Positions 1 through 64,000 of a stretch of 64,000 bases of DNA are shown piece after piece. The notes beneath the pieces are model-generated. The model had not been told where the DNA came from, made no database searches, and worked only from the letters and a program-made list of their open reading frames with translations. Source of the DNA: Nitrospira sp. CG24E (GTDB taxonomy: Bacteria; Nitrospirota; Nitrospiria; Nitrospirales; Nitrospiraceae); NCBI GenBank assembly GCA_002869895.2, contig NEWP02000014.1:120789-184788 (forward strand). The letters are read 5' to 3'. A program made the position numbers and the translations under genes. Position 1 is the first letter of the stretch; every line of letters begins with the position of its first letter.

Positions 1-763
1 GTCTGTTTCCGGACCAGGCTTGGTTCGGTGTGGCCGGATGGTCGAGGGTTCTGATCACTCCTTCGACGATGTCGTCGACGTAGGTAAAGTCCCGGCGCAT
101 CTTGCCGTGGTTGTAAACTTCGATCGGTTTTCCTTCCAGAATCGTCTTCGTGAAAATGAAGAGGGCCATATCGGGCCTCCCCCAGGGTCCGTAGACCGTA
201 AAAAACCGCAGGCCTGTGCAGGGAATCCGGTAGAGGTGCGCATAGCAATGGGCCATGAGTTCATTGGCCTTCTTGCTGGCCGCATAGAGAGAAACCGGAT
301 GATCCACATTGTCATGAATCGAGAACGGCATCTGAGTATTGCCGCCGTAGACGGAACTCGACGAGGCATAGACCAGGTGCTCGACCTTCGCGTGCCGGCA
401 GCCTTCCAGAATGTTCAGAAACCCTTCGATGTTGCTGTCCGTATAGGCATGCGGATTGACGAGCGAATAGCGCACACCGGCTTGAGCCGCCAGATGTACC
501 ACCTTTGCAATCGGCTGCTCGGCAAAGAGACGGCGAATTTTGACTCGGTCGGCCAGATCGGTTTTGGCGAAGGTGAACTGTTTGAACGGTTTCAGTTTAG
601 CCAGTCGGGCCTTCTTCAGTCGCACATCGTAATAGTCGTTGACGTTATCGAGACCGATCACCCGCTCGCCCCGTTCGAGCAATCTAATTGCAGTATGAAA
701 GCCGATGAATCCTGCGACCCCGGTCACGAGAATCGGGGCCTGCAGTCTTTTGCGCACAGTCAT
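1..763 (-). CDS. NAD-dependent epimerase, UDP-glucuronate 4-epimerase type (partial, C-terminus cut by window edge)
   Basis: Short-chain dehydrogenase-type sugar-nucleotide epimerase, cytoplasmic. Reading down from the ATG at 763, a Rossmann GxxGxxG motif (GVAGFIG, residues 15-21) is followed by the [13 protein letters not shown] stretch typical of the UDP-glucuronate 4-epimerase (CapI/GalE-like) group and by the catalytic YxxxK (YAASK) with an upstream SSS. The protein would supply UDP-galacturonate or a related precursor for surface polysaccharide, in keeping with the exopolysaccharide locus 10 kb away. It lies 16 bp downstream of the metallo-beta-lactamase-fold gene, probably in one operon. 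The last ~80 residues lie outside the window, so the exact substrate is inferred from the family. Confidence 0.9.
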
Positions 764-779
764 GATCGGTCCTTTCGAT

Positions 780-2420
780 TTATCGAGATGGTGCGGCGGG
801 GGTGCCGGCTTTCATAAATGGAGGATCGCCATGGTCGATTCGATAGAGCGAGAGGGGTGTCAAGATGTCCCCGGTCGTTATTGGCTCCACGAGTCCGTCG
901 GTTGTCCGACGAAACAGATCCAACGCATGGCCGTAATGATACTCGCATCCCTGGGTAAGGAGAAGTGTTTTGAGCATTTCCGGTCGTTCCCAGTGGGCCG
1001 TCAGTAGTGCGGTGCGGGCTGGATTCCGCCGGCTGAACATGAATGAGAGATGGTCGGGATACCAATCTGCGCCGCCGGTGGCATAGGACACGAACAGCTT
1101 GGCCTGCGCCGCCGCACAGACTTCGGCAAGATATGCATTTGTGAGATAGCCGTTTTCTCCCACCTCCAGCCATTTCCCTGGGTGAGACAAGGCCGCATGG
1201 GCTGCATGGCCACGGACCTCAAGCAATTGCTGTTGCGAGGCAAATACCAATGGGATCGGCCCATGCCTCTGCAAGAGCGACTGGATCACTCCGTCCTGAA
1301 GGGCGGACTTTCCGCTGTTCGTCGGCCCACTGTCCGCATGCACGAGCACGTTATAGCCACGGTCGGCGATGAGATAGCAATTGCGCGGCATCTCCAGATC
1401 GCAGGGGTCTTCGCCATAGAACGGCACAGAGTAGACGGCTCCTCCTTCGAATTCCCAGCTTTCTCCATGCGCCAATTCGATCACCTGTCCAAATCCCAGT
1501 TCTCGCAAGAGGGATACATAATCGTAAGAGAGCGTACGACGATTTCTCCGGCTCGGCACGATGATCGGTGTATCTTTGGGTAAGTGCAGGAGGGTGCGTG
1601 GGTCCACATGATCGTCGTGATCGTGAGTCAGGAAGACGGCAGCTGGCTTGGGCAGCAATGATCCCCAGAGTGACGGGATGGAGGATTCCGAAAACCAGGG
1701 GAGCAGCCAGGGGTCGAACAATAACATCTGGTCCCGTTGCCGATACAGGAGTGCGGCATGGCCAAGGTGCACCGTGTCTCTGTCTTGCACAGCCTCGAAC
1801 CAGTGCGATCTGACGGAAGAGGTGTTCGAACCGATCAAACAGTCATGTTGGTGAAGAGATTCGATCAATCGCGTCAGCAGACGTTCTCCGTCTCGCCCAG
1901 AGGTCGCCACCACCGTCTTAAGTTCATCTGTCTGATGCGTGCCGTCTAAGAATCCCAAGATCTTTCCCACCAGCGGCCCTAACGGTCGCTGATCGAATCC
2001 GATCGGAATCGCCTGTCGTTTTGCAGAATTGTAGATCCGGAGCCCATCGTTGGTGATCCTGGAAGCTTTAGTTGGATCGGTTGGAAACTCCCATTGAAAT
2101 GTCCCGTCCGGCCTCCGTCCACAACGAATGTGCTGCTGCAGGTAGGGGTGGGCGCTGACTACCTCCGCATAGGCATCTTCCAATCGCCGTTGACGGTCAG
2201 GATCGTCGACCGGAGCTCGTTTGGAAAAGACATCGCTGATTGCCGTATCGATCGCACTCGAAAGAAGGCTATGGGCCTCATGGAGACTCGCGACCACTTC
2301 CGGGGCCACACCTGCGATAAAGGGGAAGGGGCCGGGAGGGGCAGCGCTTTCCAATTGGACCCAGGTCCAGGGTGCGAGGCTGAGATACTGCTTTTTGGGC
2401 AGACTGTCCCAGATCTTCAT
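780..2420 (-). CDS. Metallo-beta-lactamase-fold hydrolase with N-terminal helical/PqqD-like region
   Basis: 546-residue protein. The C-terminal half is a metallo-beta-lactamase fold: the metal motif [10 protein letters not shown] lies near residue 265, then a strand-rich region with HADSG that could give the next metal ligand. The N-terminal ~200 residues are not part of that fold. A stretch around residues 145-200 ([21 protein letters not shown] and following) resembles the small winged-helix PqqD/RRE type, though this is only a visual impression. The substrate is unknown; UlaG-like and RNase-Z-like enzymes share the motif. No ribosome-binding site precedes the ATG: the leader is an array of 7-bp ACGCTTC repeats. 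It is followed after 16 bp by the epimerase gene. Confidence 0.8.
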
Positions 2421-2422
2421 AC

Positions 2423-2449
2423 GCGTGAAGCGTGAAGCGTGAAGCGTAA
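2423..2449 (-). repeat. Heptamer array (ACGCTTC)n upstream of the MBL gene
   Basis: On the minus strand three to four copies of ACGCTTC run directly into the start codon of the gene at 2420. The array replaces the region where a Shine-Dalgarno sequence would be. The same unit recurs at 23438-23474, 34325-34353 and 37369-37412. Confidence 0.8.
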
Positions 2450-2472
2450 AAAGTCAGCGACTGTCCTGCCGT

Positions 2473-2913
2473 TCACTTGTTACCCTTCACCCACTGCAGG
2501 TTGCTGATGGCTGGTTCGTACAGGGCCTGAATGAGAATCCCGTCTGGATCGGAAAAGTAAAAGGAATAGCTGCCGTCGCGATGCTGTTTCGGCAGTTTTA
2601 CAATCTGTCCCCCCAGGACCGGTAGACGCGCTTCGACCTCCTGATACATCCGTTCGACCGCCTCAGGGCTTTCAAGGATCACACCGATGTGATCCAACAA
2701 TTGTCCTGTCGCGGGTTGATAGGTTGCCAGCTCGGAGGACGGAATCTGGTGTAACGCGAAATTATCTGTGCCGGAACTGAAGTACGCATTGTCGGAATCT
2801 GGTTCCCACACCACCTTCATCCCCAACAGCTGTTCATAGAACGCGCGAGAACGCGCGAGATTTGTGACGCGCAGCGCCACATGGCGTAATCCTCGATGGA
2901 GCGGAACAGTCAT
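2473..2913 (-). CDS. VOC (glyoxalase/bleomycin-resistance) family protein
   Basis: Small single-domain protein of about 146 residues from the ATG at 2913. It opens with RGLRHVALRVTNLARSRAFYEQLLGM, the classic first beta-alpha-beta module of the vicinal oxygen chelate fold. A second module contains LDHIGVILES and SYSFYFSDPDGILIQALYE, where the terminal Glu of the motif is usually a metal ligand. The metal ligands seen are H in the first module, H in LDHIG and E near the C-terminus. The start at 2913 is preferred over the upstream ATG at 2964 because GAGG lies 7 bases before it. The substrate cannot be told from sequence. Confidence 0.85.
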   Translation of the reverse strand: MTVPLHRGLRHVALRVTNLARSRAFYEQLLGMKVVWEPDSDNAYFSSGTDNFALHQIPSSELATYQPATGQLLDHIGVILESPEAVERMYQEVEARLPVLGGQIVKLPKQHRDGSYSFYFSDPDGILIQALYEPAISNLQWVKGNK

Positions 2914-2976
2914 AGCCGGCCTCAATCCTGTCCGTATAGTAGGGGGGCACATTGGCTCCGTCAATTGAAAATCCCT

Positions 2977-3148
2977 GGCAGGATGCTGAAAAAGTCATTC
3001 TTCTCACCCGCCCAGCCCTGGCGCGCCGAGACGCGCCTTTCCCCAGGCTTCGTTCTCACTTCGCTCAGAGGCTCAAAGTACCGCAAGGGTACGCCTCGCC
3101 TCTTCGCTCGCTGCGGCCTTGCTGGACGGACTTTTTGAGCATCCTGCC
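2977..3148. repeat. MITE-like palindromic repeat, full-length copy (family R)
   Basis: A 172-bp non-coding element bounded by imperfect inverted ends: GGCAGGATGCTGAAAAAGTC on the left and GGACTTTTTGAGCATCCTGCC on the right. The interior has further short palindromes (GGCGCGCCGAGACGCGCC). Related copies lie at 34229-34320 and 43388-43508, with one lone end at 36178-36200. No transposase is encoded, so it behaves like a non-autonomous element. It occupies the intergenic space between the divergent VOC and hemD genes. Confidence 0.8.
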
Positions 3149-3303
3149 CCGAATTACTGGTATTCTATGCGTGCAGAGTAGTGAAATTCCTGCGACCTGC
3201 AGAATGTGCCCGCCTTGATCGAGTCGATGGCTGCGCCTTGTTTCACAGCCTATGGTACGATGGTCACGCTTCCGATTTAAGTTTGAGAGTTTCATTCACG
3301 GCC

Positions 3304-4149
3304 ATGACACAACACCAGGGCTTTAGAGGAATGATGGTAGCCGCATTCGAGAGCCGTATGGCGACGGAGATGGCTCGATTGATTGAACGGTATGGCGGCC
3401 AACCTTTCGTAGTTCCTGCGCTCCGAGAAGTTCCCATCCAGGACAACCCCACTCTGTTGCGATTCGGTGGCAGGCTGATCGACGGGCAGGTCGATATCCT
3501 CATCCTCATGACGGGCATCGGCACCACCGCCCTCTTCGACATTCTCCGTTCCTGCCATCCCCTGCCGTCGATCATGGCGGGGCTCAAGCAGACGGCAATC
3601 GTCGCTCGCGGCCCCAAGCCGGTCGCGGCACTCAAGAATCTTGGTCTCACTCCGACTCTCACCGTGCCGGAGCCGAACACATGGGTTGAGGTCGTCTCGA
3701 CACTCGATGAGTACCGTCCCGTCAAGGGGCTCCGCGTGGCTGTGCAAGAATACGGTATGTCCAACCCTGATTTTCTTGAAGCCTTAAAACAGCGCGGTGG
3801 AGAGGTCTTTCTCGTGCCCATTTATCGTTGGGCGCTGCCGGAAGACACAGGCCCCTTGAAGCAGGTACTCGACGAGATCATCGCGGGAAACATCAAGGCC
3901 ATGCTGATTACCAACGCCGCACAAGTTGATCATGTCATGCAGTTACTCGAACGGGAAGGACTCACGGTGCAGTTCAAGGAAGCATGCAGGAAGATGATCG
4001 TTGCGTCCATCGGTCCTACCGCCAGTGAACGTCTTCGCCACTATGACTTACCTATCGATTTCGAACCGAATCACCCTAAAATGGGCGTTCTGGTTAAAGA
4101 GACAGCAGCGCAGGCCTATCATTTGCTCCAAGCAAAAGTGCCGCAATAA
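3304..4149 (+). CDS. hemD: Uroporphyrinogen-III synthase (HemD) family protein
   Basis: 281-residue cytoplasmic protein matching the two-lobed HemD fold, which closes and inverts ring D of hydroxymethylbilane in haem biosynthesis. Recognisable parts are the N-terminal strand with ESRMATEMARLIERYGGQPFVVPALREVP, the lobe-switch region around WVEVVSTL, the VAVQEYG strand, and the C-terminal ITNAAQVDHV and VASIGPTASE motifs. HemD sequences diverge strongly, so the assignment rests on pattern rather than single residues. The ATG at 3304 was chosen over the extended frame from 3181, which would begin inside upstream non-coding DNA. Other hem genes are not adjacent in this window. Confidence 0.8.
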   Translation: MTQHQGFRGMMVAAFESRMATEMARLIERYGGQPFVVPALREVPIQDNPTLLRFGGRLIDGQVDILILMTGIGTTALFDILRSCHPLPSIMAGLKQTAIVARGPKPVAALKNLGLTPTLTVPEPNTWVEVVSTLDEYRPVKGLRVAVQEYGMSNPDFLEALKQRGGEVFLVPIYRWALPEDTGPLKQVLDEIIAGNIKAMLITNAAQVDHVMQLLEREGLTVQFKEACRKMIVASIGPTASERLRHYDLPIDFEPNHPKMGVLVKETAAQAYHLLQAKVPQ

Positions 4150-4169
4150 TCGAAACCTTCTGAAATGGC

Positions 4170-4218
4170 AGATCTGGCAAGGCCCCCCCCTGGGCGGAGG
4201 TTCCTTGCCGCAAGATCT
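4170..4218 (+). terminator. Stem-loop after hemD (possible terminator)
   Basis: Inverted repeat AGATCTGGCAAGG ... CCTTGCCGCAAGATCT lies 20 bp after the hemD stop. The loop contains an 8-C run. No clear T-tract follows, so factor-independent termination is uncertain. Confidence 0.4.
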
Positions 4219-4240
4219 GTCTCAAATGGTTAAAAACTCA

Positions 4241-5545
4241 GGCGCTTCTGGGTTTCGCATGGGTAGCCTGAAGCGGTAGCATGGCGGCCTCACAAGGAGG
4301 CCACCATGGAAGACACCGCACTCTATCAGTACCTGCTGAACCTGCAGTTGCCGTGGCGGGTGAGCTATGTGAACCTGGATGTCAACGGGCAGCGCGTGGA
4401 CGTGTGGGCCGAGCACCCCGAGGCCGTGGCGTGGGCATGCCCGCACTGCGCGAAAACGCTGCCGCTCTCTGATCATGCCGAGGAGCGGACGTGGCGACAT
4501 CTCGACAGCTGCCAGTTCCAGACCTACCTCCACGCGCGTATCCCGCGGGTGGAATGTGGTGTCCACGGTGTGGTCCAGGTCACGGTGCCATGGGCAGAAC
4601 CACGGTCGCGGTTCACGTTGCTATTTGAGCGTCTGGCCATCGACGTGCTGCGTCAATGCGACGTGAGTGGCGCCACGCGGATCTTGCGGATCAGTTGGGA
4701 CGAGGCGTGGGGGCTGATGGAGCGGGCCGTCACGCGCGGCCGCCAGCGCAAGACGCGCACAGTCGTGCGGCGGATTGGCGTCGATGAGAAGGCGGCGGCT
4801 ACGGGCCATCGCTACCTGACGCTGGTCTGCGACTTGGAGGCGGGGACGGTGGAGCACATTGCCGAAGACCGTAAGCAGGAGAGCCTGGAGAGCTACTACG
4901 CGGGGCTGTCACCGGAGCAGCTCGACGGCATTGAGGCGGTGGCCATGGACATGTGGGAGCCGTATATTCAGGCGACCCGGGCGAAGGTGCCGAAGGCGGC
5001 GGAGAAGATCGTCTTTGACCGCTTCCACATTATGGGTCATGTCGGCAAGGCAGTGGACACAGTCCGCAGGCAGGAGCATCGGGAACTGATGGCCGCAGGC
5101 GACGAGACGCTCAAGGGCAGCAAATACTTGTGGCTGTACAGCCGGGAGAACGTGCCAGAGCGGCGGCGCGATGAGTTCAATGCCTTGATACGCCAGGAGT
5201 TGAACGTCGGGCGGGCGTGGGCCATCAAGGAGGCCCTGCGCCGTCTGTGGCACTATGTCTACCCGGCGTCAGGCGTGAAGTTCTGGAAGCGGTGGTATTT
5301 CTGGGCGACACACAGTCGGCTGGAGCCGATTCGCAAGGCGGCGGAAACAGTCCGCCGACACATCGATAACATCCTGACCTACTACCAACATCCGGTGACC
5401 AACGCGATGAGCGAGGGCCTCAACAGCCAGATTCAGAAGATCAAGAGCATGGCCTGTGGCTTCCGCAACATCGAGCACTTCAAGACCGCGATCTACTTCC
5501 ACTGTGGCGGACTCGATCTGCACCCATGCTGAACCCGGAAGCGCC
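4241..5545 (+). mobile_element. ISL3-family insertion sequence, apparently intact (about 1305 bp)
   Basis: Bounded by 25-bp imperfect terminal inverted repeats: left GGCGCTTCTGGGTTTCGCAT at 4241, and right the complement of GGCGCTTCCGGGTTCAGCAT ending at 5545. The flanks are aaaactca (4233-4240) and aaaactaa (5546-5553), a 7-of-8 match that fits the 8-bp target duplication known for ISL3. One full-length transposase gene fills the element. The good ends and open reading frame suggest a fairly recent insertion. Confidence 0.85.
4306..5532 (+). CDS. ISL3 family transposase
   Basis: 408-residue DDE transposase. The N-terminal zinc-binding region has CPHC near residue 45 and a second Cys/His group in ECGVHG, then a helix-turn-helix stretch with WDEAWGLMERAV. 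The catalytic core begins with IGVDEKAA; further motifs are VAMDMWEPY and DRFHIMGHVGKAVD, which characterise ISL3 (DUF/transposase_12 type) enzymes, and the last catalytic acidic residue is in AMSEGLNSQIQKIK. The length is normal for the family. A strong GGAGG precedes the ATG by a few bases. The stop codon lies inside the right inverted repeat. Confidence 0.95.
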   Translation: MEDTALYQYLLNLQLPWRVSYVNLDVNGQRVDVWAEHPEAVAWACPHCAKTLPLSDHAEERTWRHLDSCQFQTYLHARIPRVECGVHGVVQVTVPWAEPRSRFTLLFERLAIDVLRQCDVSGATRILRISWDEAWGLMERAVTRGRQRKTRTVVRRIGVDEKAAATGHRYLTLVCDLEAGTVEHIAEDRKQESLESYYAGLSPEQLDGIEAVAMDMWEPYIQATRAKVPKAAEKIVFDRFHIMGHVGKAVDTVRRQEHRELMAAGDETLKGSKYLWLYSRENVPERRRDEFNALIRQELNVGRAWAIKEALRRLWHYVYPASGVKFWKRWYFWATHSRLEPIRKAAETVRRHIDNILTYYQHPVTNAMSEGLNSQIQKIKSMACGFRNIEHFKTAIYFHCGGLDLHPC

Positions 5546-5549
5546 AAAA

Positions 5550-6191
5550 CTAAAAGAAGAGTTTGGCACCGAAGAGAAAGCCGAAAGACGAGGCATTCCA
5601 GTCGTCGTCGCGAATCCCATTCACCGTCACATGTCCGTCGTTGCGCTTATAGGCCATTTCCGTATTCAGTGCGAACTGTCTGGTAAGCATATAGTCGGCG
5701 CCCCAACCGAGTCGCCAGGCGAAGGTGTTGCTGGGAGAAAAGCGAGTTCCGCCCAGATTGCTGCTCTCTCCGAAACTGTTCACGTTCACGCCGAAACTCA
5801 TATTCGCGTAAGGAACGAGCGGCCCGAATTTAACCGGACGGATTTCGACGGTCGGGAGCACCGACACTGTATCCTGATGCCCGAGATCAAAATTCGTTCC
5901 CTCGCTACTCATGCCATGCCGTTCCCACTCCAGCATCATGCCGGCTAACAGCCACTTGTTGAGGCTATACATACCCTGGAAATTGACCAGAGAGCCGACA
6001 TCGGTTGAAGTACCTTCCGAAACAGTTTGAGTCACCGGCGCAAATCCTGCGCGCATGCCGAGCACGACTTTACCCGGATCTATTCCACCCTGTTCCATCT
6101 TCCATTCTTCCGACTGTGCCTGACCGGCTTGGACGAGCAAGCTGAGCAGCATCAAACCGACCAAACTCCAACGAGCCATCACGACACCCAT
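5550..6191 (-). CDS. Outer-membrane beta-barrel protein (small, OmpW/OprF-barrel type)
   Basis: 213 residues with a cleavable signal peptide (hydrophobic core LVGLMLLSLLVQAG, likely cleavage after GQA). The mature part alternates polar and hydrophobic residues in antiparallel strands and ends in AKLFF, the terminal aromatic signal recognised by the BAM complex. It fits the small eight-stranded outer-membrane barrel group; ligand or function is unknown. GGGAGG lies about 9 bases before the ATG at 6191. The ISL3 element is inserted directly downstream, its target duplication overlapping the TAG stop (5550-5552), so the reading frame is intact but any original 3' terminator was displaced. Confidence 0.85.
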   Translation of the reverse strand: MGVVMARWSLVGLMLLSLLVQAGQAQSEEWKMEQGGIDPGKVVLGMRAGFAPVTQTVSEGTSTDVGSLVNFQGMYSLNKWLLAGMMLEWERHGMSSEGTNFDLGHQDTVSVLPTVEIRPVKFGPLVPYANMSFGVNVNSFGESSNLGGTRFSPSNTFAWRLGWGADYMLTRQFALNTEMAYKRNDGHVTVNGIRDDDWNASSFGFLFGAKLFF

Positions 6192-6486
6192 ATGATAAAT
6201 CCTCCCTGATGTGAATGGTGTAGATAGGCCGCAGGCACCTGTTTCCCCTGCGTCGGTTGAGCAAGTTCGGTACCGAGCATGCTCTTGAATCGACCGTAGT
6301 GTGTCGTACGAGATTACTCAATCAATATGAATGTTTAGTCATCGCACGGTTGCTGGGCGATGCAAGGACAGGATTGATCCAGTTCTACTTCAAGAATAAT
6401 GACTCATTGGGGACACAGTGTTGTATGCGTAGCCCTACAGTGAAAGGCGACATAAGCAATGGATTGGCGGTCAGATGGAGTCTTGG

Positions 6487-7311
6487 TCAGTTGACGGCAA
6501 GGGATTGCCGTTGTCGCTTGGGAGAAAGAAGGATGGCGACAAAGAAGAGCAGCGTGGCGAGCAGCACAATGGCAGGACCGGATGGGACATCCCAGTAAGA
6601 AGAGATGAGTACTCCCCCGACTGAACAGAAGACTCCAATGAGGATGGAATACCAGGTCAGAGTCGAGAGGCTATGTGTGAGTTGGTAGGCGGTGGATGCG
6701 GGGATCAGGATCATTGCAAAAACAAGGATCCCGCCGACGGTCTTGAGCGAGATCACCACTGTGAGTGCGACCAGCGTCAGCAAGAGGAAAAATATACGCC
6801 GGGCCGGCACGCCGGAGGCTTCTGCCATTTCTTGGTCGAAGGCGATGAAATAGAGCTCTTTCGAGAAGAGGACAATCGCCCCAATGACGATGATGCTCAA
6901 TCCCGCAATCGTGAGAAGTTCTTCGCTGGTTACTGCCAGTACATTTCCGAAGAGATAGCCATAGACCTCTGCATTATAGGTCTTCATCAGCCCGATAAAG
7001 AGAATGGCCAGGGCCATGGTGGCGGTATAGAGGATGCCGATGGAGACATCCAGCTTCATCCGGCCTTTTTCTTCTACCCACCCCGTGACCCAGACCGTGG
7101 CAAGGCCAAAGAGCAGGGCCATCAGGAGCGGTGGCCAGCCCATGAGATAGCCGAGCGCCACTCCGGCAAATGCCGCATGGGCGGTGCCGGCTCCCATAAA
7201 CGCCAGCCCACGCAGCACGACGAAAACCCCGATCGTCGAGCACAAAGCACCGACCAACGCAGCAGCGAGGAGGGAGCGTTGCATGAAGTCGTATGCGAAG
7301 AGTTCAAACAT
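6487..7311 (-). CDS. Metal ABC transporter permease (ZnuB/MntB family)
   Basis: 274-residue integral membrane protein with eight or so hydrophobic segments, starting LLAAALVGALCSTIGVFVVLRGLAFMGAGTAHAAFAGVALGY. The GxxxAHAAFAGVALG block is the conserved signature of the ABC-3 permease family that imports Zn, Mn or Fe across the inner membrane. It is the last gene of a three-gene operon, 12 bp after the ATPase gene. The C-terminus has a short basic tail. Metal specificity cannot be read from the permease. Confidence 0.92.
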   Translation of the reverse strand: MFELFAYDFMQRSLLAAALVGALCSTIGVFVVLRGLAFMGAGTAHAAFAGVALGYLMGWPPLLMALLFGLATVWVTGWVEEKGRMKLDVSIGILYTATMALAILFIGLMKTYNAEVYGYLFGNVLAVTSEELLTIAGLSIIVIGAIVLFSKELYFIAFDQEMAEASGVPARRIFFLLLTLVALTVVISLKTVGGILVFAMILIPASTAYQLTHSLSTLTWYSILIGVFCSVGGVLISSYWDVPSGPAIVLLATLLFFVAILLSPKRQRQSLAVN

Positions 7312-7323
7312 CGTGCGGAATGG

Positions 7324-8115
7324 TCAATGGTGATGGTGGTAGTCTTCGACGATGACGAGATCTTTGTCTGTAATAACAAGGTCTTTCCCATAGACCTGGC
7401 TGAGAATGTCCGGCTTCAGGACATCGGCGGGCGGTCCTGCGGCATAGAGGCGGGTCTTGAGGAGCATGAGCCGGTCGACTCGAGAACGGATCATATTGAT
7501 GTCATGGGTGATCAACAGAACGGTCAGGCCGAGTTCCTCGTGCAGATGCTGCACCAACTCGACGACGTTGTGCTGCGTTGTGATATCCAGTCCGGTCGTC
7601 GGTTCGTCCAGTAACAACACTTGCGGTTGCTGAGCCAGGGCTCTGGCGATGAAGACCCGCTGCTGTTGTCCGCCGGAGAGATGTCCCAGCGCTGTGTCCT
7701 TGTGCATGTCCATTCCGACGTGAGACAGAGATTCCATGGCGATTTCTCGATCTTTCCGTCCTGGACGTTTGAACAAGCCCAGCGCCCCATAGCGGCCCAT
7801 GGTCACCGTTTCAAGCACCGTTACAGGAAAATTTCTATCGACGACACCTTTTTGTGGGAGGTATCCGATCATGGCCTTGTGATGGCAGCGAAGCTCATCG
7901 CAGGCACAATCGAAAATTCTGAGGTGACCCTTCAAGGGGGCCATCAAACCGAGGACCGCGCGGCAGAGCGTCGTTTTTCCTGACCCGTTGGGCCCGATGA
8001 CCCCTATGAACTCGCCGGATTGAATCTCGATCGAGATATCTTCCAGTGCAATCACTCCAGGGAACCCAAAGGTGGCATGATCGAAGTGAATGATTGGGGA
8101 CGAATGACTTGCCAC
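7324..8115 (-). CDS. Metal ABC transporter ATP-binding protein (ZnuC/MntA type)
   Basis: 263-residue ABC ATPase that powers the adjoining permease. Visible motifs are Walker A GPNGSGKT, Q-loop at YLPQKG, signature LSGGQQQR, Walker B VLLLDEPT and H-loop LITHD. The start is GTG at 8115, with GAGGAG 11 bases upstream. The protein ends in EDYHHHH, a natural tetra-histidine tail that is unusual for the family and could bind the transported metal. Neighbours are the solute-binding gene upstream (52-bp gap) and the permease downstream. Confidence 0.93.
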   Translation of the reverse strand: MASHSSPIIHFDHATFGFPGVIALEDISIEIQSGEFIGVIGPNGSGKTTLCRAVLGLMAPLKGHLRIFDCACDELRCHHKAMIGYLPQKGVVDRNFPVTVLETVTMGRYGALGLFKRPGRKDREIAMESLSHVGMDMHKDTALGHLSGGQQQRVFIARALAQQPQVLLLDEPTTGLDITTQHNVVELVQHLHEELGLTVLLITHDINMIRSRVDRLMLLKTRLYAAGPPADVLKPDILSQVYGKDLVITDKDLVIVEDYHHHH

Positions 8116-8167
8116 GTCGGTGAAGACTCCTCTTATCCAAACCGCTAAATCCGGTGCCTATCAATCG

Positions 8168-9115
8168 CTAGGCTGCGTCCAGCGCATTGGCCAATTGGAG
8201 CACATTGTAACGGAGCATGTCGAGATAGGTCTCAGTGTGCGGGAGGCCCCCGGGGAGAGTCGTGAGCACCACCACCCGCGCGCCGGTTTCCTTCGCCAAC
8301 AGCTCGGGGATCTTTTGACTCAGTTGAATTTCCGAGACCACGACCTTGATTCGGTCTTTTTTGATCTTGGCGATGAGGCTGTGAAGATGGAGTGCCGACG
8401 GTTCACTCCCGGATTGGGGTTGAATCGTTCCAACAACCTGGAAACCGAAACGTCTTGCGAAGTACGGCCAGGCTGGATGGTGGGAGATGAATCGCCGATC
8501 GGCAAGACGCGTCAGCCGATCATTCAGGTCCCCTCGAAGCTGGTCCAGTTTCCGAAGATAGGAGGCCTGATTGGCCCGATATTCCGTCGCATGAGCGGGA
8601 TCTGCCCGAATGAGCGCTTCTGTAATATGCCGCATCATGGTCGTTGCATTCTCAGGATCCATCCAGACGTGAGGATTCCCTCGTTCGTTCGTGTCGGCGG
8701 CATGGGCTGCGCCGCCATGGTCCGATCTGTCACGGAGAAGCGCGATCCCTTTGGAGGTGGTGACGACCCGGAGCGATGGGCTGCCGGCATTCTTCACCAA
8801 GGAGGAGACCCACACTTCTAGACCGATACCGACTTCAAAGAGCAATTTGGCTTTCCGGACCGCGATCAGATCGCTCGGTTTGGGGGCATAGGTATGTTCG
8901 TTTTCATAGCCGCTCAGTAGGGAAGTCACCCGCACGTAGGGTCCGCCGACTTGTTCAGTGAGATCTTTTAAGACAGGGATCGTGACCACGATATTGAGGG
9001 GTTCGGTAGGGGGGGCGGCAAGGGCCAGCGGCGTGGCGAGTAGACCGTAGCCAATGAGGATTGCCCAAAGGAAGCGCACCAGTTGGAAGCTTGGCATGGG
9101 GGAGGACGCTAACAT
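8168..9115 (-). CDS. Metal ABC transporter substrate-binding protein (TroA/ZnuA family)
   Basis: 315 residues with an N-terminal signal peptide (LWAILIGYGLLATPLALA), so it is periplasmic. It carries the cluster A-I features: VVTIPVLKDLTEQVGG, the first His in NEHTYAPKPSDL, a second in GNPHVWMDPEN and a third in FISHHPAW, matching the three His ligands that bind Zn or Mn. The loop between the first two is short and only mildly His-rich (DHGGAAHAADTNERG), unlike the long loop of typical ZnuA, so Zn versus Mn is open. A second start at 9097 is possible; neither has a clear ribosome-binding site. First gene of the three-gene importer operon. Confidence 0.92.
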   Translation of the reverse strand: MLASSPMPSFQLVRFLWAILIGYGLLATPLALAAPPTEPLNIVVTIPVLKDLTEQVGGPYVRVTSLLSGYENEHTYAPKPSDLIAVRKAKLLFEVGIGLEVWVSSLVKNAGSPSLRVVTTSKGIALLRDRSDHGGAAHAADTNERGNPHVWMDPENATTMMRHITEALIRADPAHATEYRANQASYLRKLDQLRGDLNDRLTRLADRRFISHHPAWPYFARRFGFQVVGTIQPQSGSEPSALHLHSLIAKIKKDRIKVVVSEIQLSQKIPELLAKETGARVVVLTTLPGGLPHTETYLDMLRYNVLQLANALDAA

Positions 9116-9261
9116 TGGGTCCCGTCGTTGTCAACGCAACCGGTGGTGCGTCTGTCACGTCAGATCGGTTGAACCTGGCAGATAGACGAACCCAGATGGA
9201 ACCGGCAAACCACAAACAAAGAGGACGTGTATTAGAATCGGCTGTTCTTCGTTGCAACGCA

Positions 9262-9978
9262 TCAAACCGCGCCAAATTCAATGAGTCCCTTCCGGTGGGC
9301 CGCAATGAGCAGCTGTTGTCGGCTAGTGACCTGCATTTTGCTGAAGATTTCAGTGAAATGTCGGCGAACAGTCGCTTCTTTGATGCACAGCCTTTCCGCG
9401 ATCTGCTTGTTCTTTAAACCCTTCGCAAGGGAATGGACGATCTCAAGTTCCCGAGAGGTCAGGCTTCCGATCAACTCTGTCTGAGTGCGAGCATTGCTTT
9501 TGCCCGAAGACCTATCGTGGATCAGGCCAACGGCGGATTGTGCCGGTCGATCGTCCATAGGGCTTGGAGCGAAGCCGCAGAGTGAATCAATGGCGGCAAA
9601 CAGAACGGCGGGCGGTTGAATGGTGAGCACGACTCCATCTGCTCCTGCCGCTATGGCGTCGCGTGTCAACTTCGCATCGCCCAATCCGCTCAGCACCAAA
9701 ATATTCGAATCTGCGGCCGCCGCGCGCAATTTCCTGACGAGTTCCGACGTGTCGGCATCCGCCAGTTCCAGGTCGACGATGATGACCTGCGGCCTTTTCC
9801 GAGCAACGATCTCCACCGCAGTACCGCCCAAGGGTAGGTCGTCAACTTCTGAAGCGAACGAATGCGACTTCAAAATCATACGCAACCCCATGCGTATGGC
9901 AACATTGCTGCTGATGAGCGCTATTCTAAGAAAGCGAGCGTTCGATTCTTGGATGGGCAAGGGCTTTACCGTGTTCAT
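9262..9978 (-). CDS. LuxR/NarL-family response regulator with degenerate receiver
   Basis: 238 residues. The receiver-like domain (about 17-130) keeps the phospho-acceptor Asp (VIIVDLELADAD) and a Ser in LVLSGL. The usual acidic pair near the first strand is replaced (LISSNVAIRMGL), and the conserved Lys after the last strand is replaced in GADGVVLTIQ. The C-terminal LuxR helix-turn-helix is complete: LTSRELEIVHSLAKGLKNKQIAERL and following. It is therefore probably a DNA-binding regulator that does not use ordinary Mg-dependent phosphorylation. It is divergent from the exopolysaccharide locus, which it may control (inference). No partner histidine kinase is adjacent. Confidence 0.88.
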   Translation of the reverse strand: MNTVKPLPIQESNARFLRIALISSNVAIRMGLRMILKSHSFASEVDDLPLGGTAVEIVARKRPQVIIVDLELADADTSELVRKLRAAAADSNILVLSGLGDAKLTRDAIAAGADGVVLTIQPPAVLFAAIDSLCGFAPSPMDDRPAQSAVGLIHDRSSGKSNARTQTELIGSLTSRELEIVHSLAKGLKNKQIAERLCIKEATVRRHFTEIFSKMQVTSRQQLLIAAHRKGLIEFGAV

Positions 9979-10553
9979 TTAAAAGAACCGTATTGGGTCT
10001 CAAGCCTGTAGCCAGACTACTGAGAGAGACTCCGGGCATGGAACCCTATTATGAGAAAGCTTCCGGAATTCAACGTCAAGCTTGCTTTCTGTACTCTCTG
10101 CATGTCTCCGGTTCGGCTCGCGACAAAGACAGCAGGCATTTCTGTGTATTTGTATGAATCAGCTCCAGTCAACGATTTGCAGCGCATCATCTATACCGAT
10201 AGCCCGACAAGGGCACAATACGAAATAAGCCGTACGGAAACAAGCCGCCCATACAGGTTCGGACTCCATTATTAGAATGGTGCCCTTCTCGTAATACATA
10301 CAACCGGTTGAAATACTGCGAATATCCGTCCGGTAGAGACGTTGCCGCCTCATGCATGCCCTACGAAAGGGGGGGGGGGCTGAAAGTTGTAGGTCTTTAG
10401 CGGTATAGACCGTTAGTAAAATGGGAGTATCCGACGATGCGGAAATTTTGAAACGTAACTATAAGACTCACGTTCTTGATAAGAATGCATGCGCTTCCAG
10501 TTAATAATGGGAGTGAATGGGCGAAGCTGTATCAGATAGGGATAATAGACTTC
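9979..10553. other. Long intergenic leader between the LuxR gene and the exopolysaccharide locus
   Basis: About 575 bp with no convincing gene; short frames here have no ribosome-binding site or recognisable protein. It must hold the divergent promoters. Two things stand out: an 11-G run at 10369-10379 and, just after it, the small inverted repeat GGTCT-N10-AGACC at 10392-10411. A long transcribed leader would suit the antiterminator encoded immediately downstream. Confidence 0.5.
10369..10379. repeat. Poly-G tract (11 G) in the exopolysaccharide leader
   Basis: Eleven consecutive G residues, about 175 bp before the start of the NusG-like gene. Tracts of this length slip readily during replication, so the promoter or leader could vary in length between cells. 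Confidence 0.7.
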
Positions 10554-11105
10554 ATGATGGTGCACGACTATCCGGCCGCTTCTTGGTACGCACTCGCAAC
10601 ACGTTCGCGGCAGGAAAAACTGGTCCGAGACCGTCTCGCCGGCAGAGGGTTTGAGCAACTGCTGCCGCTGATCAGGCGTCTGAGCCAGTGGTCGGATCGA
10701 AAAATGTGGATCGACGCTCCGTTATTTTCCGGTTTCTGTTTCGCAAGATTTTCGCTTGATGACAAGTTGGCAGTGCTCACCTTGCCCGGCGTTGTGCGAA
10801 TTGTCGGATGCAATGGCCCTGAAGCAGTCCCGGATGATGAAATAATGTCCCTTCAGAAGCTGGCCGTCAGCGGACTGGATTATGAGCCCCATCAATATTG
10901 TGAAGAAGGAATGCTTGTCGAAGTGGTAAGCGGCCCGCTTGCAGGGATACGGGGAACCCTTGTCCGGAAAGCCGGCCGAGATCGTGTTGTGATCAGGGTG
11001 CGTCTGATCCAACAATGCGCATCGGTGGAGGTTGTGCACAGTACTATCAGACCCGTATGCGGTTCAGACAACCTGCCTCTCGTCGAATCCAGTCTCAGCG
11101 CCTAA
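10554..11105 (+). CDS. NusG-like transcription antiterminator (UpxY/RfaH type)
   Basis: 183-residue specialised NusG paralogue. The NGN domain starts at SWYALATRSRQEKLVRDRLAGRGFEQLLP and contains PLFSGFCFARF; a C-terminal KOW motif follows (EGMLVEVVSGPLAGIRGTL). Such proteins load onto RNA polymerase at the start of long polysaccharide operons and suppress pausing and premature termination. It is the first gene of the exopolysaccharide locus, which fits that role. The ATG at 10554 is preferred over 10476 because the NGN domain begins almost immediately after it; the ribosome-binding site is weak (AGGGAT). Confidence 0.88.
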   Translation: MMVHDYPAASWYALATRSRQEKLVRDRLAGRGFEQLLPLIRRLSQWSDRKMWIDAPLFSGFCFARFSLDDKLAVLTLPGVVRIVGCNGPEAVPDDEIMSLQKLAVSGLDYEPHQYCEEGMLVEVVSGPLAGIRGTLVRKAGRDRVVIRVRLIQQCASVEVVHSTIRPVCGSDNLPLVESSLSA

Positions 11106-11235
11106 TCTGACGATCAGGACGTGATGTGCGGTTATCGCCTGCAATCGCCCCAACTGACTTATTGCGCCACTAGTATAACCCCCGAATCAGTGGATCACCC
11201 AGGCCTATTCCTTTTCACATTGGAGAGAGGTTGAC

Positions 11236-12366
11236 GTGCCTCAACTGCGAGTGCGAACCGTGCGCGTAGCCGAGCTGACTCCGGAAATTGTGCAGGCATG
11301 GGAAGAGATTGAGGCTAGAGCGCTGCACTTCAACGCATTTCTTTCTCCCCGCTTTATTCTTCCGGCTATCCGACACCTTACCTCCGACAAGAATGTTCTC
11401 ATCCTCTTGGTGGAGAGCCCATCGCCATTCCAGCTTCTTGGCGTGGGAGTCTTTGAAATAAATCGCCCCTCCATAGCCTGGCCACTGCCCTATCTCACGG
11501 CATACCGCCCCCCGTTCTCTTATCTGAACGGGTTCCTGATCGATTCTCGAAACCCTCGTGAAGTTATCACGGCGCTCTACGGCCATTTGTCTCATCCGGA
11601 TTTTCGTTACAACTATGTCGACCTGCACCTTCATCCTGAATGCAAAATCACTGAGGAGACGCATAGCGCCCTGGCGCAGACGTACCCGCTGCAGTGGCAA
11701 CAGACAGGAACGGTTCGACGAGCAATTCTCAGACCGGAGTCGGCGGGTGAAGATTATCTGCAAACAAAACTCAAAAGCCGCTACAAAGACTGCATGCGAT
11801 TGCTGCGCCAGCTTTCAAAAATCGCCCCCGTGACCTGGCATTATCTCACCGGTGAGGATGTGACTCACGACACCGTGGAGCGTTTTCTGGAACTCGAGCA
11901 CAAGGGCTGGAAAGGTGCAGAAGGCAGTTCGTTGGCTTCCAGCTCTTCCCGCACCGCGTTCTTCCGGGAAATGGTTGAGGGCTTCCGACTCCATGATCGG
12001 GTGTTCTTCACTGAATTACGCCTGGATGGGAGGGTGATTGCATCCACATGCAACCTGATTTCTGGAAAGGCCGGATTCGGTTTCAAGATTGGCTGGGACC
12101 CGGAATACACCCGGTACTCCCCCGGGATTCTCAATGCGTTCCAGCTGATACTCCATGCGCCGACCTACTGCAAAAACATGGAGATAATCGATAGCTGCTC
12201 GTCCCCCGAATCCTTCATCAACAGTCTGTGGCTGGAACACAGATCGTTGGTCACCAGCGCCTATACCACTTCATTTCTGGGAAATGTTTCGTTGCAGGCT
12301 CACAGGCGAACCCGCCGTGCAATCAACATCCTCAACAAAATGGGCGGTTTGGTCAGCGGAAAATAA
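11236..12366 (+). CDS. GNAT/FemAB-like N-acetyltransferase (acetyltransferase_6 type) of the exopolysaccharide locus
   Basis: 376 residues, cytoplasmic. The C-terminal half carries the BioF2-like/FemAB GNAT fold: KSRYKDCMRLLRQL, a central FFREMVEGFRLHDRVFFTELRLDGRVIASTCNLISG strand pair, and GFKIGWDPEYTRYSPGILNAFQLI. Proteins of this type are common in exopolysaccharide clusters, where they are thought to acylate a sugar nucleotide or lipid-linked sugar; the acceptor here is unknown. The start is GTG at 11236 with GAGAGG 5 bases upstream. Confidence 0.85.
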   Translation: MPQLRVRTVRVAELTPEIVQAWEEIEARALHFNAFLSPRFILPAIRHLTSDKNVLILLVESPSPFQLLGVGVFEINRPSIAWPLPYLTAYRPPFSYLNGFLIDSRNPREVITALYGHLSHPDFRYNYVDLHLHPECKITEETHSALAQTYPLQWQQTGTVRRAILRPESAGEDYLQTKLKSRYKDCMRLLRQLSKIAPVTWHYLTGEDVTHDTVERFLELEHKGWKGAEGSSLASSSSRTAFFREMVEGFRLHDRVFFTELRLDGRVIASTCNLISGKAGFGFKIGWDPEYTRYSPGILNAFQLILHAPTYCKNMEIIDSCSSPESFINSLWLEHRSLVTSAYTTSFLGNVSLQAHRRTRRAINILNKMGGLVSGK

Positions 12367-12504
12367 GGCGAACTCTTCTCGGAAAACCAGGGCCATTCTC
12401 CACGCGAGCATGAAACGACGGACAAGACGGGCGTGCACCACGGGGCTCTACGGAACCGCCAAGAGGAATGATAAACACCACAGCCTCCTGTATACGGTGA
12501 AGCG

Positions 12505-12774
12505 ATGAGACAATCACGGTTTTCCGACGATGAAATAGCGAAGATATTGGCCGAGGTTGCAGGCGGGCTAAAGCCCCACGCAGTGTGTCAGGTACACGGG
12601 ATTTCCGTGCAGACCTTCTACCGGTGGAAAGCACTGTTCCAAAACCATAACGGAATGAGTGTCGCGCGGTTGCGCAATCTTGAACTGGAAAATCATCGAT
12701 TGAAACAAACTGTGGCGGACCTTTCTCTTGATATCCGTACTCTGAAAGTCGCGATTTCAAAAACTCTTCAGTGA
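12505..12774 (+). CDS. Orphan IS3-family OrfA-like protein
   Basis: 89-residue protein matching the helix-turn-helix plus leucine-zipper OrfA of IS3-type elements: RFSDDEIAKILAEVAGG, then VCQVHGISVQTFYRWKALF, then LRNLELENHRLKQTVADL. The frame is intact, but no OrfB with a DDE domain follows and no terminal inverted repeats are visible. It could be the remnant of an insertion sequence or a retained DNA-binding protein inside the polysaccharide locus. The ribosome-binding site is poor. Confidence 0.75.
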   Translation: MRQSRFSDDEIAKILAEVAGGLKPHAVCQVHGISVQTFYRWKALFQNHNGMSVARLRNLELENHRLKQTVADLSLDIRTLKVAISKTLQ

Positions 12775-12919
12775 TGTCCGGGTTGTTGAGAGCTCTGGAG
12801 TGAACCGGAGTTAATGCCCGAAGATCTTATTCATTGGCTCATTCATTGTCGATATGCTCAACTGCAAGAATGTTGGGTTGTAGACTTCCAACGGCGGGGA
12901 TTTAAGGAGAGAACCGTCC

Positions 12920-14332
12920 ATGATCCGTTCTGGTCGAATCGCCGCATGCGCCATAAGCATCCTCGTCATTGTCGCGACGTCCGAAATGTCATCGGCACAA
13001 CAATCCGTTTCACCCAACGACCCTTCTCAAGCTCAGGCGTTCAGCCAGAGTGCATCAGGGGCGACCTTCTTGTCTCAATTCGCCAATCCGGCGCTCCGAG
13101 GATCTCTGTATTTGACCCCACAGTGGCCCCTGACCGGCTATTACCCCCTCTTTCCGGGAGGCTTGGTTCAAGCTCTTCGCGCCGATGGGGTGATGGTGGG
13201 ACCGCTCCGGTTGAACCCCCACATGGGGGTGTCCCAAATGTACACCGATAATGTGTTCAGGACCAACAGCAACAAAACCAGCGACTTTCTGACGACCCTT
13301 TCACCGGGCATCCAGGCCCAATTGCCGTTTGCCGGCTTCCACTCGTTCCTGATCGATTATCGTACCAATCTTCAATACTATTCACGCACTCCCTCGAACG
13401 ATGTGCAGGATCAGACGGCGACAGGAGGCTTCAAATTCAATTTCCCCGGCGGCCTCAATATCGACCTCCAGGGCCACCACAAGCTCGGACATGATCCCAG
13501 AGGTTCTGCCGTGGATGATGTGAATACGCAGGGTCTCGAGGTGAACAAATGGACGGCCAATGGTTTCACCGGTCAGGCCGAATACCTTGGAGCGCAGTCC
13601 ATTGTGAGGTTGACCGCGCAAACGATTCGCTGGGACTATCTGAATAACGGGCTGGGTCCTAGTCGGGATAGGCTGGCCAATAATGCCGGCCTGACCTTCT
13701 CTCGTAACATTACAGGCAAAACGTCTCTGCTGGCCAACTTTGGCGCCCTTCAATCGATATATGATCAGAACAAGAATCTTGACAATGTCCTGTATACCAT
13801 CAGCGGAGGAGCGACCTGGAATGTGACCGATCTGACTTCCGGAGACATTCTGATCGGATATCAGAACGTGCAATTTACTCGCGCAGAGGTCAATCAGCCT
13901 CCTCCGTTGAGCCAGTTTGCGAGAGACAAAGACAGCTACTCCAATTTGTATTTCATGGGAAGACTTAATTGGCAGGCGACCCCGCTGTTGAAGATCACCC
14001 TTCAGCCCTATAGGACGATCCAGCAGACGGTCACAACCGGCTCCCTGTTCTATACAGCAACCGGCGTGAATCTTACAGGCAGGCATGAATTGACCGATAG
14101 CACGACCTTGAATCTCAATCTGGGGTTCGAGGAGGATACTTTTCAACGTTCCGGTTCCGGCGGCTCCAACAGAACCGACCAGTTGAAGAATGCCGCTGTC
14201 GGCGTGAATTACCAAGCTGTCAAATGGGTGGGGCTGGGTATCCAATACATTTTCGAGGACCGTAACTCCAATCAAACTCAGTTTACCTACCAAGCCAACA
14301 CCGTGATGTTGTCTGCTCAGGTGCTCCTCTAG
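12920..14332 (+). CDS. Outer-membrane beta-barrel protein (BBP2_2-type porin) of the exopolysaccharide locus
   Basis: 470 residues with a signal peptide (ACAISILVIVATSEMSSA). The mature protein begins with a disordered Gln/Ser-rich segment and then shows repeated amphipathic strands from about residue 95 (LRLNPHMGVSQMYTDNVFRTNSNKTSDFLTTLSPG) to the C-terminus, which ends in AQVLL. The NVFRTNSNKTSDFL motif is characteristic of the barrel proteins found in exopolysaccharide gene clusters. It may serve as the outer-membrane exit for the polymer, since no Wza-like export protein is seen here. AAGGAGA lies 9 bases before the ATG. Confidence 0.85.
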   Translation: MIRSGRIAACAISILVIVATSEMSSAQQSVSPNDPSQAQAFSQSASGATFLSQFANPALRGSLYLTPQWPLTGYYPLFPGGLVQALRADGVMVGPLRLNPHMGVSQMYTDNVFRTNSNKTSDFLTTLSPGIQAQLPFAGFHSFLIDYRTNLQYYSRTPSNDVQDQTATGGFKFNFPGGLNIDLQGHHKLGHDPRGSAVDDVNTQGLEVNKWTANGFTGQAEYLGAQSIVRLTAQTIRWDYLNNGLGPSRDRLANNAGLTFSRNITGKTSLLANFGALQSIYDQNKNLDNVLYTISGGATWNVTDLTSGDILIGYQNVQFTRAEVNQPPPLSQFARDKDSYSNLYFMGRLNWQATPLLKITLQPYRTIQQTVTTGSLFYTATGVNLTGRHELTDSTTLNLNLGFEEDTFQRSGSGGSNRTDQLKNAAVGVNYQAVKWVGLGIQYIFEDRNSNQTQFTYQANTVMLSAQVLL

Positions 14333-14651
14333 CCCGGATTATCCACAACTCCTTCTGCTGCAAACGCCAACTCGCTGCGCTTCGGCGTGAAGCGTGACAG
14401 GCAAGACTGGCGGAAACAGTTTGGTCTCTCTAGTTTATTTGGTTTGTTTGGTTTGTTTCGTTGAACAAGAGCAACCAAATGAACAAAACAAACCAGATCA
14501 ACCTTTCTCCCTTCGCGCAGCCTCGCTCCGTTCGTTTGGCGTGCGCAGCTGTCCCGAGAGCTGTTCCTTGCCGCGCCACGCTGAAGATGACGCCTGCCTG
14601 TTGACCCAGACCTGAGTTCTTCCTCAACCCGCTACAACGGAGACCACTAAA
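14333..14651. other. Intergenic region between the barrel gene and the tyrosine kinase gene
   Basis: 319 bp without a gene. It contains one heptamer copy of the ACGCTTC type (antisense, around 14388-14397) and the decameric inverted repeat at 14420-14503. The kinase ribosome-binding site GGAG lies at its end. Confidence 0.7.
14420..14503. repeat. Decameric inverted repeat, copy A
   Basis: The left arm consists of degenerate 10-bp units of the form TTTGGTTTGT (three to four copies). After a short centre (TTCGTTGAAC) the right arm carries the complement (ACCAAATGAACAAAACAAACCAGAT). The arms can form a long imperfect stem. The same design recurs at 26362-26430, 36089-36162, 38613-38707 and 57614-57750. 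Confidence 0.85.
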
Positions 14652-16937
14652 ATGGATCGCAATGCGGAATTTATTCCACACCAATCAGCCCAAGGTGATG
14701 CCGCTGAGACCGCCCTTACCGATTATGTCGGTGCCTGTCGGCGGCGGATATGGCTCATCGTCGCGTTTGCGGGGGGGGTTGCAGTCGTCGCGGCGGTGTG
14801 GTCGCTCCTACAGACACCGCTGTATCAGGCCAAAGCCACAGTGGTCGTCAATCAGGAGGGACCGAGCGCGCTTGATAAAGACCGGGGCTACAATCCCGAC
14901 CTGACCCCGGAATATTTCCAGACCCAGTTTGAACTGATGAAAAGCCATCATGTGTTTCTGCGAACTGCGCAGCTCCTTCATCTGTCCGAGCGTCCGGAAT
15001 ACAAACCCAACCCCTCAGCCCTGCAATCACTCTTGAGCAGCATATTCCCCGCCCCGCCAAGCTTGGATGCCGTCGGGCCGAAAAATGGAGCGTCCGAACC
15101 GTCTTCGGAAGAAGTAGACGACCGATTGCTCAAGCATTTCTCAGAGACTGTCGAAATTGTGCCGATTCGTGGCGCACGACTAGCTCATGTGGTCGCAACC
15201 TCTGAGGATCCAAAATTTGCCGCCCAGGTCGCTAATACCCTGGCGTCAGTCTACATCGAGCGCACTCAGGAGCTGAACGCCCTGTCGAAGGAGAAAGCCG
15301 TTCAATGGTTTACCAATAATCTCGAAGGCTTGCGGAAAAAAGCCGAAGCGTCTCAACAGGCGCTCTATCTCTTTCGTGTGAAACATGGCCTGTTGGGGGG
15401 GCGGGATCGACAATCGGTCACCGCTCAAACGAACAGCGATTTGGACTCTGAGCTTGTCAAGGCGGAAATGAAGCGAGCTGAGGCCCAATCGCGGATGGAA
15501 CAGCTTCAATCGGTCTTGCGTAACAGAACCGACCGGAATGGAGTGATCGAAATCGACTGGTCGAGCTTGGATGCCTTGACAGAAGTGCTGAGCTCACCAC
15601 TGATTCAGACGCTGCGGGCGCAGGAGATCAGGGCTTCGGGACAGGTTGCCGAGCTGTCGGAGAAGTATGGCCCGCTTCATCCAAAACTGGCTCGTGCAGA
15701 TGCGGAGCTGCAGGATCTTCGTGAGCGGATCCGGCAAGAGGTCCAGAAAATTTTCGACTCCGTGAAGCACGAATATAACGCGGCAGTCAGTCGGGTGCGC
15801 GTCATTAAAGATGCGGCGGGCCGCCACAGACAAGAGAAAATCCTGCTCGAACGGCATGAAATCGAGTATGGAACCCTCGAACGGGATGCCGAAAGTACGC
15901 AGCATATCTACAATGTCTTTCTAAAGCAGACGAAAGAAACCGACCTCTCGGTCGGACTGGGATCTGCCAATGTGTATCTCGCGGACCCCGCAGTACCGAG
16001 CTCCATTCCAGTCAAACCCAAGAAGCAGTTGAATACCATTTTGGGGCTTCTGCTTGGTCTCATGACGGGGGTTGGGCTCGCCCTCGTTCTCGAAGCTCGT
16101 GACCGGACCCTGAAGGGGCCAACTGATTTGGAGCGCTATCTGCCCAAGATCTCCTTGCTAGGGGTATTACCACTCTTGCCAAAAACCGGGACCGGGGACA
16201 GCGCACATCTCCTCACCGATCAGTCCTCCGGCGCCACGGCTGAAAGTATACGCATCATCCGGACCAGCGTGTTGCTCTCCAGTCCCAACAAGTTGCCTTC
16301 CTGTGTGCTCATAACGAGCCCCGGGGAAAGCGAAGGAAAAACCACGCTCTCGGTGAGCCTGGCGATCGCACTGGCGCAGTTGAAAAATGCGCGAGTCTTA
16401 CTGATTGATGCGGACTTTCGGAAACCCGCTCACCGGTACATCCACGGGATCCAACGCGACGGAAGTCAGACAAAGGGACTCGCAGGCTTTCTGTCTGGAA
16501 GCATCAAACTGGAAGAAATTATTCATCGAACCGACATTCCCAACCTGTCTGTGATTCCTCGAGGGAAGCGCCCATCCAATCCTTCGGAACTGTTCCACTC
16601 CAAGCAGATGAGCGTGCTGCTGAATCGATGTCGAGAGGAAGGGTATCACGTCATTCTGGATGCTCCTCCGGTCCTTCCTGTCACCGACCCTGCGATTCTC
16701 GCAAGCCAGGTCGATGGGGTACTCATGGTTGCCAGTGTCGGTCAGACGACGAGGGAAGCCTGTCGCTTGGCGATCCAACGACTGACGGCTGCGGGAGGGA
16801 ACATTCTGGGAATCGTTCTGCAAAATGTCCAAGTCCCCGAAAGCTCGTACTACTGTCATGTGCCTGAGGAGGGTGACCAAGCTGAGGAGAATGGGGTGTT
16901 TTCGGACGCCGACCACTGGACTTCCTCGTCTAAGTGA
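14652..16937 (+). CDS. Polysaccharide co-polymerase and tyrosine autokinase (Wzc/GumC-CpsD fusion type)
   Basis: 761-residue inner-membrane protein that sets polysaccharide chain length and couples polymerisation to export. The N-terminal Wzz domain begins with a membrane helix (about 33-53, RRRIWLIVAFAGGVAVVAAVW). A long periplasmic coiled-coil region follows, with a second helix at about 460-478 (ILGLLLGLMTGVGLALVLEA). The cytoplasmic BY-kinase domain has Walker A SPGESEGKTT (near 556), Walker A' VLLIDADFRKP (near 583) and Walker B VILDAPPV (near 668). The C-terminal tail has only one YY pair rather than a long tyrosine cluster. GGAG precedes the ATG by 9 bases. Confidence 0.92.
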   Translation: MDRNAEFIPHQSAQGDAAETALTDYVGACRRRIWLIVAFAGGVAVVAAVWSLLQTPLYQAKATVVVNQEGPSALDKDRGYNPDLTPEYFQTQFELMKSHHVFLRTAQLLHLSERPEYKPNPSALQSLLSSIFPAPPSLDAVGPKNGASEPSSEEVDDRLLKHFSETVEIVPIRGARLAHVVATSEDPKFAAQVANTLASVYIERTQELNALSKEKAVQWFTNNLEGLRKKAEASQQALYLFRVKHGLLGGRDRQSVTAQTNSDLDSELVKAEMKRAEAQSRMEQLQSVLRNRTDRNGVIEIDWSSLDALTEVLSSPLIQTLRAQEIRASGQVAELSEKYGPLHPKLARADAELQDLRERIRQEVQKIFDSVKHEYNAAVSRVRVIKDAAGRHRQEKILLERHEIEYGTLERDAESTQHIYNVFLKQTKETDLSVGLGSANVYLADPAVPSSIPVKPKKQLNTILGLLLGLMTGVGLALVLEARDRTLKGPTDLERYLPKISLLGVLPLLPKTGTGDSAHLLTDQSSGATAESIRIIRTSVLLSSPNKLPSCVLITSPGESEGKTTLSVSLAIALAQLKNARVLLIDADFRKPAHRYIHGIQRDGSQTKGLAGFLSGSIKLEEIIHRTDIPNLSVIPRGKRPSNPSELFHSKQMSVLLNRCREEGYHVILDAPPVLPVTDPAILASQVDGVLMVASVGQTTREACRLAIQRLTAAGGNILGIVLQNVQVPESSYYCHVPEEGDQAEENGVFSDADHWTSSSK

Positions 16938-17101
16938 AAAGCGATCTACTCCGGTAGATAGGAGAAAAGCTCTCACAGCCTAATAATCTGAGTGACAGTT
17001 TCTAGGCGCGGGATCGGGCTGGATGCCGGATCGCATTTCACAGATGAGACTCTCGAAATCGAAGCGATTTTTCAGGTTCCTAGGTAGTTGGAAACATTGG
17101 G

Positions 17102-18478
17102 ATGATGAAGAGCGCCGTTCAAGTCGGACTGAACTGGTGGAGCACATGGCAGGAACGATCGGTCAACCGTCGAATCTTTGCGGCCATGGTCACGGTAGGA
17201 GGCTGCACGACTCTGGTCAAACTTACCGCTGCCGTGAAGGAGATGGCCGTTGCCTACCAATTCGGCACGAGCGACGAGCTCGATGCGTTCCTGATCGCAT
17301 TCGTTCTGCCGGCATTTGCCGTCACTCTCATAGGGGGATCGCTCAATGGGGCGCTGATTCCCACGTACATCCAGGTACGGGAGCAAGAGGGACAGCCGGC
17401 AGCTCAACGGCTGTTGTCGAGCATCATGGTGGTGAGCATCGGTTTTCTGGTGGTCCTATCGATGATCTTGGCCCTCACCGCTTCGTACTGTCTTCCACTG
17501 ATGGCATCGGGATTTTCCGCCGAAAAAATGGCGGTGACCCAGTCGCTCTATTGGGGGTTGCTCTCGACCCTGGTCTTGAGCGGGGTGGCCACGACCTGGG
17601 GTGCGATTCTGAACGCAGAGCACCGCTTCGCCTTGGCGGCCGTGGCGCCGGTGGCGACCTCAATCGCCACGATGGTTGCCGTGATCGTCATGGCGAAATA
17701 CTGGGGCAGCTATGCCCTGGTTGCCGGAATAGTCGGCGGGGCGCTACTTGAAGCGGGCGTGGTGGGGTGGGGATTGAAGCGGACAGGAGTTTCACTGCTG
17801 CCTCGGTGGTACGGAGCCTCCCTCGCCATAAAACAGGTCTTACAGCAATATGCTCCGATGGTCGCAGCGGCCTTCTTAATGAGCGGTACAGCCGTGGTGG
17901 GCCAGTCGATGGCCGCGATGCTCGGTCCCGGCGATGTGTCCGCTCTGTCCTATGGCAACAAGATCACGAGTCTCATACTCGGGATAGTGGCGCTTACCGT
18001 GAGTAGTGCCGTGATGCCTCACTTCTCCCGCATGGTCGCCAGAGCAGAGTGGCCCGGTCTGCGGCATACCCTCCTCACGTACTCGCGGTGGCTTCTTATC
18101 GGCACTCTTCCCGTGACGGTCGCCCTGATCTACTACTCCGAACCAGTCGTGGCGTTGCTGTTTCAGCGCGGCGCTTTTTCGGCAGAGGACACTCGTCTCG
18201 TGGGCCAGATCCAGGCGATGTATTTGCTGCAAGTCCCGCTGTATGTCGTGAGCATGTTGTTCGCAAGGCTGATATCGGCCTTAAAGGAAATCAAGTGGTT
18301 CATGTGGGGTAACGCGATCAATCTCTCCATGTACATTGTCCTCACCTACGCCTTGATGCAGCGATTCGGAGTGGCCGGAATCGCATTGGCGACCAGCCTC
18401 ATGTACCTCATTTCTTGCGGGTTCCTGTTGTGGGTCTCGTTGCGACTGTTACAAGCGAGGGCCGCAGGCCGACAGTAG
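17102..18478 (+). CDS. MurJ/Wzx-like lipid-linked oligosaccharide flippase
   Basis: 458-residue polytopic inner-membrane protein of the MurJ (MVF/MviN) superfamily with about 12-14 hydrophobic segments. Typical marks are VKEMAVAYQFGTSDELDAFLIAFVLP near the N-terminus and SALSYGNKITSLILGIVALTVSSAVMPHFSR in the middle, both matching MurJ-like proteins. Its place between the co-polymerase and glycosyltransferases suggests that it flips the undecaprenyl-linked repeat unit rather than lipid II (inference). The start could be either of two adjacent ATGs; the ribosome-binding site is weak. Confidence 0.88.
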   Translation: MMKSAVQVGLNWWSTWQERSVNRRIFAAMVTVGGCTTLVKLTAAVKEMAVAYQFGTSDELDAFLIAFVLPAFAVTLIGGSLNGALIPTYIQVREQEGQPAAQRLLSSIMVVSIGFLVVLSMILALTASYCLPLMASGFSAEKMAVTQSLYWGLLSTLVLSGVATTWGAILNAEHRFALAAVAPVATSIATMVAVIVMAKYWGSYALVAGIVGGALLEAGVVGWGLKRTGVSLLPRWYGASLAIKQVLQQYAPMVAAAFLMSGTAVVGQSMAAMLGPGDVSALSYGNKITSLILGIVALTVSSAVMPHFSRMVARAEWPGLRHTLLTYSRWLLIGTLPVTVALIYYSEPVVALLFQRGAFSAEDTRLVGQIQAMYLLQVPLYVVSMLFARLISALKEIKWFMWGNAINLSMYIVLTYALMQRFGVAGIALATSLMYLISCGFLLWVSLRLLQARAAGRQ

Positions 18479-18491
18479 GGGCGGCACAATC

Positions 18492-19607
18492 GTGCGTATC
18501 ACGTTCGTCATTTCATCCTTGGGGTCCGGCGGAGCTGAGCGGGTGATGTCCTCTATGGCCAACTATTGGGCAGAGAGGGGAAGGGACATTACCCTGATCA
18601 CGTTAGGCGCACAATCCAACGATTGGTTCAAGCTTCATCCTCGGGTCAAGCGCATAGGCCTAGGTGTTTTATCTATCTCCACCCACCTCGGTCAGGCGAT
18701 ACGTCATAATGTCCGGACCCTCGTCTGTCTGCGGCGGGCGCTGCGCCGGGCGCACCCCGACATGGTGATTAGTTTCATCGATACGACCAATACGCTCACG
18801 CTCATGGCAAGCCGGGGCCTTGGCGTTCCCGTGATCATCTCAGAACGCAATGATCCCCAGCGGCGTTCTATAGGCCTGGCCTGGAGTGGATTGCGGGCTG
18901 TGTTTTATCGACGGGCCGATGCGGTCGTGGTCCAAACAGGCGTCGTTCGTGACTGGGCCTCGAAGTTCCCGGGGATCAAGTCCATCTATGTCATTCCAAA
19001 TCCCGTGAGCCCGACAATGGACGGATCCGAACAAACTCCGAGCTGTCACGGTTCCAGTCATACCATCGTCGCCATGGGTCGGTTGGTGCGGCTAAAGGGA
19101 TTCGATCTCCTGATCGAGGCCTTTGGCCGGTGTGCAGCGAAGCATCCTGATTGGTCGCTGGTCATCCTCGGTGAGGGGCCGGAACGCGCGAACCTCCAGG
19201 CCATCGCTGCCGACTTGGGGATTGCAGACCGGGTGAGTTTACCTGGGCAACGTCAAGAGCCTGCCACAGTTCTGAAAGGGGCGGACCTCTTTGTGTCGTC
19301 TTCCCGAACGGAAGGGTTTCCAAATGCGTTGTTAGAGGCCATGGCTTGTCAGCTTCCTGTCGTGAGCACCGACTGTTCCAGCGGCGGCCCGCGGGACATC
19401 GTCCGCGACGGGGTAGACGGCATATTGGTTCCACCCGATGACGTGGCTGCCCTGGTCGAGGCGATGGATCGTCTCATGGCAAACTCCGATGAGCGGCGCC
19501 GCCTCGGGGCAGGAGCGCTCACAGTCATTGAGCGGTTCAGCATGGAGAGAATAATGACCCTGTGGGACGAGGCGGTGACCCACGCACGCCGGGCGGTGAA
19601 CCAATGA
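18492..19607 (+). CDS. Glycosyltransferase family 4 protein
   Basis: 371 residues, GT-B fold. The N-terminus carries SSLGSGGAERVMSSMANYWAERG, the usual glycine-rich donor-side loop. The C-terminal domain has VAMGRLVRLKGFDLLIEAF and the E-x7-E motif in EGFPNALLEAMACQLPVV. The closest general type is a polysaccharide alpha-glycosyltransferase acting on a lipid-linked oligosaccharide at the inner leaflet. The start is GTG at 18492. The gene overlaps the next by ATGA, so the two are translationally coupled. Donor and acceptor are unknown. Confidence 0.92.
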   Translation: MRITFVISSLGSGGAERVMSSMANYWAERGRDITLITLGAQSNDWFKLHPRVKRIGLGVLSISTHLGQAIRHNVRTLVCLRRALRRAHPDMVISFIDTTNTLTLMASRGLGVPVIISERNDPQRRSIGLAWSGLRAVFYRRADAVVVQTGVVRDWASKFPGIKSIYVIPNPVSPTMDGSEQTPSCHGSSHTIVAMGRLVRLKGFDLLIEAFGRCAAKHPDWSLVILGEGPERANLQAIAADLGIADRVSLPGQRQEPATVLKGADLFVSSSRTEGFPNALLEAMACQLPVVSTDCSSGGPRDIVRDGVDGILVPPDDVAALVEAMDRLMANSDERRRLGAGALTVIERFSMERIMTLWDEAVTHARRAVNQ

Positions 19608-20758
19608 AGATCTGTTTTCTCATTCGAGAGCTGACCCATGGCGGCGCCGAGCGGCAGCTGGTTGCTCTTGCTAAAGGCCTTCACGCTCGCGGCCATGAGG
19701 TCGTCGTTGTCGTGTACTACTACTACTCCGGAGAACCGCTGGAGAAGGAATTGCTGGAAGCGGGGGTCCGGATTCGATCGCTGGGTAAGCGCGGCCGGTG
19801 GGATCTGTTGTCCTTCTTATTCAGGCTCGGCCGGGTCATGCAGGAGGAGCGCCCGGAGATCCTGCATAGCTATCTCACCGATCTCGTGACGGTGATCATC
19901 AAACCGTGGTTCCCTTCGACGAAGATCGTGTGGGGTATCAGGTCTTCGAACGTGGATCTCAGCCTCTGTGATCGGCTCACGCGGGTCAGTTGCAAACTGA
20001 CCTTCCGGCTGTCGTGCTTCGCGGATGCCGTCATCGCGAATTCCCGAGCAGGACGCGACTATCACATAGCCCAGGGGTATACCGGGGCGAAAGTCGTCGT
20101 GATTCCCAACGGGATCGATACGCAGCGGTTTCGTCCGGACCTTGAGGCGCGCCGTCACGTCCGATCCGAATGGGGTATTCAGGACTCTCAACAGGTCATC
20201 GGGATCGTGGGGTGGCTGCGTCCGATGAAGGATCACTCTACGTTTCTCCAGGCGGCGAGCTTGTTGGCGCAGGAACGGACTCACCTCCGGTTCGTGTGTG
20301 TGGGGGAGGGACCGTCCGATTATCGTGATTCGCTCCACCGACTGGCTCGATCGTTGAAGTTAACCGAACATGTCATCTGGTCGGGCGGACGCAGCGACAT
20401 GCCCGCCGTCTTCAACGCGCTGGATCTTCTCGTCAGCAGCTCGATTACCGAGGGATTCAGTAACGTCATCGCAGAAGCCATGGCCTGCGGGGTTCCGTGC
20501 GTCGCAACCGACGTCGGCGATTCGGCCTGGCTGATGGGGAACATGGGTGAAGTCGTACCGCCCCACGATCCGGTCGCATTGGCCGAGGCGATGGGAAAGT
20601 TGCTCGATCGAAGGCCCCATACTCCCATACAGATCCGACGGCGCATCGTGGAGCAGTTCTCGGTCGAGAAGCTGGTCGCCGATACGGAAGAGGCGCTTCT
20701 CGCATTGCGGCAAGGCACAGGCCTGGACTCCTCTCATGTCGTACGGGTGGACCGGTAG
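19604..20758 (+). CDS. Glycosyltransferase family 4 protein
   Basis: 384 residues from the ATG at 19604, which overlaps the stop of the preceding gene (ATGA). The N-terminal loop is IRELTHGGAERQLVALAKGLHARG. VVVIPNGIDTQRF and the E-x7-E motif EGFSNVIAEAMACGVPCVATDVGD are GT4 signatures. It probably adds one sugar to the repeat unit. The longer frame from 19562 lies inside the upstream gene and was not used. Confidence 0.92.
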   Translation: MKICFLIRELTHGGAERQLVALAKGLHARGHEVVVVVYYYYSGEPLEKELLEAGVRIRSLGKRGRWDLLSFLFRLGRVMQEERPEILHSYLTDLVTVIIKPWFPSTKIVWGIRSSNVDLSLCDRLTRVSCKLTFRLSCFADAVIANSRAGRDYHIAQGYTGAKVVVIPNGIDTQRFRPDLEARRHVRSEWGIQDSQQVIGIVGWLRPMKDHSTFLQAASLLAQERTHLRFVCVGEGPSDYRDSLHRLARSLKLTEHVIWSGGRSDMPAVFNALDLLVSSSITEGFSNVIAEAMACGVPCVATDVGDSAWLMGNMGEVVPPHDPVALAEAMGKLLDRRPHTPIQIRRRIVEQFSVEKLVADTEEALLALRQGTGLDSSHVVRVDR

Positions 20759-20862
20759 AGGGCAGCAGAGCAATTCCCGGCTCGAAGGAACGAGAAGCCG
20801 GGAGCGTTGTGACTCGCGAGCGGTAGATCGATGAGACTCACGAGACTGTGGAGGAGATGCCG

Positions 20863-22104
20863 ATGATCGCGGCCTACTATCGCAACGCGCTCGCGGTTCT
20901 GGCTGTGGCAATATTCTGCACTGGGTGGTCGGTCTATCAATCGTACGCTTACCCGGCTCTTGGACAACCGAAGGATTGGATCCTGGGACTGTCCCTCTTG
21001 TCGTTACCCCTGTGGTTGTTCAAGTCGAGGTTCAAGCAGCACTTTCTGAAGGTGCCTCTCGTCTTCTGGTGCTTCGGGTTTGCGTGGGTGACGATGTTGT
21101 GGTTCCTCGGATCCTCCCAGTCCGAAGTCGCATGGCGGGACGCCAGGGGGAGATTGTCAGCCATCATGTTAATGCTGTCCTGCCTGATGATCTTTGCAAA
21201 CCCCGGCACAATTCGTTCGGCGCGATGGGCACTGGCCATCGCGGTGCTGTTAGGGGCTGCGCTCAATGTGTATGAATTTTTCGTGCCGATGACCTTCAGC
21301 CTGATTCACGGCCGTTCAGCCGGCCTCTACATCAACTCGAACCTTTCGGGTGAAGCGCTGGTGCTCGGGATGGTTCTCGGCGTGACGGTTCTGCCATCGT
21401 TTTGTCGTGGCCCCTTTCTCCTGTTGACGGGACTGGGGATCTTCGCGACGTTTTCTCGCAGCAGTATCGCGGCCTGGTTCATCGCCGTCATCGGCTTGCT
21501 CTTCTTGACGAAAGGGCTGCGGGCGAAAGATCTGCTGTGGACAGTTTTGGCGAGCCTGCTCGTAGTGGGCATCGTCCTCCTGCCGAAATTGGACGCCATC
21601 CTGACGACGATGGACCGGGCCGGCGTGATGAACAAGAATACCGAGGAACGGCTGGCATGGCTGACGAATCCTTTGGGCGTGTCCGATGATTCCAGTTGGT
21701 CTCGCATGTACGTTGCGCAGCAAGCCTGGAGAAAGTTCGCGGATCACCCCTGGGTTGGGAGTGGGACCGGAACGATGTATGAATCGTTCGACATTCCGCC
21801 GCATAACCAATATCTGGCCTATATGCTGGACCATGGGGTTCTGGGCGCGGCCATCGTGCCCTTGTTGATCCTGGCCCTCATCTGGGAGGCGCGCGGAGAG
21901 ACAAGGCGTCTCGGCCTCCTCTTCGGCGCGATCCTCTTGTGGCTGTCATTCTTTACCCACAACGTGTTGACCTTTGGGCATGGTCTGGTCATGTTCGCGC
22001 TACTGGCTGCCATGGCTTCGACAGAGCCGGTCCTCGCGCCTGCGGCAACGAAGTCCACGGAGGCGGGCGGGGCGGATTTCGACAAGGCTTTGACGGGAGC
22101 GTGA
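20863..22104 (+). CDS. O-antigen ligase/polymerase (Wzy_C family)
   Basis: 413-residue polytopic membrane protein with about 10-12 hydrophobic segments. The Wzy_C core region shows ATFSRSSIAAWF and, in the large periplasmic loop, DHPWVGSGTGTMYESFDIPPHNQYLAYML, the conserved glycine-rich and His region of O-antigen polymerases and WaaL ligases. Its place among glycosyltransferases favours repeat-unit polymerase. The ATG at 20863 is chosen because GGAGGAG (20850-20856) is an ideal ribosome-binding site for it, whereas the earlier GTG and ATG overlap that site. Confidence 0.87.
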   Translation: MIAAYYRNALAVLAVAIFCTGWSVYQSYAYPALGQPKDWILGLSLLSLPLWLFKSRFKQHFLKVPLVFWCFGFAWVTMLWFLGSSQSEVAWRDARGRLSAIMLMLSCLMIFANPGTIRSARWALAIAVLLGAALNVYEFFVPMTFSLIHGRSAGLYINSNLSGEALVLGMVLGVTVLPSFCRGPFLLLTGLGIFATFSRSSIAAWFIAVIGLLFLTKGLRAKDLLWTVLASLLVVGIVLLPKLDAILTTMDRAGVMNKNTEERLAWLTNPLGVSDDSSWSRMYVAQQAWRKFADHPWVGSGTGTMYESFDIPPHNQYLAYMLDHGVLGAAIVPLLILALIWEARGETRRLGLLFGAILLWLSFFTHNVLTFGHGLVMFALLAAMASTEPVLAPAATKSTEAGGADFDKALTGA

Positions 22105-22219
22105 TACCCTTCTTCCGTCTTTCCCAAGCGCTACGGGTCAATCGATTGCCATGGTGAAACCAGACGATCATCGACCGAGCTGTACGAGAGAACGGAGCTC
22201 CGGCAAGGGGAAACCGACC

Positions 22220-23389
22220 ATGGCGGCTGTTGAGAGAACGAACAAGCCAATTTCGCTGCTATTTCTCGTCACGCATCTCGGCATAGGCGGAGCCCAGGAG
22301 ATGCTGTATAAGCTTCTTTCCCGAATAGACCGCACCCGGTTCACGCCGCACGTTATTTCGCTGATGGATCAGGGGCTCCTTATCCCTAAGATCCAAGCGC
22401 TGGGCATACCGGTGTACTCCTTGGGAATGAGTCGGGGAGTGCCGAATCCACTGGCGATACTGCGGCTGGCTCGCTGGCTGTGGCAACATCATCCGGATGT
22501 GATCCAAACATGGATGTATCACGCAGACCTCGCCGGAAGCGTGGCTGCCCGATTGGTTGGCCGCATCCCGGTGTCGTGGGGAATTCGCCACAGTGATCTC
22601 AGCCCCGAGGGAAATAGCTCCCGTACGTTGCGCATCGTGAAAATCTGTGCCCTGTTGTCTCGATGGTTGCCGACCCGAATCGTATGTTGTTCAGAAGCCT
22701 CACGACGGGTCCATACCGACGCTCGGTATCCTTCCGAGAAAATGGTCGTGATTCCCAACGGCTTTGATGTCGACACCTTCATGCCTGATGTGGTAGCGCG
22801 CACCTCCATCCGAAAAGAGCTGGACATTCCCGATGATGTCCCGGTGATTGGGATGGCAGCGCGCTTTGATCCCATAAAAGACCACCATAATTTCGTTCGG
22901 GCCGCGAAAATCCTCTATCAAACCAAATCGAACGTGCATTTTGTCCTCTGCGGTCAAGGCGTGAGCTGGGATTGCGAGAAACTGGTGGCATGGATCGATC
23001 AAGCAGGAATTCGGAATCGATTCCATCTGTTGGGATTGCGCGATGATATGTCCAGTATTACTGCCGCCTTTGATATAGCGACGTTGACTTCCTTCGGCGA
23101 GGCGTTCCCGAACGTCGTCGGCGAAGCAATGAGTTGCGCCGTTCCCTGTGTCGTCACCGATGTGGGAGATACAGCTCGCATCGTGGGAGACACGGGCATG
23201 GTGGTACCCTCAAGAAATCCTGATGCCCTTGCGGAAGCCTGGGGAGACATGCTGGACCTTGGCCCGGAGGGCCGCCGTCGATTGGGTATGGCAGCCCGAG
23301 AACGTGTCAAAGAACATTTCAGCCTGCCGAAGATCGTGGATTGGTATCAGAAAGTTTTTGAGGAACTCGCCTGCGGCGCGCGGGGCTAA
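22220..23389 (+). CDS. Glycosyltransferase family 4 protein
   Basis: 389 residues from the ATG at 22220, supported by AAGGGG 9 bases upstream; the earlier ATG at 22151 has none. It contains THLGIGGAQEMLYKLLSRID, IPNGFDVDTFMPD and the E-x7-E motif EAFPNVVGEAMSCAVPCVVTDVGD. The third GT4 enzyme of the locus; it would act on the same lipid-linked repeat unit. The substrate is unknown. Confidence 0.92.
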   Translation: MAAVERTNKPISLLFLVTHLGIGGAQEMLYKLLSRIDRTRFTPHVISLMDQGLLIPKIQALGIPVYSLGMSRGVPNPLAILRLARWLWQHHPDVIQTWMYHADLAGSVAARLVGRIPVSWGIRHSDLSPEGNSSRTLRIVKICALLSRWLPTRIVCCSEASRRVHTDARYPSEKMVVIPNGFDVDTFMPDVVARTSIRKELDIPDDVPVIGMAARFDPIKDHHNFVRAAKILYQTKSNVHFVLCGQGVSWDCEKLVAWIDQAGIRNRFHLLGLRDDMSSITAAFDIATLTSFGEAFPNVVGEAMSCAVPCVVTDVGDTARIVGDTGMVVPSRNPDALAEAWGDMLDLGPEGRRRLGMAARERVKEHFSLPKIVDWYQKVFEELACGARG

Positions 23390-23437
23390 AGTGCCCCTCT
23401 CACTCCAAGTCTCTCGACTGTTCTTTGCCGGCTACGG

Positions 23438-23474
23438 GTGTGAAGCGCTTCACGCTTCACGAATAACGCTTCAC
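23438..23474. repeat. Heptamer array (ACGCTTC)n before the asparagine synthase gene
   Basis: Copies of ACGCTTC, one preceded by its complement (GTGAAGCGCTTCAC palindrome), end about 20 bp before the asparagine synthase ATG. Orientation relative to the downstream gene is the same as at 2423-2449 and 37369-37412. Confidence 0.8.
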
Positions 23475-23495
23475 AATTTTCAGAAGTGGCAACCT

Positions 23496-25457
23496 ATGTG
23501 CGGGATCAGCGGGTTTCTTGACACATCGCGGCGCAGGGGAGCCGACGAGCTTCGAGACATCGTGCTCGGTATGGCGAACCGCCTTCGGCACCGGGGGCCT
23601 GACGACTTCGGCGCGTGGGTCGATGCGGCAACCGGCGTCGCGCTCGGCCACCGCCGCTTATCGATCTTGGATCTCTCTCCGCTCGGCCATCAGCCGATGC
23701 ACTCGGCCTCCGGCCGCTATGCGCTCAGTTTCAACGGCGAAATATACAATGTCAGGGCTCTGCGCGGGAAGCTGGAAGACCTAGGACATACGTTCCGTGG
23801 CCATTCAGATACCGAGGTGATGCTTGCCTGCTTTTCTCGGTGGGGCGTTCATCAGGCCGTGAAGCATTTCATCGGCATGTTTGCCTTTGCCTTGTGGGAC
23901 CGTGAAGAGCGTGTGCTCCACCTTGCTCGCGACCGGTTCGGCGAGAAACCCCTGTACTATGGGTGGATGGGAAAGACGTTTCTGTTCGCTTCGGAGCTCA
24001 AGGCGGTGCGAGCGCATCCGGATTTCAAGGCGGACATCGATCGAGACGTTCTCGCGCTCTACTTTCGTTACGGCTACATTCCCGGTCCCTATTCGATCTA
24101 TCACGGCATTTCGAAGATCTTGCCTGGAACGGTCTTGACCGTGGATCTCGGAACAGGTTCCTCTCCGAAAATCACTCCCTATTGGTCCATGCAAGCCGTC
24201 GCTGAACAGGGAAGCGCGAACCCCTTCACCGGCACCGAGGCGGAGGCCATCGCGCGCCTGGATCAGTTGCTAAGAGAGGCGGTCAAGCTCCAGATGGAGG
24301 CAGATGTGCCGTTGGGGGCATTCTTGTCCGGCGGGGTCGATTCCTCGACCATCGTCGCACTCATGCAGGCTCAAAGCGCCGAGCCTGTGCGAACTTTCAG
24401 CATCGGTTTTCACGAGAAGGCCTACAACGAGGCTCCCTACGCGAAATCGGTGGCGAAACATCTCGGAACGGCCCACACCGAGCTGTACGTGACGCCCGAA
24501 GAAGCTATGGCCGTCATTCCACGCATTCCCATGCTCTACGACGAGCCGTTTGCCGACCCCTCTCAAATCCCGACATTTCTGGTTTCTCAGTTGGCTCGCC
24601 GGGACGTGACGGTGAGCTTGTCGGGGGACGCCGGCGATGAACTGTATGCCGGCTACTCCGCCTATCTCGGGGGATTGCGCATTTGGCAGCAGCTCGGCTG
24701 GATACCTCGACCACTGCGGGCGCTGCGGGCGGGAGGATTGACCATGCTGTCACCGGCATCGTGGGACAGCCTGTTTCGGATGATCGGACCGATCCTTCCG
24801 CAGCACCTCCTGCAGCAGAACCTCGGTTCAAAGTTCAGAGCGATTGCCAGTCTTCTCCCTGCAGATAGCGCCGGGAATTTGTATCAGAGAATGCTGACCC
24901 ATTGGGAGGCTCCCGGTTCGTTGGTCATCGGGGCAAGGGAGCTTCCGACGCCGTTGACGAACCGAACCAGGTGTGGAAATCCTTCTGATATGCTCCGGCT
25001 CATGATGTACAGCGACGCGCTCATGTATTTGCCCGACGACATCCTCGTGAAGGTGGACCGGGCCGCCATGGGCGTGAGTCTCGAAACGCGCGTGCCTCTT
25101 CTAGACCCTCGCATCGTCGAGTTTGCCTGGCGGCTTCCCGACTCGATGAAAGTTCGTGACGGGCGCGGGAAATGGATCCTCCGGCAGGTGCTCTCCCGTT
25201 ACCTGAGCCCCAAGCTGATCGACCGGCCTAAGATGGGGTTCGGGATGCCGATCGGTGCATGGCTCCGCGATCCTCTGAAGGAATGGGCCGAGGCGCTGTT
25301 GGACAAGAAGCGGCTGAAAGACCGAGGAATTCTCAATCCAGACCCCATCCGAGAGAAATGGGAGGAGCATCTCTCCGGAACGTTGAACTGGGACACCCCC
25401 ATGTGGGATGTGCTCATGTTCCAAGCCTGGTTGGATCATGAGCGGCAGGATATGTGA
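23496..25457 (+). CDS. asnB: Asparagine synthase (glutamine-hydrolysing), exopolysaccharide-locus type
   Basis: 653 residues beginning MCGISGF, so Cys2 is the N-terminal nucleophile of the class II glutamine amidotransferase domain after Met removal. The synthetase domain has the ATP-pyrophosphatase loop SGGVDSS at residues 278-284. The enzyme makes asparagine, or amidates another carboxylate, using ATP and glutamine. AsnB homologues are common inside polysaccharide clusters, where they may amidate uronic acids; this is inference. The start at 23496 is fixed by the need for Cys2. The frame continues upstream to 23148, but that part is the 3' end of the previous gene. Confidence 0.93.
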   Translation: MCGISGFLDTSRRRGADELRDIVLGMANRLRHRGPDDFGAWVDAATGVALGHRRLSILDLSPLGHQPMHSASGRYALSFNGEIYNVRALRGKLEDLGHTFRGHSDTEVMLACFSRWGVHQAVKHFIGMFAFALWDREERVLHLARDRFGEKPLYYGWMGKTFLFASELKAVRAHPDFKADIDRDVLALYFRYGYIPGPYSIYHGISKILPGTVLTVDLGTGSSPKITPYWSMQAVAEQGSANPFTGTEAEAIARLDQLLREAVKLQMEADVPLGAFLSGGVDSSTIVALMQAQSAEPVRTFSIGFHEKAYNEAPYAKSVAKHLGTAHTELYVTPEEAMAVIPRIPMLYDEPFADPSQIPTFLVSQLARRDVTVSLSGDAGDELYAGYSAYLGGLRIWQQLGWIPRPLRALRAGGLTMLSPASWDSLFRMIGPILPQHLLQQNLGSKFRAIASLLPADSAGNLYQRMLTHWEAPGSLVIGARELPTPLTNRTRCGNPSDMLRLMMYSDALMYLPDDILVKVDRAAMGVSLETRVPLLDPRIVEFAWRLPDSMKVRDGRGKWILRQVLSRYLSPKLIDRPKMGFGMPIGAWLRDPLKEWAEALLDKKRLKDRGILNPDPIREKWEEHLSGTLNWDTPMWDVLMFQAWLDHERQDM

Positions 25458-25493
25458 CGCTTGGGCGAGAGAACGTCGGAGGTTTGGCCGGAT

Positions 25494-26381
25494 ATGAATT
25501 ATATGCTTCCTGCCGCAAAGCAACTATTTTTAGACGTCAATCCACTCCCGGACGAGACTGCGGCCACCCGTGCTCAACTGGAAAAAGATTTCTTCTCGTC
25601 TGTACGCTTGAGCAACGGCGTGTTTAAGACCACGTCGGCCCTGCGGTTGGATGATGTGAATAGGGCCTTGGTTGTTCTGTTCCAGAAGCTCGGCGTGGCG
25701 CCGAAGACCTTCTTGGACGTCGCCGTCTCGTCAGGCATTTCAACGATTGAGTGGTTCGAGTCGCTACAACAAGCTCGGCTGAAACCGCGCATGACCGCGA
25801 CTGATTTGACCATGACCGCCTATCTGGTGAGGTTGGGCAGCTGGTGCACGGTCCTTGTCGATAAGGAAGGGTTTCCCCTCCAGTATGAGTGCTGCGGCTT
25901 TGCCTTGCGCCCTTGGTCGCCTAAACGATACTACGTGTTGGGAGATTGTTTTCTGACCATGCTTTACCGCGCCCTCTACCGGCGCTTTGGACAACGGCTC
26001 GGTCTCTTGACGCGCCTCAAATCCTTACAGGGACATCCGCCGTCGATCGATGATCCTGTGATCAAGGCTCGAATACAGCTGGTCACGTGGCGGCTGCGGG
26101 GCAATCAAGACATTGAACTGCTCGATGATGATATCACCCAGCCGACGCCACCTCAGTTAAGAGGTCGATTTGAAGTGATCAGGGCGGCGAACATTCTCAA
26201 TCGGGATTACTTCTCGGTCCCCCAACTCCGTGAAGCAGTGCTAAACCTCCGTGGTCGATTGGCAGGGCCCGGAAGCTTCCTTATCGTCGTATGCACGGAA
26301 GAAACAGACAGCAATCACGGAAGCGTATTCCGTCTGGGCCGGACAGGATCCTTCGAAGTGCTGTCTGGTTTGTTTGGTTGA
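25494..26381 (+). CDS. SAM-dependent methyltransferase-like protein with repeat-derived C-terminus
   Basis: 295 residues. A class I methyltransferase signature is visible: motif I-like FLDVAVSSGISTIEWFESL, an acidic second strand TATDLTMTAYL, and a later GRFEVIRAANILNRDYFS followed by the strand FLIVVCTEE. It resembles the CheR-like/extracytoplasmic methyltransferases that read as hypothetical in many genomes. The ATG at 25494 has GGAGG 11 bases upstream. The last six codons and the stop are supplied by the decameric repeat that begins at 26362, so the original C-terminus may have differed. It closes the exopolysaccharide operon. Confidence 0.65.
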   Translation: MNYMLPAAKQLFLDVNPLPDETAATRAQLEKDFFSSVRLSNGVFKTTSALRLDDVNRALVVLFQKLGVAPKTFLDVAVSSGISTIEWFESLQQARLKPRMTATDLTMTAYLVRLGSWCTVLVDKEGFPLQYECCGFALRPWSPKRYYVLGDCFLTMLYRALYRRFGQRLGLLTRLKSLQGHPPSIDDPVIKARIQLVTWRLRGNQDIELLDDDITQPTPPQLRGRFEVIRAANILNRDYFSVPQLREAVLNLRGRLAGPGSFLIVVCTEETDSNHGSVFRLGRTGSFEVLSGLFG

Positions 26382-26430
26382 ACGAAACTAACCAGATAAA
26401 CAAAACAAACCAGATAGACCAGATGAACCA
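26362..26430. repeat. Decameric inverted repeat, copy B (starts inside a coding sequence)
   Basis: The left arm TCTGGTTTGTTTGGTTGAAC encodes the last residues and stop of the methyltransferase-like gene; the right arm is AACCAGATAAACAAAACAAA plus two more units (CCAGATAGAC, CAGATGAACC). Same family as 14420-14503. Confidence 0.85.
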
Positions 26431-26667
26431 TAGCCCCCGTCTCCCCCGTCCCGCTTTTCCCGCCAGTCTCGCGTGTCTCGCGCGCCTATCCTGCGGGGCA
26501 CGCCAACAGTTCCCAAACGTCCATGTTGTGCAGATCAGGGCACAGTAGGCTCTGTGACATGATCGCCGTATTCTCCATCCTATCCGCATGTTAGTGAGGA
26601 CTTGGTCAGGCACGGATCTTGAGACCTCTATGCAGGTTATTTTGCATACAGGATGTGGGTGCATATT

Positions 26668-27225
26668 ATGGCTGATGAGGCACGGAGTGGACCTTTCCGT
26701 TCAGGCTTCCTGCCCGCCATGTGTGCGCTGGTTCTGCTCTGTCTGTTGATCGGCGCCTCCCCCACGCCGACTAGACCGGACTACGACGGCGCCTACCCCC
26801 GGTATTCTAACGAGGAAATCCGTCGTGCCATCAAGTGGTATGCCAAGAAGTACCGTCTTGACCCTGCCCTGCTACGGGCGGTCATCAAGACCGAATCAGA
26901 CTTTCACCAACATGCTGTGTCCCGCAAGGGCGCAATTGGTTTGATGCAACTGACGCCGGCTGCCGCAGAGACGTTACGTGTCGGCGACGCGTACGATTCC
27001 ATTCAGAATATCCGCGGAGGCGCTAAGCAGCTGCGGCATCTGTTGAATCTCTACCAAGGTGATCTTCCTTTGGCTTTAGCGGCCTACAATGCAGGGGTCC
27101 ATCGGGTCAAAAATCGTAAAGTTCCGCGCATTCGCGAAACCCGCGCCTATGTGAAGAAAGTGTTGCGGAACTATGAAGCGTTCCGTTCTCACCAACAGCA
27201 AGCTCCCACTAAAGAGAAGAAGTGA
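26668..27225 (+). CDS. Lytic transglycosylase (SLT domain)
   Basis: 185 residues (an ATG at 26653 would add five). An N-terminal hydrophobic segment (FLPAMCALVLLCLLIGA) acts as signal peptide or anchor. The SLT domain begins YAKKYRLDPALLRAVIKTESDFHQHAVSRKGAIGLMQLTP; the Glu in KTESDF is the catalytic acid, and GLMQLTP and ALAAYNAGVHRV complete the family pattern. It cleaves peptidoglycan between MurNAc and GlcNAc. In this position it may open the wall for polysaccharide or secretion assembly (inference). Confidence 0.92.
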   Translation: MADEARSGPFRSGFLPAMCALVLLCLLIGASPTPTRPDYDGAYPRYSNEEIRRAIKWYAKKYRLDPALLRAVIKTESDFHQHAVSRKGAIGLMQLTPAAAETLRVGDAYDSIQNIRGGAKQLRHLLNLYQGDLPLALAAYNAGVHRVKNRKVPRIRETRAYVKKVLRNYEAFRSHQQQAPTKEKK

Positions 27226-27379
27226 GCGCAAGACGGGCGCTGGTTGCCTCAGACCCCTCCCACCGGTTCTTCTACTTCGCCAGACTCTTGGGATTCAAAT
27301 ATCGACTCATCGCAAGGCCCCTTGACCTAACCGGACCTGCTCTGCGACAAAAGAAATTCTTTGGTCATGGAGAAATGCG

Positions 27380-28540
27380 ATGACGACACGAAATATCAAC
27401 CAGCGAATGGCGACATTGGCCCATTCGGAGATCCGAGCGATGACCCAAGCCTGTGTCCAGGCGAAGGGGCTCAATATGGCGCAGGGGGTCTGCGACACTC
27501 CGGTGCCGCCGGTGGTGATTCAGGCCGCGGAACAGGCGATGGAGCGAGGGAAGAATGTCTACTCGCGGTTCGATGGATTGCCCGAACTGCGGCAGGCGAT
27601 CGCCAAGAAGCTTGCACAGTACAACGGCATCGCGGCGGATCCTGAGACTGACATCACCGTCAGCGCGGGCGCCACCGGGGCCTTTCATTGCGCCTGTTTG
27701 GCGTTGCTCAGTCCAGGCGATGAGGTCATTCTCTTCGAGCCCTACTACCAGTATCATATCAGCGCGCTGCTGGCGGTTGAGGCGGTTCCGGTGACGGTGA
27801 AGATGCTGGCTCCTGATTGGACGTTTTCCGTCGCCGATGTCGAGCGCGCAATCACGCCCCGAACCAAAGCGATTATCGTGAATTCGCCCGGCAACCCATC
27901 AGGAAAAGTATTCAGCCGGCAAGAATTGGAGAGTATGGCAGCGATCGCACAACTGCACGATCTGTTCGCGTTCACCGACGAAATCTACGAATACTTTCTG
28001 TATGACGGTCGAACACATACGAGTCTGGCAAGCGTGCCTGGCATGGCCGAGCGGACGATTACCATCGGCGGATATTCCAAGACATTTAGCATCACCGGCT
28101 GGCGGATCGGGTACACGGTTGCCGCAGAGCAATGGGCGCAGGCGATTGGAGCGATGAACGACCTGCTCTATGTCTGCGCCCCGACGCCGCTGCAGGCGGG
28201 CGTCGCGGTGGGCATCCAGGAGCTTCCAGACTTGTTTTACAGAGATCTGGCGCGCGACTATCAAGGGAAACGGGACCGGTTCTGCCGGGCCTTGGCTCGG
28301 GCAGGGCTGAACCCATCGATTCCGCAGGGGGCATACTATGTATTGGCCGATACGTCCCGCCTTCCCGGCACGACCGGAAAAGAGCGGGCCATGTTTCTCC
28401 TTGAGACGATCGGCCTGGCCGGTGTGCCGGGTGAAGCGTTCTTTTCCGGACATGAAGGCCGCCGGTTCATTCGATTCAGCTACGCGAAAATCGATGCCGA
28501 TATAGACGACGCTTGCCGGAGGATTGCGAGACTCGGTTAG
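27380..28540 (+). CDS. Pyridoxal-phosphate aminotransferase, class I/II
   Basis: 386 residues, fold type I. Typical aspartate/kynurenine-aminotransferase marks are GVCDTPVPPVVIQAAEQA, VSAGATGAFHCACLAL, NSPGNPSGKVF, DEIYEYFLYDG, and the PLP lysine in GGYSKTFSITGWRIGY. The length is normal. GGAG lies 8 bases before the ATG. The amino donor is unknown; methionine or aromatic aminotransferases and kynurenine transaminase share these motifs. Monocistronic by spacing. Confidence 0.92.
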   Translation: MTTRNINQRMATLAHSEIRAMTQACVQAKGLNMAQGVCDTPVPPVVIQAAEQAMERGKNVYSRFDGLPELRQAIAKKLAQYNGIAADPETDITVSAGATGAFHCACLALLSPGDEVILFEPYYQYHISALLAVEAVPVTVKMLAPDWTFSVADVERAITPRTKAIIVNSPGNPSGKVFSRQELESMAAIAQLHDLFAFTDEIYEYFLYDGRTHTSLASVPGMAERTITIGGYSKTFSITGWRIGYTVAAEQWAQAIGAMNDLLYVCAPTPLQAGVAVGIQELPDLFYRDLARDYQGKRDRFCRALARAGLNPSIPQGAYYVLADTSRLPGTTGKERAMFLLETIGLAGVPGEAFFSGHEGRRFIRFSYAKIDADIDDACRRIARLG

Positions 28541-28679
28541 CTGATTGTCCATCATGGCTGTTCAGTATCGTACTGGCATGAGCCGCAGGCCTTTTTAGGT
28601 GCGCCAATTTCGTTCGATCACTTGTCTGCTCGCTCACCAAATGGTAAGTAGAACGCATGATATGAGCTGAAAGGCCGAC

Positions 28680-29174
28680 ATGCTCCTACGATACATCCGA
28701 GCCTCTCTCCTGCTTGCCTGCGTATTGATCGCCCCGGCTTGCGATAAGTCGGAGGTTCAGCGGTCTGTTTCCAGAGACTCCCTTCCTCAATCGCTTGCGT
28801 CTCAGACCGGTGACCGACGGGTCTTGGCCGGTGAATGGGAATATGTCGATGAAGTTGGCGCTGTCGATCATCTGAAACTCGACGGAGAGGGTAATGGTCG
28901 CTATGACTGGAAAGAAGGGAGATTCGAGACCAGTATGCTTATCGGCCATACCTGGCAGGGCATATGGATACAGAAAGAGAATGATCGGGACGGAGGATTT
29001 ACGGTCGAGTTCTCGCCGGACTTTTCAGAAGGAGAGGGCCGCTGGTGGTATAGCCGCATCGGAACCGATTATGCGCCGACGCAAAAGGGCGGAACGTTTC
29101 ATCTTCGCAAAAAAACCGCTCGTGCGAATAACAGCCGCACTCCGCGGAACCGTGAGAAGTTTCTCACGCCATAA
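28680..29174 (+). CDS. Hypothetical lipoprotein
   Basis: 164 residues. The N-terminus RASLLLACVLIAPAC looks like a lipoprotein signal, with Cys21 as the acylated residue, although the Pro before AC is not ideal. The mature part contains GEWEYVDEVGAVDHLKLDGEGNGRYDWKEGRFE and GHTWQGIWIQKENDRDGGF, an all-beta pattern reminiscent of small secreted beta-barrels of unknown function. No domain recognised. A PilZ gene follows 23 bp downstream, probably cotranscribed. Confidence 0.7.
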   Translation: MLLRYIRASLLLACVLIAPACDKSEVQRSVSRDSLPQSLASQTGDRRVLAGEWEYVDEVGAVDHLKLDGEGNGRYDWKEGRFETSMLIGHTWQGIWIQKENDRDGGFTVEFSPDFSEGEGRWWYSRIGTDYAPTQKGGTFHLRKKTARANNSRTPRNREKFLTP

Positions 29175-29197
29175 GCTGGCCATCCGCAGGGAGCCTC

Positions 29198-29512
29198 ATG
29201 CAAGGACGTAAGCATGCCCGTTTCGCAGTCCAACTTCCCGTGTCCTTCAGGGGAGACCAGCTTTCCGACGAGGGCACGATCTTGAATCTGTCCGAAGAAG
29301 GTTGCGCCGTCACTTCGGAGACCGTCGCCAGCGTTGCGGCCTATGTACAACTGGCCATGCAACTCCGAGCCAAAGAGGAGCCGGTCCAGGTCGAACTGGC
29401 CGCGGTTCGATGGTCATCTGCGACGAGGTTCGGAGTCGAGTTTATCAAGATTCGCCCTGAAGAAGAGGCGCGGCTCAAGAAGTTTGTCAAGGTACTGGAA
29501 ACTACGACCTGA
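29198..29512 (+). CDS. PilZ domain protein (c-di-GMP receptor)
   Basis: 104 residues, a stand-alone PilZ domain. Both c-di-GMP-binding motifs are visible: the RxxxR type RKHAR at residues 4-8 and the [D/N]xSxxG type NLSEEG near residue 31. GGGAG precedes the ATG by a few bases. It lies next to the convergent GspE/PilB-type ATPase gene and downstream of the exopolysaccharide locus, both known targets of c-di-GMP control; the link is inferred from position only. Confidence 0.9.
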   Translation: MQGRKHARFAVQLPVSFRGDQLSDEGTILNLSEEGCAVTSETVASVAAYVQLAMQLRAKEEPVQVELAAVRWSSATRFGVEFIKIRPEEEARLKKFVKVLETTT

Positions 29513-29541
29513 GGGCAGGCGCTGCAACGACATTCGAGCTG

Positions 29542-31293
29542 CTATCTCATGGCAACGGTACGCACTTGTTCATAGGTGGTCAGGCCGGCGAGCACCTTCA
29601 GAATTCCATCCTGCACGAGTGCGATCATTCCTTCCTTCGCAGCTAGATTCTGCATCTCCATCGTTTTAGCGCGGTTTTGAATCAGGTTTCTCAGTTCGTC
29701 CGATCCGCGCAAGAGTTCATGAAGGGCGACACGACCCTTGAGGCCTGTCTGTTTGCAGGCGTCACATCCACGCCCTCGATAGAGTTGAAAATCTTCGCGA
29801 TAGCTCAATCCGAGGCTTTCCCACGCTTGTTCGCCGTACCCATGGACCAGGGTATCGTACTCCTGCGCCGAGGGGTGGTAGGCCTCTTTACAACTGACGC
29901 AGATCCGCTTGCAAAGACGTTTAGCGAGCACTCCTTGCATGGCATCGGCAAAGTTAAAAGAATCGCACCCCAGGTCGAGGAGACGAACCACCGTCTCGAT
30001 CGCTCCATTCGTATGTAAAGTGCTCAAGACTAGATGGCCGGTCAGCGAGGCCTCGATGGCTACATCGGCAGTTTCCCTGTCCCGCATTTCACCGATCATG
30101 ATCACGTCTGGGTCGGCCCGTAAGAATGCTCGCATGGCGGAGGCAAAGGTAAATCCTATTTTAGGATGGACCTGCACCTGTCGAAGGCCCTCCTGGGTGA
30201 TTTCGATGGGATCTTCTGCTGTCCAGATTTTCCGTTCGTCTGTGTTGAGATGGCGAAGTAGGGCGTGCAGAGTCGTCGTTTTTCCGGATCCGGTAGGACC
30301 GACGCACAAGATGATGCCGTGCGGTTTTTCTGCGATAGCCAGAAGCGTCGCGAGCGTGGCCGGTTCGAACTCCATGGCATCAAGGGGGAGGGGCTCTCTT
30401 GCCGAGAGCAATCGCATGACGATGTCTTCATTGTTGCCGGCGGTCGGCACTGTCGCCACGCGCAGGTCGATTTCTCTATCCTGGCTCATCTTGAACCGGA
30501 TCTTCCCGTCCTGCGGTTTCCGTCGTTCGGAAATATCCAGACCGGACATGATCTTGATACGGGACACTAAGGCTCGGCGGTACGTTGCGGGAATCCGCAT
30601 ATAGGTGGAACAGGTGCCATCCACGCGAAAACGAATGGCTGTTTCCTTGCGGTCCGAGTACGGTTCGATATGGATGTCCGAAGCGTCATGTTTGAATGCT
30701 TCAGCAATAATCTGATTCGCCAGCCGTACGATCGCAGAATCATTCTCGTCAATGTCGTCAGAGCTGCTATCGAGAGATTGCTCCTGGTACGCGTCGTGGA
30801 CCAGCTCGCCCAGTGTGTCCTCAATGGACCCGCTGTCTGTGTCTCCGATCGTGTCGTTGAGGAATCGTTCAATGTCACACCGCAAGCCTATGGCATACCG
30901 GATCGTCAGGCCTGGGAAGGAACGCCGGATGTCGTGACCTTTTTCGAGATCGTGGGGGTTGTCGATCAGGACGTCCAGAATATCACCCTGCTGTTTCAGC
31001 GGGACCCAATGGTGATTGCGAAGATAATCCTTGCTGAGATTCTTGAGGAGCTGGGGATTGGCCAGAGTCCGCCCATCGTGTGGAATGTAGGGGCAGTCGA
31101 AGAATGCGCTCAGTATTCTGCCGAGCGCCGCTTTCGGAATTCGGTATTTCCTGATCAACAGAGATTCCAAGTCGGCCGATCCCTGCAGAGACTCCTGAAG
31201 AGCTGTTGCGAGATCTGCCTGGCTAATGAGGCTCTCGTGGATCAAGCCATCGTAGGCGCATGCGTCGAGGGTTCTGTGGGACGACTTCTGCAT
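29542..31293 (-). CDS. GspE/PilB-type secretion ATPase
   Basis: 583 residues from the ATG at 31293 (a GTG at 31314 is also open). The N-terminal MshEN-like domain (about 1-150) includes LIRKYRIPKAALGRILSAFFDCPYIP and could bind nucleotide or c-di-GMP. The ATPase core has Walker A GPTGSGKTTT near residue 330, the Asp box, Walker B DVIMIGEMRD near 396 and the His box STLHTNGA. A tetra-Cys zinc site follows (CKRICVSC and CDAC). It powers type II secretion or type IV pilus assembly. No pilus or Gsp partner lies adjacent; the secretin is 19 kb away. Confidence 0.92.
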   Translation of the reverse strand: MQKSSHRTLDACAYDGLIHESLISQADLATALQESLQGSADLESLLIRKYRIPKAALGRILSAFFDCPYIPHDGRTLANPQLLKNLSKDYLRNHHWVPLKQQGDILDVLIDNPHDLEKGHDIRRSFPGLTIRYAIGLRCDIERFLNDTIGDTDSGSIEDTLGELVHDAYQEQSLDSSSDDIDENDSAIVRLANQIIAEAFKHDASDIHIEPYSDRKETAIRFRVDGTCSTYMRIPATYRRALVSRIKIMSGLDISERRKPQDGKIRFKMSQDREIDLRVATVPTAGNNEDIVMRLLSAREPLPLDAMEFEPATLATLLAIAEKPHGIILCVGPTGSGKTTTLHALLRHLNTDERKIWTAEDPIEITQEGLRQVQVHPKIGFTFASAMRAFLRADPDVIMIGEMRDRETADVAIEASLTGHLVLSTLHTNGAIETVVRLLDLGCDSFNFADAMQGVLAKRLCKRICVSCKEAYHPSAQEYDTLVHGYGEQAWESLGLSYREDFQLYRGRGCDACKQTGLKGRVALHELLRGSDELRNLIQNRAKTMEMQNLAAKEGMIALVQDGILKVLAGLTTYEQVRTVAMR

Positions 31294-31709
31294 TGTTTCT
31301 CGCGCGCAGGTCACGGAAGGTGGAGGACTTCAGTTCCAGAGCGGTATCGGTTTTTCGGTCCATCACAGATTATAAAAGCATTTTCATAGTGCACAACCAA
31401 TATCGAAAACGGGATCAATGGCTAGGGGGCTCACCGGAATCGGGAATCTGCAACAAGCCTGGGAGGTGGTGAGGTTCTAGAATGGAACTGGAAACAAAAA
31501 AACTGAAGTTCTCATGAGAGTATATTCCACGGGTATTGAGAGCCCGGCATAGAGAAAAGGTGCGTTCCGGTGTGTAGGAGTTGGCGGGTGAAGAGTAGTT
31601 GTTCAGCCTATTGCTGAAATGGAAGCGTCCTTGCTAGGTGTGGTCATAAACCATGACAGTTTGGCGGATGGATGGAAGTCATTTGGCAATGACTCGCCAA
31701 GGGCAAAGG
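31294..31709. other. Intergenic region between the GspE gene and the inositol-phosphatase gene
   Basis: 416 bp without a supported gene. It holds the putative promoter of the GspE-type gene at 31369-31396 and little else recognisable. Confidence 0.6.
31369..31396 (-). promoter_or_regulatory. Putative sigma-70 promoter of the GspE-type gene
   Basis: On the minus strand TTGTGC (31396-31391) and TATAAT (31374-31369) are separated by 16 bp, about 75 bp before the ATG at 31293. Confidence 0.45.
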
Positions 31710-32525
31710 TTATGGAACGGTTTGTTTTGATTGTGAATGGGCGCGGGCCTGTTCGGCATGGGTTCGAAGCTTGGCGCGCAGGTTCTTGTCGGCTGTGGCT
31801 GCGACAGCGATGACGCCGAGAAATTTCGGCGTCGGCTGGTTGAAGATGAAGGGTTTTCCGTCCGCATCGCAGACGGAACCGCCGCTTTCTTCGACAAGGA
31901 GGACTCCAGCCGCGAGATCCCACTCGTTTTCCGGCTCGATGGTGAAAGCGGCTTGGATGCGCCCGGCGGCGACCAGGGCCAGTGCATTGGCGATGGAGTA
32001 CATAGGGCGGCATCGAGTAGTCTCGGCGAGCGTCAACCAGCGGTTGCGCCGGAATTCCCAGGCATTGACCATGATGACGGGACTGAAGTCATGCGCGGGC
32101 GATAGGATAACGCGTGCGCCGTTCAAGAACAGTCCGCCGCCGCGCACCGCAGTGAAGAGTTCGTCGGTCGAGGGGTTGAGGATCGCAGCGACGACCGGCA
32201 TGCCTCGTTCGACCAGCGCGGCAGAAATGCAGAATTCCGGCATCCGATTCACCAGGGCCTTTGTGCCGTCGATGGGGTCCACAATCCAAACACGCGCCTG
32301 ATTGAGTCGAGCCGGATTGTCGGGGGACTCTTCCGAGAGCCATCCATCCAGTGGAAACTCCCGGCGCTGCATCTCATGCAGAAGACGGTTGACCTCGTAG
32401 TCCACGGTGGTGACGGGCGAACGGTCCGGTTTCGTCTGTACGTCGAACCCATCCCTGACCAATTCATCAACCTTCACGCCGGCCTTCCGGACCGCTTCGA
32501 CTAACAGAGTCAATTCTTTTTCCAT
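31710..32525 (-). CDS. Inositol monophosphatase family protein (CysQ/SuhB-like)
   Basis: 271 residues. Metal-dependent phosphatase motifs are all present: the Glu pair in LSEES, VDPIDGTKALVNRMPEF (DPIDGT), and the C-terminal WDLAAGVLLVEESGG. Substrates in this family include inositol-1-phosphate, fructose-1,6-bisphosphate and 3'-phosphoadenosine 5'-phosphate; sequence does not decide. The start at 32525 overlaps the 3' end of the upstream frameshifted gene by 16 bp, implying translational coupling in an intact ancestor. Confidence 0.9.
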   Translation of the reverse strand: MEKELTLLVEAVRKAGVKVDELVRDGFDVQTKPDRSPVTTVDYEVNRLLHEMQRREFPLDGWLSEESPDNPARLNQARVWIVDPIDGTKALVNRMPEFCISAALVERGMPVVAAILNPSTDELFTAVRGGGLFLNGARVILSPAHDFSPVIMVNAWEFRRNRWLTLAETTRCRPMYSIANALALVAAGRIQAAFTIEPENEWDLAAGVLLVEESGGSVCDADGKPFIFNQPTPKFLGVIAVAATADKNLRAKLRTHAEQARAHSQSKQTVP

Positions 32526-33099
32526 GTCGCCGGCCTCGCAGAGTCTTGCTTGTTTTCTTCAAACGGCCTGAAGAACATCGGCAACTGAAACAGAGAATCC
32601 GGCAAAGAGCGTATCTTGACGTGCTGATATTCCATGCTCCAACTGCTGTTCTTCCTCACCAGTTTCATCGGAAAATGTATATCGGTAGCCCACCATTGGT
32701 AATAGACGTCCGTCCGTTCACCCTGCTTCGTGGTCACCTCATATAAGATCATCGGGTGACCTTCTCGTGTTTCTTGTCCGATTTCTTCCCGCGCCACCTC
32801 TCCCTCCAGCTGTTCGGTCACCATCGGATCCTGCTCCCCGCTGTAGGGAATGGTCTGGAAATGTCTGCTCCGGGACAGCAGAAGCCATACGACTTGCTGA
32901 TCCTTCCGCACGATGCTGCAGGTGACAGGCCCCCGAGCGTGATGTTCGACCGCCACATGTCGTCCCGATAGAAGAGGGCATCTTTGCCGGTGCGGCCGTC
33001 GATGGTTGTGATGCGGTCAGTGGTGAACTCCAGGGCCCAAGTCGGCAGGGTAGATCCTACGCCCAGTACCAGGATCAAGATCGCGAGGAGTGGTGCCAT
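32510..33099 (-). pseudogene. Secreted protein gene with a frameshift (LolA/DUF4412-like)
   Basis: Two adjoining minus-strand frames make one protein. The first (33099 to about 32950) encodes a signal peptide (MAPLLAILILVLGVGSTLPTWA) and FTTDRITTIDGRTGKDALFYRDDMWR. The second continues from about 32950 as VEHHARGPVTCSIVRKDQQVVWLLL to a stop at 32510. The whole, about 196 residues, would look like a periplasmic LolA-like/DUF4412 protein. One base is missing or extra around 32950. This may be a true mutation or a sequencing error. The second frame still overlaps the downstream gene, as an intact operon would. Confidence 0.7.
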
Positions 33100-33141
33100 C
33101 GCCGCTCAATGTACCATAGCCAGGGGAGCCGTTTCCCAATA

Positions 33142-34149
33142 TCAGGTAGAGATTGAAAGGACTGCCGCGCCTTGAAAGGATCCGGACTTGAGCGATCGCA
33201 GTGCCCGGTTGGCCTCTCCAAATGGAAAGCGTACCGTATGGGGTTTGATGGGAATTGCCGCTGCCTCACGCAGCAGATCGAGGCCATCCTGCCTCGTATT
33301 GGCCGTGACGCTTCGAATGGTCCTCTCTCCAAATACTTCACGGTCGTAGTCTAACGAAGGAATTGGTGTCATGTGAATACCGGCGAGGGCGAGGGTGCCT
33401 CCTCGCTCCAATGAGCGCAAGGCGGGCGGGACCAATTCCCCGGCTGGCGCAAAGATAATGGATCCGTGGAGCTTATCCGGAGGTCTGTCGGTCGCCCCTC
33501 CGACCCATGCGGCGCCCAGTTCGCGTGCGAGATCTTGATGTTCGGGCTTCAATGAACTGACATAGACCCGGCAGCCCCAATGACGAGCAATCTGGATGGC
33601 AATGTGGGCGGATGCTCCGAACCCGTAGAGACCGAGCCGCTGGCCAGGCCGGATTCCACTCAGACGCAAGGCACGGTAGCCGATGATCCCGGCGCAGAGG
33701 AGGGGGGCCGCTTCTTCATCGCTGAAGACCGGCGGAATCGGATAGGCAAATGCTGCCGGAACGAGTGCATACTCTGCATATCCTCCATCGACCTGATAGC
33801 CGGTAAACCTGGCAAGCTCGCACAGATTCTCGCGCCCACTCGTGCAAAATTCGCAGAGACCACATGTAGCCTGCAGCCAGGCGATCCCGACTCGTTCGCC
33901 GATCGACCGCGCAGTCACACCGGCGCCGACTTGACTCACGATCCCGACGGCTTGGTGGCCTGGGATGAGCGGAAGCGTAGGATTGGCCAACTCACCTTCG
34001 ATGACGTGAAGGTCCGTCCGGCAGACCCCACAGACCGTGACGCGAACCAAAACCTCTCCGGGGCCTGGAGCCGGTATGGGAAACTCTCGAAGCTGCAGCG
34101 GATCAGTCGCCACATCGGCTGCATGATCCAGAACCATCGCCTTCATCAT
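33142..34149 (-). CDS. Zinc-dependent alcohol dehydrogenase
   Basis: 335 residues, medium-chain dehydrogenase/reductase. The catalytic zinc ligand region is [13 protein letters not shown] with GHQAVG, and the structural zinc loop is [15 protein letters not shown]. The Rossmann part has [16 protein letters not shown] instead of the usual GxGGxG. It oxidises an alcohol or reduces an aldehyde with NAD(P). The protein ends [12 protein letters not shown]. Start at one of two neighbouring ATGs (34149, 34146). Confidence 0.9.
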
Positions 34150-34228
34150 CGATTACCCTCAGCAAGATAAGCTGCGGTGAACAGATTGATGATCCAGATG
34201 AGCAGCAGAGTAACAGGATGGGCTCACA

Positions 34229-34320
34229 GGCTGCTCAAAAAGACCGGACTTCTCATCCGCCCACCCCGGCGCGCCAAGACGCGCCGTTCCACGGGCAAGG
34301 CCGCAACTCTGCGGCTGACC
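34229..34320. repeat. MITE-like repeat, degenerate/truncated copy (family R)
   Basis: Begins GGCTGCTCAAAAAGACCGG, shares the interior GGCGCGCCAAGACGCGCC with the copy at 2977-3148, and includes GCCGCAACTCTGCGGC. The right inverted end is missing; it runs into a heptamer array at 34325. Confidence 0.7.
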
Positions 34321-34324
34321 CCTC

Positions 34325-34353
34325 GTTTCACGCTTCACGCCTCACGTTTCACG
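34325..34353. repeat. Heptamer array, degenerate copy
   Basis: GTTTCACGCTTCACGCCTCACGTTTCACGG-type units (7 bp) abut the yceI stop codon on the opposite strand. Confidence 0.7.
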
Positions 34354-34360
34354 GCTCCCG

Positions 34361-34972
34361 CTAGGGCTTGGCTTTGATGCATTCAATATCCAACCGAACC
34401 TGGACCTCGTCGCTGACGACGAGCCCGCCATTATCCAACGTTTTGTTCCAGACCATGCCGAAGTCCTTGCGATTGAGTTTCCCCTCTGCGCTGAAGCCGG
34501 CCCTGATATTGCCCCAAGGGTCCTTCGTCGCTCCATTATAGCGGCCTGCCAGAGTGACTTCCTTCGTCACCCCGTGCAGCGTGAGGTCTCCCACAGCGGT
34601 AAAGCCTTCTGATGTCTTCTTGTAGTGTTTCATCTTGTAGGCGATCGTGGGGTAGAGTTGGACGTCTAAAAATTCGGCATTCCGCAGGTGGGTATCCCGT
34701 TTGAGGTGATTGGTATTCACCGACTCGGCTTTGATCGTCGCCTCGATCGCCGTCACCGTGCCGTCTTCAGCATCCAAGTCGATAAACCCCACATAGTCCA
34801 TGAATCGGCCCGTGGACTTGGAGATGACCATGTGCGTGACGCGAAACTCGATGGTCGAATGGTCAGGGTCCAGGTTCCAGCGAGCCGGCTCTGCGTAAAC
34901 TGCGGTCGGAAGCCCTGCTATGGTCACGAGCCACAAGAATACGAGCCAACTCTGTCCTCTCCTCTTCAGCAT
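34361..34972 (-). CDS. YceI family periplasmic lipid-binding-like protein
   Basis: 203 residues from the ATG at 34972, with AGGAG 7 bases upstream. A signal peptide (SWLVFLWLVTIAGLPTAVYA) precedes WNLDPDHSTIEFRVTHMVISKSTGRF, the conserved YceI start. DLTLHGVTKEVTL and GFSAEGKLNRKDFGMVWN complete the lipocalin-like barrel signature. The family binds polyisoprenoid chains in the periplasm. It follows the TonB-like gene by 55 bp in the same operon. The longer frame to 35248 is an overlap with that gene. Confidence 0.93.
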   Translation of the reverse strand: MLKRRGQSWLVFLWLVTIAGLPTAVYAEPARWNLDPDHSTIEFRVTHMVISKSTGRFMDYVGFIDLDAEDGTVTAIEATIKAESVNTNHLKRDTHLRNAEFLDVQLYPTIAYKMKHYKKTSEGFTAVGDLTLHGVTKEVTLAGRYNGATKDPWGNIRAGFSAEGKLNRKDFGMVWNKTLDNGGLVVSDEVQVRLDIECIKAKP

Positions 34973-35027
34973 ATATCGCTCCTCTTGGTTGAATCGTATC
35001 GCCGTGGGCTTGAACCGGTTGCAGGAG

Positions 35028-36023
35028 CTATTTTTTCGACGGTAGACCCGCTGTACCAGATTTACCGGTTGACCGGTTCCCGACCGACAGTACCTCGCGA
35101 GACTGTCCCCGGCTACCGGTTCGCATCCGGATATGCACGTCCACCACATCCTTCCCCAGCTCATCGGGGAATGGGAGGAAGGGTTGCGCATCGACCACCG
35201 CATAGATTCCTGCTTCGTCGATGTCGTGCGCGCCAGAGCCTTTCTCAATTTCGATCAGCTGCGCGCGGCCGTTGGAAAACAATTTGAAATGGACCTGCAC
35301 GGTCTCGTTCTTTGACCGATGCCGGATTCCACGGACCTGGCGGGCCCAACTCCGGCTGATGAGGTGATTCACCTGCTGCCAGTAGGCCTCTCCTTGCCCC
35401 GGTGAGGTGGCGGGGACGAGGTCCTCCTCGGCGACAGCGCCTGCCGACACCGGTTCCACGTCCGATGGCACTTCTTGCATAATGACTTCGTCGCTTTGCG
35501 ATTCCTCAAGACGAGCCGGCTGGGACTCACTACCCTCATCGACCGGTTCGGAGCGATCCATGGTCACATACACTACCCGCTGCATGAGTCGTTCGAGTTT
35601 GTCCTGGCGGGATTGAGCGAAGGTGACTTGGATTCTCGCGGCCCTAGACGGCACGGTGGTCCGGCTCATCGAAATCGGTTCGAGGGTCACCGTCCCCTTC
35701 AACGCCATAGACGCTTCATCCGGCTCAAGTTTGACCGTTTGGGATTGAAAGGCAATCGATTCACAGATCACGACCACCGGAGAGGTATTCGCCGTGATGC
35801 CTCCAAGGAAAATCGTGAGCGCGACCGGCTTGCCGGTTTGCGGTTCCCCTATCAACCCCTCTTGGCTCAATTCGAACTGCGCCCAGCGTTTTGCAGGGCC
35901 GGCCGAGGAAATCGTCTGGGGCGACGATGCTGCATGAGCTGGTTCGATGAGGACGGGATACACGAGTGCCGCGCAACACGTTCCCGCTAAGAGCATGAGA
36001 CCCCGGCGGTGCAGCGCCTTCAT
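35028..36023 (-). CDS. TonB C-terminal domain-like secreted protein
   Basis: 331 residues from the ATG at 36023 (GGAG 6 bases upstream). The N-terminus is a signal peptide or anchor (LMLLAGTCCAALVYPVLIEPAHA). A middle beta-rich part (about 30-150) and an acidic Glu/Ser/Pro linker (about 155-215) lead to a C-terminal TonB-like domain: YWQQVNHLISRSWARQVRG through VQVHFKLFSNGRAQLIEIEKGSG and AVVDAQPFLPFPDEL. Unlike standard TonB there is no long Pro-rich spacer and no ExbBD genes nearby. Its partner receptor is unknown. Confidence 0.75.
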   Translation of the reverse strand: MKALHRRGLMLLAGTCCAALVYPVLIEPAHAASSPQTISSAGPAKRWAQFELSQEGLIGEPQTGKPVALTIFLGGITANTSPVVVICESIAFQSQTVKLEPDEASMALKGTVTLEPISMSRTTVPSRAARIQVTFAQSRQDKLERLMQRVVYVTMDRSEPVDEGSESQPARLEESQSDEVIMQEVPSDVEPVSAGAVAEEDLVPATSPGQGEAYWQQVNHLISRSWARQVRGIRHRSKNETVQVHFKLFSNGRAQLIEIEKGSGAHDIDEAGIYAVVDAQPFLPFPDELGKDVVDVHIRMRTGSRGQSREVLSVGNRSTGKSGTAGLPSKK

Positions 36024-36088
36024 AGCAAGCTCCGGAAAAACTCTGTGGGTATGCCCAAATTTCACTGGTCTGCGCATCCGAGACAAGC

Positions 36089-36162
36089 CCGGTCTATCTG
36101 GTCTGTTCGGTCTATCTCGTCTATCTTGTCGACCAGACGAACCAGATAGACCAAACAGACCA
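36089..36162. repeat. Decameric inverted repeat, copy C
   Basis: Clear 10-bp phasing: GGTCTATCTG, GTCTGTTCGG, TCTATCTCGT, then the complementary arm ACCAGATAGA, CCAAACAGAC. It lies between two divergent genes, so it is not simply a terminator. Confidence 0.85.
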
Positions 36163-36177
36163 CATGCACAAGACAGC

Positions 36178-36200
36178 TGGCGGACATTTTCAGCATCCTG
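36178..36200. repeat. Solitary end of the MITE-like repeat (family R)
   Basis: TGGCGGACATTTTCAGCATCCTG matches the terminal GGACTTTTTCAGCATCCTGCC-type end seen at 2977-3148. No second end is found nearby, so it looks like a remnant. Confidence 0.6.
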
Positions 36201-36287
36201 ATAGGTCGCATCCTACCGATCTCGCAGATCCTGGCGCAACCCCCAGAAAGGGTAGGCGTGACTGAGGCTGTGGTATACAATGTACCC

Positions 36288-37322
36288 ATGCGCGCGCTCG
36301 TCAAGACATCGGCAGGACCAGGGTTGACCGCTACCGACAGACCGGATCCGAAACCGGGCTCCACCGATGCGATCATCCGCGTCACAGCCACATCTCTCTG
36401 CGGGACGGATGCTCATATTTACAATTGGGATCCCTGGGCACATAGCCGCATCCACCCACCGCGCGTTATCGGCCATGAAATGTGCGGCGAAGTCGTGGAA
36501 GTCGGTTCGGACGTGACGCTCGTCAAGGTGGGCGATTACGTCGCAGCGGAATCGCATTTGACTTGTGGGGCCTGTTTCCAATGTCGCACCGGACAGGCCC
36601 ATGTGTGCAAAAATTACCGCATCCTCGGCGTCGATCGAGACGGGTCCTTTGCGGAGTACGTGGTCCTGCCTGAAAATGTGCTCTGGAAGTCCTCGCCTAC
36701 GATTCCACCGGAACTCGCCTGTCTCCAGGAACCGCTCGGCAACGCAGTCGATGCAGCCTTAGTCGAAGACCTGACAGGACAAACGGTTTTGATTACCGGT
36801 TGTGGTCCGACCGGACTCTTCGCGGCCGCCGTCGCACGAACGGCCGGCGCCGCCACGATCATTGCCATGGATGTCAGTGCCTACCGCCTGGACCTTGCCA
36901 AGCAGGTCGGCGCGGATCATTTGCTCAATGCCAAGACCGAGACAGCGGACCGTATTGTCGCCGCTATTCACGAGATCACCGGCGGCGAAGGCGTCGATGC
37001 CTCACTCGAAATGTCGGGAAACCCCACCGCGCTACACCAAGCTTTCAGTGCCGTGAAGAACGGCGGTCGTGTCACACTCTTCGGCATTCCGACCGGGTCC
37101 GTGTGTTTTGACCTGCCAAACGAGATCATCTTCAAAGGTATCCGCGTGTATGGGGTGACCGGCCGCCGACTCTTCAAAACCTGGTATCGCTTAACCGGTC
37201 TCTTTCAGGCAGGACTCAATATCAAGCCGGTGATCACCCATAGGTTTCCGATGACAGACTTCGCAAGAGGGTTCGAATTGATCAACTCAGGGCAATGCGG
37301 AAAGGTGGTTTTATTCCCGTAA
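36288..37322 (+). CDS. tdh: L-threonine 3-dehydrogenase
   Basis: 344 residues from the ATG at 36288, where the Tdh-like N-terminus MRALVKTSAGPGL begins (GTG at 36258 is an alternative). Motifs are CGTDAHIYNWDPWAH (catalytic zinc Cys and the threonine-site region), GHEMCGEVVEVG, the structural zinc loop CGACFQCRTGQAHVC, and the Rossmann stretch TGCGPTGLFAAAVAR. Tdh oxidises L-threonine to 2-amino-3-oxobutyrate with NAD. The next gene encodes the ligase that converts this product to glycine and acetyl-CoA. Confidence 0.95.
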   Translation: MRALVKTSAGPGLTATDRPDPKPGSTDAIIRVTATSLCGTDAHIYNWDPWAHSRIHPPRVIGHEMCGEVVEVGSDVTLVKVGDYVAAESHLTCGACFQCRTGQAHVCKNYRILGVDRDGSFAEYVVLPENVLWKSSPTIPPELACLQEPLGNAVDAALVEDLTGQTVLITGCGPTGLFAAAVARTAGAATIIAMDVSAYRLDLAKQVGADHLLNAKTETADRIVAAIHEITGGEGVDASLEMSGNPTALHQAFSAVKNGGRVTLFGIPTGSVCFDLPNEIIFKGIRVYGVTGRRLFKTWYRLTGLFQAGLNIKPVITHRFPMTDFARGFELINSGQCGKVVLFP

Positions 37323-37394
37323 GGGGTGAGGGGTAAGGTGATGGAAACTAGTGCTCCGTTCTTGCCAGCGCTTCACGCTTCACTCCTCACCCCT
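37322..37394 (+). other. Stem-loop in the tdh-kbl intergenic region
   Basis: AGGGGTGAGG (37322-37331) pairs perfectly with CCTCACCCCT (37385-37394), a 10-bp stem that encloses most of the intergenic region and part of the heptamer array. It could stabilise the upstream message or act as an attenuator. Confidence 0.45.
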
Positions 37395-37412
37395 GACGCT
37401 TCACGCTTCACG
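37369..37412. repeat. Heptamer array (ACGCTTC)n before kbl
   Basis: Five or more 7-bp ACGCTTC-type units interrupted by CTCCTCACCCCTG, ending 6 bp before the kbl ATG. No Shine-Dalgarno sequence is left between the array and the start codon. Confidence 0.8.
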
Positions 37413-37418
37413 TAAAAG

Positions 37419-38609
37419 ATGGCCTACCACTCATTCAAACAGACTATTTCGTCCCGACTTGCTGAAATCCGCGCGGCAGGCCTCTACAAATCTGAGCGGC
37501 AAATTCTCGGGCCGCAAGGCGCCGAGATTCGCGTGGCGCAGGGTGAAGTCCTCAATCTCTGTGCCAACAACTATCTGGGGCTTGCCAACCATCCTGATAT
37601 CAGACGGGCAGCCGCAGAGGGATTGCAAGAACATGGCTACGGCATGGCCTCTGTCCGGTTCATCTGCGGCACACAAGATCTCCACCTACAACTTGAACAG
37701 GCGCTCAGCGCTTTCCTGGGTACTGAGGACACGATCCTCTATAGCTCCTGCTTCGACGCCAACGGCGGACTCTTTGAGGTGTTGCTCGGTGAGCAAGACG
37801 CCGTCATCAGCGACGCCTTGAACCACGCCAGCCTGATTGACGGCATCCGGCTCTGCAAGGCCGCCAGGTTCCGTTACGCCCATTCCGATATGGCAGACCT
37901 GGAAGCTAAGCTGCGCGAGGCGACATCCTCTCGCCTTCGCTTGATCGCGACAGACGGCGTCTTCTCCATGGACGGCGACCTTGCGAAACTCGATTGGATC
38001 GTCGAATTGGCAGATCGATATGACGCAGCGGTGATGGTGGATGACAGTCACGCGACCGGTGTGCTTGGGCGCAACGGACGCGGCACGCCCGACCATTTCG
38101 GCGTCGGCGACCGGATCGAGATCGTCACCAGCACATTGGGGAAAACATTGGGCGGCGCGGCAGGCGGGTTTACGTCGGGACGGAAGGAAGTCGTCGAGCT
38201 GTTGCGGCAGCGTTCGCGACCCTACTTGTTTTCGAATTCTCTTCCGCCGGTCATCGCCGCAGCGGCTCGACGGGCCGTGGTCCTCGTGGCCCAAGGCGAC
38301 CAGTTACGGGCCAGGCTGCGCGAGAATGCAGCCTTCTTCCGCGCGCAACTCACCGCGCTCGGATTTCAGCTCATTCCCGGCGAGCATCCCATTATCCCGA
38401 TCATGCTGGGCGATGCCACCCTCGCCGCCAGAATGGCGGAGCGGCTTTTGGAGGAGGGGATCTATGTCGTGGGATTCAGTTACCCGGTTGTACCGGAAGG
38501 TCAGGCAAGGATTCGTGTGCAGATGTCGGCGGCCCACACACAAGAACAGTTGAAGCGAGCCAGTGCTTCCTTTGCCACAGTCGGTCGGGAATTGGGGATA
38601 ATCCGATAA
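37419..38609 (+). CDS. kbl: Glycine C-acetyltransferase (2-amino-3-ketobutyrate CoA ligase)
   Basis: 396 residues, PLP alpha-oxoamine synthase family. Motifs are [54 protein letters not shown], and the PLP Lys in [15 protein letters not shown]. The length and the FICGTQ motif match Kbl rather than BioF or HemA. Together with tdh it forms the threonine-to-glycine pathway. Translation starts without a visible ribosome-binding site: heptamer repeats fill the leader. Confidence 0.95.
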
Positions 38610-38612
38610 AAA

Positions 38613-38707
38613 TGTTTGTTTAGTTTATTTGGTCTATTTGGTTCATTTGGTTTCTCTCATTCACAACCAAACAAACCAGACCAGCAAGATGAACAAAACC
38701 AACCTGG
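38613..38707. repeat. Decameric inverted repeat, copy D
   Basis: The left arm TTTATTTGGT CTATTTGGTT CATTTGGTTT and the right arm AACCAAACAA ACCAGACCAG with AACAAAACCAACC flank a TCTCTCATTC centre. It lies between convergent kbl and mlaA and could terminate both, but the copies elsewhere argue against that as its only role. Confidence 0.85.
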
Positions 38708-38713
38708 CTTCGC

Positions 38714-39577
38714 TTATTCCTTGACTGCCTGCGCGCGTTTCTGCAGATAGGCATTGCGCACGGCGGTGTAGAGATCCAGCGTCGCTTCCTCGACTCCCTG
38801 GAATTTTTCGAGATTCCTCGACCGTTCATTGACGATTTCTCCTACGCGCGATCCGAACTGGATAATGCTCGTGGTCGTACGGTTTTTGTGCTCAATCGCG
38901 GAGGGGATGTCGTCGACCTCGATGATCGGTATGGCCATCCAGTTGATCGGATTGAGAAACACGTCGCCGACATATCCCGCAAAATCCCGAACGGTGAAGG
39001 GCGGCAGAAACGGCAACACGAGATAGGGGCCCGGACTCACCCCATAGAAACCCAGGGTCTGCCCCAAATCCTCTTCCGGTGTCACCAAATCGATCTTTTT
39101 CGCGACATCGAAAAATCCCGCAACGCCGACAGTGCTATTGATCAAAAATCGGCCCAACTCGATGCCGGCGCCTTTCACTTTCCCCTGGAACACATTGTTC
39201 AGAAAACGAGGGACAAAACGAACGTTGTAGAAGAAGTTGCTGACCCCAACTTGAACCATATCCGGCAGGATGAAATCGTAGCCCTTGGCCACCGGCTTGA
39301 GCACGAAGCGATCGACCTGCCGATTGAATTCGAAGATGCCAGTATTCATCGGTTCCCAGGGATCATACTCCTCATCCGCTCCTTCACCGGCCTTGGCAAA
39401 TGGGTCAAGCGGTTCGTCAGCTGGAGTCTCTGGCGACGGAGCCGTCGCTTGGCCCGCAACGGGTTTCGCATCGCTCAACTCCTGTGGCTTCACCGTGCCG
39501 GATTTTCCCGCACAACCACTCGCAAACATGATCACAGCACCCAGCAGACTGAATGCCAGTAGACGAGAGAGCATCAT
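38714..39577 (-). CDS. mlaA: MlaA family outer-membrane lipoprotein (VacJ)
   Basis: 287 residues from the ATG at 39577, with AAGGAGG 8 bases upstream. Lipobox FASGC gives an acylated Cys near residue 22. A disordered Pro/Glu-rich linker precedes the MlaA domain: YDPWEPMNTGIFEFNRQVDRFVLKPVAKGYDFILPD, then VGVSNFFYNVRFVPRFLNNVFQGK and DLGQTLGFYGVSPGPYLVLPFLPP, all canonical. MlaA extracts misplaced phospholipids from the outer leaflet. Other mla genes are not in this window. Confidence 0.95.
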   Translation of the reverse strand: MMLSRLLAFSLLGAVIMFASGCAGKSGTVKPQELSDAKPVAGQATAPSPETPADEPLDPFAKAGEGADEEYDPWEPMNTGIFEFNRQVDRFVLKPVAKGYDFILPDMVQVGVSNFFYNVRFVPRFLNNVFQGKVKGAGIELGRFLINSTVGVAGFFDVAKKIDLVTPEEDLGQTLGFYGVSPGPYLVLPFLPPFTVRDFAGYVGDVFLNPINWMAIPIIEVDDIPSAIEHKNRTTTSIIQFGSRVGEIVNERSRNLEKFQGVEEATLDLYTAVRNAYLQKRAQAVKE

Positions 39578-39608
39578 CGGCCCGGCCTCCTTAACCCGCA
39601 TGATTGTT

Positions 39609-39694
39609 GGGGACTGGCGCCCTTCTTTTTGCGCCTGTCCCCTTCCGATGGAGCAGCGGGACAGGCGCCGCCGCAGACGACGGAGCCAGTCCCC
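39609..39694. repeat. Nested palindromic element (GGGGACTGGC / GCCAGTCCCC)
   Basis: Outer inverted repeat GGGGACTGGC ... GCCAGTCCCC encloses an inner one, GCGCCTGTCCC ... GGGACAGGCGC, with a 6-T stretch in the left part. It is non-coding and in the mlaA upstream region. Confidence 0.75.
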
Positions 39695-39763
39695 TGGCCG
39701 ATGCGCACTGTATCAAAAGTCGAGGCAATCTCCAATCACTTCTTTGTTCTCCTTCGCCGAATA

Positions 39764-39825
39764 CCCCGCAGCTTCCGGCCTTCGTAGCCAAAGTGGCTAC
39801 CTTGGCGGAGTAGGCTGCTGCGGGG
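39764..39825. terminator. Strong hairpin after the hydrolase gene (possible terminator)
   Basis: CCCCGCAGC ... GCTGCGGGG (9-bp perfect stem) with an inner GTAGCC-AAAGT-GGCTAC stem, 40 bp beyond the hydrolase stop. It may be a terminator for the minus-strand gene or another dispersed palindrome. Confidence 0.5.
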
Positions 39826-39865
39826 GAGCTTCATTGAAACCGGTGGAGCCGAGTCGACTTTGGTT

Positions 39866-40558
39866 TTAAGATTTGAGGGAGGTGTGGATGAATTCGGTCC
39901 ATTGCCGGAAATAAGCCGCGCCTCCGACTTGGTAGGTATTGTTGTGGTCGGCGCCGGGAATGACGTAAAAGGATTTGGGTGGTGTGGCTGCCTCGAAGAC
40001 CTGCCGGCCCAATTCAATGGGGATGATGTCGTCTTTGTCGCCGTGAATAATCAGCTTTGGAAGCGACAGGTGCGGAAGGCGATCGGTCAGGGCGAAGTCT
40101 GTTCCGAGCAGCCAATGGACCGGTAGTCCGCCGTAATGGAACTTGGCCACCGCTTCGATCGATGGAAACGATGATTCGAGGATCAACCCCACGGCAGGCT
40201 TCTGCGCGGCAAGTTCACCTGCGACAGCCGCGCCGAGCGAGCGCCCGAATATGATGACGCGCTCGGAACGAATCATCCTGATTCGCGTAAGATAATCGTG
40301 CGCCCCAAACGCATCCTGATAGAGCCCCTCTTCCGACGGTTTCCCCTGACTTCGACCATAGCCGCGATAGTCGAACAAAAACACCGACAGGCCCAACTGG
40401 TAGAGGAGCTTGAGATTCTCGATCCGGTGGACGATATTGCCGGCGTTGCCATGACACCAGAGTATGACCGGACGATCTGCCAGCGCTTCCACGTACCAAC
40501 CGAACAGACGCGCCCCATCGGCAGCCTGAAACCAGAATCTGTCCGGTTTTTGTAGCAC
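39866..40558 (-). pseudogene. Alpha/beta hydrolase gene truncated at its 5' end by an insertion sequence
   Basis: The remaining 230 codons hold a complete alpha/beta hydrolase core: oxyanion region LWCHGNAGN, nucleophile elbow FGRSLGA, acid in HGDKDDIIP and His in PGADHNNTY. This resembles the BEM46/YfhR-type membrane-anchored hydrolases, which normally start with a transmembrane helix and 40-60 more residues. Here the frame begins at a GTG inside the insertion-sequence end, so the first seven residues (VLQKPDR) come from the IS. The ancestral 5' end is absent beyond the other IS end. It might still be expressed as a soluble core. Confidence 0.7.
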
Positions 40559-41682
40559 ATGATCTGTCCGGTTTAGGGTGCGCTCTCAAGGAGGGCCACC
40601 ATGACACGGGCGACAGTCCTACAGGAGGTGAGGCGGATGCGATTTGAAGAACTGTATACACGGCGACAGCGACGAGAACTCACGATGGTGGAGGCGGCGG
40701 AGATGTGGGCGTCACCGAGCGTACGTTTCGTCGATGGCGCGATCGGTATGATGCCGACGGCACGGAGGGGGTGCAGGATCGGCGGCTCGGTCGCCTCTCA
40801 GGGCGAGCCGTGCCGGTCGATGAGGTGCTCCAGATGGTGACACTCGTATGAGGCACGGTATATCGGCTGGACCGTGAAGCACTTCCACGAACGCTGGCAC
40901 GCCGAGCATGGCGGGATGCGGTCCTATACCTGGACGAAGAAAGCCTTGCAGGACGCCGGGCACGTAGCCCGGGCTCCCCGACGCGTGGCTCACCGAAAAA
41001 GACGGCACCGCAAACCGTTATCCGGGATGATGCTCCATCAAGACGGCTCGACCCATGAGTGGGTGCCCGGCTGTCAGTGGGATCTGATTGTGACGCTGGA
41101 CGATGCCACCAGCTAGGCCTCACCCTCATTCCGGCCTATTCCCCCGAAGCCCGGGGCCGGTCCGAGCGCATGTTCCGGATGCTCCAAGATCGGCTGCTAA
41201 AAGAATTGGCGCTCGCTGGTCTCACGGAAATGGCGGCGGCGAATCGGTTTCTGCAGGAACAATTCCTGCCGACTTTCACCGCCTTCGTCCCCTGGATTGA
41301 GACCGGCCTCGCCGATATCCTGTGCGTGCAGGAAGAACGGATCGTCGCCAAGGATAACACGGCGCACTATCAGGGAAGACGCCTGCAGATTCCGCAAGGC
41401 CCGCATCGGATCCATTATGTGAACGTCACGGTGTGGGTGCACGAGTATCCGGAGGAAATCCTGGCCGTCTTCCATGGCCATCGGTGTCTGGCGCGCTACC
41501 ACGAGGATGGTCGGTTGATCGAGTCCGACAGGGGCTCACGCGGCCCCAGGGGTCCGACTCATGGATCGGGCGAGGGCGTGATCGTCGATTCTTGCTCAAC
41601 GGGGCGCAAAAGAATTTCGGCGCGCGGCTGAACAATCCGACAGTAAAATACCAGACAGATCATGCGTCACATGCACCGGACA
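40540..41682 (+). mobile_element. Degenerate insertion sequence, ISNCY (ISDol1-like) type
   Basis: The left end reads TGTCCGGTTTTTGTAGCACA; the right end is the complement of TGTCCGGTGCATGTGACGCA, giving imperfect inverted repeats of about 33 bp. A second TCTGTCCGGTTTAG lies just inside the left end. The single transposase gene is broken by frameshifts and a deletion, so the copy cannot move by itself. Confidence 0.75.
40601..41631 (+). pseudogene. Broken ISNCY/ISDol1-type transposase
   Basis: Fragments in different frames: helix-turn-helix start TRATVLQEVRRMRFEELYTRRQRRELTMVEAAEM (40601), then in the next frame ERTFRRWRDRYDADGTEGVQDRRLGRLSGRAVP (about 40709-40850), then VKHFHERWHAEHG through MLHQDGSTHEW and LDDATS (40874-41116). 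It resumes as LGLTLIPAYSPEARGRSERMF (41117 on). Compared with intact relatives about 200 bp between DDATS and LGLTLIPAYS are missing, including the second catalytic Asp. At least two frameshifts are also present. Confidence 0.8.
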
Positions 41683-41726
41683 CGTTAATTTACTATCTAC
41701 AGTCGGTTATTTCCGCCGTCACACGA

Positions 41727-42237
41727 CTAGCTGTGGCGGGCCTTATCGGGCAAAGAAATGAGACGCGGTTTTACTTCAGCACCACAGAGAGACAGAAGAC
41801 CGATGCCCCGGAGAAATTTGAACCGCTTCGGTCCTGCCGATCCCGGATTGAAGAGCAGCGTCTTGCCGAACCATTCTGTTTTTGTTTGATGCGTATGGCC
41901 GAAGATGCAGACGTCTGGCTGTTCACGCTCCAAGAACGCCCGCCCTTCTTTCGTCATCTTCCCGCCCTCGTACAGAATATGACGGATGGCAATACGGTGG
42001 CCTGCTATGTCGAGTACTGCCTCGGACGGAAAGCTGCTCTGTTCGCAGTTGTCCACATTGCCTGAGACAGCTGTGACTGGAGCGATCTGCTCCAGCTGTT
42101 CGATTACCGACCGATTGCCTATGTCTCCGGCGTGTAGAATGTGGTCGACGCTTTTGAAGTATCGTCGAACCGCCGGATCGAAGAGACCATGGGTATCGGT
42201 GATTATTCCAATCCGAATGGTCTTGCGCCGTTTCATG
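41727..42237 (-). CDS. Metallophosphoesterase, YfcE/MJ0936 type
   Basis: 169 residues from the ATG at 42237, which overlaps the stop of the upstream M48 gene as ATGA. Two-metal phosphodiesterase motifs are IGIITDTHG (DxH), HAGDIGN (GD), VSGNVDN (GNxD) and IFGHTHQTKTEW (GHTH), followed by NPGSAGPKR. The family acts on phosphodiesters in vitro; the natural substrate is unknown. The 3' end lies 44 bp from the dead insertion sequence. Confidence 0.93.
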
Positions 42238-43375
42238 GGACAGCAACCGGCTGGGATCCGAGCGAAGCCTGAACCTGTTTCCAGTCGAACGTAAAGGGTT
42301 CTGGTAATGTTTTCGATAAGGCTGCCTGCTCTGTTTTCAATCGATCGGCCCTGGCAGCGCTCATGGGATGGGTCGAGAGCCATTCCATCCGACCCTCATC
42401 TTTCTCCGAGAGCCGTTCGAAAAACCGGATCATGCCGGAGGGGTCGATCTTCGCCCGTTGGAGGAGTGCTAATCCCTTCAGGTCGGCTTCGGTCTCCTGC
42501 TCCCGACCGAACTTGAGAGTGAGCAATTCAACGCCAAGCTGTTTCATCATCCCGATCAGGCCCTGTTGATTGCCGAACACAATGGCTACCACCGTGAGCA
42601 GGCCAGCACTTTTGACGATCCGCTCCAGTCCATGTCGTTGCAGCACGTGGTTCAGTTCATGGCTCAACACGCCTGCCACTTCTTCACCGCTCTCCGCCTT
42701 TTTCATGAGCCCCGTAAAGACCACGACATACCCGCCGGGCAGGGCAAAGGCATTGATCACGTCGCTCTTCACCACCGTCACTTGAAACTTGTAGGGATTA
42801 TTCTGAATCTGTTCAGTCAGGCGATGGGTCATTTCCTCAACTGCCGCAACACCTGGTCCTTCCTTCACGACATCCTGGTGAGCGAGAAAATCTCGATAGG
42901 CTGACTCGCCGAGTTTTTGTTCCCATTCCACCGGGATCCGGCTCACGGCGACTTCCACCAAAATATCCAACCCCAACCAGAGGCTCAGCGCTGTGGACAG
43001 GATCGCTCCACCGACGATGCCCCAAACGAGCCGACGCCGGTGACGCACTTGGCGTACCCGCTCTGCGACCTGTGCCAACGGAGCATCAAGGTGATCGGGG
43101 ACCGCTTCCCGAAAAGCTTGAATCACATCGGGATTTCTTAAATACAGGGTCCGTTCGCTCCGAGCACTATTCCATTTCACGACGAGATGGTCGTGGTCGA
43201 TTCCGCCCGCCGAAACGGTGAGCGCAGAAAACTGTGTGGTCTCTTTCACGCCGTCGTCCTCATTAGCCTCGAAGGCGATCGTCAGTCCCTCCGTGCCGAC
43301 CTGCACGAAACAGGGCGCACCCGATGCGGGAAATTCTTCGCCGAAGCAGAGGGCGTTGGGAATCATAGTGGTCAT
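42233..43375 (-). CDS. M48 family metallopeptidase, membrane-bound
   Basis: 380 residues. A cytoplasmic beta-rich N-terminal part (about 1-100) is followed by a membrane helix near 116-136 (LVWGIVGGAILSTALSLWLGL). The peptidase domain has the zinc motif SHELNHVLQRHG (HExxH) and the third ligand Glu in EQETEADLKG, then STHPMSAAR, as in the BepA/HtpX/Oma1 group. It is likely to take part in envelope-protein quality control. The N-terminal domain, without a clear match, is unusual. Translationally coupled to the downstream phosphoesterase. Confidence 0.92.
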   Translation of the reverse strand: MTTMIPNALCFGEEFPASGAPCFVQVGTEGLTIAFEANEDDGVKETTQFSALTVSAGGIDHDHLVVKWNSARSERTLYLRNPDVIQAFREAVPDHLDAPLAQVAERVRQVRHRRRLVWGIVGGAILSTALSLWLGLDILVEVAVSRIPVEWEQKLGESAYRDFLAHQDVVKEGPGVAAVEEMTHRLTEQIQNNPYKFQVTVVKSDVINAFALPGGYVVVFTGLMKKAESGEEVAGVLSHELNHVLQRHGLERIVKSAGLLTVVAIVFGNQQGLIGMMKQLGVELLTLKFGREQETEADLKGLALLQRAKIDPSGMIRFFERLSEKDEGRMEWLSTHPMSAARADRLKTEQAALSKTLPEPFTFDWKQVQASLGSQPVAVP

Positions 43376-43387
43376 CTAAATTTGTGT

Positions 43388-43508
43388 GGCTGCTCAAAAT
43401 GGTCGCGAACGAGGCCGCAGACGAGCAGAAACCGGAGGCGTACCCTCGGGGCTACGTTGAGGATTTCTTGCGAGTTGAGAACGAAGTTGGCGGCCATTTT
43501 CAGCAGCC
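43388..43508. repeat. MITE-like palindromic repeat, short full copy (family R)
   Basis: Ends GGCTGCTCAAAATGGTC and GGCCATTTTCAGCAGCC are near-perfect inverted repeats. The interior shares GAGGCCGCAG, GGCGTACCCT and GAGAACGAAG with the copy at 2977-3148. The right end abuts the stop codon of the AIM24 gene. Confidence 0.8.
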
Positions 43509-43509
43509 G

Positions 43510-44193
43510 TCATTCGGAGACCGGGATGAACTGTCGTATCCACGCTCCGAAGCTTCCCGGATTCCGGCTTTGAATGTACACGAGCCCTGGCCCCCGGAAT
43601 CGACAGACAAACCCTTCGCCCGAGGTGAAACTCGCTACCCAACCGGAAGTGGCTTTTTCGATGTTGTAGGAGGTCGTCGAAGACCAGGCTACCAGATGGC
43701 TATTGTCTACAATATATTCCTGGTTGGGTTTCAATTCGATCTTATGAATGGCCCCGAAGCTGTTCAAGACGAGCATTCCCTTCCCGCTGATTTTCAGAAT
43801 GAAGAAGCCCTCCCCGCCCAGCAATCCACGGCTCATGCTCTGCATCTGGCTTTCGATGACGATCGCGTCGGCGCCGGCGAGGAATCCGTCTTTTTGCACC
43901 ATATACTCGTTCACGCCGTCGAGTTCTAAGACGGCAATTTCTCCTGGCACCGTCGGCGCCAGCAGGGCTTCACCAGGGCCTCGGCTGGCACGTAATGTCT
44001 GAAAGAAGAATTTCTCGCCTGTCAGAAATTTTCGCGACAGGGCTCCGAGAAAACCGCCTTCCATCTTGCTTTCAATGTCGATGGTCGGGGAACAAGCCAC
44101 CATCGCGCCCGACTCAGCCTTGATGTTCTCACCAGCTGCCAATTCGACCCGCACCATGGGAAATGCCCCTGGATATAAGATTTCGCTTTTCAT
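43510..44193 (-). CDS. AIM24/TIGR00266 family protein
   Basis: 227 residues, all-beta. It matches the AIM24 (TIGR00266) family through PMVRVELAAGENIKAESGAMVACSP near the start, LTGEKFFFQTLRASRGPGEALLAP, and GLLGGEGFFILKISGKGMLVLNSFGAIHKIEL. The C-terminus has the family's GEGFVCRFRGPGLVYIQSRNPG. Bacterial function is unknown; the mitochondrial relative affects inner-membrane organisation. The stop codon directly touches a MITE-like repeat. Confidence 0.92.
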   Translation of the reverse strand: MKSEILYPGAFPMVRVELAAGENIKAESGAMVACSPTIDIESKMEGGFLGALSRKFLTGEKFFFQTLRASRGPGEALLAPTVPGEIAVLELDGVNEYMVQKDGFLAGADAIVIESQMQSMSRGLLGGEGFFILKISGKGMLVLNSFGAIHKIELKPNQEYIVDNSHLVAWSSTTSYNIEKATSGWVASFTSGEGFVCRFRGPGLVYIQSRNPGSFGAWIRQFIPVSE

Positions 44194-44276
44194 CCTTACC
44201 GTCTCCCTTTTCTATAATTACATTCCCACTGAAGAAGGTGCTCAGGTCGCTCTGACTGCACGCGTCCACCTTCTTC

Positions 44277-45761
44277 TCATCCTGTTACCCACCCATACAC
44301 TCGGTGACTCGGCTCCAGTCCTTCTTCGAGATAACTCATTCTGATTTGGCCCAGCGCATCTTTGGACACCTCATTCCGTTTGGCCTTCACATCGACCCCA
44401 AAAATTCTGGCTGCGTTGAGTCCAAATATCTGCTCTTTCACTTGCCGTGTGAGGGACTGGTAGCGATGAGCCTCGATCAGTTGATCGGGAATCTGAAATC
44501 GCCGGAATGCCTCGATCTGCCATTGCGGCGTCCCGTACCAAATCGAGTCGGTACCCCAAAGCACATGGTCGGAGCCGAAGGTCTGGATGACCTGCCCAAG
44601 CAAATGCGCGCAGGCTGACGGCTGAGTTGTCACGAGCTGGCCGAAGGTCGAACCGAGCTCCATATAAATATTGCCGATCCACGGCTCTTGCTGTTTCATG
44701 CGGCAGAACTCGCTTGTCCAGGGAATCTCGCCTGTTTTGGTCGCTAGATCCTTCATGCTGGCGGTGCTTTTGAGCCCCGAGTGGTAGACCATAAAATCGA
44801 TGTCGGGAAAATCCTTGGCCGCTTTGATCAAATCCTTTGGATGATTGTAGTCCTGCACGGGGCCGAGCGGGAGTCCCTTGTGGACGCAAATCCGCTTCAC
44901 GTTAAGCTTGCGCGCCTGTTCCAACATGGGGTAGGCAATCCGCTCATCGTCCATCCACCAGCCACGGTCGAATCCTGTTGGACAAGAACCGGTGTAGCAC
45001 TTCCAAGCTTCGACTTTGAGCGTCTCCGCCTGCATGGTCATAAAGTCGAGGTCCGCTTTGCCGAGCTGCGGTGTGACGAGCCCATGGGCTAGCATGCGCT
45101 GCGAACCGGCAACCCGATTTATTTCATCTCGAATGTGGGCCATCTCGCGTGGCGGCACGACGGCTTCTTGCGGATAGGGTCCTGGAGGTGTACTGATCAG
45201 TCCGATCGTCGTCTCACTGTCGAGAAAGACTTCTTTCACGAAGTTGCGCCAGGAGAGATCGTCGAGCGTACCTGTATCTCCTGCCAGCTTTGGGTTGAGC
45301 CCCGCTTCGCGAACGCGGCGGCGCAGAGACAACAACGCCTGTTTGGATACGCCCCCCTTGCGATGGCCTTCCGCATCCGTAGGGTCGTAGTGAGACCCGA
45401 CATAATGGGTTTGCACGTCGAAGATGAAGTAGGGCACCCCCTGCTGTTCCGCAAAGGCGGCTGATTCGAATAGTTCGACGTCTCCAACGTCGAAGAACCG
45501 CCCAAAGACCGAGTTCATTGCCAGCAAGGCCCCGGCCAACCCACCAGTTGTTTTGAGAAAGTCTCTGCGGGTGAGACTTCGTCGTGTGGCTGACTGTTCA
45601 ATCATCGTCGCGGCAATCTGTTCGACGTGGGCCTGGCCTGTAGTCTGGCCGAAGGGCGCAAACTCCTCGTTCGAGACGATCTGGGTCGGTACCGCGGAGC
45701 GAAAGGTCTTGCCTTGCTGGACGACGAGATTCTTCCAACTGGGATATTGGGGAGGGGCCAT
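44277..45761 (-). CDS. Amidohydrolase family 2 protein with internal Tat signal
   Basis: 494 residues. A twin-arginine motif TRRDFLKTTGGLAGALLAM lies near residue 64, so about 60 residues precede the Tat signal. The amidohydrolase (TIM-barrel) domain has YFIFDVQTHYVG near the start, ICVHKGLPLG, DFMVYHSGL and LWGTDSIWYGTPQWQIEAF, resembling decarboxylase/hydrolase members of the ACMSD type. The start at 45761 is supported by AGAGGA 10 bases upstream; an ATG at 45605 would give a conventional Tat peptide. The substrate is unknown. Confidence 0.88.
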   Translation of the reverse strand: MAPPQYPSWKNLVVQQGKTFRSAVPTQIVSNEEFAPFGQTTGQAHVEQIAATMIEQSATRRSLTRRDFLKTTGGLAGALLAMNSVFGRFFDVGDVELFESAAFAEQQGVPYFIFDVQTHYVGSHYDPTDAEGHRKGGVSKQALLSLRRRVREAGLNPKLAGDTGTLDDLSWRNFVKEVFLDSETTIGLISTPPGPYPQEAVVPPREMAHIRDEINRVAGSQRMLAHGLVTPQLGKADLDFMTMQAETLKVEAWKCYTGSCPTGFDRGWWMDDERIAYPMLEQARKLNVKRICVHKGLPLGPVQDYNHPKDLIKAAKDFPDIDFMVYHSGLKSTASMKDLATKTGEIPWTSEFCRMKQQEPWIGNIYMELGSTFGQLVTTQPSACAHLLGQVIQTFGSDHVLWGTDSIWYGTPQWQIEAFRRFQIPDQLIEAHRYQSLTRQVKEQIFGLNAARIFGVDVKAKRNEVSKDALGQIRMSYLEEGLEPSHRVYGWVTG

Positions 45762-45851
45762 AGCGAATCGTCCTCTGCGAAGATCTGTGGGTGATTCTGT
45801 GGAATACCAGAGGCAGTGTCAAGCAAGCAGAGATGCCAGGATCGTGCAGTT

Positions 45852-45891
45852 CAGTCTGTCTCGTGTATTTGGTTTGTATGGACAGAGGAGA
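45852..45891. repeat. Solitary arm of a decameric repeat
   Basis: CAGTCTGTCTCGTGTATTTG followed by GTTTGTATGGACAG resembles the left arm of the decameric inverted repeats; no complementary arm is evident. Confidence 0.45.
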
Positions 45892-45976
45892 TGTCAGAGG
45901 AATCAGAAGTCTTTGACTACGAAGGGGCCTGGTGGATGGCTTGGATTGAGGTTGGGACAGGCAGCGGCTGTTTCGC

Positions 45977-48900
45977 TCACGAGCGGTTGAGCTTGGGAAT
46001 GGTTGCGACGATATCGCGCAGGGAATCGCCATCCTGATCCTTGCCGTCAGGCCCGACGCTATACACCATACCCTTCTGTTGATCGAGCAGCATGGGAAGG
46101 CCAGTAAAGGGATCGTAGAGGGCCTGCCCTGCTTTTGCGAGGCGCGCGAGCGCACTTTCTTCTTGAGCCCCTCGTCTGATCCAGATTTGCAGGCTCGCCA
46201 GACGAAGCCGTGCGTCGGTCTCCACGATACGCCCAACATAGGGATCCCATGATGGGAGGGGTTCGATTCCGATAATGTGTTCGATCGGATTTGCCAAATA
46301 GTCCAATGTGCTGGCAGCGGGAGTTCGAATGAAGCTGGACAGTTTCGGCAAGCTGGTATAGCGTCCCTCCGCTACAGATTTACTTGCCGCCTCGTAATAG
46401 TCAGCATAGGCATTGGCTCGTCGTTGGACCGGAAGGGGCATCGCGGCTGCCAAGGCAACGTGAAGAGGACGCTCGCCGTTCTTGTCGTTCTTCAAGCCCG
46501 TCGTTACGGACTTCGTCCCCCAGGCGAGATGGCTTTGCATCGGCCAACGAAGAGATAACTCGACCGGATCCAGTGGGCGGACGATCTTGCCGAGGCGACC
46601 GACCGCATCCCCGTCGAAACCCTGCCGAATCAAGAGCCCGGATGCGAGCGCGATATTGTCTTGGACTGCCGTCGCTGCCAGCATCTTTATCATCAAGGTT
46701 TTGGACTGTTCCAGCACAACGCGCCAAGATCCCATATCGGTTTCTAGCCGTTCGAGGCCGGTGTTGAGGCCCTGCGCAAACCCTTCCGCCAAGTACAGCC
46801 GATGGGCCAGCAAAATGTGGTCGCAGTTCGGGCTTAGGATTTGTCCATATCCGGCATCTTCAAACGCCATCGGAAGCCATTGTTGGTAGCGCTTGAGGGC
46901 AAGCGATTCTTGCGTGACCCATGATCGCACTGCTGTCGTCTGCAGTGCGATCTGCGCCGCTGGGTCGGCGCTGGTGAACCATTCACGGACCACGTTGGGG
47001 GAGGCCCCGGTGGTGGTCGTCCCTTTTCCCGTATCACCGAGCATACAGCTATGCGCAGCCTGGAGATCGCTCTCTTCAGCCTTGCGTTCGTAACCAACTT
47101 GGAGCGGATTCTGTTCTTCAGTGGCGTCGAAGCCGAGCAGCAAGAAGTATCCGTTTTTTCTCGAATCGGTCAGTGCCTGGGAAGGGCTGACTGTCAGGTT
47201 GTGATAGACCGACGAGGGGGGCGCTTCCATCATGATCCAGGCCAATCCAATTGCCCCAATGCCGACTGCCACCAGTGCCACAGAAGAGAGTGTCAGCCCC
47301 ACACACAGCAAGACGATCGATCGTGTCGTTGAAAAACAGGTCCCGATAAATGAGGAGATGCCGATGCGGATACGAGCTATTCGCGTGGCAAGCCGAGGGC
47401 TCCGTCTTGGCGTCGCGACACGATCCAGCGTGTGAACTTGGCGTTTATTTTCCGTTGAGTCAAAGAGCACATCAACAGCCGATGCGGCAACCGAGAGTTC
47501 AGGTTCTGGCCTCGAAAGAGTGGCTTCGGTACCGGGGTCCTGCCACGTGGAGGAAGAGGGTAGGGGGGGATCCATAAAGGTGATCGATTCACTCGCACGA
47601 ATCCATTCCGGTCTCGTATCTTCCTCAAGAACAGGCTTCTCCTCGATCGGGGCCACCGCTTCAACGACCGGAGTGACTGCATCTGAGAGAGCCGCTTCCC
47701 ACCCGCCGGTACGAGACAGTTCGGCGACTGACTCAGAAGACTCCTCAATCACCGGTAATGGAGCCGGCTGACCGACTGGAGCGTCCCCCTTCTCCTTGTC
47801 CCATTGTCTTTTCTTTTCGAGCAGGCGATGAGGCTGAACCGCGACTTCGCCGGTGCTCCATTGCGCCGATGTATCTATCGGGCTGGGAGAAGTCGATGGC
47901 GTATCACTGTTCTTAAGCAGTGTGATGGGTATTTCATGTTGCCCTGTGGTAACCGGTTCAGAACTTTGAGTTGGTTCGACCGGCTCCGGCAGGGATGGCA
48001 CCGGAAGGTCCACGTTGACGGAGCTTCGAGCTTCACTCGCAAAAACCAACGACGCCTCTACCAGCGAGGGCTCCTCCGAAATAAGGACTGGCGTCGGGGA
48101 TGGGACATCGGGTTCTTCGATCGCATTTGCTCTTTCAATCGATCCACTCACAATCGAAGGATCAGGCGCTGGCAATGAATCTGGTTCGAAGTCGGGGGCG
48201 CTGAATGAAACTGGCAGGTCAGAAGTTGCTGTACTGGATGGGGCGGAGAGGTCTGATTCTGGTTGAACCGGTTCCAATTCCCTCGCATCCTGCAGGCTCG
48301 CATAGGGCTTGGATAATGCGGTAGGCGAACTCGACGATAACGTTCCTGCGGCAAACTTCCATGCTCCGTCGAATATGTTGTTCCATGAAAGTGGGGCCGT
48401 GGGTGAAGCATCGGCGGCGAGTGAGGGTGGAGATTCTGGTTCAGAAAGTTCCGCGAGACTTGGTGCCGGCCCTGTCGTGAAGATCGACTCGCCAGGCTCC
48501 GTGAGCTGGTCTACAGGCTCAGGAGTAGCAGACAGGGTTGTGGTTTCAAGTTCTGGAAGTTCCGCCGGGCTTGTTGAGGGTTCTACGGCAAAGATCGATA
48601 CACTCGGTTCCGTCAGATCTGGCGTGTAAGCTCGATTCGCTAGCTGGCCCGATACAGGTTCAGGTTGAGTCGTAGTGGGTGGGGCAAGAACGGATTCACT
48701 GTCCAGTAGAGATGTTCCCTCCGATTGAACGATCGGAACCGTCGACTGGCTCGTTTCCTCAATAGGGATGGTGGAATTCTCTATCTGTTCCCAGGGCAAA
48801 GGCGAAGAGACTTCCACCGAATCGACAGAAGGAGAAACGTCACTTCCGTCACCCACGCTATATTTCTCTGGGGAGCTAGGGGCGAGCTGCTCATGATGAT

Positions 48901-49831
48901 CTCCGTTCAATGGAAACGGGGGCGCGGTCAATTTGGATGGTGCGGTCTCATGGACGAAGCGATTGGCGTCCTGGATTGACCCGGTAGATTCGGACGGAGG
49001 GACATTCAGTTCCTGTGGGGGTAGGACGGCCAGTGCTGGGTCTACTACAGCCTCTGGGATATCGAACGATTCGATGACGGAGTTCGATGAAGTGGGTGGC
49101 AGAGTCTCGTGACTTGAATGCGCCCTATCCGGCTGTTCCCACGGCATCACATTAGAGGGATTCGATTCTTCATCGGTAGTGGGAATTTCTTCCGTGGTAT
49201 GCAGGACGTCCACTTCCAAGGACGGTGTTGCGGCAGGAGCTAACGGCCGAGATACGAGAAGCTCGCCTGTTTGTATATCGAAGAGAGAAGCAAGTTGACA
49301 GGCTACCGAGCTGGCTGGCGCAAGCTCTCGCACTTTGGTGTAGAGCTGAGAAGGTTTCTTGGGGTTTTCAGAGTCTGGGTCCTCGATGAGAATATCGATT
49401 GCCTTGCCCAATTCAGTCACAGCGGCAACGGCATCTCCCTTCACCTCGTGCACCTGGGCCAAGAGTTCGAGGAACGGGATGCAGCGGGGTCCGGCAACTA
49501 AATATTCACGCAACAAGGATTCGGCCAACCAGAAGTCTTGCCGCTCGATGGCTTCTTTGGCGAGGGATTCAAATGCTTGCCGAGCCGTGACAAGACTGCC
49601 CAATCGTAAATGCAACGTGGCAAAGAGTCGTCGTGCTTCTGTATTCTGAGGATCAAGAGCGAGTAGTTGTTTTAATGCAGCGGAAGACCGGCCGTACTTG
49701 CCGGTGTTCATGTGGGTAATCGCTTCCTCGAGAAGGGCGCTTTTCTTGCTATAGCCGACGACACCCCGATTGTGTGTTCGGGATGGAGTCTTTTTATCGG
49801 TTTTTTGAAGGGATTTCTTATCGGTCCGCAC
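45977..49831 (-). CDS. Giant TPR / Ser-Pro-rich / transmembrane protein of unknown function
   Basis: 1284 residues. After a basic start, TPR-like helices cover about 30-150 (AALKQLLALDPQNTEARRLFATLHLRLG). A very long acidic, Ser/Pro/Glu-rich segment (about 200-800) follows, with a 37-residue tandem duplication near 402-475 (LTEPSVSIF / LTEPGESIF). One membrane segment lies near 840-872 (IVLLCVGLTLSSVALVAVGIGAIGLAWIM). A globular C-terminal domain of about 400 residues ends YDPFTGLPMLLDQQKGMVYS then VGPDGKDQDGD, an Asp-rich motif like the calcium loops of pseudopilins. A sigma-54-type promoter precedes it and a secretin gene is divergent. No function is recognised; a secretion or cell-surface assembly factor is one possibility. 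Confidence 0.8.
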   Translation of the reverse strand: MRTDKKSLQKTDKKTPSRTHNRGVVGYSKKSALLEEAITHMNTGKYGRSSAALKQLLALDPQNTEARRLFATLHLRLGSLVTARQAFESLAKEAIERQDFWLAESLLREYLVAGPRCIPFLELLAQVHEVKGDAVAAVTELGKAIDILIEDPDSENPKKPSQLYTKVRELAPASSVACQLASLFDIQTGELLVSRPLAPAATPSLEVDVLHTTEEIPTTDEESNPSNVMPWEQPDRAHSSHETLPPTSSNSVIESFDIPEAVVDPALAVLPPQELNVPPSESTGSIQDANRFVHETAPSKLTAPPFPLNGDHHEQLAPSSPEKYSVGDGSDVSPSVDSVEVSSPLPWEQIENSTIPIEETSQSTVPIVQSEGTSLLDSESVLAPPTTTQPEPVSGQLANRAYTPDLTEPSVSIFAVEPSTSPAELPELETTTLSATPEPVDQLTEPGESIFTTGPAPSLAELSEPESPPSLAADASPTAPLSWNNIFDGAWKFAAGTLSSSSPTALSKPYASLQDARELEPVQPESDLSAPSSTATSDLPVSFSAPDFEPDSLPAPDPSIVSGSIERANAIEEPDVPSPTPVLISEEPSLVEASLVFASEARSSVNVDLPVPSLPEPVEPTQSSEPVTTGQHEIPITLLKNSDTPSTSPSPIDTSAQWSTGEVAVQPHRLLEKKRQWDKEKGDAPVGQPAPLPVIEESSESVAELSRTGGWEAALSDAVTPVVEAVAPIEEKPVLEEDTRPEWIRASESITFMDPPLPSSSTWQDPGTEATLSRPEPELSVAASAVDVLFDSTENKRQVHTLDRVATPRRSPRLATRIARIRIGISSFIGTCFSTTRSIVLLCVGLTLSSVALVAVGIGAIGLAWIMMEAPPSSVYHNLTVSPSQALTDSRKNGYFLLLGFDATEEQNPLQVGYERKAEESDLQAAHSCMLGDTGKGTTTTGASPNVVREWFTSADPAAQIALQTTAVRSWVTQESLALKRYQQWLPMAFEDAGYGQILSPNCDHILLAHRLYLAEGFAQGLNTGLERLETDMGSWRVVLEQSKTLMIKMLAATAVQDNIALASGLLIRQGFDGDAVGRLGKIVRPLDPVELSLRWPMQSHLAWGTKSVTTGLKNDKNGERPLHVALAAAMPLPVQRRANAYADYYEAASKSVAEGRYTSLPKLSSFIRTPAASTLDYLANPIEHIIGIEPLPSWDPYVGRIVETDARLRLASLQIWIRRGAQEESALARLAKAGQALYDPFTGLPMLLDQQKGMVYSVGPDGKDQDGDSLRDIVATIPKLNRS

Positions 49832-50342
49832 GTTACAACCTTAGCAGATCATCGAAAGATACGAAGCGGTTCCCCTGGCCGCTTTCACCAGACTTGCTCT
49901 ATTCTGTTTTGCACGATCATGAGGGGAGGCAAACTGGATGGACAGGTGCAATCCTAGTGCCATGCCGGTTGTCAAACATTTTTTGAATACCCTTAATTAT
50001 TAGTATGTTAGAAAATCATTCCCCTTTCCTATCTACTGGTGATTTGTCAAAAATGAACAAACCATTCAAGAATCGCCATTGAGAAAGTCTTCTTGAGGAG
50101 TAACCGATGAGATTTCGAATCAGGTCCGGCTGGGTTCCTTTGTAGGACCCCAATGAAGTCGAAGCAGGCAAGGAAGACATTCTTGCGCAGAATGGCGAGT
50201 AAGTAAGCGGCAAATCCGATCGTCTGGCCGCCAACAGGCTCCTAGTCTGGTTGTGCCGATAACGAGCCTTGTGGTACCGTCTTGCATTCCCTTTTTCATG
50301 CTCAGCGTGGTCGAGGGATGATCGGTCTCTCCTCACACTTAC
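49832..50342. other. Divergent intergenic region between the TPR giant and gspD
   Basis: 511 bp without a supported gene. It contains the sigma-54-type promoter at 49947-49962 and an AT-rich stretch around 49970-50060 that suits a regulatory region. Confidence 0.6.
49947..49962 (-). promoter_or_regulatory. Sigma-54 (-24/-12) promoter for the TPR giant
   Basis: On the minus strand TGGCACTAGGATTGCA matches the consensus TGGCAC-N5-TTGCA exactly, with the correct 10-bp GG-to-GC spacing. It lies about 115 bp before the ATG at 49831. Transcription would need an enhancer-binding activator; none is encoded in this window. Confidence 0.6.
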
Positions 50343-51941
50343 ATGGGAATTATGGATCTCCTCCCTTTTGGGCAATTACGGTGGGTTAGGCAGACTGCTC
50401 TCGTCTGCCTGCTGGTAGTGCTGAGTCAATTCCTGTTTCCTTTGGTCTTGCGGGCTGAAACCGGAGGAAGCTCTTCTGGACGTGTCTCCCTTGATTTCAA
50501 CGATGTTGAACTCGCTGTCTTTGTTCGCTTCATTAGTGAGTTAACCGGTAAGAATTTTGTCTTGGACGATGTCGTCAAGAAGGCTGGGGGAAAAATCAGC
50601 GTCTATTCTCCTACCAAGGTCACGCAGGACCAAGCCTACAACATGTTTGTGGCTGCGCTTGAAGTCAGTCGTCTGGCTGTCGTCATGAAGGGAAACGTCC
50701 ATCAAATCGTGGCAATGGGTGACCTTCCTCCGGAGCGAGGGGCCTTCGTCTATAAACTGAAACATGCCAATGCGACTGATCTTGCCGCCATCCTGACTAA
50801 TCTCGTCGCCCGATCTCAGACGGTCGCACAGACGGCACCGGGCACGAGACCACTCTTTAGGCCCTTGAGCGAGTTCGAAGCCCCAGTCCAGGTCTTTGCG
50901 GACAAGGCTACGAACTCGATCATCATCAGTTCGACAAAAAGCGCCTACCTCAAGCTGCAGTCCGTCATTCGGGACCTGGATACCCGCCGGAATCAGGTCT
51001 TTGTCGAAGCCGTCATCTTGGAAGTGCAAGTCGATCGGCTCAGACAGATCGGGAGCGACCCTATTCAAGTAATAGGTGCCGGCAGGAGCGGTTCACTGCA
51101 AGGCATTGCTGGCTTCAATAGCGCACCGGAAAACTTGGCAACCATCGCGCAGGCCATTACCGGCGCTGCAACAGGAGGAGCAACGTCGGTACTCAATACC
51201 GTGAACGTGCGCGCTTTCTTGCAACTGTTGTTGAGCCTCACGGACACGAATGTCCTGTCGACTCCCCAAGTACTCGCAGCGGATAACCAGGAGGCGAAGA
51301 TCGTCGTGGGCGAAAATCGTCCCTTTCCGACGGGCCAGGCGCAGGGAATCACGGGAGGCACCCTTGTCACGATCGAACGAAAAGATGTCGGTGTTACATT
51401 GGAAATCACACCGCAGGTTTTGGAAAATGACCTGATCCGCTTAAAAATCAAGCAGGAGATTACCGCGATTGCCGAGAATGTGGCACAAACGATTGGGAGC
51501 GGTACGGCCAGCATCCCGGTCGGGCCTACGACAACCAAACGGTCGATGGAGACGACCACCATCGCTAAAGATCGGCAGACGATCGTCGTCGGTGGGCTCG
51601 TACGGGATAACATCACTCTCAGCGAGCGAAAAGTGCCTCTCTTGGGCGATATACCGTTCTTGGGTTGGCTGTTCAGATTCCAAAGCAGACAGATTGAAAA
51701 GCTGAACCTGCTCGTATTCTTGACCCCAACTCTAGTCAGGGATGATGGAGATGTGGTGGAGTTGAATGCCCGCAAATCAGCAGAACTGGGGACACTTCAG
51801 CGCGAAAATCGGATTGAGGAACCGACAAAGCTCAAACAAGATATCTTAGAAAAGCTCGATCGCCAGAATGGTACGCCAGCCCCCCTTCCAAGTACGGGAG
51901 ATCCATCGGCCCCCCTCCAGCCACTACTGCGACCGGAGTAA
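50343..51941 (+). CDS. gspD: Type II secretion/pilus secretin (GspD/PulD family)
   Basis: 532 residues with a signal peptide (LVCLLVVLSQFLFPLVLRAE). A secretin N0-like domain (LDFNDVELAVFVRFISELTGKNFVLDD) and one N1-type repeat (VYKLKHANATDLAAILTNLV) precede the core, which has the conserved TPQVLAADNQEAKIVVGENRPFP, VGVTLEITPQV and VPLLGDIPFLGWLFR. It forms the outer-membrane channel. It is shorter than classical GspD, with fewer N domains. No other Gsp inner-membrane genes lie beside it. ATG at 50343 or 50352. Confidence 0.9.
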   Translation: MGIMDLLPFGQLRWVRQTALVCLLVVLSQFLFPLVLRAETGGSSSGRVSLDFNDVELAVFVRFISELTGKNFVLDDVVKKAGGKISVYSPTKVTQDQAYNMFVAALEVSRLAVVMKGNVHQIVAMGDLPPERGAFVYKLKHANATDLAAILTNLVARSQTVAQTAPGTRPLFRPLSEFEAPVQVFADKATNSIIISSTKSAYLKLQSVIRDLDTRRNQVFVEAVILEVQVDRLRQIGSDPIQVIGAGRSGSLQGIAGFNSAPENLATIAQAITGAATGGATSVLNTVNVRAFLQLLLSLTDTNVLSTPQVLAADNQEAKIVVGENRPFPTGQAQGITGGTLVTIERKDVGVTLEITPQVLENDLIRLKIKQEITAIAENVAQTIGSGTASIPVGPTTTKRSMETTTIAKDRQTIVVGGLVRDNITLSERKVPLLGDIPFLGWLFRFQSRQIEKLNLLVFLTPTLVRDDGDVVELNARKSAELGTLQRENRIEEPTKLKQDILEKLDRQNGTPAPLPSTGDPSAPLQPLLRPE

Positions 51942-52018
51942 TCTCTGATCAAGAGCGTCGGTCATCGTGGGCGTCAACCGATTGAGGGAGTAATCGTGAG
52001 GATCGTCCGTGCAAGGTA

Positions 52019-52096
52019 TGGGGTGGATGACGGGTTTCGAACCCGCGACCTCCGGATCCACAATCCGGCGCTCTAACCAACTGAGCTACACCCACC
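52019..52096 (-). tRNA. tRNA-His (anticodon GTG)
   Basis: The minus strand folds as a full cloverleaf: acceptor GTGGGTG pairing with CATCCAC, D-arm AGCTCAGTTGGTTAGAGC, anticodon stem-loop CCGGATTGTGGATCCGG with anticodon GTG, and T-arm GCGGGTTCGAACCCCGT. An extra 5' G (position -1, at 52096) and an encoded CCA (52021-52019) are present, as expected for tRNA-His. Confidence 0.96.
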
Positions 52097-52249
52097 ATCC
52101 TGAGGCGAAGAGATATGCCGTGCGGCAAGGGAGAGAGATCTTAGCAAAGAGCGAAGAATCGCCGCAACCATCGAGAGACTATAGCTGTCGCCAGTTATTC
52201 GTTAACCATGGCTCACCGAGAGACAAAAGACTGTTGGTCATTGGTGCGC

Positions 52250-52963
52250 TCATCCTCTGGCATCGAAAGCAGTCTGCATTTCCGACAAGATTGCAGCGGC
52301 AGCGGCGGCAGGATCCGAGGCATCCCTGATGGGTCGACCGACCACCAGATAGTCAGCCCCTGCTGAAATTGCCTGGGTCGGTGTGGTGGCTCGCGCATGG
52401 TCATCGACGTCCTTGCCGACCGGGCGCACACCGGGTGTGACGATCAGAAATCGTGGACCGACTTTAGGGCGGAGGATTGCCGGTTCCTCGCCTGAGGCGA
52501 CGACCCCGTCACAGCCTACCTCGGATGCTAATAAGGCGCGCGCGGCAACCAAGTCCTGGACAGTCCGTTGAATGCCCATGTCACGGAGATCCTGGCTGTC
52601 AAAGTTGGTCAGCACTGTCACCGCCAACAGTTGAAGCCTGGAGTCTCCACGGCCTTGGACGGCTGCGACCAGCGCTTTCCGGTTCGCATGAACCGTCAAA
52701 AACTCCACTCCCATCGCCGCAACACGCGCAGTGGCTCGGCGAACCGTTTCCTCAATGTCCAGAAATTTCAGATCGAGGAAAACTCGCTTGCCTCGCGCGA
52801 TCAGACGTTGGACCATCTCCGGTCCGGCTGCGGTGTAGAGTTCAAGCCCGACCTTCACGAATACGACCTGGTCCTGCAAGCGATCGAGAAGCCGGTCGGC
52901 TTCATCGCTTGAGGGGACGTCGAGGGCCAAGATTAATCGATCACGGGCAATGATAGTTGTCAC
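52250..52963 (-). CDS. pyrF: Orotidine-5'-phosphate decarboxylase
   Basis: 237 residues; last step of UMP synthesis. TIM-barrel motifs are LILALDVPSSDEA (substrate Asp), VFVKVGLELYTAAG (Lys), and the catalytic DLKFLDIEETV, in which the Asp-Lys-Asp set is kept although the usual His is Leu. VTPGVRP and DYLVVGRPI bind the phosphate. The start is GTG at 52963 with AAGGA 8 bases upstream. The length is normal. Confidence 0.95.
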   Translation of the reverse strand: MTTIIARDRLILALDVPSSDEADRLLDRLQDQVVFVKVGLELYTAAGPEMVQRLIARGKRVFLDLKFLDIEETVRRATARVAAMGVEFLTVHANRKALVAAVQGRGDSRLQLLAVTVLTNFDSQDLRDMGIQRTVQDLVAARALLASEVGCDGVVASGEEPAILRPKVGPRFLIVTPGVRPVGKDVDDHARATTPTQAISAGADYLVVGRPIRDASDPAAAAAAILSEMQTAFDARG

Positions 52964-52992
52964 GAGCTTGTCCTTTTGAAGAGGGGTTCACC

Positions 52993-53022
52993 TTGACGCT
53001 TCGCTAAACCATATGGTACAAA
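52993..53022 (+). promoter_or_regulatory. Putative sigma-70 promoter of rpsT
   Basis: TTGACG (52993-52998) and TACAAA (53017-53022) with 18-bp spacing, about 30 bp before the rpsT ATG. Confidence 0.5.
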
Positions 53023-53049
53023 TGCGTTCTTTTTCTACAGGAGTCTACT

Positions 53050-53328
53050 ATGCCGGTTGTACACAAATCGACGATCCGTCGAGCCCGCCAGTCCGTGAAG
53101 CGGCAGGCTCGTAACCGTGCGACGCTGGGTGCTCTCAAGAGCCTCGTCAAGAAAGTCCAGTCGGCGGTGGCTGAGAAAAAGGTCGAGGATGCGAAGGCCT
53201 CTCTTCGCCAAGCCACGTCGGCCCTCGGTAAGGCTGTGACGAAAGGTGTGATGAAACAGAATACGGCCTCGCGCCGGATCGCTCGCCTCACGCTCCACGT
53301 CAACTCCTTGTCTGCTTCTCCCTCGTAA
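53050..53328 (+). CDS. rpsT: 30S ribosomal protein S20
   Basis: 92-residue basic protein, the usual S20 length. It begins VHKSTIRRARQSVKRQARNRA and contains KSLVKKVQSAV and KGVMKQNTASRRIARLTLHVN, which are diagnostic. It binds 16S rRNA early in small-subunit assembly. AGGAG lies 7 bases before the ATG. Its last 29 bp overlap the 3' end of the convergent holA gene. Confidence 0.97.
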   Translation: MPVVHKSTIRRARQSVKRQARNRATLGALKSLVKKVQSAVAEKKVEDAKASLRQATSALGKAVTKGVMKQNTASRRIARLTLHVNSLSASPS

Positions 53329-54415
53329 CCGTACGCACGTTGGATATCGTTCTTGCCCTCACTGGTTGGGGCATTTCTGAACCACGACTCGGTGAGGTTG
53401 TCGGCCTGTTGGGCTGGGTGTAATTGCATAGCCGCAACAACAGGTCCTCTAGGATTCGTGCGGGACGTCCTCCGCTTCCACCTTTCAGCTTCGCATCGGC
53501 TTCCAACAATAACCGAAGCGCCTCCTGTAGGTGTGCGTCAGGGAACTGATCGAGAAGTATTCGCATTTTAGAGGGATCCATGCGCAACGTCCGAGCGGCC
53601 TCCCCCTCGCGGCCCCCTTGCCTGGCGATTTCCTTGACCTTCCACAGTCTCCGATATTGCCAGGCCAGGGAACCGAGGATTCTGAGCGGAGCCTCACCCG
53701 CTTCAAGATTTCTGGCCAGAATGGCCAAAACCCGTCCGCGATTTTTCCCTCCAATGGCCAATGTCAAATCAAATACCGAAGCGCCTGGCTCTGTTCCGCG
53801 CAGGATTGCCACGTCAACTGCACTGACTGACTGGCCTGGAGAGACATAGGCTGCCAGCTTTTCCAATTCGCGCCGAACTGAATAGAGCGAACCATCGCAG
53901 GCTTCTTTAAGCAATTCGACAGCTTCCTCATCGAGCCTGATCCCAACCCGTTCAGCATCCTGCCTGAGCCAAGGAAGCCACTGCGCTTCTCTGAGCGGTG
54001 AGCAATCGACGGTCACCGCCACCCGTGTAAGGGCCTGAGTGAATTTCAGTCGTCCGTCAAGTTTCGGTGCGATGAAAATCATGGCGGTGGAACCATTCGG
54101 CTCCTTCAGATAGGGAAGGAGCGCTTCGCAGTCCCGGGCTGGAAGTTTATCGGCCGCTTTCACCACCACCACCCTTCGAGTCGCAAACACGGCTACTTCC
54201 GAGGCACAGGTGGCAATCTCCGCTCCACTCGAGTCATCTCCATAGAACAGATCGCAATTGAACTCGCTTTCGTCTTCTCCCAATAACGCGCCTTTCAGCG
54301 TATCCAGAGCCATATCGCGGAGCAAGTCCTCCTCACCAACCACCAGATACAGTGGTGCAACCGTTCCTTGGGTAAGCTGAGATTTGAGCTGAGCATGAGA
54401 AATGGCTGTGGCCAT
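53300..54415 (-). CDS. holA: DNA polymerase III subunit delta
   Basis: 371 residues. The clamp-loader delta subunit opens the sliding clamp. Recognisable parts are PLYLVVGEEDLLRDMALDTLK, CDLFYGDD, VVVVKAADKLPARD, ARDCEALLPYLKEP, then RLDEEAVELLKEACDGSLYSVRRELEKLAAY and FDLTLAIGGKNRGRVLAILARNLEAGEAPLRILGSLAWQYR, all in HolA order. A basic disordered tail of about 35 residues is extra and overlaps rpsT on the other strand. It lies 13 bp after the lptE gene, in the leuS-lptE-holA operon common in bacteria. Confidence 0.93.
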   Translation of the reverse strand: MATAISHAQLKSQLTQGTVAPLYLVVGEEDLLRDMALDTLKGALLGEDESEFNCDLFYGDDSSGAEIATCASEVAVFATRRVVVVKAADKLPARDCEALLPYLKEPNGSTAMIFIAPKLDGRLKFTQALTRVAVTVDCSPLREAQWLPWLRQDAERVGIRLDEEAVELLKEACDGSLYSVRRELEKLAAYVSPGQSVSAVDVAILRGTEPGASVFDLTLAIGGKNRGRVLAILARNLEAGEAPLRILGSLAWQYRRLWKVKEIARQGGREGEAARTLRMDPSKMRILLDQFPDAHLQEALRLLLEADAKLKGGSGGRPARILEDLLLRLCNYTQPNRPTTSPSRGSEMPQPVRARTISNVRTVTREKQTRS

Positions 54416-54428
54416 AAATGAATCCGGT

Positions 54429-55094
54429 TTATTTGGTGTTGCTGTCCACGTTGTTCGAGGTTGGATCCAGGTCCGGTTTTTCGAGTTTTCCCGATTCCAA
54501 CTGCAGCAGAAAGCGGGAGGCTAAGTCTTCGGCGATGAAGCGGCCTGCTTGCTCCAAGGCTCGGTTCTGTAAGACACGGTTGAATTGCAGGTCCGGCGTC
54601 ACGTAAAACTCTGAGGCGCCCTTCGCCATTTGCGTCCACACAAGACGTTTTGTCCTAGCGTCTTCCACCTTGACCGTTACCACAACTTCTGTGCGGCTTT
54701 CGAGTGTGGTGGTCTGGCTGAAACTGAGCGTCGGAACCATGACCGAGAGAATTTGACCTGACAACACAAGATCTGCTGCCTCAGTATCCGCCACGATCTG
54801 AGCCCCGCTGCCGGATGAAAATTCGTGGCGCAGATAGTTGGTGTAGCGGGTTTCCAGGTTGGGCTCAAAACTTTTATTTTCCAGAGTCTGGACTACTAAT
54901 CGGGGTGGAGGCGACGTGGATGAAGATGTCGCCGTTGCACCTCCGATCGTGGGCCCCGCTCCCTCCACACGGAATTGGTAACCGCACGCGCTGAGCGACA
55001 GGCTCAGCGCCAAGTACAAAGTACAAAGTACAAAGGCAAAAGTTCTGGAGCATCCACTTTTACCTTTTAACTTTAAACTTTTTACTTGCCGCAT
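54429..55094 (-). CDS. lptE: LPS-assembly lipoprotein LptE
   Basis: 221 residues. The lipobox LSAC GYQF (Cys37) marks an outer-membrane lipoprotein, and RLVVQTLENKSFEPNLETRYTNYLRHEF matches the LptE/RlpB pattern, with IVADTEAADLVLSGQIL next. It plugs the LptD barrel and helps insert LPS. The signal-peptide codons are partly made of simple repeats: KSLKLKGKS comes from a purine-rich AAAGTT-type run and FVLCTLY from three copies of the heptamer TTTGTAC. Only 3 bp separate it from leuS. Confidence 0.88.
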   Translation of the reverse strand: MRQVKSLKLKGKSGCSRTFAFVLCTLYLALSLSLSACGYQFRVEGAGPTIGGATATSSSTSPPPRLVVQTLENKSFEPNLETRYTNYLRHEFSSGSGAQIVADTEAADLVLSGQILSVMVPTLSFSQTTTLESRTEVVVTVKVEDARTKRLVWTQMAKGASEFYVTPDLQFNRVLQNRALEQAGRFIAEDLASRFLLQLESGKLEKPDLDPTSNNVDSNTK

Positions 55095-55097
55095 CGG

Positions 55098-57533
55098 CTA
55101 CACCACAAAGTTCATCAGTTTTTTTTCGACATACACAATCTTCTTCGGCGCCTTGCCCTGCAGCCATTCTGCGACCTGCCCGCGCGCCAGTTCTTCGATC
55201 TGCTCGCGAGTTGCATCCGTGCCCACGTCCAGTTTGGCCCGCAATTTTCCATTCACCTGTATTGGAATGGTCAGCCGATCGCTTATGATCAGTGCCGGAT
55301 CGAAGATCGGCCAGGTTTGCTGAGAGAGGCTCGGCTGGTGACCGAGCACTTCCCATAATTCTTCGGCCAGATGGGGTGCAAACGGGGCTAGGAGCAAGAC
55401 GAATGGCTCAAGCAAGACCCGTGACCGCTGTTCGGTCTTTGTCATCTCGTTCGTAAACACCATCATCTGGGAGATGGCGGTATTGAATCGCAAGGTTTCA
55501 ATATCTTCCGTCACTTTTTTGATGGTCTGGTGGAGCAACCGCTGCTGTTTGAGAGTAGGAGCTGTTTCCACTACGGCATGTGAGAGCCGGCCTTCTTCAT
55601 TCACCATGAGCCGCCAGGCCCGCTCCAGAAAGCGCGTGACTCCCTCTACGCCTCTCGTACTCCAGGGTTTCACCGCCTCCAGAGGACCCATGAACATTTC
55701 ATAGAGCCTCACGGCATCGGCGCCGAACTGATCCATGATCTCGTCGGGATTCACGACGTTGCCGCGGGACTTCGACATCTTCTGGTTGTCTTCCCCCAGC
55801 ACAATGCCCTGATGCACCAGCTTCTTAAACGGCTCAGGGGTACTGACCACTCCGATATCGTACAGAACTTTGTGCCAAAACCTCGCATAGAGCAAATGCA
55901 GCACGGCATGTTCGCTGCCGCCGATATAGAGATCCACCGGCATCCAATAGCGCTCCTTGGCCGGATCGACCAGCAGGCTCTGATTCTTCGGATCGATAAA
56001 TCGCAGGTAATACCAGCAGGAACCGGCCCACTGGGGCATCGTGTTGGTTTCACGGCTGGCAGGCATTCCGCTGATCGGGTCGGTGGTCGTCAGCCAGTCG
56101 GTCAAATTGGCGAGCGGGCTTTCGCCGTTCCCAGACGGTTTGAAATTGCTGGTTTCGGGCAAGAGTACCGGCAATTGTTCTTCCGGAAGCGGAAGAGCCT
56201 GACCATCGACCCACACAATCGGAAAGGGCTCGCCCCAATAGCGCTGACGGGCAAATAGCCAGTCCCGCAACTTGTAGTTCACGGCCTTGCGCCCCTTGCC
56301 CCGGGATTCCAGCCAGGCCGTAATTTTCGGAATGGCGTCGGCCGGCGTCATCCCATTGATCGTCACACTTCCATCCGGCGACGAGGAATTCACGACAGTG
56401 CCCTTGTCGGTCGAGACGAACGCCTCTTGCCCAACCTGACCGCCGGCAATCACTTCTCGGATCGGCAATCCATAGGTCTTGGCAAAGGCCCAGTCGCGCT
56501 CGTCGTGCGCTGGCACGGCCATGATGGCGCCGGTCCCATAGCCCATCAAGACATAGTCGGCAATCCAAATGGGGAGCGGCTCGTCATTCACAGGATTTAC
56601 TGCATAGCCGCCGGTGAAGACCCCGGTCTTTTCTTTTTCGAGTTCCTGCCGTTGGAGATCGCTTTTCCTGGATGCCGACTCGCGATAGGCGATCACGTCG
56701 GTCTTGCGATCGGCCGTCGTGACTGCCTCTACCAGCGGATGTTCAGGGGCCAGTACCATATAGGTCGCGCCGAACAGGGTATCGGGTCTAGTGGTAAAGA
56801 TCCGCAACGTGCCGGGAACGTCGGCCAGAGCGAACTCGACTTCGGCTCCGATCGACCGGCCGATCCAGTTTTTCTGCATCTCCAATGTACTGGGCGGCCA
56901 TTCGACCAGTTTCAAGTCTTCGAGGAGTCGATCGGCATAGGCTGTGATCTTCAACACCCACTGGCGCATCGGCTTGCGCAGCACATCGAACCCGCCGACT
57001 TCGCTCTTGCCATCGATAATCTCTTCATTCGCCAGCACTGTCCCCAGCGCCGGACACCAGTTCACCGGCACTTCCGCCACGTACGCCAGCCCTCGTTCGA
57101 ACAGTTTCAAGAAAATCCACTGTGTCCAACGATAATATTCGGGATCGATCGTGCCGATCTCTCGTTCCCAGTCGTAGGACAGACCGACACGTTTCATCTG
57201 GCGTTTGAAGGTTTCGATATTCTGAGCTGTCGTGATGGCAGGATGGACGCCCGTTTTCACGGCATATTGCTCCGCCGGCAGTCCAAACGCATCCCATCCC
57301 ATCGGATGCAATACATTGAAACCTTTCATGCGTTTATAGCGCGACACGATATCCGTTGCGGTATAGCCTTCCAGATGGCCGACGTGGAGGCCCGATCCTG
57401 AGGGGTAGGGGAACATGTCGAGGCAGTAGAATTTTGGCAGGGCCTGGTCGTCAGACACCCGGAAGGTCCGGTGCTGCTCCCAATAGGCCTGCCATTTCAC
57501 TTCAATGGCCTGATGATCGTAGGTCTTGCTCAT
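55098..57533 (-). CDS. leuS: Leucyl-tRNA synthetase
   Basis: 811 residues, class I synthetase. The HIGH-type motif is in [21 protein letters not shown] and the KMSKS motif in [15 protein letters not shown]. The CP1 editing domain lies between them ([34 protein letters not shown]). The C-terminus, [18 protein letters not shown], is typical. Length and order match bacterial LeuRS. First gene of the leuS-lptE-holA operon. Confidence 0.97.
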
Positions 57534-57613
57534 GTCGCAACAGAGTGCCGGTAGTTAGAAAAAGAGGAAGGACTCTAACATAGACCTGCGGGAGCAACAA
57601 GAATCGAGGAGAG

Positions 57614-57750
57614 GTTCGTCTGGTCTGTCTGGCCTACCTGGTTTTTCTGGTTAGGTGGTTCGTTTGGTTTCTCTCGTTCTTCGAACCAAATCCACTAAAC
57701 AAACAAGACAAACCAATTAACCGAGATAGACCAAATGAACAAGACAGACT
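57614..57750. repeat. Decameric inverted repeat, copy E (longest)
   Basis: Left arm CGTCTGGTCT GTCTGGCCTA CCTGGTTTTT CTGGTTAGGT GGTTCGTTTGGTT; centre TCTCTCGTTCTTCG; right arm AACCAAATCC ACTAAACAAA CAAGACAAAC CAATTAACCG AGATAGACCA AATGAACAAG ACAGACT. About 135 bp in total, able to form a very long stem. Confidence 0.85.
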
Positions 57751-57771
57751 GCCGGACTTTATAGCACATTG

Positions 57772-58470
57772 CTAGATTACAGCCCGCCTGCTCAGGAGTG
57801 GAGAAAAACCGGTGACCGAAACAAACTGAGCGAGCGGAGCAGGAGGCAGCTGAGAACTGGACTTGGCGCTATGAATGAGATGGGCGACGCCAAATTGTTT
57901 TGCTGCAATCAGGCAATTCTCATCGTCATCCATGAAAAGGGATCTGGTTGGATCGAATCCAAGTAATCGCTGACAATTGGGCCAATACTCCGGGCGCATT
58001 TTCAGATACCCAACCTCGAATGCATTCACGATTCGATCGACATATTGATCGAGTCCGGTCTTGGCAACTTTGATGGCCACGCCTGACTCATGGGCATTTG
58101 TCACGATCGTCACCCTCTTTCCCAGCTGTCGAAGGTGTCGCAGAAACTCCTCCGCCCCAAAGAGGAAGCCGATCATATGATCCAGTTCTTTGGTCATCGC
58201 GACGACATCGATTCCTACACGCTGTGTCCAGTAGTGTAGATCGGTCCACGCCAGGTCGCCTTCAACCGAGCGATACATCGCCATGAGGGTGTCGCGAGAC
58301 TCTTCGAGCTGTAGGCCGTGGAGCAGGGCATAGCGGTGGGGCAACTCCTCCTCGAAAAAGAAATTGTCGAAATGGCGATCGAGCAGTGTCCCGTCCATAT
58401 CGAGCAGGACATCGTCGATCTCGTCCCAATTGATCAAGTGCTGAGAGCTGCGTGCTGTGTGCTGCGTCAT
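57772..58470 (-). CDS. HAD-family GMP/IMP nucleotidase (YrfG-like)
   Basis: 232 residues. HAD motif I is DDVLLDMDGTLLDRHFDNFFFEEELP, which matches the YrfG N-terminus closely; motif II is TIVTNAH, motif III Lys lies in GYLKMRPEYW, and motif IV is SLFMDDDENCLIAAKQFG. The cap (LDLHYWTQRVGIDVVAMTKELD-like) also fits. It would dephosphorylate purine monophosphates. It is divergent from der. Confidence 0.87.
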   Translation of the reverse strand: MTQHTARSSQHLINWDEIDDVLLDMDGTLLDRHFDNFFFEEELPHRYALLHGLQLEESRDTLMAMYRSVEGDLAWTDLHYWTQRVGIDVVAMTKELDHMIGFLFGAEEFLRHLRQLGKRVTIVTNAHESGVAIKVAKTGLDQYVDRIVNAFEVGYLKMRPEYWPNCQRLLGFDPTRSLFMDDDENCLIAAKQFGVAHLIHSAKSSSQLPPAPLAQFVSVTGFSPLLSRRAVI

Positions 58471-58610
58471 TGGGAAAGTATATCGGAGCTCGACTGAGAA
58501 GACGAGCTGGTTGTGTTTGCCAAAATTCTTATGTTACGGTCGAAATACGATTTCCCATGCCACGAACTAAAAACATTCCCCTACAGACAGGGCCGGTATC
58601 GATAACCACG

Positions 58611-59933
58611 ATGGCTCATCCGCCTATTGTGGCCATTATTGGCCGCCCCAACGTCGGGAAGTCGACGCTCTTTAATCGTATGCTCGGCAAGCGAACGGCC
58701 ATTGTGGACGACGTCCCCGGTGTCACGAGGGATCGTAACTACGCCGACGCCACCTATCGAAATCGGCCGTTCCGTCTGGTGGATACAGGCGGCCTGGACC
58801 CCTCCGCCTCGGAAGGTATGCTGGCCCTTATTAAACGTCAGTCGGAGCTGGCCATTGCAGAGGCGGATATCTTGATCCTGTTGATGGATGGTCGCACCGG
58901 GCTGACGACCCCGGACCAGGAAGTGGTCCGGCTCTTGCGCGGAACGCCCAAGCCGTTGTTTGTCGTGGTTAATAAGATCGACACGCCCAAGGTCGACGCG
59001 CTTGTGGCGGATTTCTATCAGTTGGGTACGGAGACGCTCTATCCGATTTCTGCAGAGCATGGTATCGGTGTTTCAGAATTGCTGGACGCCCTCTATCCGT
59101 TCCTGCCGGTCCCGACTGAAAATCCTGAGCAGACAACGATGCCCCGCATTGCCGTTGTAGGACGGCCGAATGTCGGCAAGTCCACCCTGGTGAATGCCGT
59201 GCTCGGAGAAGACCGAGTCGTGGTCAGCGATGTGCCGGGAACCACCAGGGATTCGATCGACTCGATCGCCCTCCATCAAGGGCGGCGGTATCTCTTTACC
59301 GATACAGCCGGGATTCGTCGGCGCGGAAAGATCGATCGGGGGATCGAAGGCTATAGCGTGGTTCGATCGCACTTGGCCATCGGTCGATCCGATCTCGGAA
59401 TCTTGTTACTCGATGCCACGGAAGGCGTGACCGAGCAGGATACCAAGATTGCCGGGATCATCATCAAACAAGGAAGAGCCTGTTTCCTGCTGGTCAATAA
59501 ATGGGATCTCAGGGAGGGCGATAGCCAGGCTCGGCAGGAGGTCGAACAAGAGCTTCATCGGCGTTTTCCCTTCCTGACCTGGGCGCCGGTCCTCTTTGTG
59601 TCCGCGGCCAATCCCGATTCTCTGGGTCAGCTCTTTCCTACCATTGATAGGGTATTCGGGGCCTTTTCAAAACGGATCCCGACTGGAGCATTGAACAAGC
59701 TTCTCCAGGAGATTCTCGCCACGCACCCCCTTCCGGTACGGAAAGGCAAACCAACCAAAATTACTAAATCTGCCTTCATGACCCAAGTCGCGACCCAACC
59801 GCCGGTCTTTGCGTTGTTCGTCGGACACCCGGACAATATCACTCCCGCCTATCTTCGATTTCTCGAAAACCGGCTTCGTGAGGAATATGGATTCGAGGGA
59901 ACCCCGATTCGTATGTTGGTTCGGAAGAAATAA
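58611..59933 (+). CDS. der: Ribosome biogenesis GTPase Der (EngA)
   Basis: 440 residues from the ATG at 58611, the conserved start PIVAIIGRPNVGKSTLFNRMLG. There are two tandem GTPase domains: the first has GRPNVGKST, DTGG and NKID; the second repeats GRPNVGKST and DTAGI (VNKWDL). A KH-like C-terminal domain ends the protein (RLREEYGFEGTPIRMLVRKK). It is needed for 50S subunit assembly. The frame is open upstream to 58452, but that part precedes the family start. Confidence 0.96.
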   Translation: MAHPPIVAIIGRPNVGKSTLFNRMLGKRTAIVDDVPGVTRDRNYADATYRNRPFRLVDTGGLDPSASEGMLALIKRQSELAIAEADILILLMDGRTGLTTPDQEVVRLLRGTPKPLFVVVNKIDTPKVDALVADFYQLGTETLYPISAEHGIGVSELLDALYPFLPVPTENPEQTTMPRIAVVGRPNVGKSTLVNAVLGEDRVVVSDVPGTTRDSIDSIALHQGRRYLFTDTAGIRRRGKIDRGIEGYSVVRSHLAIGRSDLGILLLDATEGVTEQDTKIAGIIIKQGRACFLLVNKWDLREGDSQARQEVEQELHRRFPFLTWAPVLFVSAANPDSLGQLFPTIDRVFGAFSKRIPTGALNKLLQEILATHPLPVRKGKPTKITKSAFMTQVATQPPVFALFVGHPDNITPAYLRFLENRLREEYGFEGTPIRMLVRKK

Positions 59934-60096
59934 CGGGGCTGGTTCAATTTCCGCCGCTCTTCGACCCTATTTGTGCACGGCCTCGCTCTGAATGCCACGT
60001 TGTAGTCGGTATTCGCGGGGTAGTTGCCCTTCCTGCATCCCTCACCTGGGTGCAACTCTTGCACAACCCGGAGAACATTTCCCTGAAAGGACCTGT

Positions 60097-60618
60097 ATGC
60101 CACAATCATTTTTACAAAACCAGGGGCACGCTCCGCAAAATGATGTCTTGGAATCAACGGAGACTGAGCTCCGTGGAGCCGGTGCGATGCAAGAACTTCT
60201 GCTCCCTTCCCCCGACTCAGGCATGATCGTATTTTCTTCGTCCGGTCGCATCCTGCACATGAATGGACCGGCTCGTGCACTGATGGCGTTGTTCGGAACG
60301 TCCCACGAGCGTTGGCCGCAGATGGCGCCGGAATCCATGCCATCTATCCTCACGGAATTCTGTGACGATGTGCTGGTACAGCTCCGGCATCAAGTCAAGG
60401 CGCAGGACTGGGCACAATTCGAAATCCGCCGCATCTGCCACATGGTTACACCGCCAATCTTGCTCACAGGGTTCGGTGTACCGAACTCAATCAACCGTGA
60501 CATTCGAGTCATTCTGACCCTCACTCCCATGCCGTCCACCTATTGCGTAGCTGAGGATTTACCGCACCTTCAGCTTTCGACCGAGGTGCAGGCGTCTATG
60601 AGCAACGCAATTTCATAG
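60097..60618 (+). CDS. PAS-like domain protein, function unknown
   Basis: 173 residues from the ATG at 60097 (AAAGGA 5 bases upstream). After a disordered N-terminus, SPDSGMIVFSSSGRILHMNGPARALMALFG looks like the first strands and helix of a PAS domain. Later FEIRRICHMVTPPILLTGFGVPN and RDIRVILTLTPM could be the remaining PAS strands. No output domain follows, so it may be a stand-alone sensor. It is followed by a signal-peptide-bearing protein 77 bp downstream. Confidence 0.65.
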   Translation: MPQSFLQNQGHAPQNDVLESTETELRGAGAMQELLLPSPDSGMIVFSSSGRILHMNGPARALMALFGTSHERWPQMAPESMPSILTEFCDDVLVQLRHQVKAQDWAQFEIRRICHMVTPPILLTGFGVPNSINRDIRVILTLTPMPSTYCVAEDLPHLQLSTEVQASMSNAIS

Positions 60619-60695
60619 GGTATTGCCTTCTGACCCGCTCTCGTGTGGCTTTCGCCTTGACTCCTAAGAAGACATCGTGATATTCGCTGAAGTAG

Positions 60696-61595
60696 ATGAT
60701 GTACGCCAGATATACAGCGACTCTTCCCCTCGCGGTTCGCAACGACTTGCAGACCCCAGAGACGAACAATTTCTTTCTTGGCAGGCTGCTGCGGCGCGCA
60801 ATCGCGGCCATTTTCGCCGGGGTAGGCATGGTTATTCTTCTCTGCCCCGTCCATGCAGAGGAACTGTCTTTGCCGGCAGAAATACCTGCGCTGCAAGCAG
60901 TCGAACCGCCTGCAGCCATCGATCCTCCAGTCCCGGTTGACCCCTTCATTAAGTTACAGGGGTCTGTCTGGCGGACTAAGGCAGGGATAGTCTTTCTCAA
61001 GACCCCGGTCGGACTGTTGACCCTTACGTCCAAGACAGCGCTGAAGGACCTCAAGGCCTCGCAGGAAGTACGTTTTTGGCTGCACGACCGCCATTCCATC
61101 GTCGAGATCAGAAAGAGGAGCGACGGATCGCTGGTCCATCGCTATCTTAGCGGACCCATGACGTCTGGGACCGATGTGCCAAGAACGTTACGTTGGTGGG
61201 GACCTGATGGTGACCAGACTATTCATCTCGGCACGCAGGAAGAACGACTCACCGACTATCGCGAGGGAGATCTGCTGACCATTGAAGTTGATGAAACGAA
61301 TACCATGAGCGGAGTGCATGATTTACAGTTCGACCTCCAGGTCAGTCAAGCCCCGGAGGCCAATGCCGACGTATCCCTCCTCCTCTCGGGAACCGTGTCC
61401 AAACTCAAATCCAACTTCATCTTTGTTCGCACCCCCATTGGTCTGGTCATGCTCAATTCGAAGATCGGGGTTCCTCAGGTAAAGGTGGGGCAACCATTAA
61501 CGTTACAGATCAACCATGAGCAGGTGACCGTCACGGTTCCACCTACTGCTACTGTGAAACCAGCCCCTCGGCGCGGCGCCGCGCTGATCCACTAA
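60696..61595 (+). CDS. Secreted protein with two copies of a novel ~52-residue domain
   Basis: 299 residues. A hydrophobic segment near 35-53 (AIAAIFAGVGMVILLCPVHA) is a signal peptide or anchor preceded by an unusually long N-terminus; the ATG at 60825 is too late to include it. A Pro-rich linker follows. Two homologous units are visible: LQGSVWRTKAGIVFLKTPVGLLTLTS (near 88) and LSGTVSKLKSNFIFVRTPIG then LVMLNSKIG (near 228), each about 52 residues and both ending in a short beta-rich tail. No known family is recognised. Confidence 0.7.
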   Translation: MMYARYTATLPLAVRNDLQTPETNNFFLGRLLRRAIAAIFAGVGMVILLCPVHAEELSLPAEIPALQAVEPPAAIDPPVPVDPFIKLQGSVWRTKAGIVFLKTPVGLLTLTSKTALKDLKASQEVRFWLHDRHSIVEIRKRSDGSLVHRYLSGPMTSGTDVPRTLRWWGPDGDQTIHLGTQEERLTDYREGDLLTIEVDETNTMSGVHDLQFDLQVSQAPEANADVSLLLSGTVSKLKSNFIFVRTPIGLVMLNSKIGVPQVKVGQPLTLQINHEQVTVTVPPTATVKPAPRRGAALIH

Positions 61596-61660
61596 CCGGC
61601 ACTATGTAATAGCCTGCCTATGGCAGGAAGGCAAGCAGCTCTGCAGTCCCGGTCGGTTGC

Positions 61661-61689
61661 TTGACAGGTCTTAGCTAACTCCCTAGACT
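61661..61689 (+). promoter_or_regulatory. Putative promoter of the ECF sigma operon
   Basis: TTGACA (61661-61666), a 17-bp spacer and TAGACT (61684-61689). The start of transcription would fall only a few bases before the ATG at 61701, giving a nearly leaderless message. A small inverted repeat CCTGCC-TAT-GGCAGG (61613-61627) lies upstream. Confidence 0.4.
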
Positions 61690-61700
61690 TCGCGCCAGTC

Positions 61701-62321
61701 ATGCGTGTCCCTGCTTCCAAAGCGCCTCTCCAACGCCCGGCCAAGCCAGAGCCTGACAGATTTGATAGGCTGTATCGGGACCATGTCGATCTGATGTATC
61801 GATACGCCTACCGCTTATGCGGCGAAGCGGAGTCTGCAAAGGATCTTGTTCAAGAAACCTTTCTCAATGCCTACCAAGGACTTAAAGATTTTCGAGGCGA
61901 GGCGAAGGTTTCCACCTGGCTCTACACCATCGCCTCACGGGCTTGCATACGGATGCGGCGCAAGCGCAAAGGGGAGCCGGAACACGAACTGTCGCTTGAA
62001 GAGTTCGTGCCTACCTCCGAGGGAGAGTTTCGCCTTCAAATCCCGATGGACGGGCTTAGTCCCGAAGAGGCACTGCAGAACAAGGAGCTCCGGCAGGCCC
62101 TCGACCAGGCAATCGAGAAGCTGCCACAGAAATATCGGATGGCCCTGGTGCTCCGCGACATGGAAGGGTTGAGTGCCAAAGAAGTGGGAGCCATCATGGG
62201 TGTAAATGAGCAGGCGGTAAAGTCTAGGTTGCACCGAGCACGCTTATTCGTCCGACGAGAGCTCAGCGCCAGAGGCATCACCCAACACGATAACCATCAG
62301 TCGGGAGACCTGCGCTCATGA
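61701..62321 (+). CDS. RNA polymerase sigma factor, ECF subfamily (sigma-70 family)
   Basis: 206 residues with the two ECF domains: region 2, FDRLYRDHVDLMYRYAYRLCGEAESAKDLVQETFLNAYQGLKDF; and region 4, LPQKYRMALVLRDMEGLSAKEVGAIMGVNEQAVKSRLHRARLFVRREL. It would direct transcription in response to envelope or redox stress. Its stop codon overlaps the start of the anti-sigma gene (ATGA), so both are translated together. The likely promoter lies directly upstream and may be autoregulated. Confidence 0.93.
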   Translation: MRVPASKAPLQRPAKPEPDRFDRLYRDHVDLMYRYAYRLCGEAESAKDLVQETFLNAYQGLKDFRGEAKVSTWLYTIASRACIRMRRKRKGEPEHELSLEEFVPTSEGEFRLQIPMDGLSPEEALQNKELRQALDQAIEKLPQKYRMALVLRDMEGLSAKEVGAIMGVNEQAVKSRLHRARLFVRRELSARGITQHDNHQSGDLRS

Positions 62322-62623
62322 CCAAGAAAAAGACGGCGGCGCGAAAGAAGCAGTCCCGGTCATCGTCTCAGCGCCATACCCATAGTCAAGGCCGTTGCCT
62401 GGATCTTCTCCGGCAGTTGTCCGCCTATATCGACGACGAGCTCCCCTCCGATATCTGTATGGAGATACGGCGGCATCTGGGAACTTGTCCAAATTGTGAG
62501 GTCTTCATCGCTTCCCTCCAGCATACGGTCACGCTCTGTCGACATCGTCCAGCCCCAGTGTTGACAGGGGTTGACCGAATGAACATGCGCCGTGCGATCC
62601 TCGATGCGGCCAACGCACGGTGA
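62318..62623 (+). CDS. Zinc-finger anti-sigma factor (ZAS type)
   Basis: 101 residues. A basic Lys/Arg/Ser-rich N-terminus is followed by a ZAS-like helix bundle with RQLSAYIDDELPSDICMEIRRHLGTCPNCEVFIASLQHTV; the H-x3-C-x2-C zinc motif is HLGTCPNC. There is no transmembrane segment, so it is a soluble anti-sigma factor that could release its partner on thiol oxidation or metal stress (inference). It overlaps the sigma gene upstream and the cupredoxin gene downstream (GTGA). Confidence 0.9.
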   Translation: MTKKKTAARKKQSRSSSQRHTHSQGRCLDLLRQLSAYIDDELPSDICMEIRRHLGTCPNCEVFIASLQHTVTLCRHRPAPVLTGVDRMNMRRAILDAANAR

Positions 62624-63021
62624 GAAAAACGTTTAGATTTGTCTGCCTGGCTCTGGTACTCACGACTCCCACTAGCGCATTTCCAGCCGAAATCGAGCCG
62701 GAATCGATCACCGTAGACATTCGAGGACGGACGTTCATCCCCAGCCACGTTCTCATCCATCATGACCAAAAAACTGTCCTACGGTTCCGCAACTACGATA
62801 CGGAACTCCATAGCGTGGTGGTCAAAGATCTCTTCTTGGGCATCGACCTCAACGTGAGTGGTAACGGGGCCCAGGAATTCGGTCCAGACGGGCTCAAGCG
62901 GGTGATCGTCCCGCCTGAGGGCTTGGTTGAATTTCAGTTCACTCCGGCACGTGCCGGAACGTTCTCGTATCTGTGCGACATGCCGGGTCATGACATGAAG
63001 GCGCTGATCCTGGTTGAATAA
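62620..63021 (+). CDS. Periplasmic cupredoxin-domain protein
   Basis: 133 residues with a signal peptide (FVCLALVLTTPTSAFPA). The cupredoxin fold is plain: TVDIRGRTFIPSHVLIHHDQ, NYDTELHSVVV with the first copper His at 64, and the C-terminal loop FSYLCDMPGHDMKALI with Cys119, His124 and a nearby Met as type-1 copper ligands. It would carry electrons or bind copper in the periplasm. The start is GTG at 62620, overlapping the anti-sigma stop, which ties its synthesis to the sigma/anti-sigma pair. Confidence 0.9.
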   Translation: MRKTFRFVCLALVLTTPTSAFPAEIEPESITVDIRGRTFIPSHVLIHHDQKTVLRFRNYDTELHSVVVKDLFLGIDLNVSGNGAQEFGPDGLKRVIVPPEGLVEFQFTPARAGTFSYLCDMPGHDMKALILVE

Positions 63022-63129
63022 GAAAGAGACAGACAGATCGCCACTCCCCAGAGCCCCCTTTCAGATCCTCAAAGCAGCATGGTAATGTTTCGCGGTCTTT
63101 TCGTCCTTCATATTAGGAGCTTGTCCGAT

Positions 63130-64000
63130 ATGATGCGTCTCCAGATCTTCCAGCGTGGCCGGTTCACGCTCCTGTTCCTTGCCGCGATCCTGACAATGTT
63201 CAACGCGATGACCCTGACCGGGACCTCATCTGCAGTTGCCGCAACTGCGAAGAAACCGAAACAGACTGCCACCTCGGCTGAGACGGCAGCGTTGCGATAT
63301 GCCGAAGCCATGGGAGAGGGGAATCGGGTTGCTGTCGGCCGGCTCGACTTCGCCTGCCAGTACCCCCTCGTGGCTTCCGCCCTCCGTGCTCTCAAGACCT
63401 ATCCGGCAGATTCCGATCCCCTCTACGATTCCTGCTGGCAAGGCCTGAAAAATGCGCACGCGCCGACATTGGTCCGAAGCGATGTCGGTATGGAAGTCTT
63501 GTGGCCCAGTAACGGCGAACTGGTGTTTTTCAGTGAAGACCTGAACCGCTATCCCGCCTCGGCCTTTGTTGCCGACTCGTTGGGCCTTGCGCCGCCGGGA
63601 ACCGGATTCCGTATTCACATTGCCGGAAGTAGGCCGCTTCCGTCGGCCTCCTTCCGTCTCCGCCCGGATAGTCCGATCGTAGAAGTCCCGACGACCTTGG
63701 TGAAATTGTCTGTCAGTTACCAGGATCCCCTGACGGCCCCCTTGACCTACGCGGCTGGTTCAGTCAAATGGACCAGTACGATTAAGCGGACTAGGCGCGC
63801 ATTAAAAGAAATTACCGTCCAATGGGTTGTCCTCTCCGGGCTGAAGAAGCACGGTTTCGCTGGCGATCAGGCGGTGGTGAATCTTCCCGTCACCAGCGGC
63901 GCGGTGTTCGGCAGTGGTCTCCGGGAGAAGATTCCCTTTGTCACAGAAACCAGTCGGGCTCTCTCCGACTCGTTGATCTGGTGGGGACCAACGGACGTTC
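63130..64000 (+). CDS. Secreted protein of unknown function (C-terminus cut by window edge)
   Basis: An open frame from the ATG at 63130 to the window end, about 290 residues so far. It starts with a signal peptide (FTLLFLAAILTMFNAMTLTGTSSAVA). Two Cys lie in FACQYPLVASALRAL and YDSCWQGLKNAHAP. The rest is beta-rich (VGMEVLWPSNGELVFFSED) without a family I recognise. AGGAG lies 10 bases before the ATG. It follows the cupredoxin gene by 108 bp and may belong to the same regulon. Confidence 0.75.
   Translation, partial: MMRLQIFQRGRFTLLFLAAILTMFNAMTLTGTSSAVAATAKKPKQTATSAETAALRYAEAMGEGNRVAVGRLDFACQYPLVASALRALKTYPADSDPLYDSCWQGLKNAHAPTLVRSDVGMEVLWPSNGELVFFSEDLNRYPASAFVADSLGLAPPGTGFRIHIAGSRPLPSASFRLRPDSPIVEVPTTLVKLSVSYQDPLTAPLTYAAGSVKWTSTIKRTRRALKEITVQWVVLSGLKKHGFAGDQAVVNLPVTSGAVFGSGLREKIPFVTETSRALSDSLIWWGPTDV

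Follow-up and report, generated by a model that had tools for sequence, protein, structure and literature searches.

Palindromes of degenerate 9-bp units in Nitrospira behave like a small, copied interspersed repeat

Among the palindromic repeats of bacteria, REP elements are 20–40-bp palindromes, found in hundreds of extragenic copies per genome, marked by a GTAG/CGTC tag and linked to RAYT proteins (PF01797 type). Roles in the protection of mRNA 3' ends, in operon stability and in termination have been proposed for REP/BIME elements. A recent survey of REPs gives no more than a count for Nitrospira moscoviensis (PMC12306157). Rickettsia palindromic elements (RPE; Ogata et al. 2000, 2002, in PMC10969869) are described there as palindromes of about 150 bp or less, whose in-frame insertions are translated. 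GGGNATC heptamers, reported from Xanthomonas and Nostoc (Rehm et al. 2015, PMC4692102), contain GGG tracts able to form G-quadruplexes. The closest published analogue of the repeats analyzed here is found in Geobacter metallireducens: in the description of its classes 1–3 (units GTTGCTYN, TCTCCGTS and MTYCTGA), arrays of 3–5 short degenerate units occur mostly as opposite-strand pairs, in tens of copies, with function unknown and with a variable inter-array distance in classes 1 and 2 (Aklujkar et al. 2009, PMC2700814).

Five loci of the window, i.e. the whole 64-kb stretch of Nitrospira DNA under analysis, are inverted repeats of one dispersed design, as the initial annotation had proposed, with boundaries only slightly shifted. 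Comparison of the arms with themselves identifies the repeat unit as the 9-bp GGTYTRTYT: the self-match amounts to 0.625 and 0.631 at lags 9 and 18, versus 0.350 at lag 10. The unit had originally been taken as 10 bp long, equal to one helical turn: autocorrelation rules out this period, and the argument from helical phasing falls with it. When scored as unit arrays, the ten real arms reach 22–26 of 27, values never attained by Markov-shuffled windows, which peak at 19–20 of 27. The modal copy, about 83 bp long, is composed of 4.5 GGT-type units, a centre of few bp and 4.5 complementary units; the consensus of the family HMM, also of about 83 bp, is GGTTtATcTGGTTTgTTTgGTTtaTcTGGTTtgTtTgGTTcAACcAaAcaAACcAgAtaAACcAaAcAAACCAgATaAACCAG. 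Copy length ranges from 64 to 160 bp. Rfam, at gathering threshold, recognizes only tRNA in the 64-kb window, and the palindromes are unmatched.

The family was followed in 848 kb of the 3.45-Mb draft genome, sampled in stretches including the window, where genes were called by a hexamer model and arrays were searched by a cyclic unit profile. 59 array loci were found; in 47 of them a G/T-rich array is followed by an A/C-rich one, and the reversed order is never observed (47 vs 0). A family HMM, seeded with one copy, recovers 54 of the array loci, with zero matches elsewhere in the 848 kb; alternating units and a shared centre are common to these 54 sites. Half-array matches are 870 genome-wide and 191 in the sample: extrapolation from the 848 kb by this ratio gives an estimate of about 214 paired copies and about 270 array loci per genome. 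The family is thus not limited to the few copies first noticed.

Hundreds of palindromes per genome are also a feature of REP/BIME elements, but the Nitrospira consensus, with its 83 bp or so, has neither the GTAG/CGTC tag nor a RAYT link. As in MITEs, terminal inverted repeats are present, the entire element being an inverted repeat. Compared by published consensus with the Geobacter arrays (PMC2700814), the family shares the pairing on opposite strands, seen at 47 of the 59 sampled loci; it differs in the unit (9-bp GGTYTRTYT instead of 7–8 bp), in the centre of few bp, in the hundreds of copies and in the in-frame coding copies. Likened by description to RPEs (PMC10969869), it consists of many-copy palindromes of 64–160 bp, compared to roughly 100–150 bp, a minority of which are in frame and translated; unlike RPEs as described, the arms are periodic 9-bp arrays, and clear in-frame insertions number just 2 among the 47 paired copies sampled. 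Like the GGGNATC repeats (PMC4692102), it features dispersed, degenerate tandem units, located between aligned ORFs, near stops and rarely between divergent ORFs, with variable length at orthologous sites; unlike them, the unit contains GG only, and the arms are paired and inverted. In the open-access literature neither a published name nor a Nitrospira paper on such a repeat was found, in line with the initial annotation, to which no named element of this form was known.

The five copies of the window differ in size and surroundings. Copy 1 (14419-14503; G/T arm 14419-14462, A/C arm 14462-14503) lies 86 bp downstream of a stop codon, with codirectional genes on either side. Copy 2 (26362-26430) has a short left arm, and contains the stop codon of ORF 25461-26381: the final codons and the stop codon of this ORF are supplied by the left arm (26362-26381). 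Copy 3 (36091-36175) is located in a divergent spacer, at a site where sister genomes carry an intact MITE-like repeat; it is adjoined by the right end of such a repeat, on the + strand at 36176-36203, reading GCTGGCGGACATTTTCAGCATCCTGATA (GCTGGCGGACATTTTCAGCATCCTGATAG at 36176). Copy 4 (38614-38704) is found between convergent genes, and five related species have a copy at the corresponding position. Copy 5 (57613-57749), the longest, lies between the stop of a HAD-hydrolase gene and leuS, and is adjoined by a degenerate MITE right end (57750-57775, + strand); the leuS-HAD spacer is empty in two related genomes (G026 and G024) and contains an intact MITE-like repeat instead in a third one (G004). 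A possible lone arm of 2–3 units, at 45854-45881 (+ strand), was missed by the family HMM and is reported with low confidence.

Copies after genes, between convergent genes and between divergent genes had been noted initially: this variety holds for the five copies of the window, but not genome-wide, where a strong bias for the region following stop codons is observed. Of the 43 intergenic paired copies, 33 are found no more than 40 bp downstream of a stop codon, versus 7.0 for random placement in spacers (maximum 16 in 1000). Divergent spacers host 3 of these 43 copies versus 10 expected (p = 0.006), and between codirectional genes the distance from the copy is shorter to the stop upstream than to the start downstream in 26 of 33 cases (p = 0.0013); gene calls being in-house, single distances may shift with the choice of start codon, while stops are unaffected. 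No preference for a type of stop codon is seen (TAA 14, TGA 14, TAG 13 of 41); arrival by means of MITEs targeting TAG/TAA stops was rejected on this ground. Nine copies fall within a 15-kb LPS glycosyltransferase cluster. The genes at C20:270-285k, considered also as a possible integron-like cassette array, are those of an ordinary LPS cluster.

Two of the 47 sampled paired copies are clearly coding and in frame, within waaA and within a fusion of waaF to a GmhB-like HAD domain (9919-11340 and 12764-14497 of stretch L158, C20:260-280k). In waaA (Kdo transferase, identified on the basis of NCBIfam and 2xci) the copy encodes e.g. SGLFRLFGLFSFLEQKNPNKPDEQNKLNQPDKP, directly before the conserved VIWVHAVSLGE; it is found at the same position, with varying length, in 6 of the 6 species examined, with intact ORFs. 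In waaF-HAD the linker is an in-frame family copy in four species, again with intact ORFs; in two other species the linker, also in frame, is made from other repeat units. Both translated segments are of species-specific length, and the waaF linker is of species-specific repeat type as well. Since these copies must be passed by RNA polymerase and ribosomes, the element is no obligate terminator; the initial statement that termination alone is not a sufficient explanation is therefore supported. Nor does the family have the features of intrinsic terminators: the stem pairs T/G-rich with A/C-rich sequence and is not G+C-rich, and the 45-bp flanks show no T run 3' of the right arm.

Complementarity between arms is better than in shuffled sequence, as initially supposed: compared to dinucleotide shuffles, hairpin energy has a mean z of -5.4 over the 47 copies. 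The further claim, that complementarity is kept by selection on structure, found no support. The match between arms of the same copy (0.579) is no better than that between arms of different copies (0.585; permutation p = 0.69); folding is not weakened when the right arm is replaced by that of another copy (chimera folds, mean z -0.08, p = 0.99); in the family alignment, in-register Watson-Crick pairs are 69.4%, versus 70.2% with right columns shuffled between copies. Besides these three independent tests, compensatory evolution is contradicted by the alignment of the 38614 copy from six species, where the covariation term has an unfavourable sign (+1.2) and both sides are changed in only 2 of 28 pairs: compensatory base changes between the arms, looked for as a mark of such selection, were not found. 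The numbers of G-U-compatible mismatches on the sense and antisense strands (70 vs 71) show no strand bias, which argues against selection at the RNA level. Arms pair because both are built on one unit consensus, inverted from one arm to the other: base pairing is a by-product of inverted units, not individually maintained, and selection on pairing is not supported. The missing covariation is a caution against taking the complementarity of repeats as evidence of selection on RNA structure. Systematic nesting of the palindromes into larger ones was also rejected, as flanks are complementary to the same extent as swapped flanks. Only one site is clearly nested: at C20:271406-271553 a 9-bp palindrome lies in the centre of a palindrome of 7-bp units (GGCTGAA), and the 9-bp palindrome is lacking there in the sister genome G023.

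Several copies are closely related to each other. Copy 2 (26362-26430) shares 55 identical bases with the copy at C14:25816, in reverse orientation, across the centre and up to the palindrome edge; copy 5 and a copy on contig C10 have 87% identity over 118 bp, and another pair features 93% identity over 73 bp. Such matches mostly stop at the palindrome edge. The original view, that the copies differ in sequence and do not derive from recent copying, holds in part, but not for copies 2 and 5. At orthologous sites copies are kept in 27 of 32 cases in the sister genome G023, and in 21 of 28 in G005, the remainder being empty or otherwise occupied; with most sites common to relatives, turnover is slow. 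Copies have nevertheless been both gained and lost at orthologous positions. Clean empty sites are present in G005 at C14:67921 (7 bp left) and C14:126447 (3 bp left), and C20:272660 is empty in G004 and G030. At the empty sites no target-site duplication is evident; the insertions are old, with diverged flanks. The commonest indel size, relative to G023, is exactly 9 bp. Unit positions 2, 3, 7 and 9 change less than flanks when compared with G005 (0.066 vs 0.144, p = 1.5e-4), a contrast also inflated by unit-shift misalignment, and not significantly so when compared with the closer G023 (0.065 vs 0.089, p = 0.06); both figures are biased, because a recognizable array is required in the own genome.

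In 121 genomes of the order, matches are confined to the own family, with none in the 48 genomes of other families. All of the 31 relatives of the same genus contain matches, from 3 to about 590 each; a phylum-even sample includes a single genome outside the family with matches, three in number. Among the matches listed for the named collection, palindromes account for 43 of 51 in Nitrospirota and for 7 of 73 in other records (Fisher p = 7e-18): it is mainly in Nitrospira and its family that the unit takes the palindromic form. Outside Nitrospirota the unit is mainly found in plain tandem arrays, viral contigs included. Carriage by phages was considered and rejected: the 14 viral-contig stretches with a unit array contain nearly always unpaired tandem units, and in the clear paired exception (L272) the flanks are Nitrospira-like. 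On one viral contig (IMGVR_UViG_3300013103_000070; stretches L268 and L269), unpaired GGTYTRTYT arrays lie beside arrays of 7-bp AGCCATN units.

The family behaves like a small, copied and largely selfish repeat, rather than like a finely tuned RNA structure. The presence of related copies (with 55 identical bp up to the edge of the palindrome), sites that are empty in relatives and the length steps of 9 bp indicate a copied, slippage-prone, non-autonomous repeat akin to REPs, RPEs and MITEs, though lacking the REP tag and a link to RAYTs. The preferred explanation, with a probability of about 0.6, is that of a non-autonomous palindromic interspersed repeat of Nitrospira, spreading by copying of the palindrome, prone to slippage, placed by weaker counter-selection and pairing only incidentally. 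The palindrome itself is copied from site to site, as seen from inter-copy matches that mostly end at its edges, and its length often changes in 9-bp steps, probably by slippage. Copying would proceed either by template switching or ectopic conversion between copies, during replication or repair at the hairpin, or by a putative transposase acting in trans. Copies would survive where insertion harms least, after stops and in a few protein loops that tolerate it: counter-selection is probably weaker at 3' locations than it is in genes or promoters, and mRNA 3' ends may incidentally benefit. In favour of this explanation are the 54-member HMM family, the copy matches ending at edges, the empty sites, the 9-bp indels, the post-stop placement, the in-frame copies, the range from 3 to about 590 matches within one genus and the lack of covariation between arms. 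Against it, no mobilizing enzyme was found when PF01797-type RAYTs were searched, and no clear target-site duplication is seen at the (old) empty sites; moreover, the slower positions 2, 3, 7 and 9 in the G005 comparison could mean selection on unit sequence, and the strong post-stop placement could also mean function. As to RAYTs, no half-array adjoins any of the three PF01797 matches of the own genome, among the matches listed, and the family does not seem to depend on them, as no PF01797 match is present in four element-rich genomes (G004, G013, G017, G022), some of which are incomplete.

The main rival, to which about one chance in five may be given, is a functional RNA hairpin in 3' UTRs, which would shield mRNA 3' ends, set differential stability within operons or terminate transcription bidirectionally. 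Strong folding, strong placement after stops with avoidance of divergent spacers, retention of most copies at orthologous sites and the nine copies in the LPS cluster are all consistent with it. Compensatory changes are absent, however, G-U-compatible changes are not in excess on the sense strand, no T run follows the right arm, the waaA and waaF-HAD copies are read through and translated, and some species of the genus are almost without copies.

Similarly unlikely is that the 9-bp family is one of several Nitrospira "unit palindromes" of common genesis, replaceable at a site by one another or by a MITE with the hairpin kept, and re-created at fixed 3' or linker sites by hairpin-directed recombination, not by classical transposition. 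Other such palindromes are built from 6-bp GGTTRA, from 7-bp CGTGAAA, GGCTGAA and AGTACAA, and from further units; those with 6- and 7-bp units are present in the own genome too, and at some orthologous sites, by eye, take the place of the 9-bp type. Replacement was rejected as a general rule: by strict count it is seen in 5 of 25 cases, not above background (p = 0.19).

Binding of a global regulator had been proposed for the paired 7–8-bp arrays in the Geobacter metallireducens description (Aklujkar et al. 2009, PMC2700814). By analogy, the Nitrospira arrays might be bound by a global regulator or a nucleoid protein, the 9-bp unit being the recognized word and inverted pairing leading to a symmetric complex. 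The maintenance of unit consensus but not of pairing, the slower change at positions 2, 3, 7 and 9 relative to flanks in the G005 comparison and the invariable precedence of the G/T arm (47:0) fit this proposal, which is nevertheless improbable: promoter-only spacers are avoided, some copies lie inside coding sequences, copy number varies widely, with species featuring few copies, and the slower positions, not significant in the closest comparison, are inflated by unit-shift misalignment and ascertainment. Finally, a purely local mutational product, in which slippage arrays are turned palindromic by template switching at each site with no spread between sites, would account for the 9-bp indel steps and for the unpaired tandem GGTYTRTYT arrays of many unrelated genomes and viral contigs, but is very hard to reconcile with one consensus, alternating units and a shared centre at 54 sites, with 55 identical bases at two distant sites and with the lineage-specific palindromic form.

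The family offers a natural system for studying the spread of periodic palindromes when no transposase is obvious, and why so many bacterial repeats settle just after stops. Major nitrifiers contain this repeat in hundreds of copies per genome; it is now named and bounded, and otherwise pollutes gene calls, BLAST hits and assemblies.

Other repeats are found in the vicinity. The MITE-like repeat of Nitrospira genomes, with ends GCAGGATGCTsAAAA.../...TTTTCAGCATCCTGC, is found at sites similar to those of the 9-bp palindromes, about one fifth of which are adjoined by one of its ends; it is nevertheless non-periodic, GC-rich, endowed with distinct terminal repeats and unrelated in sequence to the 9-bp family. 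A complete element of about 186 bp lies at 2970-3155 of the window, with ends GGCAGGATGCTGAAAAAGTC and GACTTTTTGAGCATCCTGCC recurring many times in the genome. At 55007-55092, directly after the stop codon of leuS, a palindrome is made of 7-bp AGTACAA units (GCGCCAAGTACAAAGTACAAAGTACAAAGG...; the right arm is complementary). A single-arm array of 7-bp TTTCACG-type units, CGTTTCACGCTTCACGCCTCACGTTTCACG, is present at 34325-34354; the same unit type also forms a palindrome upstream of waaA (C20:269820-269904). At 34227-34305, 39605-39700 and 39743-39838 the window contains other dispersed repeat families, matched many times in the genomes of related Nitrospira.
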